Below are positions 1-64,000 of a stretch of 64,000 bases of DNA, piece by piece. The notes below the pieces were generated by a model. The model ran no database searches. It was given only the letters and a program-made list of their open reading frames with translations, and was not told where the DNA came from. The translations under genes were made by a program, and so were the position numbers. This DNA comes from Rhodoferax sp. (GTDB lineage Bacteria; Pseudomonadota; Gammaproteobacteria; Burkholderiales; Burkholderiaceae_C). The DNA lies in contig NZ_JAMPXE010000001.1 of assembly GCF_023701345.1 (NCBI RefSeq), positions 18,871 through 82,870 on the forward strand, in the 5' to 3' direction. Numbering within the stretch: the first letter of the stretch is position 1; every line of letters starts with the position of its first letter.

Positions 1-198
1 GTCGGCCACGCCGGCACACCGCACCACCAATGCTGGTTTGCGGTCAATCATGGCGTTCCAGACCGTGCGCGACTTGTCGTAGCCCTCGTCGCCGGGAAAG
101 AGTAGCGCACCCCGTAAAGATGATTTCAACTTTTCCAGGGAGGCGCCATCCAATGTGATGTGGTCTCCCGTCAGTCCGATTGCTTTTACGCTGTTCAT
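1..198 (-). CDS. FAD-binding oxidoreductase, N-terminal fragment (runs off window)
   Basis: Translating the minus strand from the ATG at 198 gives 66 residues beginning MNSVKAIGLTGDHITLD and including GALLFPGDEGYDKSRTVWN and ALVVRCAGVAD. This is the usual N-terminus of berberine-bridge/PCMH-type FAD-linked oxidases, in which a GD..Y...R..WN..I motif precedes the FAD-binding fold. A GGAGG sequence lies 7-8 nt upstream of the ATG, which supports the start. The rest of the gene is outside the window, so substrate and catalytic residues cannot be judged. It was missing from the ORF track because it is cut by the window edge. Confidence 0.8.
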   Translation of the reverse strand, partial: MNSVKAIGLTGDHITLDGASLEKLKSSLRGALLFPGDEGYDKSRTVWNAMIDRKPALVVRCAGVAD

Positions 199-769
199 GA
201 TGTAGCCTCCAATTCGTTGATCAAAAAGGCTCCCGCTTGGGTGCCTCGTTTGCCTCTCTACGGATAACGTGCTCAATCTAAGCTGCTTGGACACGTAGCG
301 CTATACGCAGCATCGCGTACGCTGCAAGCTTTTGGGGTGGAGCATCGATGATTGCGATTCGAGCCGGCCCGCTGTGGGGTCGCCTGGTCCGTTAGGCGAC
401 ACGGTGGGAGGACGCTACGCCCAATTTCTGGCTCAGTCAAACGCAGTAGCAACAGCCCATACGGCAGCATGGTTTTTGTGTCCTTGGATGGATCACTGGG
501 CCGCCTGATATCAGCGTACTGGTCGGCTTGGTGTGGACGCGCCTTCCTCCCAGGCGCACATTGTTGGATTCGGGCACGGTATTGGCGGTTTCCCAGACGC
601 CCATGAACGAGACCGGCCCCGAAACCGCCCCGCACTGGCAACTGCCTGCGAACCCGCCGGCAGCAAGGTTGAGACTCGAATGACAATTCTCAAGCAGGGT
701 GAATCTGAGCGCTCTAGCATCCAGGGCCAAGGCATTGGTACAACACCATGCCGCCGAGCAGGAGCCACC
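199..769. other. Intergenic region, no gene recognised
   Basis: About 570 bases between the divergent FAD oxidoreductase and cfa. Several ORFs overlap here on both strands, but none has a recognisable domain, a good ribosome binding site or a convincing composition. A small GCAGC...GCTGC inverted repeat lies near 310-328. It could hold promoters for both flanking genes or a decayed gene; neither can be shown by eye. Confidence 0.4.
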
Positions 770-826
770 ATGAAACAGCATGAACTTATTCTGGCGCTGA
801 TCGCTGCGACCTTGAAGCGGGTTTGA
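770..826 (+). CDS. Possible 18-residue leader peptide coupled to cfa
   Basis: A short ORF, MKQHELILALIAATLKRV, starts at an ATG preceded by AGGAG at about 6 nt. Its TGA stop overlaps the next ATG as TGATG, the start of the cyclopropane synthase gene. The cfa start itself has no obvious Shine-Dalgarno sequence, so re-initiation after this ORF is a plausible way to translate cfa. Length and lack of homology leave open that it is chance, or the tail of a decayed gene, since an open frame extends upstream to 533. Confidence 0.3.
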   Translation: MKQHELILALIAATLKRV

Positions 827-2064
827 TGGACGCCCACGCCGATCCCTTGGGCACCGAGCACCACCGGCTCACTCATGACCTGGGAAGGCTGACGCCTGTG
901 TCAGAGATTCCCTTGCGCCTGACGCTCTGGAACGGCATGCAACATGATCTGGGGCCGCAGCCCACGGTGACGGTCAAGGTGCTGAGTCCGGGCGCGCTGC
1001 GGTATTTTGTGCCGCCCAGCCTGGACAACCTGGCCGAGGGCTACGTCAACGGCCACTTCGACGTGCTGGGGCAGGCCGCCGACATTGTGGAAGCCGCCAC
1101 CAGCCTGGCACAACATGGGGTGCCCATGCGCGGCCGGTTTGGCCGCCTGTTCAGCGCCCTGCACCATGACCGGGGCACGGACACGCACGCCATCGAGCAC
1201 CATTACGATATCTCCAACGACTTCTACCGCTTGTGGCTGGGCGATGACATGGTTTATTCCTGCGCCTACTTTCCGACCCGGACCGAGTCGCTGGAAGCGG
1301 CACAAACCGCCAAGCTCGACCACATCCTGCGCAAGCTCATGCTCAAGCCGGGCGAGCGCCTGCTCGACATCGGCTGCGGCTGGGGCGCGCTGGCGATACG
1401 TGCCGCGCAAAAATACGGCGCCCGGGTGCTCGGTGTCACCCTGTCGAAAAACCAGTACACCCTGGCGTGTGTGCGTGTCGCGCAGGCGGGTCTGGCAGAC
1501 CAGGTCGAGATCCGGCTGCAGGACTACCGTGACATCGAGCCGGGCGACGGCCAATTTGACAAGATCACCTCGATCGGCATGTTCGAGCATGTGGGCCTGA
1601 ACCACCTGGAGGCCTATTTCGGCAAGATCAACGCCCTGCTGAAAGACGGCGGCCTGGTGCTGAACCACGGCATCACCTCCACCGACCCGGGCAGCGGTGC
1701 CGCCCCGCTGGGGGCCGCTAATTTCATCGAGAAATATGTCTTTCCGAACGGCGAGCTGCCACACATCAGCCTGGCGCTCAAGGACATGCAGAGCGCTGGA
1801 CTGGAGGCGCTCGACGTGGAGTGCCTGCGCCGCCATTACGCGCGCACGCTGGCGTGCTGGTCGGACAACTATGAGCGCCAGCAGGAAGCCATTCACGCGC
1901 TGGTGAGCGAGACCACCTACCGGGTCTGGCGCATTTACCTGGCGGGCTGCGCCCATGCGTTTTCACAAAACTGGGTGTCGCTCTACCAGGTGCTGGCGTG
2001 CAAGGCCGGCACCTGCGCAGAGCTGAACCCGACGCCCTGGTCACGCGCCTACATGTACACCTGA
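826..2064 (+). CDS. cfa: Cyclopropane-fatty-acyl-phospholipid synthase
   Basis: 412-residue SAM-dependent enzyme that adds a methylene bridge to unsaturated acyl chains of membrane phospholipids. It has the N-terminal lipid-binding segment of the family, then HHYDISNDFY and WLGDDMVYSCAYF, the SAM-binding LDIGCGWGAL near residue 182, and ITSIGMFEHVG and PNGELPHIS further on, all typical of CFA synthases. The ORF track starts one codon earlier at TTG; ATG 826 is preferred because it overlaps the upstream leader stop as TGATG. It converges on thpR with only 12 nt between. Length matches the family (about 380-420 aa). Confidence 0.93.
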   Translation: MDAHADPLGTEHHRLTHDLGRLTPVSEIPLRLTLWNGMQHDLGPQPTVTVKVLSPGALRYFVPPSLDNLAEGYVNGHFDVLGQAADIVEAATSLAQHGVPMRGRFGRLFSALHHDRGTDTHAIEHHYDISNDFYRLWLGDDMVYSCAYFPTRTESLEAAQTAKLDHILRKLMLKPGERLLDIGCGWGALAIRAAQKYGARVLGVTLSKNQYTLACVRVAQAGLADQVEIRLQDYRDIEPGDGQFDKITSIGMFEHVGLNHLEAYFGKINALLKDGGLVLNHGITSTDPGSGAAPLGAANFIEKYVFPNGELPHISLALKDMQSAGLEALDVECLRRHYARTLACWSDNYERQQEAIHALVSETTYRVWRIYLAGCAHAFSQNWVSLYQVLACKAGTCAELNPTPWSRAYMYT

Positions 2065-2076
2065 GGCATCAAGTCG

Positions 2077-2613
2077 TCATTGGTACTGCCGAATCACCCG
2101 GTAGCGCGGCGCCTTGAGCCCGGTCGAGAGCACCAGCGTAAAGTCCCGCACCGACCACCGCACGGGTGCCAATACTGCGGGCGCAATCGCCGCAGCGGCA
2201 TGGCGCGCCAGCGTGACATGGGGCACATAGGGCCGGGGATCGAGCGCCAGATCAAGCCCGCGCAGCGCCTGCCCCAGCCGCTCATGCAAAGCGCGCAGGG
2301 CCACGGGCACTTCCGCCGCGCACAGCACCGCCAGGCCGTGGGGCCAGAGCCTTGGCTGGTCCAATACCAGTTCGAAGGGCCGGAACGGCACCACAGCGCA
2401 GGCGGCAATCGCTTCTGCTTTGTCAGTGGCCACATCGCCGATGAAATGCAGGGTGGCATGCCAGTCCGCCGCTGCGTATCGGGCACAGCCCGACGGCCAG
2501 ATCCATTGGTTGGCATGCGCGGCCAGTTGCCCGCGGGTGGCATCATCAGGCCAGAGCGCAAAAAAAGTCGCTGGGTTCGGACGACAGGGGGTTTGCCGGT
2601 GTTCATGGTTCAA
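2077..2613 (-). CDS. thpR: RNA 2',3'-cyclic phosphodiesterase (LigT/ThpR family)
   Basis: 178 residues with the paired HxTx motifs that define the 2H phosphoesterase fold: HATLHFIG (His near 52) and HVTLAR (His near 132), spaced as in LigT/ThpR. Members hydrolyse 2',3'-cyclic phosphates to 2'-phosphates and can ligate tRNA halves in vitro; the cellular role is unsettled. The start region MNHEHRQ precedes the conserved FFALWPDD strand. Convergent with cfa, and divergent from the membrane methyltransferase gene at 2690. Confidence 0.9.
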   Translation of the reverse strand: MNHEHRQTPCRPNPATFFALWPDDATRGQLAAHANQWIWPSGCARYAAADWHATLHFIGDVATDKAEAIAACAVVPFRPFELVLDQPRLWPHGLAVLCAAEVPVALRALHERLGQALRGLDLALDPRPYVPHVTLARHAAAAIAPAVLAPVRWSVRDFTLVLSTGLKAPRYRVIRQYQ

Positions 2614-2689
2614 TTCTGATCATGCAGGGACATTACAGTAGCAGCATTCGCATTTCAACCGAAGCATCCACTCAACCTGGCGCACACAC

Positions 2690-3142
2690 ATGAAACCTCA
2701 CACCCTTGGCAGCCTGCTTGTGGCGCTTCAGTTTGGCGCGCTGGGGGCACTCGTCCTGTTGGCAGCCCCAAAGCTCATGCAGCAACCCTTTCAGCCTTGG
2801 ACATGGCTGACCATTGGCTTGAGCGGGGTGGTCGGCTTGTCGGCGTTGCTGGCCAACCGGCCCGGCAACTTCAACATCCACCCGGCCCCGCGCACCGACG
2901 GCAAGCTGGTCGCGCATGGCCCCTACCGCTGGATCCGACACCCCATGTACACGGCCGTGAGTTTGCTGGGCCTGGCCTGTGCCCTGGCGCTGGGTTCCGT
3001 GCTGGCCTGGCTGCTCTGGGGCGTTTTGTCGCTGGTGCTGCTGTTCAAGGCGCGGCTGGAAGAACGCTGGATGACGGCGTTGCATCCGTCCTATGTGCAC
3101 TACATGGCGCGTACCCGCCGCTTTATTCCGTTTCTTTTATAA
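2690..3142 (+). CDS. Isoprenylcysteine-carboxyl-methyltransferase-like membrane protein
   Basis: 150-residue integral membrane protein with hydrophobic segments near 8-28, 37-55 and 86-120. The signature NIHPAPR...LVAHGPYRWIRHPMYT, followed by EERWM...YVHYMARTRRFIPF, is the SAM-binding C-terminal region of the ICMT/phospholipid methyltransferase family. Bacterial members methylate diverse, mostly unknown substrates, so only the family is assigned. It stands alone and converges on the CorC-like gene. Confidence 0.82.
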   Translation: MKPHTLGSLLVALQFGALGALVLLAAPKLMQQPFQPWTWLTIGLSGVVGLSALLANRPGNFNIHPAPRTDGKLVAHGPYRWIRHPMYTAVSLLGLACALALGSVLAWLLWGVLSLVLLFKARLEERWMTALHPSYVHYMARTRRFIPFLL

Positions 3143-3215
3143 GACGGTCCAGCCATGTTCATTGCCGCCAAACTGCTGGCCTGCCGCATGAGCGGCAAAG
3201 CCTGAGCCAAACTGG

Positions 3216-4523
3216 TCACACCTCCTGGCCGGAGTCGGGCACACGGGTGGCCAGCACCTTGTCGACCCGCTTGCCGTCCAGGTCCACCACCTCGAACAAC
3301 CAGTCTTCGCAGCTAATTTTCTCGCCGGTCACCGGCATGTGGCCGCTCACCGCCATCAACAATCCGGCCAGCGTGTTGTAGCGGCCACGTTCTTCCAGCG
3401 GCAGCTCATCCATGTCGAGCCTGGCCTTGAGTTCGCTGACCGGCATCATGCCGTCGAGCAGCCAGCTGCCGTCATCGCGCTGCACCGCCCAGGCCTCGGT
3501 TTTGGCGCTCGGCTGCAGCTCGCCGGTGATGGCTTCCAGCAGGTCATGGGGGGTGAGCAGGCCCTGCACCACGCCGTATTCGTCCACCACCAGCACCAGG
3601 CGGCCGACCTTGGCACGGAACTGCTCCAGCAAGGCCATGCCGCTGAGGGTTTCGGGCACAAACACGGCCGTGGTCACGTAGTCTTCGAGCGTGCCCGGCG
3701 CATCACCCCCCAGCGCCAGCATGTGGGCCACGCTGATCTTGCCCACCACATCGTCCATCGAGCCGCGGCACACCGGGTACCAGGAATGGGCGCGTTGGGC
3801 ACCATCGGTCCCCACTTTTTGCAGACCTTGCGCCACACTGATACCGGCATCAAGCCAGTCGACTTCGGCGCGCGGCACCATCAGCGAGGTCAATTGCCGG
3901 TCATCGAGGCCAAACACGTTTTGCACCATCTGGTGCTCGTGTTCTTCAATCACACCGGCGTCCACACCTTCCTCCAGACTGGCAGAAATTTCTTCCTCGG
4001 TCATGGCACGCACCGCGTTGGTGTCGATACGCAGCAGCTTCAACATGGCGGCGGTCGAGCCCGAGAGCAATTTGACAAACGGCCCGGCGGCGCGCGCCAG
4101 CCACAACATGGGCCGCGACACCCAGCGCGACACCGCCTCGGGGTGCAACTGACCGATGCGTTTGGGCACCAGTTCGCCAAAAATGATGGTGATATAGGTG
4201 ATGATGGTCACCACCAGTGCCGTGGCGGCAATGGCCGCAGCCTTGTCGGCCATGCCCCAGCCTTGCAGCCAGGCGGCTAGCCCGGCACTGAAGGCAGCCT
4301 CGCCAACGATGCCGTTGAGCACACCAATCGAGGTAATGCCCACCTGCACGGTCGATAAAAACTGGTTGGGGTTGTCCAGCAGCGTCAGCGCCGCCTGAGC
4401 GCCCTTGTCGCCTGCTTCGGTCATGGCGTTGAGCCGCGACTTGCGACTGGCGGCCAGCGCCAGCTCGGACATGGCAAAGACACCATTGAGCAGCGTCAAA
4501 AAAATAATCAGCAAAATTTCCAT
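3216..4523 (-). CDS. HlyC/CorC family transporter (CNNM + CBS pair + CorC domain)
   Basis: 435 residues. An N-terminal DUF21/CNNM membrane domain (starting MEILLIIFLTLLNGVFAMSELAL, about four helices to residue 160) is followed by two CBS domains (about 200-330, with SLMVPRAEV at the entry) and a C-terminal CorC/HlyC domain (about 345-425, DGMMPVSELKARL). Such proteins take part in magnesium or cobalt efflux or tolerance; the older name hemolysin is misleading. The start is divergent from apaH with only 15-24 nt between the two starts, so one promoter must lie inside the neighbouring coding sequence. Confidence 0.9.
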   Translation of the reverse strand: MEILLIIFLTLLNGVFAMSELALAASRKSRLNAMTEAGDKGAQAALTLLDNPNQFLSTVQVGITSIGVLNGIVGEAAFSAGLAAWLQGWGMADKAAAIAATALVVTIITYITIIFGELVPKRIGQLHPEAVSRWVSRPMLWLARAAGPFVKLLSGSTAAMLKLLRIDTNAVRAMTEEEISASLEEGVDAGVIEEHEHQMVQNVFGLDDRQLTSLMVPRAEVDWLDAGISVAQGLQKVGTDGAQRAHSWYPVCRGSMDDVVGKISVAHMLALGGDAPGTLEDYVTTAVFVPETLSGMALLEQFRAKVGRLVLVVDEYGVVQGLLTPHDLLEAITGELQPSAKTEAWAVQRDDGSWLLDGMMPVSELKARLDMDELPLEERGRYNTLAGLLMAVSGHMPVTGEKISCEDWLFEVVDLDGKRVDKVLATRVPDSGQEV

Positions 4524-4547
4524 GCATCACAAACGACAATGAACACC

Positions 4548-5393
4548 ATGGCACTTTACATGATTGGCGACGTGCAGGGCTGCAACAGCGCCTTACAACG
4601 TCTATTAAACAAAATTTCTTTCTCGCCCAGCCGCGACACACTCTACTTTTTGGGTGATCTGGTCAACCGTGGCCCCGATTCGGCGGGTGTGCTACGCAGA
4701 CTGATGGGTTTTGGCGCCTCGGCGCAATGCCTGCTCGGCAACCACGACCTGCATTTGCTGGCGGCCAGCGTGGGCGCGCGCCGACCGAGCCGCAAGGACA
4801 CGCTGGGCAACGTGCTGGACGCACCCGACCGCGAGGCCATGCTGGCCTGGCTGCGCCAGCAGCACATGGCTTTTTTGCTGGAGCAGCAACACCAGTCGGT
4901 CCTGATGGTGCACGCCGGCGTGCTGCCAGGCTGGACCGCCAGCCAGGCCCTGGCGCTGGCGGGGGAGTTTGAAGCGGTGTTGCGTGGCCCCGACTTGGGC
5001 GACTTTTTGCATCAGATGTATGGCGACAGCCCGAACCAGTGGGACGATGCATTGCAGGGTATCGACCGCTTGCGAATGATTGTGAATGCCTTGACGCGGC
5101 TGCGCTTTTGCACCGCCGAGGGGGTGATGGAATTCGAGACCAGTGACGGCGCCCACGCGGCCCCTGCCGGTTACCTGCCCTGGTACGAGGTACCGGGGCG
5201 CAAGACCCGCGATGTCACGGTGGTGTTTGGCCACTGGTCAACCCTGGGCTGGCTGGGCCGCGACGATCTGTTCGCGCTGGATTCCGGTTGTGTCTGGGGC
5301 GGGCACCTGAGCGCCCTGAAACTGGACACCGGCACGCCAGCGCATGAGTTGATCCAGGTGAAGTGCGAGCAGGCGCAAAAACCGGGGGATTGA
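4548..5393 (+). CDS. apaH: Symmetrical bis(5'-nucleosyl)-tetraphosphatase ApaH
   Basis: Cleaves Ap4A into two ADP and also removes NpnN caps from RNA. The calcineurin-like metallophosphatase motifs are all present: GDVQGC, GDLVNRGPDS, GNHDLHLL, HAGVLPGW and GHWSTLGW. The chosen start gives MALYMIGDVQGC, matching the usual family N-terminus; the track's ATG at 4539 adds only three residues. At about 281 aa it matches E. coli ApaH. No clear Shine-Dalgarno sequence is seen before either start. Confidence 0.94.
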   Translation: MALYMIGDVQGCNSALQRLLNKISFSPSRDTLYFLGDLVNRGPDSAGVLRRLMGFGASAQCLLGNHDLHLLAASVGARRPSRKDTLGNVLDAPDREAMLAWLRQQHMAFLLEQQHQSVLMVHAGVLPGWTASQALALAGEFEAVLRGPDLGDFLHQMYGDSPNQWDDALQGIDRLRMIVNALTRLRFCTAEGVMEFETSDGAHAAPAGYLPWYEVPGRKTRDVTVVFGHWSTLGWLGRDDLFALDSGCVWGGHLSALKLDTGTPAHELIQVKCEQAQKPGD

Positions 5394-5405
5394 TCGCTTA
5401 TTTTT

Positions 5406-5831
5406 TCAGGCTTGCCACGGATTGATGACATTCAAGCCAAAGCCTTCAAAGTCACGCACATTGCGGGTGACCAGCGTCAGATTGTGATGCAAGGCCGTGG
5501 CCGCCAGCAAACTGTCGATGGCCGGCAGCGGGCGACGGGCTTGGGCTTGCAAATAGCCCCATCGGTCAACCACTGGCAAATCGACGCTCAGTATCCGACC
5601 AAGAAAAAAGGTGGGCAGGTCGACCTCAAGCCAGTCATTCAAAGCCTGTCGCCTTCTGGCATCGACGCTGCCAGTGCTTAGCGTTTCTATGCCTTTGCGA
5701 ATTTCACCCAAAGTGAGCACACTCAGAAAAAGCGATTGCGCAGTACGTGCTGAAAACCAGGTCACCACCTTGGCGTCCGGCTGCTTGCGACGTAGTTCAG
5801 AAATGGCGTTGGTGTCGAGCAGATAGCTCAT
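5406..5831 (-). CDS. vapC: PIN-domain toxin, VapC/FitB type
   Basis: 141-residue PIN-domain ribonuclease. The N-terminal LLDTNAISELRR supplies the first acidic residues, and AIDSLLAATALHHNLTLVTRNVRDFEGFG the remaining acidic active-site cluster. Its start overlaps the antitoxin stop by four bases (ATGA), so it is translationally coupled to it. Expected activity is Mg-dependent cleavage of tRNA or mRNA when the antitoxin is degraded. Length and motifs are intact, so it is probably functional. The closest family style (ISELRRKQP...W) is FitB-like. Confidence 0.92.
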   Translation of the reverse strand: MSYLLDTNAISELRRKQPDAKVVTWFSARTAQSLFLSVLTLGEIRKGIETLSTGSVDARRRQALNDWLEVDLPTFFLGRILSVDLPVVDRWGYLQAQARRPLPAIDSLLAATALHHNLTLVTRNVRDFEGFGLNVINPWQA

Positions 5832-6079
5832 AGGTTGATCTCACGCGTCAGACTTTGGACGCGCTCGAAAGTCAGGTCATCCAGGCCATACAAGGGTGAA
5901 CGCTGCATGAATTCGACCAAGGACTGCGAGTTGCCGCTGAGCCGATCAAACAATTCGCGTGAGACCACCACCGCCACCGATTTTCCATGCACCGTGATGT
6001 CTTGCGGACCGTCTTGCTTTGCGCTTTTAAGCACATCAGAAAAGCGCGCTTTTGCCGTTTGCAGTTGCCAACTTTGCAT
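5828..6079 (-). CDS. Phd/YefM-family antitoxin
   Basis: 83 residues from the ATG at 6079: MQSWQLQTAKARFSDVLK is the classic Phd/YefM DNA-binding N-terminus, followed by ITVHGKSVAVVVS. The track's longer 100-aa start is rejected because a GGAGG lies 6 nt before 6079 and the extension would read through the operator. The C-terminal part (SPLYGLDDLTFERVQSLTREINL) is the likely toxin-binding tail. Autoregulation through the palindrome just upstream is expected. Confidence 0.92.
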   Translation of the reverse strand: MQSWQLQTAKARFSDVLKSAKQDGPQDITVHGKSVAVVVSRELFDRLSGNSQSLVEFMQRSPLYGLDDLTFERVQSLTREINL

Positions 6080-6090
6080 GCCGTCCTCCA

Positions 6091-6117
6091 ATATTCTGAC
6101 CATAATGGTCAGAATAT
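6091..6117. promoter_or_regulatory. Operator of the toxin-antitoxin operon (perfect 13-1-13 palindrome)
   Basis: Two arms, ATATTCTGACCAT and its exact reverse complement, are separated by a single base. The palindrome sits 12 nt before the antitoxin ATG, directly upstream of its GGAGG. Phd/YefM-type antitoxins bind such operators to repress their own operon. The AT-rich arms stand out from the surrounding GC-rich DNA. Confidence 0.8.
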
Positions 6118-6133
6118 AACCGATTGGCAAAAA

Positions 6134-7615
6134 TCAGGCGGGCTGGAATAGCGCGGCGACCTTGCGCTTGGGCTTGATGTTGCTGGAAATGGTGCGCACA
6201 CCCGGGCGCGCAGCAGCGGCTTCCCAAGCGGGTGCGGCTTCTGGCGGCAACGAGGGTTCGTACGGTTTTTCAAAGAACGGGTCTTGTGGCACGGGGCGGC
6301 TGCGCCGGGGCTCAGCGCGCGAACCCCGGGCAAAGTCTTCGGGGCGGCGCTGGTCGCTGCCGTCTTCGCGATAGAGCCGGCGGCCATCATTGATATGGCC
6401 CTGCTTGCGGATGTCGGGCAGGTTTTCTTCGAACTCGATGCCTTCGAGCTCGATCTTGGTCTTGAGCAGCTTCTCGATGTCGGTCACCAGGCGCTGGTCG
6501 CTCTTGGAAACAAACGTGACGGCCAGCCCTTCTGCTCCCGCGCGGCCAGTGCGGCCAATGCGGTGCACGTAGTCTTCGGCGTGGAACGGGATGTCGAAGT
6601 TGAACACGGCGGGCACGTCCTTGATGTCGAGCCCGCGCGCGGCCACGTCGGTACAGACCAGCAGGTCGACGCCACCGCTCTTGAAGGACTCAAGTGCCTT
6701 CAGGCGTTCTTCCTGGCTCTTGTCGCCATGCAACGCGGTGGTTTTGAGGCCTTCGTGCTCCAGGGAGCGCGCCAGTCGCGCACAACCGAGCTTGCTGTTG
6801 ACAAAAACGAAGGCCTGCTTGATGCCGCGCTGGCGCAGGATCTGGTGCAGGGCGTGGCGCTTGTCCTCACCCTCGACGCTGTAAAAATGTTGCTCGACGG
6901 TAGAAGCGGCGGCGTTGGAGCGCGCCACCTCGATGGTGACCGGGTCTTGCAGGTAGCTGCTGGCCAGACGCTTGATTTCCGGCGAGAAGGTGGCCGAAAA
7001 CAGCAGTGTGGTGCGCTGTTTGGGCAGGTAGCTAAGGATGCGTTGCAGGTCGGGCAGAAAGCCGATGTCGAGCATCCGGTCGGCCTCGTCGAGCACCACG
7101 TATTCGACCTGGTTGAGCACGCAGTTCTTGGCTTCAATGTGGTCCAGCAGGCGACCCGGCGTGGCCACCAGCACTTCGACCCCTTTTTTGAGTTCGATGG
7201 TTTGCGGCTTCATGTCCATGCCGCCAAACACCACAGCACTGCGCAAATTGGTGTATTTTCCATAGAGCTCAACCTGCTCGGCCACCTGCACGGCCAGCTC
7301 ACGCGTGGGCAGCAGCACCAGGGCGCGCACCGGGTGGCGCGCAGGCGACGTGGAAGCGTTTTCGTGCTTGAGCATGCGCTGCATCAGTGGCAGGGCAAAG
7401 GCGGCTGTTTTACCGGTGCCGGTCTGGGCCGCACCCATCACGTCACGGCCCTGTAGCACCACGGGGATGGCCTGGGCCTGGATCGGGGTCATGGTCTCGT
7501 AACCCATTTCGGCCACAGCGCGGGCCAAAGGGTCGGCCAGTTGCAGCTGGGCAAAGGCCATGATGGGGGTGTCGGAAGTTAATTCGTTTGCGTTCGCAGG
7601 AGTCAGTTCGGTCAT
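6134..7615 (-). CDS. DEAD-box ATP-dependent RNA helicase, RhlE-like
   Basis: 493 residues carrying the full helicase motif set: Q motif TPIQAQAIP, Walker A AQTGTGKT, PTRELAVQ, DEAD within VLDEADRMLDIGF, SATFS, ARGLDIKDV and HRIGRTGRAG. The C-terminal tail (from about 410) is a charged, Pro/Arg-rich low-complexity extension that usually adds RNA affinity. RhlE-type helicases act in ribosome assembly and RNA decay. A short GCTATC...GATAGC hairpin lies just upstream. It ends 17 nt from the toxin-antitoxin operator, reading in the same direction. Confidence 0.93.
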   Translation of the reverse strand: MTELTPANANELTSDTPIMAFAQLQLADPLARAVAEMGYETMTPIQAQAIPVVLQGRDVMGAAQTGTGKTAAFALPLMQRMLKHENASTSPARHPVRALVLLPTRELAVQVAEQVELYGKYTNLRSAVVFGGMDMKPQTIELKKGVEVLVATPGRLLDHIEAKNCVLNQVEYVVLDEADRMLDIGFLPDLQRILSYLPKQRTTLLFSATFSPEIKRLASSYLQDPVTIEVARSNAAASTVEQHFYSVEGEDKRHALHQILRQRGIKQAFVFVNSKLGCARLARSLEHEGLKTTALHGDKSQEERLKALESFKSGGVDLLVCTDVAARGLDIKDVPAVFNFDIPFHAEDYVHRIGRTGRAGAEGLAVTFVSKSDQRLVTDIEKLLKTKIELEGIEFEENLPDIRKQGHINDGRRLYREDGSDQRRPEDFARGSRAEPRRSRPVPQDPFFEKPYEPSLPPEAAPAWEAAAARPGVRTISSNIKPKRKVAALFQPA

Positions 7616-7633
7616 TGAAGCTCAGGTTCAATT

Positions 7634-7650
7634 GCTATCAATCCGATAGC
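7634..7650. repeat. Short GCTATC-N5-GATAGC inverted repeat
   Basis: A 6-bp perfect stem with a five-base loop, in the 95-bp gap between the helicase gene and ypfJ. Similar AT-rich GCTATC/GATAGC hairpins are frequent between genes in Comamonadaceae. Only one copy was noticed in this window, and no U-tract follows, so it is not called a terminator. Confidence 0.35.
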
Positions 7651-7710
7651 TGGTGATGCCCGGGAATCGGGGCAATTTTCTTAAGAAGAAACCGTATTAT
7701 CCTACAACGC

Positions 7711-8586
7711 TCACAGTTCGCGCGCAGCGAAGGTATCGCAACCCTTGACGCTGCCGTTTTTAAGGCCCTGGTCGAACCAGCGCTGGCGCTGCGCACTGGT
7801 GCCATGGGTGAAGCTGTCGGGCACCACCTGGCCGTCACGGGAGCGCTGCAGCGCGTCGTCGCCAATGCGGGCGGCGGCGTTCATGGCTTCTTCCACATCG
7901 CCCTGCTCCAGCAACTGGCGTGCCGCCTGCGCGTGGTTGGCCCAGACCCCCGAAAAACAATCGGCCTGCAATTCCAGACGCACGCTCAGGGCGTTGTAGT
8001 CGGTCTGGCTGACACGGCCACGCATCTGCTCCATTTTGCTGGTAATTCCCATCAGGTTTTGCACATGGTGGCCCACCTCATGGGCGATCACATAGGCCTG
8101 GGCAAAATCGCCGGGCGCGCCCAACTGGTTTTTCAGGGTCTCGTAAAAGTCAAGGTCGATGTAAACGTTCTGGTCAGCCGGGCAGTAAAACGGCCCCATC
8201 GCCGCCTGACCCTGCCCGCAGGCGGTGGACGTCGCGCCGCGAAACAGCACCAGTTTGGGCTCCTTGTAAGTTGCCCCACCCTGGGTGAACACGGCTTTCC
8301 AAACGTCCTCCGTATCGGCCAGCACCGTGGAAACAAAGGCTGCCATCTGGTCATCTGCCGGGGGTTTCTGCGCTGGTGCCGATGAGCTCTGCGGTGCCGG
8401 GCTGCCGCCGCTGAGCAGATTCAGAACCGTCATCGGGTTGATCCCGAGGAAATAGGACACCACGAGCGCGATGACCACCGAACCCAGTCCAAGTCGGCGT
8501 CCGCCAAAGCCACCGCCACCTGACGAGCCGCCACTGCCCCGGCGATCTTCGACATTGTCAGATTGACGGTTGCCGCCCCATTTCAT
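7711..8586 (-). CDS. ypfJ: Neutral zinc metallopeptidase, YpfJ family
   Basis: 291 residues starting MKWGGNRQSDNVEDRRG, the typical N-terminus of the YpfJ/putative neutral zinc metallopeptidase family. A single transmembrane helix (about 33-50) follows a Gly-rich stretch. The protease core carries HEVGHHVQNLMG, giving the HExxH-like zinc site, and a downstream LELQADCFSGVWA segment with the third ligand. The domain probably faces the periplasm. Substrate unknown. Nineteen bases separate it from dcd, so the two may share a transcript. Confidence 0.9.
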   Translation of the reverse strand: MKWGGNRQSDNVEDRRGSGGSSGGGGFGGRRLGLGSVVIALVVSYFLGINPMTVLNLLSGGSPAPQSSSAPAQKPPADDQMAAFVSTVLADTEDVWKAVFTQGGATYKEPKLVLFRGATSTACGQGQAAMGPFYCPADQNVYIDLDFYETLKNQLGAPGDFAQAYVIAHEVGHHVQNLMGITSKMEQMRGRVSQTDYNALSVRLELQADCFSGVWANHAQAARQLLEQGDVEEAMNAAARIGDDALQRSRDGQVVPDSFTHGTSAQRQRWFDQGLKNGSVKGCDTFAAREL

Positions 8587-8605
8587 GGTGCTGCTCCCAT
8601 GGGGA

Positions 8606-9175
8606 TCAGGCCTTGGGCAGGGTCACGCCGCGCTGGCCCTGGTACTTGCCGCCGCGGTCCTTGTAGCTGGTCTCGCACTCTTCGTCGCTCTCGAAAAACA
8701 GCACCTGGGCGCAGCCTTCGCCAGCATAGATTTTGGCGGGCAGCGGCGTGGTGTTGGAGAATTCGAGCGTGACGTAGCCTTCCCATTCGGGTTCGAATGG
8801 GGTCACGTTGACGATGATGCCGCAGCGCGCGTAGGTGCTCTTGCCCAGACAGATGGTGAGCACGTTGCGCGGAATGCGGAAATACTCGACCGTGCGGGCC
8901 AGGGCAAAGCTGTTGGGCGGGATGATGCAGACGTCGCTGTTGAAGTCGACAAAGCTTTTTTCGTCAAAGTTCTTGGGGTCGACCACCGTGCTGTGGATGT
9001 TGGTGAAGACCTTGAATTCAGGCGCGCAGCGGATGTCGTAGCCATAACTGCTGGTGCCGTAGCTGACAATCTTGTTGCCAGCCGCATCCTGGCGGATCTG
9101 GCCGGGTTCGAAGGGCTCGATCATGCCGTGTTGCTCGGCCATGCGGCGGATCCATTTATCGCTTTTGATCGTCAT
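8606..9175 (-). CDS. dcd: dCTP deaminase
   Basis: 189 residues from the ATG at 9175 ([22 protein letters not shown]); the track's 280-aa version extends through a repeat and is rejected. Family motifs [38 protein letters not shown] and [12 protein letters not shown] are present, including the catalytic Glu of the last-but-one motif. The enzyme converts dCTP to dUTP for thymidylate synthesis. Length is normal (188-190 aa). The region upstream (9176-9689) holds only repeats. Confidence 0.95.
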
Positions 9176-9284
9176 TGGGGTCAACTCCTGGGGTTGATCT
9201 GATTGTAAGCAACGCGTTCGCTGATTCAGGGGCGTGCGAAAACCCGGAAAGACAGGCTCTTGATTTTCGAACGGCGGCGGCGTG

Positions 9285-9365
9285 CGGCAGGTCATGGCTT
9301 GGGGCGGCAGCCTCATACTGTCACACGCCCAGCAATCGGCTACCACCCCAAGCCATGACCTGCTG
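9285..9365 (+). repeat. Conserved-loop hairpin repeat, copy 1
   Basis: A 17-bp perfect stem (CAGGTCATGGCTTGGGG at 9288-9304 with its complement at 9346-9362), extendable by a few pairs, encloses a loop containing CCTCATACTGTCA and CCCAGCAATCGG. The same loop core recurs at 9587-9667 (inverted) and 16676-16758 with different arm sequences. The loop is flanked by a CC/GG pair in all copies. Confidence 0.75.
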
Positions 9366-9440
9366 AGACACAGAGAAGTGATTTGCTGGCAAGTGAATAC
9401 CCAAAGGTTTCCGACTTCTGCTGATTTAATGCGAAAGAAC

Positions 9441-9521
9441 GCCGTCATTGAGCGCAGCGAGGCAATCCATGACTTCCGGATGCATGGACTGCCACGTCGC
9501 TATGCTCCTCGCAATGACGGC
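9441..9521. repeat. GTCATTGCGAG-type REP hairpin, full copy
   Basis: Imperfect inverted repeat: GCCGTCATTG...GGCAATCCATG on the left pairs with CATGGACTGCC...CAATGACGGC on the right. This type of 'CAATGACG' element is widespread between bacterial genes. Related copies lie at 59287-59358 and, as a half element, at 42091-42121. Confidence 0.7.
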
Positions 9522-9586
9522 GCGTTTCTTTTTCTCGCAGTGGCTTGGCTGCCATGCCAGTAAGTGCTGGTGCATCACCACCCTCA

Positions 9587-9667
9587 CCGGCCATGTCGGG
9601 CCATGCCGGGGACCGATTTCTGGGCGTGTGACAGTATGAGGTCCCCGGCATGGCCCGACGTGGCTGG
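9587..9667 (-). repeat. Conserved-loop hairpin repeat, copy 2 (inverted)
   Basis: Arms of 24 bp with one wobble (CCATGTCGGGCCATGCCGGG at the start of the left arm, complement at 9640-9663), extendable to about 28. Read on the minus strand, the loop is CCTCATACTGTCACACG followed by CCCAGAAATCGG, nearly identical to copy 1 although the arms are unrelated in sequence. It lies 23 bp from the stop of the HlyD-type adaptor gene. Confidence 0.75.
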
Positions 9668-9689
9668 CGCTGCGAACGTTCAAAATGAA

Positions 9690-10910
9690 TCAAGGTTGGC
9701 GCACCCGCACCGCTTGGCCATCGGCAATCATGCTGCCCGGGTAAAGCAGCACGGTGTCGCCCTCGCGCAGGCCCTCATTGAGCCAGGCCACGTCAGAATT
9801 TCGGTCCTTGATCTGCACCGCCCTGGCGCGGGCGCGCCCGGCTTCCACCACAAAGACCCGCCATTGCTCGCCGTCACGCACCAGCGCCGCGGTGGGCACC
9901 AGCAAGGCCTTGGCCTGCTTGAACAACGTGATGCGGGCATCGATGCGAAAACCATCGCCGAGGCGCTGCGCCTCGGGGGCAGCGGCCTCCAGGCTCACAA
10001 TGACATTGACGCGCTGCTCCTCGATGCCCAGGGCCGACACCTTGGTGAAGGCCACGGGTTCGATGCGTGTGACCTGGCCGGGAATGGGCGCTGCGCCGCT
10101 GCCCAGCGAGAGTTGCACCGGCGCGCCCGGCTGGATTTGACGCACCTCGCCGGACAGCACGTCGATGACCGCCTCCATGGCGGCGGTGTTGCCGATGTCG
10201 AGCAGCGGCTGGCCGGCGGTGACCGGGGCGGCGCTGTCCAGGTGCAGCTTGAGCACCTGCCCGTCGACCGGGCTTTTGAGTTCCCAACGGCCCGTGGTGC
10301 TGCCGCCGGCTGCGGGCTCGGCGCGACTCAGGGCGGCGCGCGCTTCGGCCACAGCAAAGTCGGCCATGCCCTGCTCGGCGCGCGCGGCCGTGAGCGCCTG
10401 CTGCGCGGCCTGGCGGGCCAGTACCGCCTGGTCGCGCGCCGACGCGGAAATGAAGTTGTCCTGCGCCAGCTTGGCCGCCCGCTCGGCTTCCAGCATGGCC
10501 TGCGCCAGTGCGGTCTGCGCCTGCTGCACCTGCGCTGCGGCGGCACGGCGCGCAGCGTCGGCGCTGCCCACGCGCTGCTGCAATACGGTACGCGTGCGCG
10601 CATCGATCATTTGCGGCGCGACCGGCACCAGGGCCGCCACCACGTCACCGGCGCGCACGCGGTCGCCCACTTTCAATGTCGGGCGCATCAGTTCGGCGTG
10701 CGTGGGGGCTGTGATCACATAGCGGTTTTTCAGGCGCAAGCGGCCGTCCTCTTCAATGCTCTGCTCAAAGCTGCCGGTGGTCACGGTAGCCACTTCGACC
10801 AGCAGCGGACGCGGCCGGTAAACGGCATAGACCAGCGCGGCCGCCGCCATCAGCAGCAGCGCCCCGCCAATCCAGCGTTGGTATTTTTTCCAGGGAGTTT
10901 GATTGTTCAT
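9690..10910 (-). CDS. HlyD/RND-type periplasmic adaptor of an ABC exporter
   Basis: 406 residues. A single N-terminal anchor helix (about 13-31) is followed by a lipoyl/barrel-sandwich half (EDGRLRLKNRYVITAP), an Ala/Gln-rich alpha-helical hairpin (about 110-200), the second lipoyl half (LKSPVDGQVLKLHLD) and beta-barrel and membrane-proximal domains. It bridges an inner-membrane ABC permease to an outer-membrane channel. The start overlaps the permease stop by ATGA, so the three genes at 9690-14024 form one operon read on the minus strand. No outer-membrane partner is encoded here; the TolC-like protein at 49.6 kb might serve. Confidence 0.88.
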   Translation of the reverse strand: MNNQTPWKKYQRWIGGALLLMAAAALVYAVYRPRPLLVEVATVTTGSFEQSIEEDGRLRLKNRYVITAPTHAELMRPTLKVGDRVRAGDVVAALVPVAPQMIDARTRTVLQQRVGSADAARRAAAAQVQQAQTALAQAMLEAERAAKLAQDNFISASARDQAVLARQAAQQALTAARAEQGMADFAVAEARAALSRAEPAAGGSTTGRWELKSPVDGQVLKLHLDSAAPVTAGQPLLDIGNTAAMEAVIDVLSGEVRQIQPGAPVQLSLGSGAAPIPGQVTRIEPVAFTKVSALGIEEQRVNVIVSLEAAAPEAQRLGDGFRIDARITLFKQAKALLVPTAALVRDGEQWRVFVVEAGRARARAVQIKDRNSDVAWLNEGLREGDTVLLYPGSMIADGQAVRVRQP

Positions 10911-13276
10911 TCTCGTACCTTTAAAACAGCAACCAGGTCCAGTTGGTCAATCTTGCGGCGCACCAGCAGCGCGCTGGCAATGCCTGCGGCCAGCACAATC
11001 AGCGCCGCCGAGGCATAGGTGGACGGCTCGATGATGACCGGGAAGTCGATGCTGTCGGATGACATCAGCTGCATCATCAGCGAAGCCAGCCCCCAGCCCG
11101 CCAGCAAACCGATAGGCAGAGCCAGCAGCAATTCGGCACCAAGCTCGGCCAGCAGCAGCACCGAGACCTCGGCACGCGTCATGCCGAGCACGCGCAGGCT
11201 TGCCAGTTCCCAGGCGCGCTCCGAGAGCGAAATGCGCGCCGCGTTGTAGATAATGCCCACCGCCATCGCCACCGCAAACAGCGTCAGAATGCCGCTGAAC
11301 ACGCCCATGTTGCGCGAGGTGGTCTTGTTGAAATTGGCCAGCGAGCCGGCCTTGTCGAACACCGCGCTGATGGTCGGTGCGCCCTTGACCGCCGCCCAGA
11401 AAGCACCCATGGCCTGCGAGTCCACCTGCAGCGCGGCATCGACCACGCCGTCGCCATCGCGCGCCAGCCGGTTCATCGCGTCCAGGTTCATGTAGAGCAG
11501 CTTGCCAAACATGGTCTGCACGACATCGACCACCTCGACCTCGGTGTGCCTCTGGTTCCACAGGCGGAACTCAAGCGCGATGCGGTCGCCCACGCGCACG
11601 CCGAGTTCGCGTGCCAGCATGGCCGAGAGCACCACGCCGTGCGCCGGCATGTCCACCGCACCGCGTTGCTCGTCGACCACGCGCATCAGTCGCGCACCGG
11701 CGCGAAAACCCATGAGCGCAGTGTCTTCACTGCGGCCGCCAAAACGCACGCGCACCGGCTCGGTTCGGTAGGGCTCGGCGCCGATCACGCCGGGCAGGCG
11801 CCGCAGGTCTTGCACCACGTCCAGCGGCACCGGCCGGTGAAAGTTGACCAGCACATCGCCCTGCTGCACCTGGCGGAATTGCACATCGACGATATGGGCA
11901 ATGGCGTCGAGCCAGAAGGCGCCCGAAATCTGCAGCGCCACCGCCAGCGCAATGCCGGTGACGGTGAAAGCGGCGCGCAAGGGGCGGCGCTCGAAATTGC
12001 GGATCACCATCATCGCGCCGGTGCTCACGTAGCGGGCGAAGCCCAGACGCTCGATCAGCGTCGGCTTGAAGGCTGGGGGCGACGGGGGTTGCATGGCCTG
12101 CGCCGGGCTCAGGCGCACCACGGCGCGGATCGCCGTCCAGGTGCCGAGGGCGGCGGCCACGGCAGCGATCAGCGCCGACGCCACGATCAGCCAGGGACTG
12201 GTCACATAGGCCAGTTGGTTAAAGCGGAACACCTCGTCGTACAAGCCCAGCATGCCCTGCCCGATCAGCGCACTCAAGGCCAGACCGGCGGCCACACCCA
12301 GGCCGGCGATGGCAAACGCCAGCTGGATGTAGTGCCAGGCGATGGCGCCGTCGCTGTAGCCCAGCGCCTTGAGGGCGGCAATCTGGCTGCGCTGCGTGGC
12401 CACCTGGCGGCTCAGCACCACGTTGAGGATGAACATCGCCACCGCCAGAAAGATCGACGGCAGCACGGTGCCCATCACCTTGAGCGATGCCAGCTCGTCG
12501 GTCACGATCTTGGATGACAACTGCCTGTCGCGCCCCACCGCGCCAATCGCGCCATAGGGTTCGAGCAGCCGGTCCACGCGTTCCAGCACCGGCGCCACCG
12601 CCACACCGGCATCCAGCCGCAGCGACGCCTGATTGAAGGCGCCCTGCATGTCAAAGGCTTCGGTCATGCGAGCAGCGTCGATCCACCAGATGCCAAACTG
12701 CTGGTCATCCGGCGCACCGCCTTGCGAAGCAAACACATACTCGGGCGAGGCCACCGTGCCGACCAGCAACACACGTTCACGTTTGCCGTTGAGGATGGCG
12801 TGCACGGTGTCACCGGGGTTCAGGCTGCGCGCTGCGGCAAAGCGGTCGCTGACCAGCGCCTCCAGCGTCCCGTCGTGCTCGGGCCATCGTCCGCGCTTGA
12901 GCGTGAGTGCATTGAGGCCCTGCCGGTTGGCATGCACACGCGCCAGATCAAGCCCGATGAAGCGCCCAGTGACCGGCACCACCACGCCGGGCAAGTCGAC
13001 CTGCGCGTCAAAGACCACGTCAAGCTTGACCTCGGCCACGCCGTCGAGCGCGGCCAGCCGCTCGTGCAGCTGCACCGGCGCGCGCTTGACATTGGCAAAC
13101 ACGTCGGCCAGCCGGTTGTCACGGTAAAACGCGTCACGCGAACCCTTGAGCGACTCATGCACCGAGAACATGCCGACAAAACCGGCCACGCCAATCGCCA
13201 CCACCACCGCAATCGTCGCCGCCTGCGCGCGCAGGCGCGTCAGGTCGCGCCAGAGCTTGATGTGGATGGCTTTCAT
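10907..13276 (-). CDS. ABC transporter permease, FtsX/MacB type, two-domain
   Basis: 789 residues with two FtsX-like permease domains and two large extracytoplasmic MacB-like domains. An N-terminal helix ([22 protein letters not shown]) and then [17 protein letters not shown] mark the first FtsX core; the second core ends the protein ([26 protein letters not shown]). Permeases of this kind act mechanically on periplasmic substrates or extrude lipids, lipoproteins or toxins; the substrate is unknown. Overlaps the adaptor gene by four bases and follows the ATPase by 7 nt. Confidence 0.88.
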
Positions 13277-13283
13277 GGCAGGC

Positions 13284-14024
13284 TCACCAGTTCAGACTGG
13301 ACGCCGCCACCTTGTGGCTATTGACGCGGGTCTCGACAATGCGGCCGTCGGCCAGCCGCAGCACGCGGTCGGCCATGTCGGCAATGGGGGCGTTGTGGGT
13401 AATGACGATGGTGGTGGTGCCGAGCTCGCGGTTCACCTGCTCGATGGCCTGCAACACCATGACGCCGGTGGCGCAATCGAGCGCCCCAGTGGGTTCGTCG
13501 CACAGCAAGACCTCGGGCTGCTTGGCAATGGCACGCGCAATGGCCACACGCTGCTGCTCGCCGCCCGAGAGCTGCGACACAAAGTGGTTCTTGCGCTCGC
13601 CCAGGCCCACCAGAGCCAGCGCGTCTTCGGGTTGCATCGGGTTGTCGGCCAGATCGGTCACCAGCGCCACGTTTTCGCGTGCGGTCAGGCTGGGGATCAG
13701 GTTGTAGAACTGAAACACAAAACCCACATGCTCGCGCCGGTAACTGGTCAGCTCGGCATCGTCGGCGCCAATGAGTTCATGCGTGTCGCCGGCATGGGTC
13801 CAGCGCGCCGAGCCGCTGGTGGCCGAATCCAGGCCGCCCAGAATGTTGAGCAGCGTCGACTTGCCGCTGCCCGAGGCGCCGAGCAGCACCACAAATTCGC
13901 CGCGCACGATGTCCAGGTCCACGCCGCGCAGGGCGTGCACGGCGGTGTCGCCCTCACCATAAATCTTGGTCAAACCACGGGCCATGAAAACCAGTTGAGG
14001 GTCAGCAGTTGAGATGTCCATCAT
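13284..14024 (-). CDS. ABC transporter ATP-binding protein, MacB/LolD type
   Basis: 246 residues: Walker [11 protein letters not shown]-loop in [20 protein letters not shown], signature [15 protein letters not shown], Walker [12 protein letters not shown] and the H-loop TIVITHN. The QFYNL..SLTA wording places it in the MacB/LolD group that energises FtsX-type permeases. It is the first gene of the three-gene exporter operon. Two adjacent ATG codons are available; either is acceptable. Confidence 0.92.
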
Positions 14025-14184
14025 GTTTTGCGCCGGGTGTAAATTCGCTTACGCCATGCAGCACACCTTGAATTTTCACCAAAACACAGCGGCCCGGGAT
14101 TGCGTTATGTCGGCTTTTGGGAAAGTAAGTTTTCACCTGGGCGACAAAAATGAAGCGCATGGGCTCAATGTGAGCCGGCCGCGC

Positions 14185-15507
14185 CTAAATGGCTTGCGAA
14201 ATCACCGTTCGTTCCACCAGACGGTCATCGCCCAGCACGATCATCGAAAACAGCAATTCATCCAGATTGCTGGCCAGCGCCGTTTTGCGCGCCAGCAGCG
14301 GGGTGGCCTGCGGGTTCAACACCACAAAATCTGCCTCACAACCCGGCTGCAAATTGCCCACCACGCCATCCAGGCCGAGCGCCTGCGCGGCACCAGCCGT
14401 GTACTGCCACCACACATGCTGCGGGCTCAAACTCAAGCCCGGTTTGGTCTGCCCTTCCCGCCCCACGTAATAAGCGGCCAGCATGGTGTGAAACGGGCTG
14501 AAACTGGTGCCGCCGCCGACATCGCTGGCCAGCCCGTACTCCAAGCCGACCCGGTCAGCGCCAGCATAGTCAAAAAAACCACTGCCCAGAAACAGGTTGC
14601 TGGTCGGGCAAACCGCGGCAGCCGCACCAGTGTCCCGCATCAGGGCACGGTCATCGTCGTCAAAATGGATGCAGTGGGCGTAGATAGCGCGGTCTCGCAT
14701 CAGGCCGAAGTCGGCATAGGTGGCCAGGTAGCTGCGCGAGGCCGGAAACAAGGCCCGCGCCCAGGCAATCTCGGCCTTGTTCTCGGCCACATGCGACTGG
14801 ATCCAAACGTCAGGGTATTTGGCGGCCAACTCTCCCGCGCCGCGCAACTGGGCCTCGGTGCAGCTCGGCGCAAAGCGCGGCGTGATGGCGTAGCCGAGCC
14901 GGTCAACGCCATGCCATTGCCGGATCAGCGCCTCGGAGTCCAGCAGACTCTGCTCGGTGGCGTCAAGCCTGCCTTGCGCGGCCGGCTGGTTCAGCACATC
15001 AGGCGGCGCGTGGCGATCCATCAAACATAGACCGGTGATCAGGCGCATGTGATGTTTTTGCGCCTCGGTAAAAAACGCCTGCACCGATACCGGATGCGAG
15101 GTGGCGAAGGTGAGCGCGGTGGTCACGCCCTGGCGCAGCAACTCTTCAATGAAAAATTGCACGGCCTGGGTACTGTAGCTAGACGACGAGAAGCGCATTT
15201 CTTCGGGAAATGTGTACTTTTCCAGCCAGGGCAGCAAGCCTTCGGCAGGCGAGCCGATGACGTTGGTTTGCGGATAGTGGCTGTGCAAATCGACAAAGCC
15301 AGGTGCAATGATGCGACCCGGCCAATGGGTTACCACCAGGTCAGGAAAACGCGTGCGCAGATCGTGGTAGTGCCCGACCGCCTGCACCACCTGCCGGCCC
15401 TGCGCATTGGGCCCCACCACCAGCAAGCCGTCTTCTTCATAGAGAGCGGCATGGCGTGGTTCAAGGTCAGTGACAAAGCGGAGAATGGCTGCGCGGTAGG
15501 CTTTCAT
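14185..15507 (-). CDS. guaD: Guanine deaminase
   Basis: 440-residue zinc amidohydrolase that turns guanine into xanthine and ammonia. Visible ligands and motifs: PGFVDLHSHYPQ (HxH), GLLPWLEKYTFPEE, SHVAENKAEI, AHCIHFDDDD and CPTSNLFLGSGFFD, in the order seen in bacterial GuaD. Length is normal. It lies downstream of the adenine-type deaminase on the same strand (46 nt apart), and xanthine dehydrogenase is encoded 12 kb away, so its product has an evident fate. Confidence 0.94.
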   Translation of the reverse strand: MKAYRAAILRFVTDLEPRHAALYEEDGLLVVGPNAQGRQVVQAVGHYHDLRTRFPDLVVTHWPGRIIAPGFVDLHSHYPQTNVIGSPAEGLLPWLEKYTFPEEMRFSSSSYSTQAVQFFIEELLRQGVTTALTFATSHPVSVQAFFTEAQKHHMRLITGLCLMDRHAPPDVLNQPAAQGRLDATEQSLLDSEALIRQWHGVDRLGYAITPRFAPSCTEAQLRGAGELAAKYPDVWIQSHVAENKAEIAWARALFPASRSYLATYADFGLMRDRAIYAHCIHFDDDDRALMRDTGAAAAVCPTSNLFLGSGFFDYAGADRVGLEYGLASDVGGGTSFSPFHTMLAAYYVGREGQTKPGLSLSPQHVWWQYTAGAAQALGLDGVVGNLQPGCEADFVVLNPQATPLLARKTALASNLDELLFSMIVLGDDRLVERTVISQAI

Positions 15508-15553
15508 AGGCAGTAGAGCTTACCCAACTTTGAAATGCCAGAACAGCATGGAT

Positions 15554-16594
15554 TCACTCGAAGGTCTCAAACACCTCCACCAATCGGTCCTGAAACGCCT
15601 GCTTGGCTGATGCGTCGATGAAACTGGCGGCAAAACTGTTGTGCGCCAACTGGTAGGCGTGTTGCGCCGTCAACCCCAGCGCGGCAAAAGTCTGCGTGTA
15701 ATTCTCATTGATGTAGCCGCCAAAATAGGCTGGATCGTCCGAGTTGACGGTGGCCACCAGCCCGGCTTGCAGCATGCGGCCCAGGTTGTGTTGGGCCAGC
15801 GTCGGGAACACCTTTAATTTCAGATTGGACAGCGGGCACACCGTGAGCGGAATGCGCTCAAACGCCAGCCGCGTCACCAACGCCGGGTCGCGCAGGGCCT
15901 GCACGCCGTGGTCGATGCGCTCCACCTTGAGCACGTCCAGGGCGCTCCAGATGTAGGCCGGCGGGCCTTCTTCGCCCGCGTGCGCCACCAGCCGGAAGTC
16001 CAGGGCACGCGCCCTGGCAAATACTTTGGCGAATTTTTCCGGGGGATGGCCCAACTCGCTGGATGCCAGACCGATGCCGACCAGTTTGTCGCGGTAAGGC
16101 AGCGCCTGCTCCAGTGCCTCGAAGGCCTCATGCTCGGACAAATGGCGCAAGAAACACAGGATCAACGAAGCACTGATCCCCAGTTGTTCCTGGGCATCGG
16201 CACAAGCCCGGTGCAGGCCGTTGATCACGACATCGGCACTCAGGCCGTGGCTGGTGTGGGTTTGCGTGTCGAAAAAAATCTCGGTGTGCAGCACATGGTC
16301 TGCCGCCGCGCGCACCAGGTAGGCCCAGCACATGTCATAAAAGTCCTGCTCGGTGCGCAACACCAGCGTGCCCGCGTGGTAGACATCCAGAAACTCCTGC
16401 AGGTTGTTGAACACATAGGCCCGGCGCAGCGCTGCCACGTCCGGATAGGGCACGGTCAAGCCATTGCGCGCCGCCAGCGCAAACATCAGTTCGGGCTCGA
16501 GTGAGCCTTCGATGTGCATGTGCAGCTCGGCCTTGGGCATGCGCCGGAGCAGCTCGGGCAAGCGCTCCGAAACAACGGGTTTGATTTGTCTCAT
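15554..16594 (-). CDS. Adenine/adenosine deaminase family protein, probably adenine deaminase
   Basis: 346 residues of the ADA fold: [14 protein letters not shown] (first zinc ligands), [33 protein letters not shown] and [15 protein letters not shown]. As I recall them, the wording [25 protein letters not shown] and [11 protein letters not shown] resembles the proteobacterial adenine aminohydrolases more than true adenosine deaminases. The likely reaction is adenine to hypoxanthine, feeding xanthine dehydrogenase. Which substrate it prefers cannot be proved from sequence alone. It is probably the first gene of an operon with guaD. Confidence 0.85.
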
Positions 16595-16993
16595 GGTGAT
16601 TTCATCACTGGGTTTGACTGCGCTATTGGCCAGAACTTGTATTTCTGGTCTTTGATTTCAGGGTGACGATCGTGATGGCAGGGCTTGGGGTATGGGCCCC
16701 CGCCTCATACTGTCAAAGGCCCAGAAATCGGCGGAAACCCATACCCCAAGCTCTGCTACCGACAGCATCGATTCACACAGCAAGTTTAATTCGGGAGAAG
16801 GACGGGGCTGCAGCGTAAGGAGTCAGCGACGAGTACCCGCTTATAGGCAGCCCGGCTGAAGTTAAATTGGCAGCCTTTGGCATTGCGAATCCTTGCGCAT
16901 CTGTAAACACACGTGAATGACATTGAGATAACCACGCGGAGTTTCTGTGCGTAAAACACGCGACGTTGATACCGTGACGCTCACCAGCTTAAT
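16595..16993. other. Intergenic region with a conserved-loop hairpin
   Basis: About 400 bases upstream of the deaminase gene and downstream of the TauE-like gene. It holds hairpin copy 3 (16676-16758) and about 230 bp of unremarkable sequence without a supported ORF. The deaminase promoter should lie here. Confidence 0.6.
16676..16758 (+). repeat. Conserved-loop hairpin repeat, copy 3
   Basis: Arms of 19 bp with one wobble: GCAGGGCTTGGGGTATGGG at 16678-16696 and its complement at 16738-16756. The loop contains CCTCATACTGTCA and CCCAGAAATCGG, the same core as copies 1 and 2, but the arms are different. It marks the border between the purine deaminase genes and the sigma-54 haem-lipoprotein unit. 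Confidence 0.75.
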
Positions 16994-17791
16994 TCACAAC
17001 AACCCAAATCCCAATCCGATACCAATGGCAATCATCATGGCCGCGACCATCAATTCGACGGTGCGCAAGGTAACTTGTTTGAGTAATCGTTTGCCAAAAT
17101 AGGAACCCAGGAAGGCCGACACTATAGCCACCAGCATCAGTTCGCCCGATTGACTGCTTCGCACGCTCTCCAAAGCAGCTGGTAGCGTGAGGCCGTAGAC
17201 GGCAATGCGAACCACGTCCACGACAACAGTGCAAACTGCGCCGGTTCCAACATAGGATTCTTTGGAAAGCCCCAGCTTGATGAGAAATGCGGAGCGCAGG
17301 GCACCCTGGTTACCCGATAGTCCGCCAAAAAAACCAGACAACAAGCCGCCTGCCACAAGCCAGCGTGCGGGGAAGGCCAGCCGGGCAAAAGAGGGGGAGA
17401 GTTCAAGCAGCGCAAAAATCGTGATGACGCCACCTATCAACACTTTGACTGGCGTGATGTCGTGGGTCCGGCCCAGCCATTCATAACTTGCCCACGGCAA
17501 AAGTGCCGATATCCTGGCCAACAGACTCGCCCCAATGATGGCAGCTAACCCTGCTGGCAAGGCAAAACGAATAACGGTAGGCCAATGTGCATCACGCCCC
17601 ACCAACCCGATCTTGAAAAGGTTGTTGGCGAGGTGCACCACGGCCGTCATGGCGATGGCAACCGACACCGGGAAGAACAAGGCAAAAACAGGGGTCAGGA
17701 TGGTACCCAACCCGAAACCTGAAAAAAAGGTCAAGCAGGAAGCGACGAGCGCACTGACGCTGATGATCAGAATGTCCATACTGAAACCCAT
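16994..17791 (-). CDS. TauE/SafE family (DUF81) membrane permease
   Basis: 265 residues, almost entirely hydrophobic with about seven or eight helices. The N-terminal half has SGFGLGTILTPVFALFFPV and the repeat in the second half GGLLSGFFGGLSGNQGALRSAFLIKLG, the paired glycine-rich motifs of the TauE/SafE family. Members export sulfite, sulfoacetate or other small organic anions. It follows the haem lipoprotein gene by 71 nt on the same strand and may be expressed with it. An alternative start is the Met five residues in. Confidence 0.88.
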   Translation of the reverse strand: MGFSMDILIISVSALVASCLTFFSGFGLGTILTPVFALFFPVSVAIAMTAVVHLANNLFKIGLVGRDAHWPTVIRFALPAGLAAIIGASLLARISALLPWASYEWLGRTHDITPVKVLIGGVITIFALLELSPSFARLAFPARWLVAGGLLSGFFGGLSGNQGALRSAFLIKLGLSKESYVGTGAVCTVVVDVVRIAVYGLTLPAALESVRSSQSGELMLVAIVSAFLGSYFGKRLLKQVTLRTVELMVAAMMIAIGIGLGFGLL

Positions 17792-17827
17792 GCGGGCCGC
17801 CCGAACCGGGGCAGCCCTGTGTTCAAG

Positions 17828-17851
17828 AGCCCGGGACGCGTGCCCCGGGCT
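17828..17851 (-). terminator. GC-rich hairpin between haem lipoprotein and tauE-like genes
   Basis: Eight-base-pair perfect stem (AGCCCGGG/CCCGGGCT) with an eight-base loop, 12 nt after the lipoprotein stop. No U-tract follows on the minus strand, so it may attenuate or stabilise mRNA rather than terminate fully. Confidence 0.35.
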
Positions 17852-17862
17852 GACCTGCAGAC

Positions 17863-18936
17863 TTATTTCTTGCCGAACATCAGGTACATCGGATCATCCG
17901 ACGTCGCGTGGCGAACCTGTGCGTTGTCGAACGCGGCAAAACCAAATCCGTAGCGTGCACCTAGGTTGGCGAACTGCACGTCAAACTTGCTTCCGGTCAC
18001 CAGTTTGCGGCTGACTACCGAGGTGTGCATGCCATTGGCATACGTGTTCACCGTGCGCACGTCACCGCGGTCGGTACCCGTCAGCGGGTTGATGATGATC
18101 GAAGCCACTTCATCGCCAGCCTTGAATTTGCTGTCGTCAAACGCCACTTCGTCACCGCGCTTGATGAAGTAAGTACCCCCAGCATTGGCGGCCTTGGCCT
18201 CGCGGCCCATGAATGCCGGCTTGCCGTTCACCAGCGCGACATTGGTGTATTCGCCGCCAACTGGCCCCGGGTCGCCCTTGCGACCGGCGTTGGGTGCGGT
18301 TTTGGCGTCATAACGTGTGTCGTCGGTGTACTGGTCATCCACAAACCCCAAAGGTCCTGTGCGCTGGCCTTTCATGTGCCACATGTCCAGCAACTGGCCT
18401 GGCTGGTTGGTGTACTTGTTGCCGTAGGGCTTGGTCTGCCCCTCGTGGCAAGCCATGGCGCAGCCTTCCTTGTCAAATTGATTGGCGGTCGCCGCGTTGG
18501 TTGGCCAGAGCATGGCCCACTTGTCCTCGTAGTACATGTTGTCGTCGCCACCCTTGTTGGCCGGATCGCTGAGCTTGCGCCATGATCCGTCCGCCTGCTT
18601 CTGGAAGGGGCCGCGGCGGACCGAATTGGTCGGGTCCTTGTACTGGACCAACATGTACAGCATGTCATTGGTATAGGCGGCTTTCAGGGTGACGCTGCTT
18701 TCACCTTTTGCACCTGGCTTGGCGCCAAAGTTGACACCGCCGGACAGCGTTGCCGACAACGGTCTGGCCTTGGCCCACACCGGATCGGCTGCGCCGGCCG
18801 CCATATTGGGGGCTGTGCTGGTAAATGTGGCGACCAGGGAATCGGGCGATACCTTGTCCTGCACCGATTGGCAGCCATACAGGGCCAGCGCCGCAAGGGT
18901 CACGGCGCTAACGGTGAACAGCGAAGTCTTCTTCAT
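17863..18936 (-). CDS. Ethylbenzene-dehydrogenase-type haem-binding lipoprotein with CxxxCH motif
   Basis: 357 residues. The lipoprotein signal peptide ends LALYGC (Cys22). Residues from about 45 onward match the stand-alone EB_dh (DMSO reductase type II gamma-subunit) haem-binding fold, with YMLVQYKDPTNS and LLDMWHMKGQRTGPLGFVDDQY. The segment GCAMACHEG at 158-166 is a CxxxCH, an uncommon haem c attachment spacing, also seen in some relatives. Such proteins carry electrons in anaerobic oxidoreductase systems; no catalytic subunit is encoded nearby, so the partner is unknown. A sigma-54 promoter and an adjacent sigma-54 activator point to dedicated induction. A good AAGGAAA precedes the start. 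Confidence 0.82.
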   Translation of the reverse strand: MKKTSLFTVSAVTLAALALYGCQSVQDKVSPDSLVATFTSTAPNMAAGAADPVWAKARPLSATLSGGVNFGAKPGAKGESSVTLKAAYTNDMLYMLVQYKDPTNSVRRGPFQKQADGSWRKLSDPANKGGDDNMYYEDKWAMLWPTNAATANQFDKEGCAMACHEGQTKPYGNKYTNQPGQLLDMWHMKGQRTGPLGFVDDQYTDDTRYDAKTAPNAGRKGDPGPVGGEYTNVALVNGKPAFMGREAKAANAGGTYFIKRGDEVAFDDSKFKAGDEVASIIINPLTGTDRGDVRTVNTYANGMHTSVVSRKLVTGSKFDVQFANLGARYGFGFAAFDNAQVRHATSDDPMYLMFGKK

Positions 18937-19006
18937 GATGGTTTCCTTGTTGAGTTAAAAATCAGAACCAAGCAATCACAGGATTCCTTGGTGCTCATCA
19001 ACTCTT

Positions 19007-19022
19007 TGCAAACTGCGTGCCA
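19007..19022 (-). promoter_or_regulatory. Sigma-54 (-24/-12) promoter
   Basis: Read on the minus strand the sequence is TGGCAC-GCAGT-TTGCA, an exact match to the consensus TGGCAC-N5-TTGCW. It lies about 72 nt before the haem lipoprotein ATG, so transcription would start near 18996. The gene directly upstream encodes a sigma-54-dependent response regulator. Confidence 0.85.
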
Positions 19023-19120
19023 TAGCGAAAACAGGTGAAATACAGAGAAAAAATAGGGATTTGATGGCTAAAACTGTCGGTTTTCACCCATGGCTGGTGC
19101 AAGAAGAAGTCCCCCTGTCA

Positions 19121-19154
19121 TCACAAAATCATGACACGTGTCATGATTTTGTGA
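19121..19154. promoter_or_regulatory. Perfect 34-bp palindrome, probable enhancer (UAS) for the sigma-54 activator
   Basis: TCACAAAATCATGACAC is followed at once by its exact reverse complement. Its centre is about 140 bp upstream of the predicted sigma-54 start, where NtrC-class activators bind. It contains the stop codon of the activator gene. No U-tract follows on the minus strand, so a terminator role is less likely. Confidence 0.7.
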
Positions 19155-20514
19155 CAAGCTCGGTACGTTCCAGATGGCCGTAAATGTTTTGCCGTGCAAC
19201 GCCAGAAATGCGCGACGCCTCGGACACGTTGCCATCGGCGGCCTGCATCAAATTGGCAAAATAGGCGCGTTCAAACAGCAGGCGCGCCTCGCGGTAGGGC
19301 AGCAGTTGGGTTTGAATGGTTGCGGCAACGGCACTCCCGGCAGGGCTGGAAACACCCAGGTCGGCGCTCACGATGGGCGCTCCCGCATTGACCACCACCG
19401 CGCGCTCTATCGTGTGCTTGAGTTCGCGCACATTGCCGGCCCAGTGTGCGTTTTCCAGCGTGGCAATGGCATCGCCCTGCAAGGGACCGGCGTTCTTGTT
19501 GAACTTGCGGTTGAAATGGTTCAGAAAAAACAGGCACAGCGGCAAGATGTCATCACGGCGTTCGCGCAAAGGCGGCACCCGCAGAGGCACCACGTTAATG
19601 CGGTAGTACAGATCGGAGCGGAACCGTCCTGCAGCGACTTCTTGCTCCAGGGGTTTATTGGTCGCACAAATCAAACGAAAATTGGACGGCCGCTGCACGG
19701 TGCTGCCCAGGCGCACAAACGTGCCCTCCTGCAACACGCGCAGCAAACTGACCTGCAGCTTGGGGCTCATGTCAGCAATTTCGTCCAGCAAAATCGTGCC
19801 GTTGTCGGCTTCTTCAAAATAGCCCGCTGTGGTCTTCACGGCACCGGTAAATGCGCCCTTTTCGTAACCAAACAAGGCGGCTTCAATCAGCGACTCCGAC
19901 AACGCGCCGCAGTTCAGGGCTTTCATGGGGCCACGCGCGCGCGGACTCAGTGAGTGCAGCAATTTGGCAATCACCTCCTTGCCCGTTCCGCTTTCACCCT
20001 CCACCAGAACCGTGGTGTCTAATGGTGCGGCCTGGCGCATCTGCACCAACAATCTTTCCATCGCCACGGAGTGGCTGATGATGATGGGGTCGCCCGATTG
20101 CGCGGTGAGGATCTCCTTCAGGTCGGCAATCTCGCGGTAGGCCCGGTCCATCTCCAGTGCCTTGGCGACGATGGCTTCAAGCTCTTCGAGATTTTCAAAC
20201 GGCTTGGTCAGGTAGTCAAACAGACCTTCGCGAACCGCCCGCATCGCATCGCGCACTTCAGCATGGCCGGTGATCATCAAGGCCGTCTGGCGGGGCCGCA
20301 ATTTGCGCATTTCGGCAAACAAGTCCAGTCCGTTACCGTCGGGCAGACGCTGGTCCAGGATCGCCAGATTAAAGTCGCCCAGATCAAACGCCTGGCGCGC
20401 TTGCGCCACGCTGGCGGCGGTCACCAGCTCGATCGGACCCCCAGGCCGGAACAGGTTTTCAAAGAGCTTGCGAGTAAACGGATCGTCATCGACAAGGAGT
20501 ATTTTGGACTTCAT
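19141..20514 (-). CDS. Sigma-54-dependent response regulator, NtrC family
   Basis: 457 residues in three parts: receiver domain (DDDPFTRKLFENLF; phospho-acceptor Asp in LAILDQRLPDGNG), AAA+ domain with Walker A GESGTGKE, the sigma-54 contact loop GAFTGA and Walker B ILLDEIADM, and a C-terminal Fis-type helix-turn-helix (GNVSEASRISGVARQNIYGHL). It should bind the palindrome at its own 3' end and activate the haem lipoprotein gene. Its start overlaps the kinase stop by ATGA. Confidence 0.93.
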   Translation of the reverse strand: MKSKILLVDDDPFTRKLFENLFRPGGPIELVTAASVAQARQAFDLGDFNLAILDQRLPDGNGLDLFAEMRKLRPRQTALMITGHAEVRDAMRAVREGLFDYLTKPFENLEELEAIVAKALEMDRAYREIADLKEILTAQSGDPIIISHSVAMERLLVQMRQAAPLDTTVLVEGESGTGKEVIAKLLHSLSPRARGPMKALNCGALSESLIEAALFGYEKGAFTGAVKTTAGYFEEADNGTILLDEIADMSPKLQVSLLRVLQEGTFVRLGSTVQRPSNFRLICATNKPLEQEVAAGRFRSDLYYRINVVPLRVPPLRERRDDILPLCLFFLNHFNRKFNKNAGPLQGDAIATLENAHWAGNVRELKHTIERAVVVNAGAPIVSADLGVSSPAGSAVAATIQTQLLPYREARLLFERAYFANLMQAADGNVSEASRISGVARQNIYGHLERTELVTKS

Positions 20515-21902
20515 GGTGTGGGCTCCAAGGGCAGCCAGATACTGAACCGGGCGCCACCTTCTGGCAGATTCTCAGCAAGAACCACGCCACCATGTTTCAT
20601 GGCGATGTGTTGCGCCACGGACAGTCCCAGTCCGGTACCGTTCGAGCGAGTGGTAAAAAAAGGCTTGAAAAGCTTGGCGGCTGTCTCAAGGCTGAAACCT
20701 GGCCCTTTGTCGGTGACGCTGAGTAGAACGCCAGCGACGTGCGCGCGTTCGGTCAGCGTCAGCGCCACTTGCACGGGGAAAGCGGGTGCGGACAGGATGG
20801 CATTGTGGATGAGGTTGAAAAGTGCCTGGCGCATGAGTACCGCGTCAACATTGAGCATGACGGGCTGTTCAGGTGCTATGAAGTCCACCGCATGTTGCAA
20901 ATCAATACTTTGGTGGCAGAAGGTGATGGTGTCCTGAACCAGATCCTTGATGTTGGTGGGCAGCATGGTGGAACGCGAAATCTGGTTGATGCGCAGGATT
21001 CGCTGAACAATATCGCGGCACTCGGTGCCCGCTTTGCGCACCTCGGCCAACAGTTCTGCCACGCGTTGCGGGTCATTGATCTCACGTTCGGCCAGCTGGC
21101 TCAGGTTGATCACGCCAACCAGCGGATTGTTCAGTTGGTGTGCAATTTCGCCCACCAGTTCACCCATGGCCGACATCTTCTCGATTTGCACGACGCGCTC
21201 GTGCTCGCTCGTCAGCTTGCTCAACTCGGATTCGGCGACTTGCTGGCGCCTGTACACCACGCTGAACACCTTGTACAGAGCCAGAAACAGGATCAGCCCG
21301 CCGCCTCCAATCACTGTCCACAGCAAATACAGGCCGTTCTTGATGGTCTGGTTCAATTCATGGGGGTTGAGATACAAGGACAGGACGCCAATGACTTGGG
21401 TCTCCGATTGTGTGGTGGTGTGAGAAAAAATAGGCACATAGCATTCAATGGTCCCGTCGGAATTCTGGCTTTGCTCGCTGGTGTCAAACTTGTTCATCGC
21501 CGCATTGAAGACGGCTTGCACCTTCCCCTGCATTGCGCGCGCCAGACGTTCCGGATGACCCGTGAGCCGTGTACCCACCAGACTGGGGTCATCTGACCAG
21601 ATGATGGTGCCGTCCCGGTTGAACACCTTGATGCGGGCGGTATCCGGCAAATTTACCAGGGTCTTGAAGGCTCGCTCGAAGCGCAGTCGGGCTTGCCCGT
21701 CCGTGTAGTTGTGCATGTCCGATGCCGATACATCCTGATCGACCGTCAGTGCATAGACCAGGTCCTGCACGATGGCCGCTTCGCGGTCGATGATCGATTG
21801 CCGAAAAAAGGGCGCCTGAATGAGTCCGGTCCCGACCACCATCGCAATGATCATCAAGAAACTGATGGCTGCGAACAATCGGGGCGGGCTTGATATTTTC
21901 AA
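20511..21902 (-). CDS. Membrane sensor histidine kinase
   Basis: 463 residues. Helix 1 (about 9-27) and helix 2 (about 195-215) bracket a periplasmic sensor of about 165 residues with a PAS/Cache-like strand pattern (RIKVFNRDGTIIWSDDPSLVG). A cytoplasmic coiled segment leads to the H-box GEIAHQLNNPLVG, then the N-box NLIHNAI, DKGPGFS and NGTGLGLSV of the HATPase domain. It pairs with the overlapping response regulator gene. The signal is unknown; a small periplasmic ligand is expected from the fold. Confidence 0.9.
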   Translation of the reverse strand: MKISSPPRLFAAISFLMIIAMVVGTGLIQAPFFRQSIIDREAAIVQDLVYALTVDQDVSASDMHNYTDGQARLRFERAFKTLVNLPDTARIKVFNRDGTIIWSDDPSLVGTRLTGHPERLARAMQGKVQAVFNAAMNKFDTSEQSQNSDGTIECYVPIFSHTTTQSETQVIGVLSLYLNPHELNQTIKNGLYLLWTVIGGGGLILFLALYKVFSVVYRRQQVAESELSKLTSEHERVVQIEKMSAMGELVGEIAHQLNNPLVGVINLSQLAEREINDPQRVAELLAEVRKAGTECRDIVQRILRINQISRSTMLPTNIKDLVQDTITFCHQSIDLQHAVDFIAPEQPVMLNVDAVLMRQALFNLIHNAILSAPAFPVQVALTLTERAHVAGVLLSVTDKGPGFSLETAAKLFKPFFTTRSNGTGLGLSVAQHIAMKHGGVVLAENLPEGGARFSIWLPLEPTP

Positions 21903-21934
21903 TTTCAGATTTCCTGTTAACTGTCGATGTTGGT

Positions 21935-22036
21935 TCAGCCGGATGATAGTGCAGTCACTTTTGATAGTTTGTTGACCAATTCAGCGGCAGTAGGCTTGAT
22001 TGCCACCTTTGCCGGATCGAACTGCCAATGGCTAGT
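21935..22036 (-). pseudogene. Possible C-terminal remnant of an unknown gene
   Basis: A 33-codon open stretch on the minus strand reads TSHWQFDPAKVAIKPTAAELV and continues to a TGA. Its composition looks protein-like, but it has no start codon and is preceded by an in-frame TAA. It may be debris left when the sigma-54 unit was inserted. Chance is a real alternative. Confidence 0.2.
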
Positions 22037-22162
22037 TTAGAGGGGGGTGAATCAGAAATCGCTACAGCCGCTCGGGTCTGAAACAGTAGTTGGCACCACT
22101 GTTCCAGTGCCCCCAGATTAGTGAGCAACCCCATCCCCGCCGATCCACCCCGAACGCAGTCC

Positions 22163-22190
22163 GAAAAAAAGCCGCCCGAAGGCGGCTTGC
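22163..22190 (-). terminator. Rho-independent terminator of the BMP/Nup operon
   Basis: On the minus strand GCCGCC-TTCG-GGCGGC is followed by seven T residues. It begins about 20 nt after the stop of the receptor gene at 22210, which is the last gene of the importer operon. Confidence 0.9.
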
Positions 22191-22209
22191 ATCGAGGTTT
22201 AAACCCGGC

Positions 22210-23370
22210 TTACTTGGCGCCTGGCACCTTGCCTTCAACACCCTTGACGTAGAAGTTCAGGCCACCGAGGAACTTGTCGTCGGCCACCGTGTCTTTGGCG
22301 ATTTGCACCTTGCCGGTGTTGTCCACAATCGGGCCTTTCCAGATGGCGAAGCTGCCGTCTGCCAGGCCTTTCTTGACCTCTTCGACTTTGGCCTTGGTCT
22401 CGGCGGGCACGTCTTCAGCCATCGAGACGATGTCGATCGCACCTTCCTTCACGCCCCACCAGGAGTGCGCGCCTGCGCCAGCTTTCCAGCTGCCGTCCAG
22501 GGCTTCCTTGGTGGCCTTGATGTAGTACGGACCCCAGTTGATGACGGCCGAGGCCAGATGGGCCTTGGGACCGTAGGCGGTCATGTCGGAGTCCCAGCCG
22601 AAGGCACGTTTGCCCTTGGCTTCGGCGGTCTTGAGCACGGCGGGCGAGTCGGTGTTCTGGAACAGCACGTCAGCACCGCCATTGATCAGGCTGGTGGCGG
22701 CTTCGGTTTCTTTTGGCGGGTCGAACCAGCCGTTGACCCACACCACCTTGGTTTTGACCTTGGGGTTGCTCGACTGTGCACCGAGCGTGAAGGCGTTGAT
22801 GTTGCGGATGACTTCGGGGATCGGGATGGAGCCGACCACGCCCAGCGTGTTGGATTTGGTCATCTTGCCGGCGATCACACCCGCCATGTACGCGCCTTCA
22901 TAGGTGCGGCTGTCGTAGGTGCGCATGTTATCGGCCTGCTTGTAGCCGGTGGCATGCTCGAACTTGACGCCAGCGTTGTCAGTGGCCACCTTGAGCATGG
23001 GTTCCATGTAGCCGAAGGTGGTGCCAAAAATCAGCTTGTTGCCCTGGCCCGCCATGTCACGCAACACGCGCTCGGCATCAGCCGATTCGGGCACGTTTTC
23101 GACAAATGACGTGCTGATCTTGTCGCCAAACTCAGCTTCTAGTGCCTTGCGACCGTTGTCGTGGGCAAAGGTCCAGCCGCCGTCACCCACCGGGCCGACA
23201 TAGGCAAAAGCAATTTTCAGTGGCTCGGGTTTGGCCGGTTCCGCAGCCACCGGCGCGGGTGCGGGCGCAGGCGCGGGCTCTTCCTTCTTGCCGCAGCCCA
23301 CCAGCGCGGCAGCGGCCACGGCGGTGAGTGCGGCCGCTTTGAGCAGCGAGCGTTTTTGCAGATCAGTCAT
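22210..23370 (-). CDS. BMP-family (purine nucleoside) ABC transporter substrate-binding lipoprotein
   Basis: 386 residues. A lipoprotein signal ends AALVGC, then a Pro/Ala/Glu linker, then the PnrA/BMP fold: IAFAYVGPVGDGGWTFAHDNGRKA, GTTFGYMEPMLKVA, YEGAYMAGVIAGKMTKSNTLGVVGS, NGWFDPPKETEAA and TDSPAVL. BMP proteins bind purine nucleosides or related ligands for uptake. It is the last gene of the four-gene importer operon, with its own terminator. Given the flanking purine deaminases and xanthine dehydrogenase, a purine ligand is the best guess. Confidence 0.9.
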   Translation of the reverse strand: MTDLQKRSLLKAAALTAVAAAALVGCGKKEEPAPAPAPAPVAAEPAKPEPLKIAFAYVGPVGDGGWTFAHDNGRKALEAEFGDKISTSFVENVPESADAERVLRDMAGQGNKLIFGTTFGYMEPMLKVATDNAGVKFEHATGYKQADNMRTYDSRTYEGAYMAGVIAGKMTKSNTLGVVGSIPIPEVIRNINAFTLGAQSSNPKVKTKVVWVNGWFDPPKETEAATSLINGGADVLFQNTDSPAVLKTAEAKGKRAFGWDSDMTAYGPKAHLASAVINWGPYYIKATKEALDGSWKAGAGAHSWWGVKEGAIDIVSMAEDVPAETKAKVEEVKKGLADGSFAIWKGPIVDNTGKVQIAKDTVADDKFLGGLNFYVKGVEGKVPGAK

Positions 23371-23433
23371 GTGTTTTCCTTATCAAGTGACGGGTTGGAC
23401 AGCGAGAAAAAATGGGATTATGAACCTGAAAGT

Positions 23434-24366
23434 TCAGGCCCCGGGGTAAAACGGCTTGCCCAGGCTGGTGGGCATGTTGATGCGAATCCACTGCGGCTTG
23501 CGCGAGATCAGCGCCAGCACAAGAATGGTGGCCAGATAGGGCAGCATGCTCAAAAACTGCGGCGGCACATCGACACCAACGCCCTGCAGGTGAAACTGCA
23601 GCATGGTGACACCGCCAAACAGATAGGCCCCCAGCAGCACGCGGGCCGGGCGCCAGGTGGCAAAGGTCGTCAAGGCCAGGGCAATCCAGCCCTTGCCGGC
23701 CACCATGCCTTCCACCCACAGCGGCGTGTAAATGATGGCCAGATAAGCCCCGGCCAGGCCGCACAGCGCACCGCCCACCACCACGGCCAGCAGCCGGATC
23801 AGGCGCACCGGGTAACCCAGCGCATGGGCCGACTCTGGGCTTTCGCCAACGCTGCGCATTACCAGGCCATTGCGGGTGCGGTACATGAACCAGATCAGCA
23901 GCAGGGCCAGCAGCACCGTCAGGTAGACCAGCGGGTGGTGGCGAAACAGGGCCGGTCCAATCCAGGGAATGTCTGCCAGACCAGGAATGGCGAAGCTGGC
24001 GCGCTCCGGAATTCGGGCCTGCACAAAACCCGTTCCGACAAAGGCCGAGAAGCCGGTGCCAAACAGGGTGAGCGCCAGCCCGGTGGCGTACTGGTTGGTG
24101 TTGAGCCAGATCACCAGCACGCCAAAAATTGCCGCCAGCACAGCGCCCACCGTCATGCCCGCCGCAAAGCCAAGAACGTCGCTTCCGGTAGTGACCACGG
24201 TGGCAAAGCCGGCGATGGCCGCGCACAGCATCATGCCTTCGGCGCCCAGATTGACGATGCCCACTTTTTCATTGATCAACAGACCCAGCGAGGCAATGGC
24301 CAGCACCGTGCCCGCATTGAGCGTGGCGGCCAGCAGCAAGGCGTAGGATTCCATCACTTGCTCCAC
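23434..24366 (-). CDS. ABC transporter permease, BMP/Nup importer, second permease
   Basis: 310 residues, about eight to nine hydrophobic segments, of the BPD_transp_2 family. The segment ASLGLLINEKVGIVNLGAEGMMLCAA is the typical N-terminal motif of the second permease of nucleoside (Nup-type) importers. It overlaps the previous permease gene by 13 nt, a sign of a single operon. Forms the translocation pore together with the 351-aa permease. Confidence 0.9.
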   Translation of the reverse strand: MEQVMESYALLLAATLNAGTVLAIASLGLLINEKVGIVNLGAEGMMLCAAIAGFATVVTTGSDVLGFAAGMTVGAVLAAIFGVLVIWLNTNQYATGLALTLFGTGFSAFVGTGFVQARIPERASFAIPGLADIPWIGPALFRHHPLVYLTVLLALLLIWFMYRTRNGLVMRSVGESPESAHALGYPVRLIRLLAVVVGGALCGLAGAYLAIIYTPLWVEGMVAGKGWIALALTTFATWRPARVLLGAYLFGGVTMLQFHLQGVGVDVPPQFLSMLPYLATILVLALISRKPQWIRINMPTSLGKPFYPGA

Positions 24367-25409
24367 TTCAGACGGTAATTGACCAAGGTGTCACAGGCCA
24401 GCAGGCTGAACAACAGCAGCCCTTGAAACACGCCGGTGAGCGACTTGGTAAGCCCCAGGCGCGACTGCGCCAGCTCACCGCCGATATAGAACATGCTCAT
24501 CAAAATGGCAGAAAACACCATGCCGACCGGGTGCAGACGGCCGACAAAGGCCACAATGATGGCGGCGAAACCGTAACCCGCCGGCACATAGGGCGTGAGC
24601 TGGCCGATCGGCCCGGCCACTTCCAGCGCACCGGCCAAGCCCGCCGCGCCACCCGACATCAGCAGCGCCGTCCAGAGCGCCTTGCGCGAAGAAAAGCCGG
24701 CGTAGCGCGCCGCCGCCGGCGCCAGCCCACCCACCTGCAAGGCAAGCCCGGCACGGGTGCGAAACAAGAACACCCACAGCCCGGCCACGCTGAGCAGTGC
24801 CAGCAGCGCGCCAATGCTGACGCGCGAACCCTCGAACAAACGCGGGATACGGGTTACCGCCTCAAACGTCTTGCTTTGCGGAAAGTTGAAGCCCATCGGG
24901 TCTTTCCACGGCCCGCCCACCAGATAACTCAGCAACTGCACCGCCACATAGACCAGCATCAGGCTCACAAGGATCTCGTTGGCATGAAAGCGGTCGCGCA
25001 ACAACGCGGTGAGGCTCGCCCACACCATGCCACCAAGCACCCCGGCCAGCAAAATGGGCAGCACAATCCAGCGCCCGGTGCCGGCATCGGCCAGCAGTGC
25101 GATACCGCCGGCAAAAATCGCCCCGATGATGTACTGGCCTTCGGCGCCAATGTTCCACACATTCGACCTGAAACACACCGCCAGGCCCAGCGCAATGATC
25201 AACAGCGGCGTGGCCTTGACCAGCAGTTCGCCCAGGGCATAGGCGTTGTGAACGGGCAGCCAGAAAAACATCTCCAGCCCTTTGAGCGGGTCTTTGCCCA
25301 GCGCCGAGAACATCAGCGCGCCAATCAACACGGTGACCAGCAACGCCAGCAGGGGCGAGCCATAGGTCCAGGCCCGGGAAGGCTCGGGGCGCGCTTCAAG
25401 CTTGAGCAT
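24354..25409 (-). CDS. ABC transporter permease, BMP/Nup importer, first permease
   Basis: 351 residues of the BPD_transp_2 family with about nine hydrophobic helices. LGLAVCFRSNVWNIGAEGQYIIGAI is the conserved cytoplasmic-loop region, and PVGMVFSAILMSMFYIGGE is typical of the C-terminal half. The start overlaps the ATPase stop by 14 nt. Confidence 0.9.
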   Translation of the reverse strand: MLKLEARPEPSRAWTYGSPLLALLVTVLIGALMFSALGKDPLKGLEMFFWLPVHNAYALGELLVKATPLLIIALGLAVCFRSNVWNIGAEGQYIIGAIFAGGIALLADAGTGRWIVLPILLAGVLGGMVWASLTALLRDRFHANEILVSLMLVYVAVQLLSYLVGGPWKDPMGFNFPQSKTFEAVTRIPRLFEGSRVSIGALLALLSVAGLWVFLFRTRAGLALQVGGLAPAAARYAGFSSRKALWTALLMSGGAAGLAGALEVAGPIGQLTPYVPAGYGFAAIIVAFVGRLHPVGMVFSAILMSMFYIGGELAQSRLGLTKSLTGVFQGLLLFSLLACDTLVNYRLKWSK

Positions 25410-26973
25410 GGGATCCTCCTGACTGGCCGGCGAAAGCAGGCACCGTCGGCTCTTCGTCCCAAAGCCCGCTCATCCAGATCCCGATGCGCTCAATACTGGC
25501 CTCTGCGATGGGCACCGAGGGCGACAACCGACCTTTGGCAATCACATGCAGACGGTCACTCACCTCGAACAGCTCCTCGAGTTCCTCACTGACCATCAGC
25601 ACCGCGCAACCGGCGTCGCGCAGCGCCAGGATTTCGCTCCGGATTTGGGCCGCCGCGCCCACGTCGACACCCCAGGTCGGTTGCGAAACGATGAACAGCC
25701 TGGGCTGGGCGTCAATCTCCCGGCCGACAATGAATTTTTGCAGATTGCCGCCCGAGAGCGAACGCGCCAGCGCGCGCGGACCAGCGGCCTTGACATTGAA
25801 CGCCTGGATGAGCTTTGCCGCGTGTTGCTCCAGCGCCCGCGGCTTGATCCAGCCGCCAGCAAATTTGGGCATGGAAATGGATTCGGTGCGTGTCAGCAGC
25901 AGGTTGTGCGCCAGGCTCAGGTTCGGCACAGCACCGCGCCCGAGCCGCTCTTCAGGTACAAAGTGCAGGCCCAACTTGCGCCGTCCCCCGGGATGCATGG
26001 CCGAGACATCGGTGTCACCCATGCGAATGCTGGCTTTGGGCGCACGGCAGTCTTCGCCCGACAAGGCATACATGAGCTCTTTTTGGCCGTTGCCGGAAAC
26101 CCCGGCAATGCCCACCACCTCACCGGCTCGCACCTGCAGGCCAATATTCTCAAGGTCCATGCCAAACTGGTCCTCACGCGCCAGCGTGAGCCCGTTCACG
26201 TCAAGCACCACGGCACCTGACTGCTGTGCACGGTGCTGCAGCTGCGGCGGCTCGGCGCCGATCATCATGCGCGACAGGGAAGCATTGGACTCCTCGGCCG
26301 GGTTGCAGACACCGGTGACCTTGCCACCGCGCAGCACGGTGCAGGCATTGCACAGCTCGCGTATTTCATGCAGTTTGTGGCTGATGTACAAGATGCTGCA
26401 GCCCTCGCTGGCCAGTTTTTTCAACACCACAAAAAGCTTGTCTACCGCCTGCGGGGTCAGCACCGAGGTCGGCTCATCCAGAATCAGCAACTCCGGGCGC
26501 GTCAGCAGGGCACGGATGATTTCCACCCGCTGCATCTCGCCCACGCTCAGGGTATGCACCGGGCGCGCCGGGTCAACGTCGAGTCCGTACTCATTCGCCT
26601 TGGCCACGATGCTGGCGGTGACCTGATCCAGGGAACTGCGCGCCAGGCCGAGCCAGACGTTTTCTGCCACGGTCAGGGTGTCGAACAAATTGAAATGCTG
26701 AAACACCATGCTGATGCCGTTGGCCCGCGCGTCCTTGGGGTTGCGAATCTGCATGACCTGGCCGTTGATCCGGACCTCACCGGCATCGGGCTTGACGGCG
26801 CCGTAAATGATTTTCATCAGGGTCGACTTGCCGGCGCCGTTTTCGCCCAGCACCGCGTGGGTCTCGCCGGGCATCACCGTCAGGCTCACGTCACTGTTGG
26901 CGACCACGCCGGGGTAGCGTTTGGTGATGCCGGACAGTTGAAGACGGGGCGTGATCATGAGCAAACTTGTCAA
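25396..26973 (-). CDS. ABC transporter ATP-binding protein with two ABC domains, BMP/Nup importer
   Basis: 525 residues with tandem ATPase domains as in ribose/nucleoside importers. Domain 1 has GENGAGKST, LSVGEMQRVEIIRALL and LLILDEPTSVLTP. Domain 2 has the less canonical GVSGNGQKELMYAL and LSGGNLQKFIVGREI, usual for this class. An alternative start is the Met in MITPRLQ six codons in. It is the first gene of the importer operon and is divergent from xdhA across about 130 bp, which must hold both promoters. Confidence 0.92.
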   Translation of the reverse strand: MTSLLMITPRLQLSGITKRYPGVVANSDVSLTVMPGETHAVLGENGAGKSTLMKIIYGAVKPDAGEVRINGQVMQIRNPKDARANGISMVFQHFNLFDTLTVAENVWLGLARSSLDQVTASIVAKANEYGLDVDPARPVHTLSVGEMQRVEIIRALLTRPELLILDEPTSVLTPQAVDKLFVVLKKLASEGCSILYISHKLHEIRELCNACTVLRGGKVTGVCNPAEESNASLSRMMIGAEPPQLQHRAQQSGAVVLDVNGLTLAREDQFGMDLENIGLQVRAGEVVGIAGVSGNGQKELMYALSGEDCRAPKASIRMGDTDVSAMHPGGRRKLGLHFVPEERLGRGAVPNLSLAHNLLLTRTESISMPKFAGGWIKPRALEQHAAKLIQAFNVKAAGPRALARSLSGGNLQKFIVGREIDAQPRLFIVSQPTWGVDVGAAAQIRSEILALRDAGCAVLMVSEELEELFEVSDRLHVIAKGRLSPSVPIAEASIERIGIWMSGLWDEEPTVPAFAGQSGGSHAQA

Positions 26974-27059
26974 TTGAGTTAGGTACTGTTTTTACCAGCA
27001 AAATGCCCTGAAATCTGGATTCGTGATGATCGGGTACGACATTTGCTCTATGCTTATGA

Positions 27060-27073
27060 CCGTGGTGCCACGG
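27060..27073. promoter_or_regulatory. Small palindrome in the importer/xdhA divergent promoter region
   Basis: CCGTGG-TG-CCACGG, a 6-bp perfect inverted repeat, lies 35-50 bp upstream of the xdhA start in the only space between the divergent importer and xanthine dehydrogenase operons. It could be an operator for a purine-responsive regulator, but it is short and GC-rich. Confidence 0.3.
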
Positions 27074-27107
27074 ATCACCATCAAAACTCTTCATTGTGAG
27101 CGCCTTC

Positions 27108-28574
27108 ATGAACCCACCCCTCCTGCAATTTGTCTGGCGCGGCGAGATTGTCACGCTGCAGCATGTCCCGCCCACCCGCACACTGCTGCAACTGCTGCGC
27201 GAAGACCTCGGCCACAGCGCCACCAAGGAAGGCTGTAACGAAGGCGACTGTGGCGCCTGCACCGTGGTGCAGGCTGAGTTACAAGGCGGGCAGTTGCATT
27301 ACAACGCCGTCAACAGTTGCATCAAACTGGCGCATGCCATCCATGGCATGGCGCTATGGACCGCCGCCGACCTGGCCGCGGCCGATGGCACAGCGCACCC
27401 CGTGCAGCAAGCACTGCACCAGTGCCACGCCAGCCAGTGCGGTTTTTGCACGCCCGGCTTTGCAATGAGCCTGTTTGGCCTGTACCAGAACACGGTGCTG
27501 AAAGACCAGCCGGTCAGCCGCGCCCAAGCGCAGGAGGCGCTGTCGGGCAACCTGTGCCGCTGCACCGGCTACCGGCCCATTCTGGACGCAGCACAAGCGA
27601 TGACCACCCTGCCCCGGGTGCCTATGGACGAGGCGCGCCTGCGCCAGCAATTAGCCGCCATCGCGCCCGCCAATAGGGAGCAGGCCGCAGGGCTTTCCTA
27701 CGACGCGCCGACCCGCCTGGGCGCGCTGCTGGCCGCCCGTGCCGCCCGGCCGCAGGCCCAGTTGGTGGCCGGTTGCACCGATGTCGGCTTGTGGATCAAC
27801 AAGCTGCACATGAATTTTGCGCAGGTGCTCGATCTCACGCGCGTGGCCGAGCTCAAGACCATCGAAGTTCAGGACGGCCACACCGTCATCGGTGCGGCGG
27901 TCAACCTGAACGACGCCTTTGCCGCGCTGGAGTTGGATCGGCCGCAACTGCACAATTTTTTCAACCGCTTTGCCGGCTTGCCGGTGCGCCATGCCGGCAC
28001 CCTGGGCGGCAATATCGCCAACGGCTCGCCGATTGGCGACAGCATGCCGCTGCTGATCGCCCTGAACGCCAGCGTGGTGCTGATGCGCGTGCGCGGCCAG
28101 CGCGAACTGCCGCTGGAAGCGCTGTACATCGGCTATCGCAAGAATGTCATGGCGGCAGACGAAGTGCTGGCCTGGATCCGCGTGCCAAGACCCCAGCCTG
28201 GTGAATTGCTGCACGTTTTCAAGGTCTCCAAACGCATGGAGGACGACATTTCTGCGGTGTGTCTGGCGATCAGCGTACAGCTGAACGACGGACGCGTCAC
28301 ACAGGCCTCGATCGGCGTCGGCGGCGTCGCGGCCACGCCGGTGCGCGCCGTGCAAACCGAGGCGGTGCTTACCGGGCAGGCCTGGACACAAGACACAATC
28401 ACGCTGGCCAAAGCCAGTTTGCGCAGCGAGTTTCAACCGATCTCGGACATGCGCGCCAGTGCCGCCTACCGCGTGCAGTTGCTCGATGGGCTGATGGAAC
28501 GTTTCTGGCTCGAAAGCCAAGGCGTGCCTGACATCAGCCTGGCAAGCTTGAGCCTGGAAGGAGAACAGGCATGA
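27108..28574 (+). CDS. xdhA: Xanthine dehydrogenase small subunit (2Fe-2S and FAD)
   Basis: About 488 residues. The N-terminal plant-type ferredoxin domain carries CNEGDCGACTV, and the second cluster domain HASQCGFCTPGF and GNLCRCTGYRPI. The FAD-binding domain follows (about 185-360; NIANGSPIGDSMPLLIAL), then the CO-dehydrogenase flavoprotein C-terminal domain. It passes electrons from the molybdenum subunit to NAD+. ATG 27108 is preferred over the track's GTG 27096, because GTGAG at 27096-27100 can act as its ribosome binding site; the difference is four residues. It overlaps xdhB by ATGA. Confidence 0.93.
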   Translation: MNPPLLQFVWRGEIVTLQHVPPTRTLLQLLREDLGHSATKEGCNEGDCGACTVVQAELQGGQLHYNAVNSCIKLAHAIHGMALWTAADLAAADGTAHPVQQALHQCHASQCGFCTPGFAMSLFGLYQNTVLKDQPVSRAQAQEALSGNLCRCTGYRPILDAAQAMTTLPRVPMDEARLRQQLAAIAPANREQAAGLSYDAPTRLGALLAARAARPQAQLVAGCTDVGLWINKLHMNFAQVLDLTRVAELKTIEVQDGHTVIGAAVNLNDAFAALELDRPQLHNFFNRFAGLPVRHAGTLGGNIANGSPIGDSMPLLIALNASVVLMRVRGQRELPLEALYIGYRKNVMAADEVLAWIRVPRPQPGELLHVFKVSKRMEDDISAVCLAISVQLNDGRVTQASIGVGGVAATPVRAVQTEAVLTGQAWTQDTITLAKASLRSEFQPISDMRASAAYRVQLLDGLMERFWLESQGVPDISLASLSLEGEQA

Positions 28575-30883
28575 ACGCTCCCTTTCCCGCAGGCGCTGAA
28601 CCCTTTTTGGCCAGCGGCCAGCCCCATCCACACGAAAGCGCCGCCGCACATATTGCCGGAGCCGCGACCTACATCGACGACATCCCGGAGCTGCGCGGCA
28701 CGTTGTACGCCGCCCCGGTGCTGTCCAGGGTAGCGCACGGCAAGCTGCTGGGCGTGGACACGCAGGCCGCGCTGGCGCTGCCCGGTGTGCACGCCGTGCT
28801 GCTAGCCGCCGATGTGCCGGGCAGCAAGGTGCTGGCCGCCTTTGCCGGCGATGAGCCCGTGTTGGCGCTAGACACTGTTCAGCATGTGGGCCAGGTCATT
28901 GGCCTGGTGGTGGCCGACAGCGTGATGCTGGCGCGCCGCGCAACGCGCCTGGTGATGCCCCAAATTGAGCCCCTGCCCGCCATCCTGGACGTGCGCGCGG
29001 CCCTGGCAGCGCAAAGTTTTGTGCTGCCGCCCGTCACGGTGCGCCGGGGCGAAGCGGCCCAGGCCCTGGCGCGCGCACCGCACACCCTGCAAGGCACGCT
29101 CGAAGTCGGCGGCCAGGAGCACTTTTATCTGGAAGGCCAGGTGGCTTACGCGCTGCCACAAGAACAAAACCAGTGGCTCATCCACAGCAGCACGCAGCAT
29201 CCCGGCGAGGTGCAGCACTGGGTGGCTCATGCGCTTGGCCTGGACAACCATGCGGTCACGGTGCAGTGCCGGCGCATGGGTGGCGGTTTTGGCGGCAAGG
29301 AAACGCAGGCAGGCCATGTCGCGGTGTGGGCGGCACTGGCGGCACACAAGTTGCGGCGACCGGTGAAGCTGCGGCTGGATCGCGATGATGACTTCATGAT
29401 CACCGGCAAGCGTCATCCCTTCAGCTACGACTACCGTGTGGGTTTTGACGACAGTGGCAGGCTCTGCGGCCTGCAGTTGCAAATGCTGGCGCATTGCGGC
29501 TTCAGCGCTGATTTGTCGGGCCCGGTTGCGGACCGGGCCATTTTTCATGTCGACAACGCCTACTTTTTGCAAGACGTCGAGATCATCTCGTACCGCTGCA
29601 AGATCAACACCCAGAGCCACACCGCGTTTCGTGGCTTTGGCGGGCCGCAAGGCATGATCGTCACCGAGGCCATCCTGGGCAACATCGCGCGCCATCTGGG
29701 GCTGGACCCGCTCGCTGTGCGACGGCGCAACCTGTACAGCGATGAGGCAGAACGCAACACCACGCATTACGGCATGCAGGTCGAGGGCAACATCCTGCAG
29801 CCCTTGTTGTCAACGCTGGAACGTTCTGCCAACTACCAGCAGCGCCGGGCTGCCATCGCCTCATGGAATGTCGGTCATACGGTCATCAAGCGCGGCATCG
29901 CCCTGACGCCGGTCAAATTTGGCATCAGCTTTACCGCCACGCTGTTCAACCAGGCGGGCGCTTTGGTGCATGTCTATCTGGACGGCAGCGTCTCGGTCAA
30001 CCACGGCGGCACCGAAATGGGGCAAGGCCTGCACACCAAGGTGGCACAGATCGTGGCCGACGAGTTGGGTGTGCCGCTGACTCGCGTGCGGGTGAGCGCC
30101 AGCGACACCGGCAAAATCCCCAACGCCTCGGCTACTGCCGCCTCGGCCGGCACCGACCTCAATGGCCGCGCCGCCCAATTTGCCGCGCGCCATATTCGCG
30201 ACAACCTGGCAGCCTTTGTCTGCGGCCTCGACGGTGTCGGCGCCGGTGCGGTACAGTTTGCCGCCGGCCAGGTGATCACGCCCCAAGCCACGCGCAGCTT
30301 TACCGACGTGGTGGCGCAGGCTTACGCCAACCGCATCCAGCTCTGGAGCGACGGTTTTTACCGCACCCCCAAAATCCACTATGACAAAACCACCCTGACC
30401 GGGCGGCCGTTTTACTACTTTGCCTATGGCGCGGCGTGCACCGAGGTGGCCATCGACACCCTCACCGGCGAGAGCCGCGTGTTGCAAGTGGACATCCTGC
30501 ACGACGTGGGCCGATCCATCAACCCGGCCATCGACATCGGGCAGATTGAAGGCGGCTTTGTGCAAGGCATGGGCTGGCTCACCTCCGAGGAACTGGTGTG
30601 GAACGAGCAGGGCCTGCTGAGCACGCACGCGCCCAGCACTTACAAAATCCCCACCGCCGGCGATGTGCCCAGCCATTTCAGAATCGATTTATGGCCCGAG
30701 CCCAACCCCGAGGACAACGTGTTTGGCTCCAAAGCCGTGGGCGAACCGCCGTTGATGCTGGCCATCAGCGTGTTTGAGGCGCTGCGCGAGGCGGTGGCCC
30801 AGGCGCGCGGCGACGGGCAGGCGGTGCAATTGAATGCACCGGCGACGGCAGAACGGGTGTTGTGGGCGCTGCAATCTAATTAG
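28571..30883 (+). CDS. xdhB: Xanthine dehydrogenase large (molybdopterin) subunit
   Basis: 770 residues oxidising hypoxanthine and xanthine to urate. The aldehyde-oxidase/xanthine-dehydrogenase small domain (HESAAAHIAGAATYIDDIP) is followed by molybdopterin-binding motifs MGGGFGGKETQA, AFRGFGGPQGM, HGGTEMGQGLHTKV and, at the C-terminus, GSKAVGEPPLMLA with the catalytic Glu. The stop codon lies inside the first base positions of a REP-like repeat, so the last two codons are encoded by repeat-like sequence. The maturation factor gene xdhC is not in the window. Confidence 0.94.
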   Translation: MNAPFPAGAEPFLASGQPHPHESAAAHIAGAATYIDDIPELRGTLYAAPVLSRVAHGKLLGVDTQAALALPGVHAVLLAADVPGSKVLAAFAGDEPVLALDTVQHVGQVIGLVVADSVMLARRATRLVMPQIEPLPAILDVRAALAAQSFVLPPVTVRRGEAAQALARAPHTLQGTLEVGGQEHFYLEGQVAYALPQEQNQWLIHSSTQHPGEVQHWVAHALGLDNHAVTVQCRRMGGGFGGKETQAGHVAVWAALAAHKLRRPVKLRLDRDDDFMITGKRHPFSYDYRVGFDDSGRLCGLQLQMLAHCGFSADLSGPVADRAIFHVDNAYFLQDVEIISYRCKINTQSHTAFRGFGGPQGMIVTEAILGNIARHLGLDPLAVRRRNLYSDEAERNTTHYGMQVEGNILQPLLSTLERSANYQQRRAAIASWNVGHTVIKRGIALTPVKFGISFTATLFNQAGALVHVYLDGSVSVNHGGTEMGQGLHTKVAQIVADELGVPLTRVRVSASDTGKIPNASATAASAGTDLNGRAAQFAARHIRDNLAAFVCGLDGVGAGAVQFAAGQVITPQATRSFTDVVAQAYANRIQLWSDGFYRTPKIHYDKTTLTGRPFYYFAYGAACTEVAIDTLTGESRVLQVDILHDVGRSINPAIDIGQIEGGFVQGMGWLTSEELVWNEQGLLSTHAPSTYKIPTAGDVPSHFRIDLWPEPNPEDNVFGSKAVGEPPLMLAISVFEALREAVAQARGDGQAVQLNAPATAERVLWALQSN

Positions 30884-30934
30884 TTGGGGTCAGAGCACAT
30901 CGCTTCGCGAGTGGTCTGACCCGCAAAAGCTCAG
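30881..30934 (+). repeat. GGTCAGAGC-type REP element, copy A
   Basis: 54-bp unit beginning TAGTTGGGGTCAGAGCAC and ending GGTCTGACCCGCAAAAGC plus TCAG. The centre is an imperfect palindrome (GGTCAGA...TCTGACC). The initial TAG is the stop codon of xdhB. A tandem second copy follows at 30937. Confidence 0.8.
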
Positions 30935-30936
30935 GT

Positions 30937-30990
30937 TAGTTGGGGTCAGAGCACGTCGCTGTGCGAGTGGTCTGACCCGCAAAGTCTCAG
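30937..30990 (+). repeat. GGTCAGAGC-type REP element, copy B
   Basis: Direct repeat of copy A two bases downstream, with only a few differences (CACGTCGCTGTGCGAG in place of CACATCGCTTCGCGAG). Its last bases provide the stop codon of the convergent Crp/Fnr gene, so the two copies exactly fill the gap between the two convergent genes. Confidence 0.8.
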
Positions 30991-31610
30991 ACGCCGGCCA
31001 GCGAGCGCAGGGCGTTGGGGTTGACCAGTTTGAGCACACGGCCGGAGCCGCTGATCAGGCTTTGCTCGCGCAGGTGGCGCAGCACGCGCGAGAAAGTTTC
31101 GGGGGCAATGCCCAGTTGCACGGCAATGCTGCGCTTGCGCTGATGCAGTTCAACCGCCATCTGGCCCTGGGCGCCGGACTGGGCATGACTGAGCAGCCAC
31201 TCGGCACAGCGCGCCTCGGCATCCTTGGCCAGGCGACTCACGGCAAACTCGGTTTGGTGACGGTGTGCCATGGCCACGTCGGTCAGCACGGCCTGGGCGG
31301 CTTCGGGCAGGTCGGCAATGCCTTTGCTGAAATCGTCCATGCTGACCTGGCGCAATTCGACCGGGGTATCGGCCAACGCATCCACCAGGTGCGACATATT
31401 GAGCACGGCCGAGCTGGCATCGAGCCAGCAGGGACCTTCCAGCACGCCGATCTGATGCTCCATCAAACCATCCGCCAACACGCCCAGTGCGACACGTCCG
31501 GATTCGATGTAACTGACCCAGACTGGCTTGACACCGCGTTGCAGCAGAAGCTGTCCGCGGGCAACATTTTGGGTCTGGGCACTGGGATCGATGGTGTTGA
31601 CGGTAAACAT
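30987..31610 (-). CDS. Crp/Fnr family transcriptional regulator
   Basis: 207 residues: a cyclic-nucleotide-binding-like beta-roll (about 1-90), a dimerisation helix and a winged helix-turn-helix (RKRSIAVQLGIAPETFSRVLRHLREQSLI). The recognition helix has E-x-x-S-R (Glu171, Ser174, Arg175), the FNR arrangement that reads TTGAT half-sites. The N-terminal cysteine cluster needed for an FNR iron-sulfur cluster is absent; only Cys61 and Cys135 are seen. It is therefore not an oxygen-sensing FNR and may be Dnr/Nnr-like or respond to another ligand. An FNR-type box lies in its own promoter. Confidence 0.85.
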   Translation of the reverse strand: MFTVNTIDPSAQTQNVARGQLLLQRGVKPVWVSYIESGRVALGVLADGLMEHQIGVLEGPCWLDASSAVLNMSHLVDALADTPVELRQVSMDDFSKGIADLPEAAQAVLTDVAMAHRHQTEFAVSRLAKDAEARCAEWLLSHAQSGAQGQMAVELHQRKRSIAVQLGIAPETFSRVLRHLREQSLISGSGRVLKLVNPNALRSLAGV

Positions 31611-31645
31611 AAGCGCTACTTTGCAGCGCCTGCCCGGTCTAAATC

Positions 31646-31659
31646 TTGAGCAATATCAA
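31646..31659. promoter_or_regulatory. FNR-like box upstream of the Crp/Fnr gene
   Basis: TTGAG-CAAT-ATCAA matches the TTGAT-N4-ATCAA consensus at nine of ten positions. Its centre is about 42 bp upstream of the regulator ATG, between it and livF. It suggests autoregulation, and possible cross-control by FNR-type proteins. Confidence 0.6.
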
Positions 31660-31674
31660 TGAATATGAAAAAAC

Positions 31675-32391
31675 TTATTCACCCAGATAAGCCGCCCGCA
31701 CCTTGGGATCATGCAACATGGTTTTGGCGTCACCGGTCATGGTGATCAGGCCCGAATCCATGACATAACCACGGTCGGCAATGGCCAGGGCACGGCTTGC
31801 GTTTTGCTCCACCAGCAGGATCGTGACGCCCTGTGCATAGACCTCGCGCACCACGTCAAAGATCTTGTCGACCATGATCGGTGACAGGCCCATGGAGGGT
31901 TCGTCGAGCAGCAACACCTTGGGGCGGCTCATCAGCGCCCGGCCCATGGCCAGCATTTGCTGCTCACCGCCGCTCATGGTGCCGGCCAACTGGTCACGGC
32001 GCTCCTTGAGGCGCGGGAAGGTGGTGAACACCCTGTCAATGTCCTGCAGAATTTCGGCCTGGTCGTTGCGAATGTAAGCCCCCATCTGCAGGTTTTCGAT
32101 GATCGTCATGCGGGTAAAGACGCCGCGACCTTCGGGCACCATGGCCAGCCCCTGCTTGACCAGATCCCAGGGGCCCTGACCGCGAATGCTTTTGCCCAGG
32201 TACTCGATGTCGCCATCGTTGATGGGCAGTGAACCGGTGATGGCTTTCATGGAGGTGGTTTTGCCCGCCCCGTTGGAGCCGATGAGCGACACCAGTTCGC
32301 CTTCGCAGACCTCAAAATCAACACCCTTGACGGCCTGAATGCCGCCGTAAGCCACTTTGAGGCCTTTGACTTTTAATAATACTTCGGCCAT
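31675..32391 (-). CDS. livF: Branched-chain amino acid ABC transporter ATP-binding protein LivF
   Basis: 238 residues from MAEVLLKVKGLKVAYGGIQAV; the track's 11-residue extension is not typical. Walker A is GSNGAGKTT, signature MSGGEQQMLAMGRAL, Walker B VLLLDEPSMGLSP. It energises uptake of branched-chain amino acids or related compounds and is the last gene of livHMGF. One base separates it from the livG stop. Confidence 0.92.
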   Translation of the reverse strand: MAEVLLKVKGLKVAYGGIQAVKGVDFEVCEGELVSLIGSNGAGKTTSMKAITGSLPINDGDIEYLGKSIRGQGPWDLVKQGLAMVPEGRGVFTRMTIIENLQMGAYIRNDQAEILQDIDRVFTTFPRLKERRDQLAGTMSGGEQQMLAMGRALMSRPKVLLLDEPSMGLSPIMVDKIFDVVREVYAQGVTILLVEQNASRALAIADRGYVMDSGLITMTGDAKTMLHDPKVRAAYLGE

Positions 32392-32392
32392 G

Positions 32393-33163
32393 TCAGTGTC
32401 CTCCGGTGCCCAGATAAGCTTCAATCACTTTTTCGTTGCGCTGCACATCGGCCGGCGTGCCCTCGGCTATCTGCTTGCCGTAGTCGAGCACCGTGACGCG
32501 ATCACACAGGCCCATGACCAGTTTGACGTCGTGCTCGATCAGCAAAATGGTGCGGTTGTCGTTGCGGATTTTGTCGATCAGCTCGCGCAGCATCACTTTT
32601 TCGGTGCTGTTCATGCCGGCGGCGGGTTCGTCCAGGGCAATCAGTTGCGGGTCAGTGGCCAGGGCACGGGCAATTTCCAGACGCCGCTGGTCGCCATAAC
32701 TCAGGGTTCGGGCCTTGTAGTCGGCCAGGCTGCCAATGCCCACGTAGTCCAGCAACTCCTGGGCGCGCTTGGCTATGGCCGCTTCTTCAGACTTGAAACC
32801 GGGTGTGCGAAACACCGCGCCGAGCAAACCGGAACGGGTGCGCACATGGCGTCCCACCATGACATTCTCAAGCGCCGTCATTTCGGCAAACAGGCGAATA
32901 TTCTGGAAGGTGCGGGCAATACCGGCCTTGGCCACTTCGTGCACGGCGGTGGGCTGGTAGGGCTTGCCGGCCAGCTCGAAAGTGCCAGTGTCCGGGGTGT
33001 ACAAACCGGTGAGCACATTGAAAAACGTGGTTTTGCCAGCGCCATTGGGACCAATCAGGCCATAGACCTGGCCACGCCTGATCTGGATGCCCACATCGCT
33101 CAAGGCCTGCAGGCCGCCGAAGCGTTTGGATACGCCGGCAACGTTGAGTACGGTGTCTGTCAT
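32393..33163 (-). CDS. livG: Branched-chain amino acid ABC transporter ATP-binding protein LivG
   Basis: 256 residues from the ATG at 33163 (MTDTVLNVAGVSKRFGGLQAL); the track's GTG start would extend into livM. Walker A GPNGAGKTTFFNVLTG, LSYGDQRRLEIARAL, LIALDEPAAGMNSTE. The long insertion after Walker A (TGTFELAGKPYQPTAVHEVAKAGIARTFQNIRLF) is typical of LivG. Confidence 0.92.
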   Translation of the reverse strand: MTDTVLNVAGVSKRFGGLQALSDVGIQIRRGQVYGLIGPNGAGKTTFFNVLTGLYTPDTGTFELAGKPYQPTAVHEVAKAGIARTFQNIRLFAEMTALENVMVGRHVRTRSGLLGAVFRTPGFKSEEAAIAKRAQELLDYVGIGSLADYKARTLSYGDQRRLEIARALATDPQLIALDEPAAGMNSTEKVMLRELIDKIRNDNRTILLIEHDVKLVMGLCDRVTVLDYGKQIAEGTPADVQRNEKVIEAYLGTGGH

Positions 33164-33189
33164 GTCATTTCTTCTTGGGTAGGGTCGCG

Positions 33190-34275
33190 TCAGGACTTGG
33201 TGGTTTGCAGGGATTTGCCGTGCTCGGGTGACGGCCACAAACCACGCGGACGCAACAACATCACAATGATCATGGCCAGCGCAATCAGCAACTGACGCAG
33301 GATGGACGCGTCAAGACGGCCGCCGGTCATGTTTTGCAACGGCCCGGCCACATAGCGCAGCACCTCGGGCAAGGCGGACAGCGCCACCGCCCCCAGAATC
33401 ACACCAGGCAGGTGACCAATGCCACCCAGCACCACCATCGCCACAATCATGATGGACTCCATCAAGGCAAATGACTCAGGCGAAATAAAGCCCTGGAACG
33501 AGGCAAACATGGCGCCGGAGACACCGCCAAACGTGGCACCCATGCCAAACGCCAGCAATTTCAGGTTGCGCGTGTTGATGCCCATGGCCTTGGCCGCAAT
33601 CTCGTCCTCGCGAATGGCCATCCAGGCACGTCCCACGCGCGAAAGTTGCAGGCGGTGCGAAATGATGACACTCACCACCACCAACGCCAAAAACAGGTAG
33701 TAGTAGAGCGAGACAGATGCCAGCTGAAACCCAAACACCTCCACCTTTTTGCCCATGCTGAGACCAAAAAAGCTCAAGGCGTCAATCTGGCCCAGGCCCT
33801 TGGGGCCGTTGGTGATGTTGACAGGATGGTCCAGGTTGTTCATGAAGACGCGAATGATTTCACCAAAGCCCAGCGTCACAATGGCCAGGTAATCACCGCG
33901 TAAGCGCAAGGTGGGTGCGCCCAGCAACACACCCAGCAGGCCAGCCAGGCCGGCCGCCGCGGGGATCACCAGCCAGATCGGCAAATGCAGGCCATCGGGG
34001 AACATGGCGGCAATGGCAGGAAAGGTATCAATCAGGTGCGGCGAGGCCAGCAACGCATACATATAAGCGCCAATGGCAAAAAAGGCCACGTAACCCAGGT
34101 CGAGCAAGCCGGCGTAACCCACCACAATGTTCAGCCCCAGTGCCAGCAGCACATACAGCAGGGCCATGTCGGCAATGCGCACCCAGGCATTGCCAAACCC
34201 TTGCAGCAACAGCGGCAGCACCAGCAAACCAAGGGCCGCCAGCAAAAATACGATGATCTGTTTTTGTTGTTTCAT
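33190..34275 (-). CDS. livM: Branched-chain amino acid ABC transporter permease LivM
   Basis: 361 residues with about ten hydrophobic helices of the LivM group. GLNIVVGYAGLLDLGYVAFFAIGAY and the cytoplasmic loop GRAWMAIREDEIAAKAMGINTRNLKLLAF are diagnostic. Eleven nt downstream of livH and 26 nt upstream of livG, so one operon. Confidence 0.92.
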   Translation of the reverse strand: MKQQKQIIVFLLAALGLLVLPLLLQGFGNAWVRIADMALLYVLLALGLNIVVGYAGLLDLGYVAFFAIGAYMYALLASPHLIDTFPAIAAMFPDGLHLPIWLVIPAAAGLAGLLGVLLGAPTLRLRGDYLAIVTLGFGEIIRVFMNNLDHPVNITNGPKGLGQIDALSFFGLSMGKKVEVFGFQLASVSLYYYLFLALVVVSVIISHRLQLSRVGRAWMAIREDEIAAKAMGINTRNLKLLAFGMGATFGGVSGAMFASFQGFISPESFALMESIMIVAMVVLGGIGHLPGVILGAVALSALPEVLRYVAGPLQNMTGGRLDASILRQLLIALAMIIVMLLRPRGLWPSPEHGKSLQTTKS

Positions 34276-34286
34276 GCTCTGTCTCC

Positions 34287-35216
34287 TTACGCCCTGTCAG
34301 CCACCCGCTCACCCAGCAAGCCTGAGGGTCTTAGTGTGAGCACGATGATCAGTACCACAAACGCAAAAATATCCGAGTAGTGGCTGCCCAGCACACCCCC
34401 TGTGAGCATGCCGATGTAGCCTGCCCCCAGCGATTCGATCAGGCCCAGCAAAATGCCGCCCACCACGGCGCCGGCCAGGTTGCCAATGCCACCAAAAACG
34501 GCTGCGGTAAAAGCCTTGAGTCCTGGCAGGAAACCCATGGTGTGCTGCACCGTGCCGTAATTGGCCGCCCACATGATGCCGGCAATGGCCGCCAGCACGG
34601 CACCGATCACAAAAGTGGCCGAAATCACCAGGTCGGGCTTGACCCCCATGAGCGCCGCCACGCGGGGGTTTTCAGCGGTAGCCCGCATGGCGCGCCCCAA
34701 TTTGGTGTAATTGACGAGCCACATCAGGGTGGCAAGGGCACAGGCAGTGACCCCCAGAATCAGTACCTGCGTGACCGAAATCACCGCGCCACCAATCTCA
34801 TAGGGCGTGCCGCCGATCAAGTTCGGATACGGTTTGTAATTGGGCTTCCAGATGATCATGGCCATCGTTTGCAGAAAGATCGACATGCCGATGGCAGTGA
34901 TCAGCGGCGCCAGGCGCGGGCTGTTGCGCAGTGGTCGGTAAGCCACTTTTTCGATCGTGAAGTTGAGCGTGGCCGCCACGATGCAGGCAATGACCATCGC
35001 AATCAGCAGGATGATCCAGCCCGGTGCGCCGGGCATGGCCTCCTGCATCAAACCGATGATGGTCCAGCTGGTCAGCGCTCCCACCATGAGGACCTCGCCG
35101 TGGGCGAAGTTGATCAGGCCAATGATGCCGTACACCATGGTGTAGCCCAAGGCCACCAACGCATACATGCTGCCCAACACCAGACCATTGATGATCTGCT
35201 GGATCAAGGTTTCCAT
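34287..35216 (-). CDS. livH: Branched-chain amino acid ABC transporter permease LivH
   Basis: 309 residues starting METLIQQIINGLVLGSMYALVALGYTMVYGIIGLINFAHGEV, a canonical LivH N-terminus. The loop KLGRAMRATAENPRVAALMGV carries the EAA-like ATPase contact. It is the first gene of the operon. No periplasmic binding protein gene is found next to it or elsewhere in the window, so the receptor must be encoded elsewhere. The 210 bp upstream hold only a 12-bp palindrome of doubtful meaning. Confidence 0.92.
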   Translation of the reverse strand: METLIQQIINGLVLGSMYALVALGYTMVYGIIGLINFAHGEVLMVGALTSWTIIGLMQEAMPGAPGWIILLIAMVIACIVAATLNFTIEKVAYRPLRNSPRLAPLITAIGMSIFLQTMAMIIWKPNYKPYPNLIGGTPYEIGGAVISVTQVLILGVTACALATLMWLVNYTKLGRAMRATAENPRVAALMGVKPDLVISATFVIGAVLAAIAGIMWAANYGTVQHTMGFLPGLKAFTAAVFGGIGNLAGAVVGGILLGLIESLGAGYIGMLTGGVLGSHYSDIFAFVVLIIVLTLRPSGLLGERVADRA

Positions 35217-35428
35217 ACTTGTTTTTTCTCCGATTTTTGGCCGGTTGAGGTGTCAACAGGGTTGCTGACGCGTTATGCAGCCTTATGAGCCTTGCCGGTG
35301 TGTTGGCAGCAAGCTTCCAACGACGTGTTTGAGTGGCAGGATTGTAGCCATGAGACCTCCCCATAAAGGTGCAATTCAATCCGGGTAAACCCTTGCACTA
35401 TCGGCTTGCATGCAAGACCAATGCCAGC

Positions 35429-36718
35429 TTAGCGCGCTTGCCGATTGCGCTCTTCAAGGGCACGCAGTTTGTCGGCAATCTTGATCTCAAGCCCGCGCTG
35501 TACCGGCTTGTAAAAACCAGGCGCGGCCATGCCCTCAGGCAAATAACGCTCGCCCGCCGCAAAGGCATCGGCTTCATCGTGCGCGTAGCGGTAGCCTTTG
35601 CCATAGTCCAGTTCTTTCATCAACTTGGTGGGTGCATTGCGCAGGTGCATGGGCACTGGACGCGTGCCATCCTGCTTGACAAAAGCCTTGGCTTCATTGA
35701 ACGCCTTGTAGACAGCATTGGATTTGGGGGCCACCGCCAGGTAGATCACGCACTCTGCGAGAGCCAGTTCGCCCTCGGGCGTGCCCAGGCGCTCGTAGAC
35801 CTCGGCCGCATCGAGCGCCAGACGCAACGCACGCGGGTCGGCCAGACCAATGTCCTCGCTGGCCATGCGGATCAGGCGGCGCGCCAGGTAGCGCGGGTCG
35901 GCGCCGCCGTCGAGCATGCGCACCAGCCAATACAGTGCGGCATCGGGGTCGGAGCCGCGCACGCTTTTGTGCAAGGCCGAGATGGTGTCGTAAAACTGCT
36001 CGCCACCCTTGTCATAACGACGCATACGCTCACCCAGCACCTTGAGCAGCCACACGTCGGTGATCTCGGCACGCTTTTCCTGCGTGGCTGACACCGCCAG
36101 CGTTTCGAGCGTGTTGAGCAGCCGGCGCGCATCCCCATCGGCATAGGCCACCAGGCGGTCGATCGCCTTGGGTTCGATTTCCGGCACCACCTGCAGCGCC
36201 TGGGCCGAAGCCACAATTTGCTTCAGGTCCTCAGCCGTCAAAGGCTGCAACACGTAGACCGCCGCACGTGACAACAGGGCCGAGTTCACCTCAAACGACG
36301 GGTTCTCGGTGGTAGCCCCGATGAAGGTGAACAGGCCGCTTTCCACATGCGGCAAAAAAGCATCCTGTTGCCCCTTGTTGAAGCGGTGCACCTCGTCAAC
36401 AAACACCAGCGTGCGCCGTCCCTGTTGCTGTGCCAGTTGCGCTTTTTCGACCGCTTCCCGAATGTCCTTGACGCCGCCGAGCACCGCGCTGATGGTGATG
36501 AACTGTGCGTCAAACGCACTCGCCATGAGACGCGCGATGGTGGTTTTGCCGGTGCCCGGTGGCCCCCAGAAAATGCAGCTGTGCGGCTGGCCGGACTCGA
36601 ACGCCAGGCGCAAGGCCATGCCCTCGCCCAGCAAATGTTGCTGGCCCACAACTTCGCTGAGGGTTTTGGGGCGCAGGCGCTCGGCCAGAGGGGAAGGGTT
36701 GGACGCGGGATGGTTCAT
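35429..36718 (-). CDS. rarA: Replication-associated recombination protein A (clamp-loader-like AAA ATPase)
   Basis: 429 residues from the ATG at 36718 (MNHPASNPSPLAERLRPKTLSEVVGQQHLLG); the track's start adds 18 atypical residues. Walker A GPPGTGKTT, Walker B FVDEVHRFNKGQQDAFLPHVE, sensor 1 GATTENPSFEVN and the C-terminal tetramerisation domain (YDTISALHKSVRGSDPDAALYWL) are present. It acts at stalled replication forks. Divergent from the octahaem nitrite reductase gene. Confidence 0.94.
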   Translation of the reverse strand: MNHPASNPSPLAERLRPKTLSEVVGQQHLLGEGMALRLAFESGQPHSCIFWGPPGTGKTTIARLMASAFDAQFITISAVLGGVKDIREAVEKAQLAQQQGRRTLVFVDEVHRFNKGQQDAFLPHVESGLFTFIGATTENPSFEVNSALLSRAAVYVLQPLTAEDLKQIVASAQALQVVPEIEPKAIDRLVAYADGDARRLLNTLETLAVSATQEKRAEITDVWLLKVLGERMRRYDKGGEQFYDTISALHKSVRGSDPDAALYWLVRMLDGGADPRYLARRLIRMASEDIGLADPRALRLALDAAEVYERLGTPEGELALAECVIYLAVAPKSNAVYKAFNEAKAFVKQDGTRPVPMHLRNAPTKLMKELDYGKGYRYAHDEADAFAAGERYLPEGMAAPGFYKPVQRGLEIKIADKLRALEERNRQAR

Positions 36719-36779
36719 ACAACAATATTGTGACTGCGTCGACGTCTTGGAATAACTTCGGACAATTTCCAACGTCAGG

Positions 36780-36804
36780 TTGCGTTTTCATTGACTTAAC
36801 GCAA
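36780..36804. promoter_or_regulatory. Inverted repeat upstream of the octahaem nitrite reductase gene
   Basis: TTGCGTT-N11-AACGCAA, a perfect 7-bp inverted repeat, overlaps a TTGACT that could serve as a -35 element. It lies between the divergent rarA and nitrite reductase genes, about 125 bp before the latter's ATG. A regulator site is plausible but unproven. Confidence 0.3.
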
Positions 36805-36929
36805 AAAGTTGCAAGACTATATTTGCTTAAAAGGTCCTTTCTTTAAAAAATGCAGCGTCTGTCTTGACCTCAAGCGCGAACGCATTCGCACAAAGTCTGC
36901 AGACAACACAACTGACATACAGGTGATCC

Positions 36930-38663
36930 ATGAAAAAAGAATTGACAAAAATGGGCATCCGGGCCTGGGTGACCCTGGCAGCCACCTCGCTGCTGATGGC
37001 GTCTGCCGTGTTTGCCAAACAGCCCGACCCCGCCGTGGTCAAGCAGCAGGAGCAGCGCGCGCAAGCCACGATTGACCAAATCAAGGCGGCCATACCGACC
37101 CCGACGGCGGGCAAGTCACCCCCGACCGATGCGGCCACCTGTTATGCCTGCCACAAGGACATCAAGGAGTTTCACGCCAACAGCAAACACGCCAGCGTCA
37201 ACTGCGCCCAGTGCCACACCAAACCCGAAGAGCATCTGGCCAAGGACGGCAAAGCCGCCATTGGCACACGCACCGACCACGCGGCCTGTGGCAGTTGTCA
37301 CCAGGCGCAATACGACTCGTTCCTGGCGATCAATTACGAGTCCAAGGCCCGCGTCGAAAAAGGCACCTTTAAGGGCCGCTCCCCGCTGTTTGACAAGCTC
37401 ATGGCGCCCCATGGCTTCACCAAGGAGCATGCCGAGCCACGCAGCCACATTTTCATGCTGATGGACCAGTTGATCGTCGACCGGGGTTATGGCGGCCGCT
37501 TCCAGCTCAAGGACTGGACCTTCCTGAGCGACGGCAAAGGCGCTGAAACACAATTGTGGAGTGTGCTGCTGAAAGACGCCGAGCCCGGCACCAGCGACCA
37601 GAAGATCTTCCTGCCGCAAACCGCCGCGGCCTCCAACCCGGTCTGCCTGAACTGCAAAACGCAGGACCACATCCTGAAATGGAAATACATGGGCGACCCC
37701 GACCCCAAAGCACAATGGTCACGCACCTCCAAGGTGGTTGACTTTGTGCGTGACCTGAAGCACCCGATGAACTGCTACAGCTGCCATGACCCGCACTCCA
37801 CGGCACCCCGCGTGGTGCGTGACGCACTGATCGAGGCGGTGGTTGACCGCGGCATGGGGACCTACCCCAACAACAAGGCCAAGAGCGAAAAAATCACCAT
37901 GAAAAAAGTGAGCTTCCGCGACGGCTTCCGCTCCATCGGCATCCTGAGCAAGTCCGACTCCAACCTGATGTGCGCCCAGTGCCACGTGGAATACAACTGC
38001 AATCCCGGCTTTGACACCAGCACCGGCGAGTACAGCGTGACGATGGCCGACCGCCGCACCAACCATTTCTTCTGGTCCAACGTGTTCGACTACAAGGCTG
38101 CGGCCGAGAAAATCAAATTCAAGGACTTCAAGCATGCCACCACGGGCGCCCTGCTGTCCAAGCTGCAGCACCCCGAGAGCGAAACATTCTGGGGCAGCAA
38201 ACACGAAGGCGCCGGTGTCGAGTGCAAGGACTGCCACATGCCCAAGGTCATTGGTGATGGCAAGACCTACACCTCGCACCAGCAAAAGTCGCCGCGCTAC
38301 AACGTGACCGACACCTGCGTGCGTTGCCATGGCGAAATGACCAAGGAACAGGCGCTGTACCAGATCGATTCGATCCAGAACTACACCCGCGGCAAACTGG
38401 CCAAGGCCGAATACTGGCTGGCCCAGTTGATCGACACCTTTGCCAAGGCCAAGGCTGCCGGAGTGCCCGATGAAGCAATCAAAAAGGCGCAAGGCCACCA
38501 CGACCAGGCCCATATTTATTGGGAATGGTGGACGGCAGAAAACTCGGATGGTTTCCATAATCCCGGTGCTGCCCGCGAAACACTGACACGATCTGTCAAT
38601 GAATCGCAGGCCGGCATCAAGGTGCTCAACGATGCCATGCAGGCCGTGGTTGCAAAAAAGTAA
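36930..38663 (+). CDS. Octahaem cytochrome c nitrite reductase (ONR, TvNiR type)
   Basis: 577 residues with a Sec signal peptide (to about 29), so periplasmic. Eight haem motifs: CYACH 71, CAQCH 92, CGSCH 120, CLNCK 239, CYSCH 282, CAQCH 348, CKDCH 432, CVRCH 463. The fourth is CxxCK, giving lysine as the axial ligand of the catalytic haem, as in NrfA and ONR. CAQCHVEYNC places a Tyr (355) two residues before a Cys (357), the pair that is covalently linked in the Thioalkalivibrio enzyme, and KLQHPE supplies the active-site His (414). Expected reaction: six-electron reduction of nitrite to ammonium, possibly also hydroxylamine or sulfite. The downstream genes encode matching haem-lyase parts. 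Confidence 0.9.
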   Translation: MKKELTKMGIRAWVTLAATSLLMASAVFAKQPDPAVVKQQEQRAQATIDQIKAAIPTPTAGKSPPTDAATCYACHKDIKEFHANSKHASVNCAQCHTKPEEHLAKDGKAAIGTRTDHAACGSCHQAQYDSFLAINYESKARVEKGTFKGRSPLFDKLMAPHGFTKEHAEPRSHIFMLMDQLIVDRGYGGRFQLKDWTFLSDGKGAETQLWSVLLKDAEPGTSDQKIFLPQTAAASNPVCLNCKTQDHILKWKYMGDPDPKAQWSRTSKVVDFVRDLKHPMNCYSCHDPHSTAPRVVRDALIEAVVDRGMGTYPNNKAKSEKITMKKVSFRDGFRSIGILSKSDSNLMCAQCHVEYNCNPGFDTSTGEYSVTMADRRTNHFFWSNVFDYKAAAEKIKFKDFKHATTGALLSKLQHPESETFWGSKHEGAGVECKDCHMPKVIGDGKTYTSHQQKSPRYNVTDTCVRCHGEMTKEQALYQIDSIQNYTRGKLAKAEYWLAQLIDTFAKAKAAGVPDEAIKKAQGHHDQAHIYWEWWTAENSDGFHNPGAARETLTRSVNESQAGIKVLNDAMQAVVAKK

Positions 38664-38684
38664 ACACTAAACTTGAATGATCTT

Positions 38685-38714
38685 GGGGCGCGCTTCGGCG
38701 CGCCCCTGTTTTTT
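38685..38714 (+). terminator. Strong intrinsic terminator between ONR and nrfE-like genes
   Basis: GGGGCGCGC-TTCG-GCGCGCCCC, a 9-bp perfect stem with a stable TTCG loop, followed by TGTTTTTT. It lies 22 nt after the nitrite reductase stop and only 16 nt before the next start codon, so it probably lowers expression of the haem-lyase genes relative to the reductase. Confidence 0.88.
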
Positions 38715-38729
38715 GGAGCCTGACGCCTC

Positions 38730-40640
38730 ATGATCCCCGAACTTGGCCATGTTGCCCTCATTCTCGCCATGCAGTTGGCCCTGGTGCAAAGCCTGCTTTG
38801 CCTGGCCGGGGCAGCGCGCAACCGGGAGGGCTGGATGTGCATGGGCAAACGAGCTGCCAATGCGCAGATGCTCTTGGTGCTGGCCAGCTTTGCCGCACTG
38901 GCCTGGGCCTATTACGCCAATGATTTCAGCGTATTGAATGTGGCCGAGCATTCCTCACGCCAGTTGCCTATGCCTTACCGGCTGACCGCAACCTGGGGCT
39001 CCCACGAAGGTTCCATGATGCTGTGGATACTGATACTGTCCGGCTGGACCGTGGCACTCAACTTCAGTACCGGACAGCTGCCAGCCGCCCTGCAGGCGCG
39101 TGTGGTGGGCGTGATGGGGGGAGTCAGCGCCGCGCTTCTGGCTTTTGTGCTGTTCACCTCGAACCCATTTCTCCGGATCGATCCACCACCGCCTGACGGC
39201 ATGGACCTCAACCCCTTGTTGCAGGACCCCGGCATGATCATTCACCCGCCACTGCTCTACATGGGTTACGTGGGTTTCATTGTGGCCTTTGCCTTTGCCG
39301 TGGCGACAATGCTGGGCAACACAGCCAGCAACGACTGGGCGCGCTGGGCGCGGCCCTGGACGCAAGCTGCCTGGGCGTTTCTGACCCTGGGCATCACCGT
39401 GGGATCATGGTGGGCCTATTACGAACTGGGCTGGGGCGGCTGGTGGTTCTGGGACCCCACTGAAAACGCCTCGCTGCTGCCCTGGCTGGCGGGTACCGCG
39501 CTGATGCACGCGTTGGCGTTGACCGAAAAACGCGGCAGCCTGCATCTGTGGAGTGTTTTCCTTGCGATCACAGCATTTTCACTGTGCCTTGTCGGCACTT
39601 TTCTGGTGCGCTCGGGGGTGTTGTCCTCGGTCCATGCCTTTGCCCAGGACCCGGCGCGCGGTTTGTTCATTTTGCTGTTTCTCATTTTAGTGATTGGTGG
39701 CGCGCTGCTGCTGTTTGCACTGCGGGCTTCCAGGCTGGTGCGGGCCGCACCCGCGCCCCTGGTCTCACACGAAGTGCTGGTACTTTCAGGCAATGTGCTG
39801 CTGCTGGTGGCTGCAGCCACCGTGCTGCTTGGAACGCTTTATCCGCTGATACTGGATGCGCTGGAGCTGGGCAAAGTCTCGGTCGGACCGCCCTACTTCA
39901 ATGCGGTGTTCGTGCCCTTGATGGTTCCAGTGCTGCTGCTGGTCGGCCTGGGTATGCAGGCGGACGGGCACGACCCCAGCCTGCGCGCAATCGTCGCCAA
40001 GCTCAGGTGGCACGGACTGGCCGCCTTGATGCTGGGCGCCGCGTTGCCCTGGCTCTACCGTGAATTACGCTGGCCGGCAATGCTGGCCATCACCCTGGCC
40101 AGCTGGATAACGCTTGCCACCGTTCAGGGATTGATCGATCAGTTCAGGCGGCAAGCCAGGAAAACGCTGACGACCCTGGGCATGAGCGTGGCCCACATCG
40201 GCCTGGCGATCAGTGTCGTTGGCATTGGATTTGTCAGTTCCTATGCGTCCGAGCAGGATTTGGCCATGCGTCCCGGCGACACGGCCAGCCTGGCTGGCTA
40301 CACCCTGACCTTCCACGGCGTGACTGAACTTCCGGGGCCGAATTTCTCAGCCGTGGTCGCTGACCTGAGTCTCAGCCAGGGGGGGAAAATCATGGACCGG
40401 CTGAGCCCCGAAAAGCGGGTTTACCATGTCTCCAGAAAACAGATGTCCGAATCGGCGATTCGTTACGGCATCGGTGGCGACCTCTACGCCGCGCTGGGTG
40501 AGCCCCTGCAAAATGGCGCCTGGAGCGTGCGTCTGTACCACAAGCCCTTGGTGATCTGGATCTGGCTGGGCGCCCTGGTGATGGGCCTGGGGGCCGCCAT
40601 CTCCGCCATTGCCCGGCGTCGCATGAGGAGCACAACATGA
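38730..40640 (+). CDS. Cytochrome c haem lyase subunit, CcmF/NrfE family
   Basis: 636-residue polytopic membrane protein with about 14-15 helices. The tryptophan-rich haem-handling motif WGGWWFWDPTENASLLPWL sits near residue 235, and STGQLP..., TWGSHEGSMMLWIL and a periplasmic domain before the last helix (CAST-like 510-600) follow the CcmF pattern. NrfE-type paralogues serve CxxCK haem attachment, which fits the adjacent octahaem reductase. The start overlaps nothing; the terminator lies just upstream. It overlaps the TPR gene by ATGA. A general CcmF role cannot be excluded. Confidence 0.88.
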   Translation: MIPELGHVALILAMQLALVQSLLCLAGAARNREGWMCMGKRAANAQMLLVLASFAALAWAYYANDFSVLNVAEHSSRQLPMPYRLTATWGSHEGSMMLWILILSGWTVALNFSTGQLPAALQARVVGVMGGVSAALLAFVLFTSNPFLRIDPPPPDGMDLNPLLQDPGMIIHPPLLYMGYVGFIVAFAFAVATMLGNTASNDWARWARPWTQAAWAFLTLGITVGSWWAYYELGWGGWWFWDPTENASLLPWLAGTALMHALALTEKRGSLHLWSVFLAITAFSLCLVGTFLVRSGVLSSVHAFAQDPARGLFILLFLILVIGGALLLFALRASRLVRAAPAPLVSHEVLVLSGNVLLLVAAATVLLGTLYPLILDALELGKVSVGPPYFNAVFVPLMVPVLLLVGLGMQADGHDPSLRAIVAKLRWHGLAALMLGAALPWLYRELRWPAMLAITLASWITLATVQGLIDQFRRQARKTLTTLGMSVAHIGLAISVVGIGFVSSYASEQDLAMRPGDTASLAGYTLTFHGVTELPGPNFSAVVADLSLSQGGKIMDRLSPEKRVYHVSRKQMSESAIRYGIGGDLYAALGEPLQNGAWSVRLYHKPLVIWIWLGALVMGLGAAISAIARRRMRSTT

Positions 40641-41386
40641 ATTTCTGGTTCCTGGCCTGCGGGCTGGTCATCGTTGCACTGGTGTTTGTTTTGCTGCCGA
40701 TTCGCCGCCAGCAAGCCCAGTCACATTCAACGGCCCAGGCAGCGGCCACAACGCTCGATACCAGCGGCCATCGCCGGACCGCCGGACTGCTGGTATTTTT
40801 GCTGCCGCTGATCACTTTGGGGCTGTACCTGCACCTGGGTGCGCCATCGGTTCTGGGGGCGCAGCACATGCTGCAGGCGCGTGGCCAGCATGACGTCGAC
40901 AACATGATGGCAGCCATGGAGGCCAAGCTCAAGGCCAACCCCGACGATATCGAGGCCTTGTACGTGATGGGACGCTCCTACCTGGCCTTGCAACGCCATG
41001 CAGACGCCGAAACCACGCTGGCCAAGGCTGCCAGGCTGGCGCCGCAGGAGGCACGCATGCTGTCGCAATACGCGGAAGTGCTGGCCATTAACAACAACGG
41101 CAATTTGCAAGGCACAGCAAGGCCGCTGATCGAGCAGGCCCTGGAGCTGGACCCTGAAGACGAAAAAGCGCTGGAGCTGGCAGGTCTGGCCGCGTTCCAG
41201 CGCCAAGAGTGGGCACAGGCCGTGCACTTTTGGCGGCGCCTGCTCAAGCGACTCCCTGCCGACAGCGAATTTCACCAGGACATGAACCAGGCAATTCAGG
41301 AAGCTGAAGAAAAATCAGCACAAGCCTCTGGTTTGGGAGAGCGCGCCAAACTGCAGCCCGCCAGCAAGCAACAGACGCCCCATTAG
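40637..41386 (+). CDS. TPR protein of cytochrome c maturation, CcmI/NrfG-like
   Basis: 249 residues: helix 1 (about 4-20), a short loop, helix 2 (about 47-66), then tetratricopeptide repeats (DIEALYVMGRSYLALQRHADAETTLAKAARL and following; about 95-215). This is the CcmH N-terminal/CcmI arrangement that presents apocytochrome to the haem lyase. Together with the NrfE-like gene it resembles nrfEG, but no nrfF/ccmH-type CxxC thiol-reductase gene is present between them. It converges on lolA with 6 nt between stops. Confidence 0.85.
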   Translation: MNFWFLACGLVIVALVFVLLPIRRQQAQSHSTAQAAATTLDTSGHRRTAGLLVFLLPLITLGLYLHLGAPSVLGAQHMLQARGQHDVDNMMAAMEAKLKANPDDIEALYVMGRSYLALQRHADAETTLAKAARLAPQEARMLSQYAEVLAINNNGNLQGTARPLIEQALELDPEDEKALELAGLAAFQRQEWAQAVHFWRRLLKRLPADSEFHQDMNQAIQEAEEKSAQASGLGERAKLQPASKQQTPH

Positions 41387-41392
41387 CCAGCC

Positions 41393-42052
41393 TCACTGCC
41401 GGATCACATCCGCACCGGCCGGCGGCTTGAAGACAAAGGTCGTGGCTGCCAAGGCCGGGTTGAGTTGCATTTGCTTGAACGTCAATACCGAGCGCTGGCC
41501 AAAACTGTCCAGAATTTCCAGCACCGCCAGCGTGCTGGTGGCTGTAGCGGCATCCCCTGCGACCCTGAAACCCACCCGCACCGACTGCAACTGGCCGTCA
41601 GTTGATTTCGGTTTCGCCAACACCCACTGCAAACCGTCCTGGTCTGGCGCATCTGCCAGCACAAAATCTTCTTGCAAGGCCTGCACATCGGCCGCCGAGG
41701 CAATCAGGGCCGCAGGGGTTGTGCCCAGCACCGCAGCCTGCTTGCGTGCGGTGACCTGGTTCAGGTCAACATCGTGCAACCACAGCGTCTGACCATCAGC
41801 CACGATGGTTTGCACAAAGGGTTTGGCATAGTCAAAGCGGAACCGGTTGGGCCGGGAAAATTCAAACCGGCCGCTGGAAGTTTTGACCCGGGACACCTGC
41901 CCTTCGCGCGCTGGCGAGGTCACCACCTGGGTGAAATCTGCCTGGCCGGTTTTGACCGTCTGGACAAAAGTCTCCAGGCTTTTCAGGCCGCCGGCGCTGA
42001 CGCCGCCGATGGATGCAACTGCTAAAAATACCGTCAATAAAAATCGTTTCAA
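41393..42052 (-). CDS. lolA: Outer-membrane lipoprotein carrier protein LolA
   Basis: 219 residues if started at TTG 42052, giving (M)KRFLLTVFLAVASIGGVSAG, a clean signal peptide, with AAGG 6 nt upstream. The track's 257-aa version reads through a REP half element and is rejected. The mature part (SLETFVQTVKTGQADFTQVV, GRFEFSRPNRFRFDYAKPFVQTIVADGQTLWLHD, LDSFGQRSVLTFKQMQLNPAL) is typical LolA. It ferries lipoproteins across the periplasm from LolCDE to LolB. Downstream of ftsK, a common arrangement in Betaproteobacteria. Confidence 0.92.
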   Translation of the reverse strand: MKRFLLTVFLAVASIGGVSAGGLKSLETFVQTVKTGQADFTQVVTSPAREGQVSRVKTSSGRFEFSRPNRFRFDYAKPFVQTIVADGQTLWLHDVDLNQVTARKQAAVLGTTPAALIASAADVQALQEDFVLADAPDQDGLQWVLAKPKSTDGQLQSVRVGFRVAGDAATATSTLAVLEILDSFGQRSVLTFKQMQLNPALAATTFVFKPPAGADVIRQ

Positions 42053-42090
42053 AGCTGACCTTTTGCGTGTGGGTTGAATGAACACAAAGC

Positions 42091-42121
42091 CATGGATCGC
42101 CACGCTCCGCTCGCGATGACG
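42091..42121. repeat. GTCATTGCGAG-type REP, half element
   Basis: CATGGATCGCCACGCTCCGC followed by TCGCGATGACG matches the right arm of the elements at 9441-9521 and 59287-59358. It sits in the short gap between ftsK and lolA. Confidence 0.6.
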
Positions 42122-42134
42122 CTTCTGGCGCAGC

Positions 42135-45492
<3,358 letters not shown>

Positions 45493-45530
45493 ATCGCACC
45501 CCGCAGCCAGGGCTTATACCGAAGCCGGGC

Positions 45531-45536
45531 TATAAT
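45531..45536 (+). promoter_or_regulatory. -10 element of the rpmB-rpmG promoter
   Basis: A perfect TATAAT flanked by GCCGGGC on both sides, 122 bp before the rpmB ATG. No convincing -35 hexamer is visible at 16-18 bp. It implies a leader of about 110 nt before rpmB. Confidence 0.5.
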
Positions 45537-45657
45537 GCCGGGCTTTGCTGCTTGCCCCGTGAGGGATTGGCTGCAGACGGGTTACCGCCACCCTTTTCTT
45601 GGCGAGGTGAGGCCTCTGGCGTCAGTCAGGGCCGTTTAATAGTATCGGAGTGTCCAC

Positions 45658-45891
45658 ATGGCACGCGTATGTGAAGTCACGGGCAAAGGCCCGATGGTTG
45701 GGAACAATGTTTCCCACGCCAACAACAAAACCAAGCGCCGGTTCCTGCCGAACCTGCAATACCGCCGTTTCTGGGTGGAGTCTGAAAACCGCTGGGTGCG
45801 CCTGCGGATCTCGAACGCTGGTCTGCGTTTGATCGACAAAAACGGTATCGACGCTGTGCTCGCAGACCTGCGCGCACGTGGTCAGGCCTAA
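45658..45891 (+). CDS. rpmB: 50S ribosomal protein L28
   Basis: 77 residues, [34 protein letters not shown], a full-length L28 with the usual conserved N-terminal block. CGGAG lies upstream of the start. Followed 19 nt later by rpmG, the standard bacterial pair. Confidence 0.97.
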
Positions 45892-45910
45892 ACCCACATA
45901 AGGAAACATC

Positions 45911-46081
45911 ATGGCTACCAAAGGCGGACGCGAAAAAATCAAGCTGGAATCGACAGCCGGCACCGGTCACTTCTACACGACCGACAAGAACAAGAAAACC
46001 ACTCCCGAGAAATTGCTGATCAAGAAATTTGATCCCAAAGCTCGCAAGCACGTGGATTACAAGGAAATGAAACTGAAGTAA
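45911..46081 (+). CDS. rpmG: 50S ribosomal protein L33
   Basis: 56 residues, [23 protein letters not shown] to YKEMKLK, absent from the ORF track because it is short. It is the cysteine-free L33 form that does not bind zinc. AAGGAAA precedes the ATG, and an intrinsic terminator follows. Confidence 0.97.
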
Positions 46082-46100
46082 TTCGGTTTTCATCCCATAA

Positions 46101-46127
46101 AAGCCCGCAATGCGCGGGCTTTTTTTC
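46101..46127 (+). terminator. Rho-independent terminator after rpmG
   Basis: AAGCCCGC-AATGC-GCGGGCTT followed by a run of T, 19 nt after the rpmG stop. Its A-rich left side may also allow it to serve the convergent DUF3025 gene. Confidence 0.9.
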
Positions 46128-46141
46128 GTCTGCCGTTCAGA

Positions 46142-46915
46142 TCAAGGATTTGTGAGCCTGGGCAAACGAAACACGCTGTCATCCCGATAAAACGCCGGGT
46201 CTTCGTTGGCGGCCCACCAACCGGGCACGCCGAGCACCGGCAAATGGACAAACGGCTTGGCGGCCAATTTCTCAGCACTCAGATCATGCGCCAGCCAGGC
46301 ATCGACGCTGGCTATTGCATTGCCAGTGGCCAGGACACGGTAGACATGGGCGGTGATCGATTTTCTTGGTGCCACCAGCTTTTCCATCAAGGCATGGCCA
46401 AACAGGACGAGATGGGCCTGCCGCCACAGTGGGCGCAGCTCAACAAACAAGCACTGCCAGTCTTTGGCGTCCAGGGCGTCCCACAAGGCATCGGGGGCTT
46501 GCAGCAGGGCCGCATTCTCATCAAACACCGTCAAGGCATCACGCGCCGGCCCACGCACGGGCTGGATCCCGGTGCGTTCAATTTGCGCTGCCTGCAACGC
46601 GTTCAAACGCTTCTTGCTCAGGGGAAAGGCATGCCACACCAGGCCGTTGAAAAAGTCATGCAAACCATCCCGGGTGGGCACGCGCCCAAAGTCAAAGATG
46701 TACTGCTCATACGCCAGGCCGGCGGGCAACTCGCTTTGCGGAACAAAATGCACAGGCGCCAAGGCAGCCTGATTGAGCGCAGCGGTCTGCGCCATCCCGT
46801 CGCGCACGCTACGCGCGATGGCCTCGCCCTGGTCGCGCCATGGCGCCAGCCAGGGCACAGTCCAGTCAATGACCTCCAGAACAGCAGGCAAGGTCGCGTC
46901 CCACGAACCAGTCAA
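46142..46915 (-). CDS. DUF3025 domain protein
   Basis: About 257 residues. VLEVIDWTVPWLAPW near the start and HDFFNGLVWHAFPLSKKRLNALQ, ALTVFDENAALLQ, LFGHALMEKLVAPRKSITAHVYRV and HLPVLGVPGWW match the DUF3025 family of unknown function, common in Beta- and Gammaproteobacteria. The start is uncertain: the track's 305-aa form overlaps the desaturase gene by 130 bp and has an unlike N-terminus; TTG 46915 gives a family-sized product 15 nt after the desaturase stop. No catalytic role can be assigned. Confidence 0.78.
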   Translation of the reverse strand: MTGSWDATLPAVLEVIDWTVPWLAPWRDQGEAIARSVRDGMAQTAALNQAALAPVHFVPQSELPAGLAYEQYIFDFGRVPTRDGLHDFFNGLVWHAFPLSKKRLNALQAAQIERTGIQPVRGPARDALTVFDENAALLQAPDALWDALDAKDWQCLFVELRPLWRQAHLVLFGHALMEKLVAPRKSITAHVYRVLATGNAIASVDAWLAHDLSAEKLAAKPFVHLPVLGVPGWWAANEDPAFYRDDSVFRLPRLTNP

Positions 46916-46929
46916 AGCTGGTCTGCCGC

Positions 46930-48120
46930 TCAGGCATGGGCCGCACGCAGCCTGACAGAAAACTCCTGCAGCGTCGCAATACCACTGGCTTCGGCGCGCT
47001 GGCACCAGGCCTGCAAATCTGCCGCGAGTTGTTCCCGGGTGTGCGAGCGGTTCAGCCACAGCTGGCGCAATTCTTCGCGCATCAGCACCATTTTGTCGAG
47101 CACCGGCGAGGCCGCGCGCACCACCGCCAGATGAGCCACCACAGCTGCCGGCACTTTTTCAGTATCACGGTGCAGCCAGTGCTGCGCTGCCTTGAGCACG
47201 CTGGCATCGGCACTGCGCGCTTTCAGCGCCTCAACTTCGGTACGAAAAGCCTGGCGCATGCCACGGGCGTAACCCGCCATCAGCTCGTAGCGGTTTTGAA
47301 TCAGGGCTTCCAGCGTGTGCTCATCGGCCACCGGACGCAAGCTACCCAAAGCCAGCCGCGGTGGAATTTTTTTAACCCTGGCCAAACCCACGCGCTGCAG
47401 CAGGCTGATGTACATCCAGCCAATGTCGAATTCATAAGGCTTGACCGACAACTTGGCCGAGGTGGGATAGGTGTGGTGGTTGTTGTGCAGCTCTTCGCCC
47501 GCAATCAAAATCCCCCAGGGCGAGATATTGGTGCTGGCATCGGGTACCTCAAAATTGCGATAACCCCAGAAATGCGCCGCGCCGTTGACAATGCCGGCGG
47601 CCATCACCGGCGTCCAGGCCATTTGCACCGCCCACACGGCCATACCGGCGACACCAAACAGCGCCAGGTCAAGCACCAGCATCAGCGCTACACCCACATA
47701 GGAATAGGCGCTGTAAAGGTGCCGTTCGATCCAGTCATTGGGCGTACCATGGCCAAATCGGGCCAGGGTTTCCTTGTTTTGCGCCTCTTTGCGGTACAGC
47801 TCGTAACCCTGCAACAAGACGGTCTTGATGCCATACACATGCGGACTGTGCGGGTCGTCGGGCTGCTCGCATTTGGCGTGGTGCTTGCGGTGAATGGACG
47901 CCCATTCCTTAGTCACCTGGCCCGTGGTCAGCCATAGCCAGAAGCGGAAAAAATGCGAGGCGATCGGGTGCAAATCCAGCGCCCGGTGAGCCTGATGACG
48001 GTGCAAGAAGATGGTGACACTGAGCATGGTCACATGCGTCATGCCCAGGGTGAACAACACCAGCTGCCAGGCGTTCAGGTTCCAGAACCCGTTCGCTGCC
48101 CACTCCAACAATGAAACCAT
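46930..48120 (-). CDS. Membrane fatty acid (acyl-CoA/acyl-lipid) desaturase
   Basis: 396 residues. Three histidine boxes of the di-iron desaturases: HRHQAHR (about 40), HRKHH (about 76) and HNNHHTYP (about 215), with hydrophobic helices before and between. The C-terminal 120 residues form a soluble extension typical of DesA-like delta-9 desaturases of Betaproteobacteria. It introduces a double bond in membrane acyl chains and thus makes substrate for the cyclopropane synthase at the other end of the window. Confidence 0.9.
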   Translation of the reverse strand: MVSLLEWAANGFWNLNAWQLVLFTLGMTHVTMLSVTIFLHRHQAHRALDLHPIASHFFRFWLWLTTGQVTKEWASIHRKHHAKCEQPDDPHSPHVYGIKTVLLQGYELYRKEAQNKETLARFGHGTPNDWIERHLYSAYSYVGVALMLVLDLALFGVAGMAVWAVQMAWTPVMAAGIVNGAAHFWGYRNFEVPDASTNISPWGILIAGEELHNNHHTYPTSAKLSVKPYEFDIGWMYISLLQRVGLARVKKIPPRLALGSLRPVADEHTLEALIQNRYELMAGYARGMRQAFRTEVEALKARSADASVLKAAQHWLHRDTEKVPAAVVAHLAVVRAASPVLDKMVLMREELRQLWLNRSHTREQLAADLQAWCQRAEASGIATLQEFSVRLRAAHA

Positions 48121-48141
48121 TGATTCGTCTCTCTAATAATT

Positions 48142-49413
48142 TTATTGACGCTGCCAAACTGCAGCGAAGAAGCCATCGGTCTGATGCCGATGCGGCCACA
48201 GCCGTAAAAATCGTTGTTGATTATCGCCGCCACTGCATAAATTTTCAGCATGTTCCACTTTAAGCCCTACCAGCACCTCACCCACGTCGAGCGGCGCAAA
48301 GTCCGGGTTGGCTTCGGAAAAAGCCAACGCAATGGCTTCGTTTTCTTGCGGCAGCACGCTGCAGGTGGCATAGACCAGGCGTCCACCGGATTTGAGCAGG
48401 CGTGCCGCACTTTGCAGAATGGCTGTTTGCTTGACGGTCATTTCATCGACCGCGGTCTGGTTTTGCCGCCATTTCAAATCGGGGTTGCGGCGCAGGGTGC
48501 CCATGCCGGTACAGGGGGCATCGACCAGCACGCGGTCAATCTTGCCGCTCAGGCGTTTGACGCGGTCATCACGTTCATGCGCGATGGCCGCGGGGTGCAC
48601 GTTCGACAAGCCACTGCGCGCCAGCCGTGACTTGAAGGCGTCAAGCCGGCCGGCCGAGGTATCAAACGCATACAGCCGCCCGGTACTGCGCATGGCGGCG
48701 CCAATGGCCAGTGTTTTGCCGCCGGCACCGGCGCAAAAATCGACCACCATCTCGCCGCGCTTGGCATCGAGCAGCATGGCCAGCAGTTGCGAACCTTCGT
48801 CCTGCACTTCGAAATCGCCGCGCTTGAAGGACTCCATCTTGTTGAGCGACGGCTTGCCGGCAATGCGCAAACCCCAGGGCGAATAAGGCGTGGGCACCGC
48901 CTTGATGCCCAAGGCGGCCAGCTCTTTTTGCACATCGGCGCGCTTGGCCTTAAACGCGTTGACGCGCAAGTCCAGCCCGGCGCCCTTGTTGAAACTCTCC
49001 ACCAGTGGCCAGAACTCAGCGCCCAATTGGTCCTTGAGCGGCTGCACCAGCCACTCGGGCAGGTTGTGGCGGTGGCGCTCCATCAGGTCTTCGGGCCTGA
49101 TTTTTTCGCACTGGTCAAGCCAGTTGATTTCCTGCTCGCTCAGGGCGCTGCGCAGGAAATCGCCAGGGCCGTAAAAGCCCAGAATGGCCAGACGGCGCTC
49201 TTTGGGGCCGCTGCCGGAAGGCGCAAAATGGTCGAACAACAACTTTTTGCGCAGCACGGTATAGACCGTCTCGGCCAGGGTGGCGCGTTCACGGGGCCCG
49301 AGGCCACGGTGTTCACGAAAGAATCGCGACACGATGGCATCGGCCGGGTGGTCAAATTTGAGGGAAAGACGAACCAGTTCGGAACAGGCGTCAAGCAGGG
49401 CTTTTGGATGCAT
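48142..49413 (-). CDS. RsmB-like 16S rRNA/RNA m5C methyltransferase
   Basis: 423 residues from the ATG at 49413 (MHPKALLDACSELVRL); the track's longer start is not family-like. The NusB-like N-terminal domain is followed by the SAM domain: VVDFCAGAGGKTLAIGAAM (motif I), DRVLVDAPCTGMGTLRRNPDLKW (catalytic-release Cys of motif IV) and LVYATCSVLPQENEA (nucleophilic Cys of motif VI). Members methylate cytosine C5 in rRNA or tRNA; the exact target is not evident. Confidence 0.9.
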   Translation of the reverse strand: MHPKALLDACSELVRLSLKFDHPADAIVSRFFREHRGLGPRERATLAETVYTVLRKKLLFDHFAPSGSGPKERRLAILGFYGPGDFLRSALSEQEINWLDQCEKIRPEDLMERHRHNLPEWLVQPLKDQLGAEFWPLVESFNKGAGLDLRVNAFKAKRADVQKELAALGIKAVPTPYSPWGLRIAGKPSLNKMESFKRGDFEVQDEGSQLLAMLLDAKRGEMVVDFCAGAGGKTLAIGAAMRSTGRLYAFDTSAGRLDAFKSRLARSGLSNVHPAAIAHERDDRVKRLSGKIDRVLVDAPCTGMGTLRRNPDLKWRQNQTAVDEMTVKQTAILQSAARLLKSGGRLVYATCSVLPQENEAIALAFSEANPDFAPLDVGEVLVGLKVEHAENLCSGGDNQQRFLRLWPHRHQTDGFFAAVWQRQ

Positions 49414-49583
49414 AGGGGGCGATTGTCCCACGGGAACTTTACGCAACTTCACCACTCCTATTTGAGACTGGCAAAATGAAGTTGCACAATAGGCAAAACC
49501 CAACCTCGCTGCCAACCTAAGCCTCTCGCACACCCGTCTTCAAAACACAAATCCACCCGATGTTCTTGCGCCCCAAACACCCC

Positions 49584-50948
49584 ATGCCCCGCCTCACCCC
49601 AGCGCGCCGCCCCTCTCCGCTGGCTTGCGTCATGGCGCTGTCGCTGGGCTTGCTGCTGGGCGGCTGCGCCAGCCTGAACATCGATGAAACGCCGGATGCC
49701 AACGCATTCCAGGGGCTCACTGAAGCCACCTGGTGGCGTGACTTTCACGACCCCTTGCTGGCTGAACTGATCACCCGGGCCATGCGTGCCAATCCCACCA
49801 TCCTCACCTCCCAGGCTGCGCTGCTACAGGCACGTGCGCTGCGTGATGTCAAACTGGCCGCCACCCGCCCCAACCTCACGGTGTCTGGCTCGGTGCAGCG
49901 CAACACCTCGGACGGCTCCGAGGCCAGCGTCAACTTCAGGGGCGGACTCGACGCCAGCTGGGAACTTGACGTGTTTGGCGCCAACCGCAGCGCCTTGGCC
50001 AACAGCGAAGCCGACCTGCAAGCGGCCAAGGCCAGTTTGCGTGACGTGCAATTGAGCATGACCGCCGAGGTCGCCCTGGCCTACATTCAGCTGCGCGGTT
50101 TGCAGGCGCAGCTGGGCATCGCCCGGCACAACCTGAGCAGCCAGCAAGAAACCCTGCAAATCACCCAGTGGCGCGCACAAGCCGGCCTGATCACCTCGCT
50201 CGAAGTCGAGCAGGCGCAAACCGCCGTGTCCCAGACCGCAGCGCAGTTGCCAGCCCTGCAAAGCAGCCTGGCCAAAACAAGGCACAGTCTGGCCGTGCTC
50301 ACCGGTCAACACCCGCATGAACTCGACACCCTGCTGACCGCCACCCTGCCCATTCCACAGGTGGCCACACAGGTGGCCGATGTGATTCCGGCAGACAGCC
50401 TGCGCCAGCGCGCCGATGTGCGTGCCGCCGAGGCACGCATCACTGCGGCACTGGCCGCGGTCGACGCCGCCGAGGCGGCCCGTTTGCCCAGCTTCAGGTT
50501 GGGTGGCTCATTGGGCTTGACAGCACTCACGCTGGCAGGTTTCAGCAACGGGGCCGCACTGGCCACGCAGATACTGGGCAGTGTCTCTGTCCCGGTGCTC
50601 GATGGTGGCGCCTCCAAAGCCCAGGTCCGCGCGCAGCAAGCGGTGTTGGCGCAAACCCGTGCCACTTACCAAAACACCCTGCTGACGGCCCTCAAGGAAG
50701 TTGAAGACGCCCTGATCGCCTTGCAGCATGACCGCGAACGATTGCGCCACCTGCAGCAAGCCGCCAGCGCCGCTGACAACGCCGCCCTGCTGGCACAAAA
50801 CCGTTACAGCAGCGGACTGGTTGATTTCCAGACCGTGCTGCAAACCCAGCGCACCCTGTTGGGCGCACAAGACAGCGTGGCCAGCCTGCAAGCCGAGCTC
50901 AGCAGCGGCCATGTGCGGCTGGTCAAGGCCATGGGCGGCGGCTGGTGA
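49584..50948 (+). CDS. NodT-family outer membrane efflux lipoprotein (TolC-like)
   Basis: About 454 residues. Signal peptide and lipobox SLGLLLGGCASLN, then two OEP repeats (PTILTSQAALLQARALRDV and RADVRAAEARITAALAAVDAAEAARLPSF), which build the trimeric channel-tunnel. The first ATG at 49560 adds eight residues; 49584 gives a cleaner signal. It is followed by macA-like and split macB-like genes on the same strand, so it is the outer-membrane exit of that exporter. Confidence 0.92.
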   Translation: MPRLTPARRPSPLACVMALSLGLLLGGCASLNIDETPDANAFQGLTEATWWRDFHDPLLAELITRAMRANPTILTSQAALLQARALRDVKLAATRPNLTVSGSVQRNTSDGSEASVNFRGGLDASWELDVFGANRSALANSEADLQAAKASLRDVQLSMTAEVALAYIQLRGLQAQLGIARHNLSSQQETLQITQWRAQAGLITSLEVEQAQTAVSQTAAQLPALQSSLAKTRHSLAVLTGQHPHELDTLLTATLPIPQVATQVADVIPADSLRQRADVRAAEARITAALAAVDAAEAARLPSFRLGGSLGLTALTLAGFSNGAALATQILGSVSVPVLDGGASKAQVRAQQAVLAQTRATYQNTLLTALKEVEDALIALQHDRERLRHLQQAASAADNAALLAQNRYSSGLVDFQTVLQTQRTLLGAQDSVASLQAELSSGHVRLVKAMGGGW

Positions 50949-50970
50949 TGAAAACAACAGAAGGCACCTT

Positions 50971-52290
50971 ATGACAGAACCCTCGCAAAAGACCTCGCTG
51001 GCCAACAACCCCGAACCCAGTGACCTGCAAGCACTTTTGCAAGAACCGGGCAGACCAGCCTGGTGGCGCCGTAGCACGCTGTGGGCCACGTTGGTGGTGC
51101 TCATCGCCGCCGCTGGCGGCTACACCTATTGGCAACAAAGCCAACAACGCAGTGCCGCGCCCAGCTACATCACGGAGGCCGCCAGCAAAGGCGACCTGAC
51201 CCTGACCGTGACTGCCAATGGCACGCTGCAGCCCACCCGTTCGGTCAACATCGGCAGCGAGCTCTCGGGCACCGTGCTGCGCGTGCTGGTGGATGTCAAT
51301 GACCATATCAAAAAAGGCCAGGTGCTGGTGGAGCTTGACACCGCCAAACTCAACGACCAGGTGTTGCGCTCCCGCGCCGCGCTGGCCAGTGCCCAGGCGC
51401 AACTGGCGCAGGCCAATGCCACCGTGAAGGAAAGCAGCGCCAGCCTGGCCCGACTGGAAGAAGTGGCCAAGCTGTCCGGCGGCAAGGTGCCGTCCAAGAC
51501 CGAACTCGACAGCGCCCGCGCCGCGCATGAGCGCGCCGTGGCAGCCGAAGCCAGCGCCCGTGCCAATGTGGATTCAGCCCGCGCCTCACTGGCCACTGAC
51601 GAGACCAACCTCTCCAAAGCCTCGATCCGCTCGCCCACCGACGGCGTGGTGCTGACACGCGCGGTCGATCCCGGCAATGCCGTGGCGGCCTCGCTGCAGG
51701 CGGTGACGCTGTTCACCGTCGCCGAAGACCTGCGCCAAATGCGCTTGCAGGTGAACGTGGATGAGGCTGATGTCGGTCGCGTCAAGGTCGGCCAGCCAGC
51801 CAGCTTCACCGTGAGCGCCTTCCCCAGCCGACGCTTTCCGGCGTCGATCACCCGGGTGGCCTATGGCTCGACCATTACTGACAACGTGGTCACCTACCAA
51901 ACCATGCTCGACGTCAAAAACGATGACCTGAGCCTGCGCCCCGGCATGACGGCCACCAGCACCATCACTGCGGTCGAGCGCAAGAATGTGCTGCTGGTGC
52001 CCAACGCCGCGCTGCGCTTTACCCCTCAAACCAGTACCACCGCAGCCCCCGCTGCCGGCAGCAACATCATGTCAAGCGTGATGCCACGTATGCCACGCAG
52101 CGGTGCCCGCAAATCAGCCACGGGCGGTGCCGCCAAACAGGTCTGGGTGCTGCGTGACGGCGCACCGGTGGCGGTGAACGTCACCCCCGGCATCAGCGAC
52201 GGCCGCATGACCGAGATCACCGCTGGTGATTTGCAAGAGGGCATGGCCGTGATCACCGACCAACGCGCCAGATCGGCCAGCAAGCCATGA
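50971..52290 (+). CDS. macA: MacA-like periplasmic adaptor
   Basis: 439 residues from the ATG at 50971, with AAGG upstream; the track's 520-aa form overlaps the TolC-like gene. An anchor helix (about 32-50) is followed by GTLQPTRSVNIGSELSGTVLRVLVDVNDHIKKGQVL (lipoyl half), a long coiled-coil hairpin (about 125-225), TDGVVLTRAVDPGNAVAASLQAVTLFTVA and a beta-barrel. Unusually long linker near the C-terminus (MSSVMPRMPRSGARKSATGG). It links MacB to the outer-membrane channel. Confidence 0.9.
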   Translation: MTEPSQKTSLANNPEPSDLQALLQEPGRPAWWRRSTLWATLVVLIAAAGGYTYWQQSQQRSAAPSYITEAASKGDLTLTVTANGTLQPTRSVNIGSELSGTVLRVLVDVNDHIKKGQVLVELDTAKLNDQVLRSRAALASAQAQLAQANATVKESSASLARLEEVAKLSGGKVPSKTELDSARAAHERAVAAEASARANVDSARASLATDETNLSKASIRSPTDGVVLTRAVDPGNAVAASLQAVTLFTVAEDLRQMRLQVNVDEADVGRVKVGQPASFTVSAFPSRRFPASITRVAYGSTITDNVVTYQTMLDVKNDDLSLRPGMTATSTITAVERKNVLLVPNAALRFTPQTSTTAAPAAGSNIMSSVMPRMPRSGARKSATGGAAKQVWVLRDGAPVAVNVTPGISDGRMTEITAGDLQEGMAVITDQRARSASKP

Positions 52291-53060
52291 GTACCCTGCC
52301 CCTGATTGAACTGAAAAGCGTCACCAAAACCTACGGCCAGGGTGCCACCGCCCTGCAGGCCCTGAAAGGTGTCGATCTGAGCATTGAAGCCGGAGACTTT
52401 GTTGCCATCATGGGGCCCAGCGGCTCGGGCAAATCCACCGCCATGAACACGCTGGGATGCCTGGACACCCCCACCACGGGCCAGTATTTGTTCAACGGCG
52501 TGCATGTGGAAACCCTCAGCCGCGACCAGCGCGCCCTGCTGCGCCGGCGCTACCTGGGTTTTGTGTTTCAGGGATTCAACCTGCTGGCCCGTACCAGCGC
52601 CCAGGAAAACGTGGAGCTACCACTGCTGTACCGGGGTGAACCCACCAAAATGCGCCACGCCGCAGCCAAGAAAGCACTGGCCTCGGTCGGTCTGGCAGGC
52701 TGGGAACACCACACGCCGGCCGAACTCTCCGGCGGCCAGCAGCAGCGTGTGGCGATTGCCCGCGCCCTCGTGACCGAGCCCGCCGTGTTGCTGGCCGACG
52801 AGCCCACCGGCAACCTGGACACCCAGCGCAGCCGCGAGATCATGCACCTGCTGTGGCAGCTCAACGTCGATCACGGCATCACCGTGCTGATGGTCACGCA
52901 CGAGGCCGACATGGCAGCCTACGCCAAGCGCATCTTGCACTTTGTCGATGGCGTGGTCGACAGCGACACCCGCAACCCGAATCCCACCGGCGCCAGTCAT
53001 GGCGGACCCGATCCGCACTCCATGAGCCATCCTGCCCCAGCGGCTACAGAGGCCAACTGA
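52287..53060 (+). CDS. MacB-type ABC ATPase (separate polypeptide)
   Basis: 257 residues: Walker [68 protein letters not shown]. It corresponds to the N-terminal ATPase half of E. coli MacB, here a separate gene overlapping macA by ATGA. The C-terminal tail after 225 is Pro/His/Ser-rich and probably unstructured. Confidence 0.93.
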
Positions 53061-53061
53061 C

Positions 53062-54267
53062 ATGTGGCTCAGCACCCTGCTGCTCGCCATGCGCTCGATC
53101 CGGCGCAACCTGCTGCGCTCGTTCCTGACCATTCTGGGTATCGTGATCGGGGTCAGCGCCGTCATCACCATGGTCACCGTGGGCAACGGCGCCACCCTCG
53201 CCATTCAAAACCAGATTTCCGGCCTGGGCACCAACCTGCTGCAAGTCCGCCCGGGGCAGCGCATGATGGGCGGTGGCGGTGGCGGTGCACCAGCGTTCAA
53301 GGAAGCCGATGCCGAGGCCATTGCCAGCCAGCTCGGCGGCATCGCAGCGGTCGCCCCGGAAGCGCGCAGCAGTGCCGTGCTGGTGCTCGATGGCCGCAAC
53401 TGGAGCAGCAGCATCATTGGCAGTACCAACCAGTGGCTGTTCACCGGCAACTGGAAACTGGCCGATGGTCGCAGCTTTAGCGACGAAGAACAACTGGCCG
53501 GCGCAGGCGTCTGCCTGATCGGGGAGACCGTGCGCCGCGAGCTGTTTGGCAGCCGGGCGGTGGTGGGTGCGTCCCTGCGCGTCAAACAGATCAGCTGCGA
53601 GGTCATTGGCGTGCTCGCAGCCAAAGGCCAGGGCGCCTTTGGCAACGACCAGGACGACGTGGTGCTGATGCCCTTGCACACCCTGCAGCGTCGCATCACC
53701 GGCAACACCCGCGTCAACACGCTGATGGTGTCAATGCAGGACGGCGCCGACCCGGCGCGCGTCAAGTCGGGCATCACCGAACTGCTGCGCGAGCGGCGCA
53801 AGCTCAACGCAGCCGACGAAGACAACTTCAACGTGCTCGACACCAAGCAACTCGGAGAAACCCTGTCCGGCACCACCAAGGTCATGACCACGCTGCTCGG
53901 CGCCGTGGCGGCGGTGAGCCTGCTGGTGGGCGGTATCGGCATCATGAACATCATGCTGGTGAGCGTGACCGAGCGCACCCGCGAGATCGGGCTGCGCCTG
54001 GCAATCGGCGCACTGGAGCGCGAGGTGCTGCTGCAGTTCCTGATCGAGGCCGTGGTGCTGGCCGCTTTGGGCGGCGTGATCGGCATCGTGCTGGCCACGG
54101 GCGCCTCGATTGGCCTGTCCCGCTTCATGGAGGTGCCGTTTGTCTTCAATCCCGGCGTGAACCTGCTTTCCTTCGTTTTCTCAGCCGGCATCGGTGTGCT
54201 GTTCGGCTACTTCCCGGCGCGCCGGGCCGCCCGGCTGGACCCGATTGAAGCGCTGCGGCATGAGTAG
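53062..54267 (+). CDS. MacB-type permease (separate polypeptide)
   Basis: 401 residues: N-terminal helix (RSFLTILGIVIGVSAVITMVTVGNGA), large periplasmic MacB domain with a glycine-rich loop (MMGGGGGGAPAF), and three C-terminal FtsX helices containing VGGIGIMNIMLVSVTERTREIGLRLAIGA. Mechanotransmission partner of the ATPase; together they drive export of macrolides, peptides or siderophores. Only one base separates it from the ATPase gene. Confidence 0.93.
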   Translation: MWLSTLLLAMRSIRRNLLRSFLTILGIVIGVSAVITMVTVGNGATLAIQNQISGLGTNLLQVRPGQRMMGGGGGGAPAFKEADAEAIASQLGGIAAVAPEARSSAVLVLDGRNWSSSIIGSTNQWLFTGNWKLADGRSFSDEEQLAGAGVCLIGETVRRELFGSRAVVGASLRVKQISCEVIGVLAAKGQGAFGNDQDDVVLMPLHTLQRRITGNTRVNTLMVSMQDGADPARVKSGITELLRERRKLNAADEDNFNVLDTKQLGETLSGTTKVMTTLLGAVAAVSLLVGGIGIMNIMLVSVTERTREIGLRLAIGALEREVLLQFLIEAVVLAALGGVIGIVLATGASIGLSRFMEVPFVFNPGVNLLSFVFSAGIGVLFGYFPARRAARLDPIEALRHE

Positions 54268-54347
54268 TTTCAACCTTTCATTTTGTGACGTGTTCGTCGT
54301 ATTTTTGCCTCACAATCGTGATCCAAACATTGCAGGACAATTGAAAC

Positions 54348-55181
54348 ATGGGCTTTAACAAGGGTCCGTCGGACACCATACCCACGACACCGTTCAAGGT
54401 ACACAATCAGATCGAGTACCGCGTCAAAGGGCGCATTCTGCATACGACGGCAAGGGGACCGTTCAAGGAAATTGTGGAAGCCATTCCCCCCTCCATCACC
54501 GGATTTATCCAGAGACTGGCGCAACAGGGCCGTTGGGGACAGATCGTCACCATCCAGCAAAGCGCATTGATGCCAGCCGCAGCCATGCAGAATTTAGCTG
54601 CCTATCTCAAATCGAGGTATGAAAATCCGGAGACACGGCCGGTGGTTGCCCTGGTTTTTGAGCCTGACATCGACGGTAGTCAATTGATGGCGCCAGAATT
54701 CCTGAGGTGCTATCTTGATGCCGGCTTAAAAAGCCAGGTGTTTGAAAACTATGTCAGCGCGCTGGATTGGGTGGAGTCCGAAATCAGCCAGTTCTCGACG
54801 CGACTCGAATGGAAGGACAGCTACCAGACCGGCGACCAGGCCATTGACGAACAACACCGGGAGTTGTTCAAACGTGCCGCCTTTCTCCTGGCCGCGACCT
54901 CGCATGAGGGGCAGGTTATCTCTGCCATGCGACTTTTCCAGTACATGCGCACGCACCTCTCCTACGAGGAAGAACTGATGCGGCGCCTGCAATATCCGGA
55001 CGTCGAAACCCATACGCAAGAGCATCACGAGCTGATTGCCAGGCTCAACACGATTTCGCTCAAGATTGCCCACGAAAACCTGGTGAAAACCGACCTGGAG
55101 GAGTTTCTCGGGGACTGGTTCTTGAAACACATGGAGACGGCAGACACCGACTTGGCCCGATTTGCCAACACGCCCCGATAA
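54348..55181 (+). CDS. Hemerythrin-like protein with an N-terminal SpoIIAA/STAS-like domain
   Basis: 277 residues in two parts. The C-terminal 130 residues are a bacteriohemerythrin: WKDSYQTGDQAIDEQHRELF, HLSYEEELMRR, HTQEHHELI and WFLKHMETAD supply the His and acidic ligands of a di-iron, O2-binding site. The N-terminal 145 residues have an alpha/beta pattern ending VFENYVSALDWVESEI, reminiscent of SpoIIAA/STAS-like proteins; this assignment is inference. The protein is cytoplasmic, with no signal peptide or helix. The fusion suggests an oxygen-dependent switch or storage role. It stands as a single gene. Confidence 0.85.
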   Translation: MGFNKGPSDTIPTTPFKVHNQIEYRVKGRILHTTARGPFKEIVEAIPPSITGFIQRLAQQGRWGQIVTIQQSALMPAAAMQNLAAYLKSRYENPETRPVVALVFEPDIDGSQLMAPEFLRCYLDAGLKSQVFENYVSALDWVESEISQFSTRLEWKDSYQTGDQAIDEQHRELFKRAAFLLAATSHEGQVISAMRLFQYMRTHLSYEEELMRRLQYPDVETHTQEHHELIARLNTISLKIAHENLVKTDLEEFLGDWFLKHMETADTDLARFANTPR

Positions 55182-55204
55182 AAACCGCTGGCTGCTCTGA
55201 ATTG

Positions 55205-55798
55205 CTACATTTTTCGCAGCAATTGCGCCACCGCCTGTGGGTAGATCAAATGCTCCTGTGTCAGCACCCGCGCACTCAGCGTGTCTGCCGTATCACCCGG
55301 CAGCAGCGGCACCACGGCCTGCGCCAAGATCGGGCCGTGGTCGAGCTCGGCGGTGACCAGATGCACCGTGGCCCCTGCCACCTGGCAACCGGCATCAATC
55401 GCCCGCTGGTGCGTGTGCAAACCGGCAAAGGCAGGAAGGAGCGAGGGGTGGATGTTGACCAGGCGACCGGCATAGCGGTTGACAAACCCCGGTGTCAGGA
55501 TGCGCATGAAGCCGGCCAGCAGCACCAGCACCGGCTGGTCGACGCTGTCATAACGGTCAATCACCTGCGCCAGCGCGGCATCGAAAGCCTCGCGGCTCGG
55601 ATAAGCCTTGTGGTCCAGCACCTCGGTGACAATGCCCTGGTCGCTGGCAAATTGCAGCCCCTTGGCCTCTGCCTTGTTGCTGACAACGGCTGCGACCCTG
55701 GCACCGTAACATTCTGCCCAGCGCTCGCGCTGGGCAGCTTTCACAATGGCGGCCATGTTGGAGCCGCCGCCCGAGATCAATATAACGATATTTTTCAT
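55205..55798 (-). CDS. purN: Phosphoribosylglycinamide formyltransferase (GART)
   Basis: 197 residues: ILISGGGSNMAAIV at the N-terminus, FMRILTPGFVNRYAGRLVNIHPSLLPAFAG (catalytic Asn/His region) and VTAELDHGPILAQ (catalytic Asp). It transfers a formyl group from 10-formyl-THF to GAR in purine synthesis. Divergent from yceH with 12 nt between starts. Confidence 0.94.
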   Translation of the reverse strand: MKNIVILISGGGSNMAAIVKAAQRERWAECYGARVAAVVSNKAEAKGLQFASDQGIVTEVLDHKAYPSREAFDAALAQVIDRYDSVDQPVLVLLAGFMRILTPGFVNRYAGRLVNIHPSLLPAFAGLHTHQRAIDAGCQVAGATVHLVTAELDHGPILAQAVVPLLPGDTADTLSARVLTQEHLIYPQAVAQLLRKM

Positions 55799-55810
55799 GA
55801 AGACTGAATT

Positions 55811-56491
55811 ATGACTTTGACTAACCCGGCTTCCCTGACCCTAACGCCCATTGAGGCCCGCGTGCTCGGCACCCTGATGGAAAAGGCCCGTACCGTGCCC
55901 GACAGTTACCCGCTGTCACTCAATTCCCTGATGCTGGGTTGCAACCAGAAAAGCAGCCGCGACCCGGTGATGGACTTGAGCGAGGCCGATGTGGCCAGCG
56001 CGCTGGACAACTTGATGAGCCTGTCGCTGGTGCGCGCAAACACCTCCGGGCGCGTGACACGTTACGAGCACAACTTCCAGCGCGGCATCGGTGTGCCCGA
56101 GCAGTCGGCCGTGTTGCTGGGCCTGCTGATACTGCGCGGCCCACAAACCGCCGCAGAACTGCGCCTAAACACCGAGCGTTGGTACAAATTTGCCGACATC
56201 TCCTCGGTCGAAGGTTTTCTGGAAGAGTTGCAGGACCGTTCGCTTGATAAAGGCGGCCCTCTGGTGATCAAGCTGGCGCGCGCCCCCGGCGCCCGCGAGC
56301 AGCGCTGGGCCCACTTGCTGTGCGGCCCGGTGGATGAGGCGCAATTTTCCCAGTCCGGCAGTGCCCGTGGCGCCGACGGCTCACCCAGCAACTTGGTGCG
56401 CATCGAGCAGCTAGAGGCCGAGGTAGCCCAGCTCAAAGCCACGGTGCTCAAACTCTGCACCGAGCTGGGCGTGTCGGCTACTGCGCCTTGA
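55811..56491 (+). CDS. yceH: YceH family (DUF480) protein
   Basis: 226 residues: [44 protein letters not shown], the diagnostic N-terminal wHTH, then a second winged helix ([27 protein letters not shown]) and a C-terminal coiled coil ([20 protein letters not shown]). Function unknown. Its last 14 bases overlap the end of the convergent tctC-like gene. Confidence 0.92.
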
Positions 56492-57464
56492 AGCCGCTGT
56501 CGTGAATGATGCGCGCCCAGGTCTTGGCATAAGCCTGTTCGCGGCTGGCCAGTTGCGCGGATGTCATGTAACCCACCGTCAAGCCCATGGTGGTCAGGCG
56601 CTCGCGCACCTCGGGCAAGGCAATCACCCTGGCCACGGCGCTACCCAGTTTGTCAATCGTCGCTTGCGGTGTGCCCCTGGGCGCAAAAATGCCGTAATAA
56701 GGCAGGTCCTCAAAGCCCGCCAGGCCCAATTCGGCAAAAGTGGGCACATCAGGCAAGGCGGCCTGGCGCGCACCCCCCAGCACCGCAACCATGCGGATCT
56801 TGCCGGCTTTCTGGTTCTCGATAAAGTCCGGCAGCGAGCCGACCCCGGCGTGGATCTGGTTGCCCAACATGTCGGCCATCATGGGCGCACTGCCACGATA
56901 CGGTGCTGCCTGTAGATCGAGCTTGTATTTCTGGCCGATCACCTTGACCAGGAACTCGGGCACCGACGCCGGTGCCGGCACCCCCACGGTGTCCTGGCCA
57001 GCGCCCTGCTTTTGCACCCAGGCCACATACTCGGCCAGGGTTCTGGCAGGCGTGCCACCTGACACCGCCAGGCCGTTGGCAAAGGTGGCAAAACCGGCCA
57101 CGGGAATAAAGTCACGCGCCGGATCGTAGCCCGGGTTTTTTACCACCAGCGGCAAGATCGTGATGCTGTGGTCGTGCGACAAAAACAGCGTGTTGCCATC
57201 CGCTGGAGCCGCCTTGAGCGCCTGCGCCGCAATCTGGCCACCCGCGCCCGCCTTGTTGTCGACAAGCACCGGCACGCCCATTTGGTCCTTGAGTTTGTCG
57301 GCCAGGATGCGGGCGATGGCGTCGGTGCCGCCCCCGGGCGGGAAACCCACCATCAGCTTGATCGGGCCGCTCTGCGCCTGCGCCAGCCCCGCAGCCAGCA
57401 GTGCACTCACGGCCAGGGTTTTGAACAGGCCACGCAGCCCTTGACGCATCTGAAACTGAAGCAT
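56478..57464 (-). CDS. Bug-family (TctC) tripartite tricarboxylate transporter receptor
   Basis: 328 residues from ATG 57464, with AGGAG about 7 nt upstream; the track's TTG two codons earlier is unlikely. The signal peptide ends AGLAQAQS, then [47 protein letters not shown] and [24 protein letters not shown], the Bug fold. Periplasmic carboxylate receptor; partners are TctAB at 59.4-61.4 kb. Its promoter region contains a REP-like element (57488-57541). Confidence 0.92.
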
Positions 57465-57487
57465 TTGCAACTCCTGAAATTGGTTTG

Positions 57488-57541
57488 AGCCTTTGCGGAT
57501 CAGACCACTCGCATAGCGACGTGCTCTGACCCCAACTGATT
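57488..57541 (-). repeat. GGTCAGAGC-type REP element, copy C
   Basis: Reverse complement of the repeats at 30881-30990: on the minus strand it reads CAGTTGGGGTCAGAGCACGT, then CGCTATGCGAGTGGTCTGATC and CGCAAAGG. It directly follows the SDR stop codon, as copy A does for xdhB. Confidence 0.8.
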
Positions 57542-58334
57542 AGAAAGTACCCGGATAAGCACCCCCATCCGCCAGCACATTTTGCCCGGTCATGTAGCCG
57601 GCCTGCTGGCTGCACAAAAAGGCGCAGATGGCACCAAACTCGTCTGGCGAACCAAAGCGTTTGGCTGGAATGGTGTTGCGCCGGGCGGCAGCCACCACCT
57701 CCAGCGGCTGCGCCGTTTTGGCGGCGGCGCCCTGAAAGATGGACTGCAGGCGCTCGGTGTCAAAGGCACCGGGCAACAGGTTGTTGATCGTCACCCCCCT
57801 GGCGGCCACACCACTGCGTGCCAGCCCAGCCACGAAACCGGTCAAACCACTGCGCGCACCATTCGACAGGCCCAGCACATCGATCGGCGCCTTGACAGCA
57901 CCGGAGGTGATGTTGACGATGCGGCCAAAGCCGCGCGCGGCCATACCGTCCACCGTGGCCTTGATCAGCGCGATGGGCGTGAGCATGTTGGCATCCAGCG
58001 CACGGATCCAGTCGTCGCGCTCAAAGTTGCGGAAGTCGCCGGTCGGCGGACCGCCGGCATTGGTCACAACAATGTCGAAGTCAGCACGCTGCGCCAGCAC
58101 CGCGGCACGACCGGCCTCGGTGGTGATGTCTGTGGCCAGCCATTGCACGGTCGCGCCGGTCTGGTTGGCGCAGGTCTGCGTCAATTGCGCCGCGGCGGCT
58201 TGCAAGGCTTCGGCCCCGCGCGCCACCATCAGCACATTCACGCCCTCTTGCACCAGCGCCTTGGCGCAGCCCAGCCCCAGGCCTTTGCTGGCCCCGCACA
58301 CCAAAGCCCATTTGCCGGTAATTCCCAAATCCAT
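57540..58334 (-). CDS. SDR-fold oxidoreductase lacking the usual YxxxK
   Basis: 264 residues from ATG 58334 (MDLGITGKWALVCGASKGLGLG). Rossmann motif GASKGLGLG and NAGGPPTGDF are present, and the catalytic-loop serine is in ITSGAVKAP. At the place of YxxxK the sequence is VLGLSNGARSGLTG, with no Tyr or Lys. This LSN..R type is a recognised subgroup of SDRs whose chemistry is uncertain. It sits inside a Tct transporter cluster, so it may act on a transported carboxylate. Confidence 0.88.
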   Translation of the reverse strand: MDLGITGKWALVCGASKGLGLGCAKALVQEGVNVLMVARGAEALQAAAAQLTQTCANQTGATVQWLATDITTEAGRAAVLAQRADFDIVVTNAGGPPTGDFRNFERDDWIRALDANMLTPIALIKATVDGMAARGFGRIVNITSGAVKAPIDVLGLSNGARSGLTGFVAGLARSGVAARGVTINNLLPGAFDTERLQSIFQGAAAKTAQPLEVVAAARRNTIPAKRFGSPDEFGAICAFLCSQQAGYMTGQNVLADGGAYPGTF

Positions 58335-58362
58335 CACAGTCTCCTTGTCAAAACAACAACCA

Positions 58363-59274
58363 TTACGCCAGTTGCCGGGGGCGACTGGTGAATACAAAAA
58401 TACCGGCCACCACCAGCGCCGTGCCCGCTGCCACCCAGCCCGTGAAGGGTTCCCCCAGCAGCAGCACGCCCATCAGAATGGTGGACATGGGGCCGACCAT
58501 GCCGGTTTGCGCCGCCATGCCCGCACCAATGCGCTCAACGGCCATCATCACCATCAATACCGGCGCGGCGGTACACAGGGTGGCGTTCAAAACCGACAGC
58601 CAGATCACCTCGGGCGCCACCAGCGCGGCCTGCATGGGTCGCAACACGACAAATTGACCGATACACAGCACACAGGCGACGCTGGTGGCCAGCCCAACCA
58701 GCCGCAGCGAACCCAGGCGCTGCACCAGCTCGCCGCTGAAGCTGAGGTAAATCGCGTAACTGACCGCACTGCCGAACACCAGCAGCGCACCCAGAGCGGC
58801 ATCGGCACCCGCAAAATGGATCTCATGACCAAACACCAGGATCACACCGCAATAGCTGATGGCCATGCCCAGCGCCTGGCGTCGGCTGATGTGGCGTTTG
58901 TACAGCACCAGGCCCAGCAACAATACCAGCGTCGGATTGAGGTACAAAATGAGCCGCTCCAGCGAGGCACTGATGTACGCCAGACCGGCAAAGTCCAGAA
59001 AGCTGGCCAGGTAGTAGCCGGTAAACCCCAGCCCCAAAACGCCCCACCAGTCGTGCCGGGTCAGCGCCGACTTGCCGCGGCTGGCCCACCAGGCCATGAC
59101 AACAAAAATGGGCAACGCAAACAGCATGCGGTACATGATGAGCGTGACCGCATCAACGCCATGGCGATACGCCAGCTTGACAATGATGGCCTTGCCGCTG
59201 AAGGCGATGGCGCCCAGCGTGGCCAGCAGCAAGCCGGTGGCCAGTGTCTTGGGCGGCAAGTGAACTTGATTCAT
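58363..59274 (-). CDS. DMT-superfamily (EamA) transporter
   Basis: 303 residues from ATG 59274 (MNQVHLPPKTLATGLLLATLGAIAFSGKAI) with ten hydrophobic helices in two EamA repeats (LGAIAFSGKAIIVKLAYR and LLVFGSAVSYAIYLSFSGELVQRLGS). Members export amino acids or metabolites; substrate unknown. It lies 28 nt upstream of the SDR gene on the same strand. Confidence 0.88.
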   Translation of the reverse strand: MNQVHLPPKTLATGLLLATLGAIAFSGKAIIVKLAYRHGVDAVTLIMYRMLFALPIFVVMAWWASRGKSALTRHDWWGVLGLGFTGYYLASFLDFAGLAYISASLERLILYLNPTLVLLLGLVLYKRHISRRQALGMAISYCGVILVFGHEIHFAGADAALGALLVFGSAVSYAIYLSFSGELVQRLGSLRLVGLATSVACVLCIGQFVVLRPMQAALVAPEVIWLSVLNATLCTAAPVLMVMMAVERIGAGMAAQTGMVGPMSTILMGVLLLGEPFTGWVAAGTALVVAGIFVFTSRPRQLA

Positions 59275-59286
59275 GACATCACCGAC

Positions 59287-59358
59287 CGTCATCGCGAGGA
59301 GCGCAGCGACGCGGCGATCCAGGGCTGCATGGATTGCCGCGCTTCGCTCGCAATGACA
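59287..59358. repeat. GTCATTGCGAG-type REP hairpin, full copy
   Basis: CGTCATCGCGAGGAGCGCAG at the left pairs imperfectly with GCTTCGCTCGCAATGAC at the right around a GATCCAGGGCTGCATGGAT centre. It fills the gap between tctA and the DMT transporter gene. Confidence 0.7.
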
Positions 59359-59392
59359 AAGTCATGGGATACATCGTTGCGTAAGCTTGCAT

Positions 59393-60904
59393 CTAATCTT
59401 CAACAAAAGCCACGTCGCGCGTGCGCTTGAAGGCAGGCACCAGCACCAGAGCCAGCAGCGCCAGGGCTGCCAGCAACAAACCGGCGGACAGCGGCCGCGT
59501 GACAAACACGCTCCAGTCGCCGCGTGACAGCAAGAGCGCGCGGCGCAGGTTTTCTTCCATCATCGGGCCCAGAATAAATCCCAGCAGCAACGGCGCCGGT
59601 TCCATGCCGAGTTTGATGAAGACATAGCCCACCACGCCAAACAGGCCCACCATCCAGATGTCCCAGGTGTTGTTGTTGGTGCTGTACACGCCAATGGCGC
59701 AAAACAGCACGATGGCCGGGTACAGCCAGCGGTAGGGCACGCTGAGCAGCTTGATCCAGATGCCGATCAGGGGCAGGTTCAGCACGATCAGCATGGCGTT
59801 GCCAAGCCACATCGAGGCGATCAGACCCCAGAACAGTTCGGGGTTGCTGCTCATGACCTGCGGCCCGGGCTGGATGTTGTGGATGGTCATGGCACCCACC
59901 ATCAGCGCCATCACCGCGTTGGGCGGTATGCCCAGGGTGAGCAGCGGGATGAAGGAGGTTTGCGAAGCCGCATTGTTGGCCGCCTCGGGCGCGGCCACAC
60001 CGCGAATATTGCCCTGACCAAAAGGCACTTCACCCGGCTGCAGCCGGGTCTTTTTTTCAATCGTGTAAGCGGCAAAAGCGCTCATCACCGCACCCCCACC
60101 GGGCAGGATGCCCAGCACCGAGCCCAGGCCGGTGCCACGCAGAATGGCCGGCCACATGCGCTTGAAGTCCTGGCGGCTCGGCATCAGGCCATGCACATTG
60201 GCGGTAAACACCTGGCGCGCACTCTCGGGTCGGCTCAGGTTGCTGATGATCTCGCCATAGCCAAACATCCCCATGGCGATCACGATGAAGCCAATGCCAT
60301 CAGAAAGCTCCGGAATGTCAAAGCTGAAGCGCGCCACACCCGAATTCACGTCGGTACCCACCAGCCCCAGCAGCAAACCGAGCAAAATCATGCCAAAGGC
60401 CTTGAGCAAGTCACCGGAGGCCAGCACCACCGCCCCCACCAGTCCCAACAGCATCAGCGCGCAATATTCAGAGGGGCCAAACAGGAACGCCACCTCGGTC
60501 AGCGGCACGGCAAAGGCGGCCAGCACCAGCGTGCCGACACAACCGGCGAAAAATGACCCTATGCCCGCCGCCGCCAGCGCCGGCCCGGCGCGGCCCTGGC
60601 GCGCCATCTGGTAGCCATCAATCACCGTCACCACCGACGAAGCCTCACCGGGCAGATTGACCAGAATGGCGGTGGTGGAGCCGCCGTATTGCGCGCCGTA
60701 ATAAATGCCCGCCAGCATGATCAGGGCCGACGTGGGTGGCAGGGCGTAGGTGGCAGGCAGCAGCATGGCAATGGTGGCCAGCGGTCCGATGCCCGGCAGC
60801 ACCCCAATCAAGGTGCCCAGCAGACAGCCGACAAAGGCGTACATCAGGTTCAGCGGCGTGAAGGCCACACCGAAACCCAGCGCCAGGTGGTTGATCAACT
60901 CCAC
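59393..60904 (-). CDS. tctA: Tripartite tricarboxylate transporter large permease TctA
   Basis: 503 residues from GTG 60904, preceded by GGGAGA; the track's earlier ATG adds a Cys-rich stretch translated from the tctB end. About 11-12 helices: LLGTLIGVLPGIGPLATIAMLLPATY, GIYYGAQYGGSTTAILVNLPGEASS and GLGSVLGILPGGGAVMSAFAAY are diagnostic of TctA. It imports carboxylates with TctB and a Bug receptor. One nt separates it from tctB. Confidence 0.94.
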   Translation of the reverse strand: MELINHLALGFGVAFTPLNLMYAFVGCLLGTLIGVLPGIGPLATIAMLLPATYALPPTSALIMLAGIYYGAQYGGSTTAILVNLPGEASSVVTVIDGYQMARQGRAGPALAAAGIGSFFAGCVGTLVLAAFAVPLTEVAFLFGPSEYCALMLLGLVGAVVLASGDLLKAFGMILLGLLLGLVGTDVNSGVARFSFDIPELSDGIGFIVIAMGMFGYGEIISNLSRPESARQVFTANVHGLMPSRQDFKRMWPAILRGTGLGSVLGILPGGGAVMSAFAAYTIEKKTRLQPGEVPFGQGNIRGVAAPEAANNAASQTSFIPLLTLGIPPNAVMALMVGAMTIHNIQPGPQVMSSNPELFWGLIASMWLGNAMLIVLNLPLIGIWIKLLSVPYRWLYPAIVLFCAIGVYSTNNNTWDIWMVGLFGVVGYVFIKLGMEPAPLLLGFILGPMMEENLRRALLLSRGDWSVFVTRPLSAGLLLAALALLALVLVPAFKRTRDVAFVED

Positions 60905-60905
60905 G

Positions 60906-61391
60906 TCAGTCTCCCGCCAGAAACACAGGCCACACCGGCAACTGCAGTTTGAGCAGCAACACAAAAGCCAGGTAACTCAAGGCCGCCAGCGCGGTGGCCA
61001 GCAGCGCGGCTTCCTTGAACTTGAAACGCTCACCGGCCAGGCAGGCGACAAAGGTCAGCCCGTAAATGCCCCCCATCAGACCCAGCGCCGGCAGCCCCAG
61101 GCGTGGCAGGCCGCCCAACGCCACACCAAACAGCAGGTTGGCCGAAATAATGGCCACCATCGGCTTCCAGGCCCAGGGGCCAATCACATTGGCCCGGTCG
61201 GCTTGAAACAGCGCGGCCCGCAACATCATGACCCCACCCAACAGCGCCAGCAACACGCCGAGCAACAGCGGGAAATAACCCGGCCCCATGCGCCCACTGC
61301 TGCCGACCTGGTAGTCCAGTGCGCCCCAACCGAAAGCACTACCCACCCCCGTGAACAGCAATCCGGCGTAAAAGTCTTGCGTATTTTTCAT
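60906..61391 (-). CDS. tctB: Tripartite tricarboxylate transporter small permease TctB
   Basis: 161 residues with four hydrophobic helices: FYAGLLFTGVGSAFGWGALDYQVGSSGRMGPGYFPLLLGVLLALLGG is the usual TctB N-terminus. It forms the transporter with TctA, and the gene leads the Tct-DMT-SDR-TctC cluster on the minus strand. Confidence 0.9.
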   Translation of the reverse strand: MKNTQDFYAGLLFTGVGSAFGWGALDYQVGSSGRMGPGYFPLLLGVLLALLGGVMMLRAALFQADRANVIGPWAWKPMVAIISANLLFGVALGGLPRLGLPALGLMGGIYGLTFVACLAGERFKFKEAALLATALAALSYLAFVLLLKLQLPVWPVFLAGD

Positions 61392-61407
61392 AGCGTCTCT
61401 GCCCTGC

Positions 61408-63207
61408 TCACACCACCGTCACGCAAGCCAGTGCCGGGGTGGATGCCAGCACCTCTTCGAGTACCGTCAACCCCTCGGCCACACGCAAGGCACCGGCCAG
61501 CCGCAAGGGCCGCATGCCATCCAGCACCGCCTGGCGCTTGAGTGCGTCGGCGTTGGGTTCGCGGTTGATTTTTTCCTTGAACGCCTCGCTGACCACCAGC
61601 AATTCGTAAAGCCCCATGCGCCCCAAAAATCCGGTCATGCGGCAGTCAACACAACCCACGGCCTTGAACGGCTTGTAAGCGCCGTTCAGTTGCCATGGTT
61701 TCATCACTTCAGCCAGCGTCTCGGGTACGGCGGCAGGGTCCGGCAGCTTGCAATGGGGGCACAGCATGCGCACCAGGCGCTGCGCCAGCACGCCCAGCAG
61801 GGTGGCATTGATCAGATACGAGGGCACGCCCAACTCCAGCAGCCGCGTGACCGCAGAGGGCGCGTCATTGGTGTGCAGGGTCGAGAACACCAGGTGCCCG
61901 GTGAGCGCCGCCTGCACCGCCATGTCGGCCGTGGCCTGGTCGCGAATTTCACCAACCATGATGATGTCGGGGTCCTGCCGCATCAGGGCGCGCAGGCCTT
62001 CGGGAAAGCCGAAGTCAAGCTGCGGCTGCACCTGGGTCTGATTGAACGACGGCTCGATCATCTCGATCGGGTCTTCCACCGTGCTCACGTTGACTTCTTC
62101 GGTGGCGACCCGCTTCAGCGTCGAATAAAGCGTGGTGGTTTTGCCCGACCCGGTGGGCCCGGTCACCAGAATGATGCCGTTGGGGCGCTTCACCAATGCC
62201 TCCCAGCGTTGCGCGTCGTGCGCCGAGAAGCCCAGCGCATCGAGGTCCTTCACCGTGGTATCGGGGTCAAAAATACGCATCACCATTTTTTCGCCAAACG
62301 CGGTGGGCAGCGTGGAGATGCGCATTTCGACCTCGTCGCCGCCGGGATTGCGGGTCTTGATGCGGCCATCCTGCGGGCGGCGCTTTTCGACCACATCCAT
62401 GCGCCCGAGCAACTTGATGCGCGCCGTCATGGCACCCAGCACACCCATCGGCATCTGGTACACCGGATGCAACACACCGTCGATGCGAAAGCGGATCACG
62501 CCCTGCTCGCGCCGTGGCTCCAGATGGATGTCGCTGGCGCGCTGGTCAAACGCGTATTGCCAAAGCCAGTCGACCACCTGCACCACGCTCTGGTCATTGG
62601 CGTCGAGCTGCTTGTTGCTCTTGCCCAGCTCCACCAATTGCTCAAAGCTGGAACCGGCGTTGCCGCCCGCCTTGCTGGCGGCGCGCACCGACTTGGCCAG
62701 CGCAAAAAATTCGGCGATATAACGGGCGATGTCCTGCGGATTGGCCAGCACGCGGCGCACACTGCGGCGTGACTGGCGCTCCACCTCGGCCACCCAGTCG
62801 CTCAGAAACGGCTCGGCGGTGGCCACCACCACCTCATGGGCCGTGACCTGCACCGGCAAAATCTTGTGGTGTTCGGCATAGGCCGGGCTCATGGTGTCGG
62901 CCACCTTGGCCACATCGACCTTGAGCGGGTCGATGCGCAAATAGCCCAGCCCGGCGCGCGGCGCCAGCCATTGCACCAGCGCCTCCATGCCCATGGCCTT
63001 GTCGTCGCTGGCCCGGTGCACGCCGACGCTGGCCAGGCGCAGCAGCGGGTGCTGCGCGCTTTCGGCCTGGGCACAGCGCGACTGGATGCGGTGGGCTTCC
63101 TGCGCAGTGATGAGACCATCCATCTGCAGCCACTGCACCAGGCTGCGCCAGTCCAGCGGGCCCTCGGCTTTGCGGCCTGACGATGCGGGGAATGTGCCGT
63201 GTGTCAT
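61408..63207 (-). CDS. GspE/PilB-type secretion/pilus ATPase
   Basis: 599 residues from ATG 63207, which overlaps the preceding gene by ATGA; the track's longer start is rejected. N-terminal GspE-II domains (about 30-180), then RASDIHLEPRREQGVIRFRIDGVLH, Walker A GPTGSGKTTTLYSTLKR, the Asp box VEDPIEM, Walker B DPDIIMVGEIRD and the zinc motif CPHCK...CVDCRMTGFLGRMGLYELL. It powers type II secretion or type IV pilus assembly. No other secretion genes are in view, so it is an orphan here. Confidence 0.9.
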   Translation of the reverse strand: MTHGTFPASSGRKAEGPLDWRSLVQWLQMDGLITAQEAHRIQSRCAQAESAQHPLLRLASVGVHRASDDKAMGMEALVQWLAPRAGLGYLRIDPLKVDVAKVADTMSPAYAEHHKILPVQVTAHEVVVATAEPFLSDWVAEVERQSRRSVRRVLANPQDIARYIAEFFALAKSVRAASKAGGNAGSSFEQLVELGKSNKQLDANDQSVVQVVDWLWQYAFDQRASDIHLEPRREQGVIRFRIDGVLHPVYQMPMGVLGAMTARIKLLGRMDVVEKRRPQDGRIKTRNPGGDEVEMRISTLPTAFGEKMVMRIFDPDTTVKDLDALGFSAHDAQRWEALVKRPNGIILVTGPTGSGKTTTLYSTLKRVATEEVNVSTVEDPIEMIEPSFNQTQVQPQLDFGFPEGLRALMRQDPDIIMVGEIRDQATADMAVQAALTGHLVFSTLHTNDAPSAVTRLLELGVPSYLINATLLGVLAQRLVRMLCPHCKLPDPAAVPETLAEVMKPWQLNGAYKPFKAVGCVDCRMTGFLGRMGLYELLVVSEAFKEKINREPNADALKRQAVLDGMRPLRLAGALRVAEGLTVLEEVLASTPALACVTVV

Positions 63208-63989
63208 AACAGCATGGGCTTGAACACCCGCACCCATTTGCTGGCCGGCAGACCCCATTCAAACTCGATGCGGTCAGCACGCGCCATCAGCACATCGCGC
63301 TTGGGCCGGCTTGGCGTGTGCTGCGCCAGCACCACGGTGTTGCCCTCGCGTGTCGGCTTGAAGGCCCAGATGGCCTCCTTGCCAAAGGCCGCCGACATTT
63401 TTTCGACACTGCGCACAAAGCTCGACGCACGGCCAAACAGGTTCACCGTCATGCAGCCCTCAGGCGTCAGCAGGCGCCGGCAGTGGTTGTAAAACGGCAG
63501 GCTGTCGAGCACCGGCGCAGCAGCTTCATGGTCATACAAATCCACCTGCAGGGCGTCCACCGTGCCCCACCATTTGGGGTTCTGAATTTCTTGCGCCGCG
63601 TCCGCCAGCACCACCTGCAGGCGGGGGTTTTCTGCCGGCAGCTTGAACCAGCCCTTGCAGGCGGTCAGCACCTGCGGATTGAGCTCGATGGCGCTGGTTT
63701 TCATGCGCAGTTCCTTGTGGCAAAACTTGGTCAGGGAGCCTGCGCCCAGGCCCAACTGCAGCGCCTGGCGGTCTTTCACCGATTCGGGTGGCACAAACAG
63801 CAGCCAGGCCATCATGCGCTGGATGTACTCATGCACCAGCGCGTTGGGCTCGGCCAGGTACATCGAGCCCTGGATCCATTCGGTGCCCAGATGCAGGTGG
63901 CGCATCGGGCCGTCGTCCGAGAAATTGACTTCGGGAAGAGAGTGGGCGTTTTTTTTCAAGATGGAACGATTATCCCCAATCGATCCCAC
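63204..63989 (-). CDS. Spermidine synthase-like SAM-fold protein
   Basis: 261 residues from GTG 63989. The LGLGAGSLTKFC nucleotide-binding motif, TSAIELNPQVL and DALQVDLYDHEAAAPVLDSLPFY belong to the spermine/spermidine synthase-like superfamily. The N-terminal HLHLGTEWIQGSMYLAEPN resembles the beta-hairpin of that family. Short members of this type in Betaproteobacteria are not proven polyamine enzymes. It overlaps the GspE-like gene by four bases, suggesting a shared transcript. The promoter lies beyond the window edge. Confidence 0.85.
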   Translation of the reverse strand: MGSIGDNRSILKKNAHSLPEVNFSDDGPMRHLHLGTEWIQGSMYLAEPNALVHEYIQRMMAWLLFVPPESVKDRQALQLGLGAGSLTKFCHKELRMKTSAIELNPQVLTACKGWFKLPAENPRLQVVLADAAQEIQNPKWWGTVDALQVDLYDHEAAAPVLDSLPFYNHCRRLLTPEGCMTVNLFGRASSFVRSVEKMSAAFGKEAIWAFKPTREGNTVVLAQHTPSRPKRDVLMARADRIEFEWGLPASKWVRVFKPMLL

Positions 63990-64000
63990 AGGTCTTGGAA

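Follow-up and report, generated by a model that had tools for sequence, protein, structure and literature searches.

A dispersed hairpin in Rhodoferax and relatives with a freely varying stem of fixed length and a conserved internal loop

Dispersed palindromes are usually defined by a conserved stem sequence together with end tags, and integron attC sites can function through a single folded strand whose arms are free in sequence. The element described here, first noticed as three hairpins in a 64,000-nucleotide stretch of Rhodoferax DNA (the whole of which is referred to as the window), resembles attC in being a folded single strand with free arms, but it lacks conserved simple sites at its ends, has its conserved part near the tip, and has a stem of fixed length. 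In behaviour, the nearest systems are the REP and RPE repeats. REPs, 20–40 bp long and tagged with GTAG, flank RAYT genes (PMC3733652). The present element shares with REP, BIME and REPIN sequences the dispersed palindromes near gene 3′ ends and the inverted dimers, but it is 76–80 nt long (67% GC), untagged, conserved internally and not found flanking RAYT genes. RPE and CGTC-tagged repeats are likewise palindromes that lie in frame in protein genes with no dedicated transposase known (PMC3733652), although the element described here has no CGTC tag, no conserved stem sequence and a different host clade.

The closest named repeat, by description, is the beta-proteobacterial repeat element (BRE), named in 2011 from Bordetella and Comamonadaceae and approximately 90 bp long (PMC3110155). 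In the accessible portion of its description, BRE measures 75–91 bp with a GC content of 69%, is mostly intergenic with some copies in genes, reaches up to 29 copies per genome, and occurs in Bordetella, Polaromonas, Rhodoferax (i.e., R. ferrireducens, with 4 copies reported) and Delftia; it was first seen around the 80-nt transcript BprJ1 of B. pertussis, and was reported as head-to-tail tandem arrays defined by sequence identity (PMC3110155). Bordetella accounts for 45 published BRE sequences, and a Bordetella copy occupies NC_002929 3605317–3605401. Compared by description only, and as far as that portion goes, the two agree in length, GC content (69% vs. 67% here), intergenic and partly genic location, and a clade that includes R. 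ferrireducens; they differ in arrangement, being tandem head-to-tail there, whereas here 66 sets of neighbouring copies face each other as inverted mates and only 2 are direct; one direct pair was seen in genome G523. A variable stem, an invariant internal loop and a strand preference were not found in the same portion (PMC3110155). BRE is thus a candidate for being the same family. The initial annotation knew of no named family with this pattern, a view that may fail if BRE, by description a serious candidate, is the same family. Rfam has no family above gathering threshold (only generic long-stem miRNA models below it), the GTAG and CGTC tags are absent, and literature searches for the core string and for Rhodoferax palindromes or structured RNAs gave no match.

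Architecture of the hairpin

The three hairpins in the window proved real. Their cores lie at 9311 and 16703, and on the minus strand at 9641, and the following features were delineated (bit scores from covariance model R1):

9286–9364, plus strand: copy H1; arm 9286–9312, loop 9313–9337, arm 9338–9364; 80.8 bits
9313–9337, plus strand: H1 core TCATACTGTCACACGCCCAGCAATC; internal loop TCATA/CAATC, inner CTG/CAG
9588–9666, minus strand: copy H2, the inverted partner of H1; 85.0 bits
9615–9639, minus strand: H2 core TCATACTGTCACACGCCCAGAAATC; core pattern match
16678–16756, plus strand: copy H3; arm 16678–16704, loop 16705–16729, arm 16730–16756; 89.4 bits
16705–16729, plus strand: H3 core TCATACTGTCAAAGGCCCAGAAATC; core pattern match

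All three share a layout of a 27 nt arm, a 25 nt loop and a 27 nt arm. The core pattern has three exact matches in the window vs. 0.01 expected by chance and is not a chance match, and the folds are 6–8 SD better than those of shuffled sequences (z = –6.1, –7.8 and –6.2). H1 is located between dcd and a HlyD/MacA-like gene, H2 lies 20–25 nt past the stop codon of the minus-strand gene at 9690–10910, and H3 lies between an adenosine deaminase-like gene (15554–16594) and a TauE-like gene (16994–17791). A different palindrome (GTCATTGAGCGCAGCGAGGC...GCTCCTCGCAATGACGGC) is present between H1 and H2 at 9440–9522; since it is missing from the otherwise similar locus of genome G336, it is probably a recent insertion, and it has a 75% match on a Methylosinus plasmid. 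Elsewhere in the window (5406–6130), two adjacent minus-strand ORFs, one for a PIN-like protein of 141 aa and the other of 100 aa, resemble a toxin-antitoxin pair.

Instead of the 17–24 bp arms described at first, the arms measure 27 bp throughout the family. Specifically, among 113 copies with <80% arm identity, the fraction of Watson-Crick pairs was mostly 0.76–0.96 over pairs 1–26 (0.58 at pair 8), and went from 0.70 at pair 27 to 0.38 at pair 28 and approximately 0.25 at pair 29 and beyond. Because this profile falls off after pair 27, the stem has a fixed length of 27 bp and a freely varying sequence. In a set of 78 copies, 87.6% of stem cells were paired, compared to 58.7% when shuffled and 35–44% when slid, and doubly changed cells numbered 662 vs. 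225 in shuffles. A second set covering all core types yielded 89.5% paired cells and 594 doubly changed cells (173 when shuffled), with controls over both sets at 57–59% (shuffles) and 35–45% (slid), and both-sided change was seen at 26 of the 27 stem pairs. These data strongly support the earlier proposal that selection acts on the folded form, and the other genomic copies do have complementary arms. The arms had also been called unrelated between copies, which did not hold, as they form loose classes and are related within a class.

The near-identical loop noted initially was borne out as a conserved core, but its truly invariant part is narrower, namely a 5×5 internal loop, above which sits a small apical hairpin that covaries. 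The nearly unchanging part comprises the closing C-G pair and the two sides of the internal loop, TCAT(A/G) and AAATC. The latter was present in all 251 copies found by pattern, partly by construction of the search, and a few copies depart from it (e.g., H1, with CAATC). Between the two sides of the internal loop, the apical hairpin occurs as CTG/CAG, GTG/CAC, CTGC/GCAG, CTGG/CCAG, CGGG/CCCG and longer forms, and its helix covaries (CTG/CAG to GTG/CAC, T.C to C-G, and CTGG/CCAG to CGGG/CCCG).

The folded strand

An A.C mismatch on one strand corresponds to G.T (G.U in RNA) on the complementary strand. On the strand reported initially, stem mismatches in the 113 copies comprised 219 A.C vs. 54 G.T, and 110 vs. 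27 when restricted to well-formed copies with pair 8 left out, while base composition alone predicts a ratio of approximately 1.4 to 1. Between orthologous copies the counts were 211 vs. 13, from pairs that are non-independent. Since this A.C excess amounts to G.T (G.U) on the complement, the complementary or bottom strand is the one that is kept folded. Moreover, the bottom strand was predicted to be the more stable in 107 of the 113 copies as RNA (median gap of 7.2 kcal/mol) and in 104 of the 113 as DNA, making the initially reported strand the less stable of the two. The A.C excess and the better bottom-strand fold together show that selection acts on a folded single strand, namely the complement of the reported one.

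On this strand the unit reads 5′-stem-C-GATTT-(apical hairpin)-YATGA-G-stem-3′, and its GATTT/YATGA internal loop is predicted to be able to form tandem G.A pairs. A protein-binding cruciform, as suggested in the initial annotation, is disfavoured by the strand-asymmetric wobble pairs, since a cruciform, like palindrome repair, is strand-symmetric and would not predict the mismatch asymmetry. The GC skew of genome G351 gave no usable replichores for testing replication-strand orientation.

Distribution, genomic position and dispersal

The family is larger than the three window copies. In the genome from which the window comes, the core matches exactly at 10 places, and the covariance model gives 17 matches. 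An exact core scan of 85,462 species genomes yielded 104 loci, assigned where named to Rhodoferax, Polaromonas and Curvibacter, the rest being MAGs named to a higher rank. With model R1, copies were found in 76 of 90 Rhodoferax genomes, at 0 to 43 per genome (maximum in G364; G308, G351 and G376 are copy-rich too, G378 has 5–6, and G332, G334, G311 and G337 have none), and MAGs of R. ferrireducens contain copies as well. Outside Rhodoferax the element is sparse, both within the same family (G028, G051, G211, G115, G088, G071 and G043) and outside the family but within Burkholderiales (G406 and G523). Because just a part of each genome's candidates was scored in the large scans, absences in them are weak, and copy counts are lower bounds since assemblies break at the hairpin. 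Contigs end inside or beside hairpins unusually often (e.g., contigs C183 and C208 of genome G000; loci L043, L123 and L129), so that drafts undercount. No match was found in viral contigs searched with core types A and D, or in plasmids searched for the element.

Inspection of the flanking genes (codon-usage calls made in this analysis) revealed that copies favour gene 3′ ends, some 50 nt past stop codons and with a constant orientation; some form inverted pairs. Within 100 nt on the 5′ side of single copies, a gene 3′ end was present in 93 cases and a gene start in 11, with no such bias on the 3′ side (15 and 18), and the median distance from stop codon to copy was 53 nt. Among 181 single copies, 16 lie inside predicted genes and the rest are intergenic. 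In the window, H2 follows this 3′-end rule with respect to gene 9690–10910 and forms an inverted pair with H1; H3 is an exception to the rule.

In 24 close orthologous pairs the loop was 98.3% identical, the arms 86–88% and the adjacent flanks 80–84%; changed stem pairs comprised 51 Watson-Crick to Watson-Crick changes, 35 A.C, 8 G.T and 14 others. One site is occupied in eight or nine species, whose copies differ considerably in their arms. Copies are thus kept and compensated in situ over long periods. An apparent wholesale replacement of arms between loci L149 and L153 turned out to be general intergenic divergence.

Copies are also dispersed and amplified in some lineages, and species differ in copy number. 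In G364, near-identical units (lineage-specific families) sit in unrelated flanks. Insertion in frame into protein genes, an RPE-like trait, was seen in cobQ of four species, within a protein loop of variable length; most relatives have a short loop there and no copy. MmeI-like methyltransferase genes of five species carry the element too, again in frame. At the dcd locus, both H1 and H2 are shared with G336 only among 28 resolved loci; in G300 a deletion has left a scar at which the two hairpins are fused, and elsewhere the intergenic region is short. At the 16676 locus, G374 diverges at the stem base. Neither these two loci nor cobQ, whose loop is too variable, yielded a clean, precisely bounded empty site, and no target duplication was found at copies. 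In G523, outside Comamonadaceae, two direct copies (L350 and L355) are 194 nt apart, with nearly identical flanks and arms that differ by largely compensating changes.

Candidate explanations and implications

Some cell component probably recognises the folded shape, on one DNA strand only. We consider it about an even chance that the element is a dispersed, non-coding REP/RPE-like palindrome under strand-specific structural selection that spread as a mobile hairpin. The unit of 76–80 nt (27 bp stem, 5×5 internal loop and small apical hairpin) acts as a folded single strand. Under this proposal, a protein would bind the internal loop, set at a constant distance from the base of the stem, in either single-stranded DNA or RNA; copies would spread in trans as non-autonomous hairpins, moved by some enzyme that is not the resident RAYT, and would be retained where the hairpin falls beyond a stop codon. 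Against mobility, no transposase was seen to accompany the copies, the only recurrent genes among the neighbours examined belonged to orthologous housekeeping clusters, and target duplication, GTAG or CGTC end tags and a precisely bounded empty site are all missing. An unpaired GTAG at the stem end occurred in 4% of copies on the top 5′ flank vs. 4% in shuffles, although GT[AG]G was mildly enriched there (42% vs. 22%), and a CGTC end tag in 2–13% by flank vs. 3–7% in shuffles. Mobilisation by the resident RAYT, a Y1 transposase, is quite improbable, even though inverted pairs, palindromic form and the intergenic site after genes would suit it and Y1 transposase genes are present in 80 of the 90 genomes. 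The element was beside none of the 32 Y1 loci fetched, so that the earlier suggestion of a REP/Y1-type transposase target is unsupported in cis; several RAYT genes are instead flanked by AATTAATTGGAATCTGACCCCAATTAATT-type hairpins, the GTAG tag is absent, and RAYT also occurs in copy-free genomes (e.g., G332 and G337). A single RAYT-like gene, some 230–250 codons long, is present in most Rhodoferax genomes (RAYT loci L145, L318, L323 and L324). The second Y1 transposase gene of the window's genome (L146, on G000:C74) sits between GTAGGTCAGAATTTATTCTGAC palindromes, an arrangement typical of GTAG REPs.

The mobile hairpin is favoured over a purely RNA function, which we regard as unlikely, i.e., a bottom-strand transcript that would fold and bind a protein or yield a stable RNA of approximately 80 nt, with the 3′-end position reflecting regulation or protection of RNA 3′ ends, not mobility. 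Features typical of RNA are the tolerance of G.U-type pairs on one strand, the tandem G.A pairs in the internal loop and the covarying apical helix; orthologous sites are retained for long, and BRE, if the same family, overlaps BprJ1 in B. pertussis in the accessible part of its description (PMC3110155). However, Rfam offers no family above threshold, in approximately 90% of single copies the strand with the better fold runs antisense to the gene upstream, no general conserved promoter was found beside copies, the copies in cobQ and MmeI genes would need to be antisense RNAs, and a U-tract is missing on both strands. Intrinsic termination of the upstream genes, for which the strong GC-rich stem and its spacing from stop codons would be suited, is the least probable reading, as neither strand has a T-run after the stem (on average 3.1 T per 12 nt on top and 1.35 on bottom), the antisense strand folds better, and a terminator does not need an invariant internal loop. 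Very unlikely, too, is a mutational artefact in which template switching (quasi-palindrome correction) perfects imperfect palindromes and thereby creates complementarity without selection; it would account for complementary arms of free sequence that change together, but does not predict the invariant internal loop, the sharp end of the stem at 27 bp, apical covariation, or A.C far exceeding G.T.

Returning to the mobile hairpin, a purely selfish element would need less than the long, compensated retention seen at one site, which therefore favours a host function. In this regard, we tentatively suggest, at somewhat less than even confidence, that the element is a previously undescribed strand-specific recognition motif in nucleic acid (a tandem G.A 5×5 loop 27 bp from the base) with a cognate protein, kept at gene 3′ ends throughout the genus because it benefits the host, and carried from site to site as a mobile hairpin.

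In contrast to the usual palindromes, the stem here is free in sequence and fixed in length, with the conserved part near the tip, and mismatch counts alone show which strand is folded. The hairpin thereby offers a concrete bait for seeking its cognate protein and, if BRE is the same family, may give a structure to a repeat that was named in 2011 without one.
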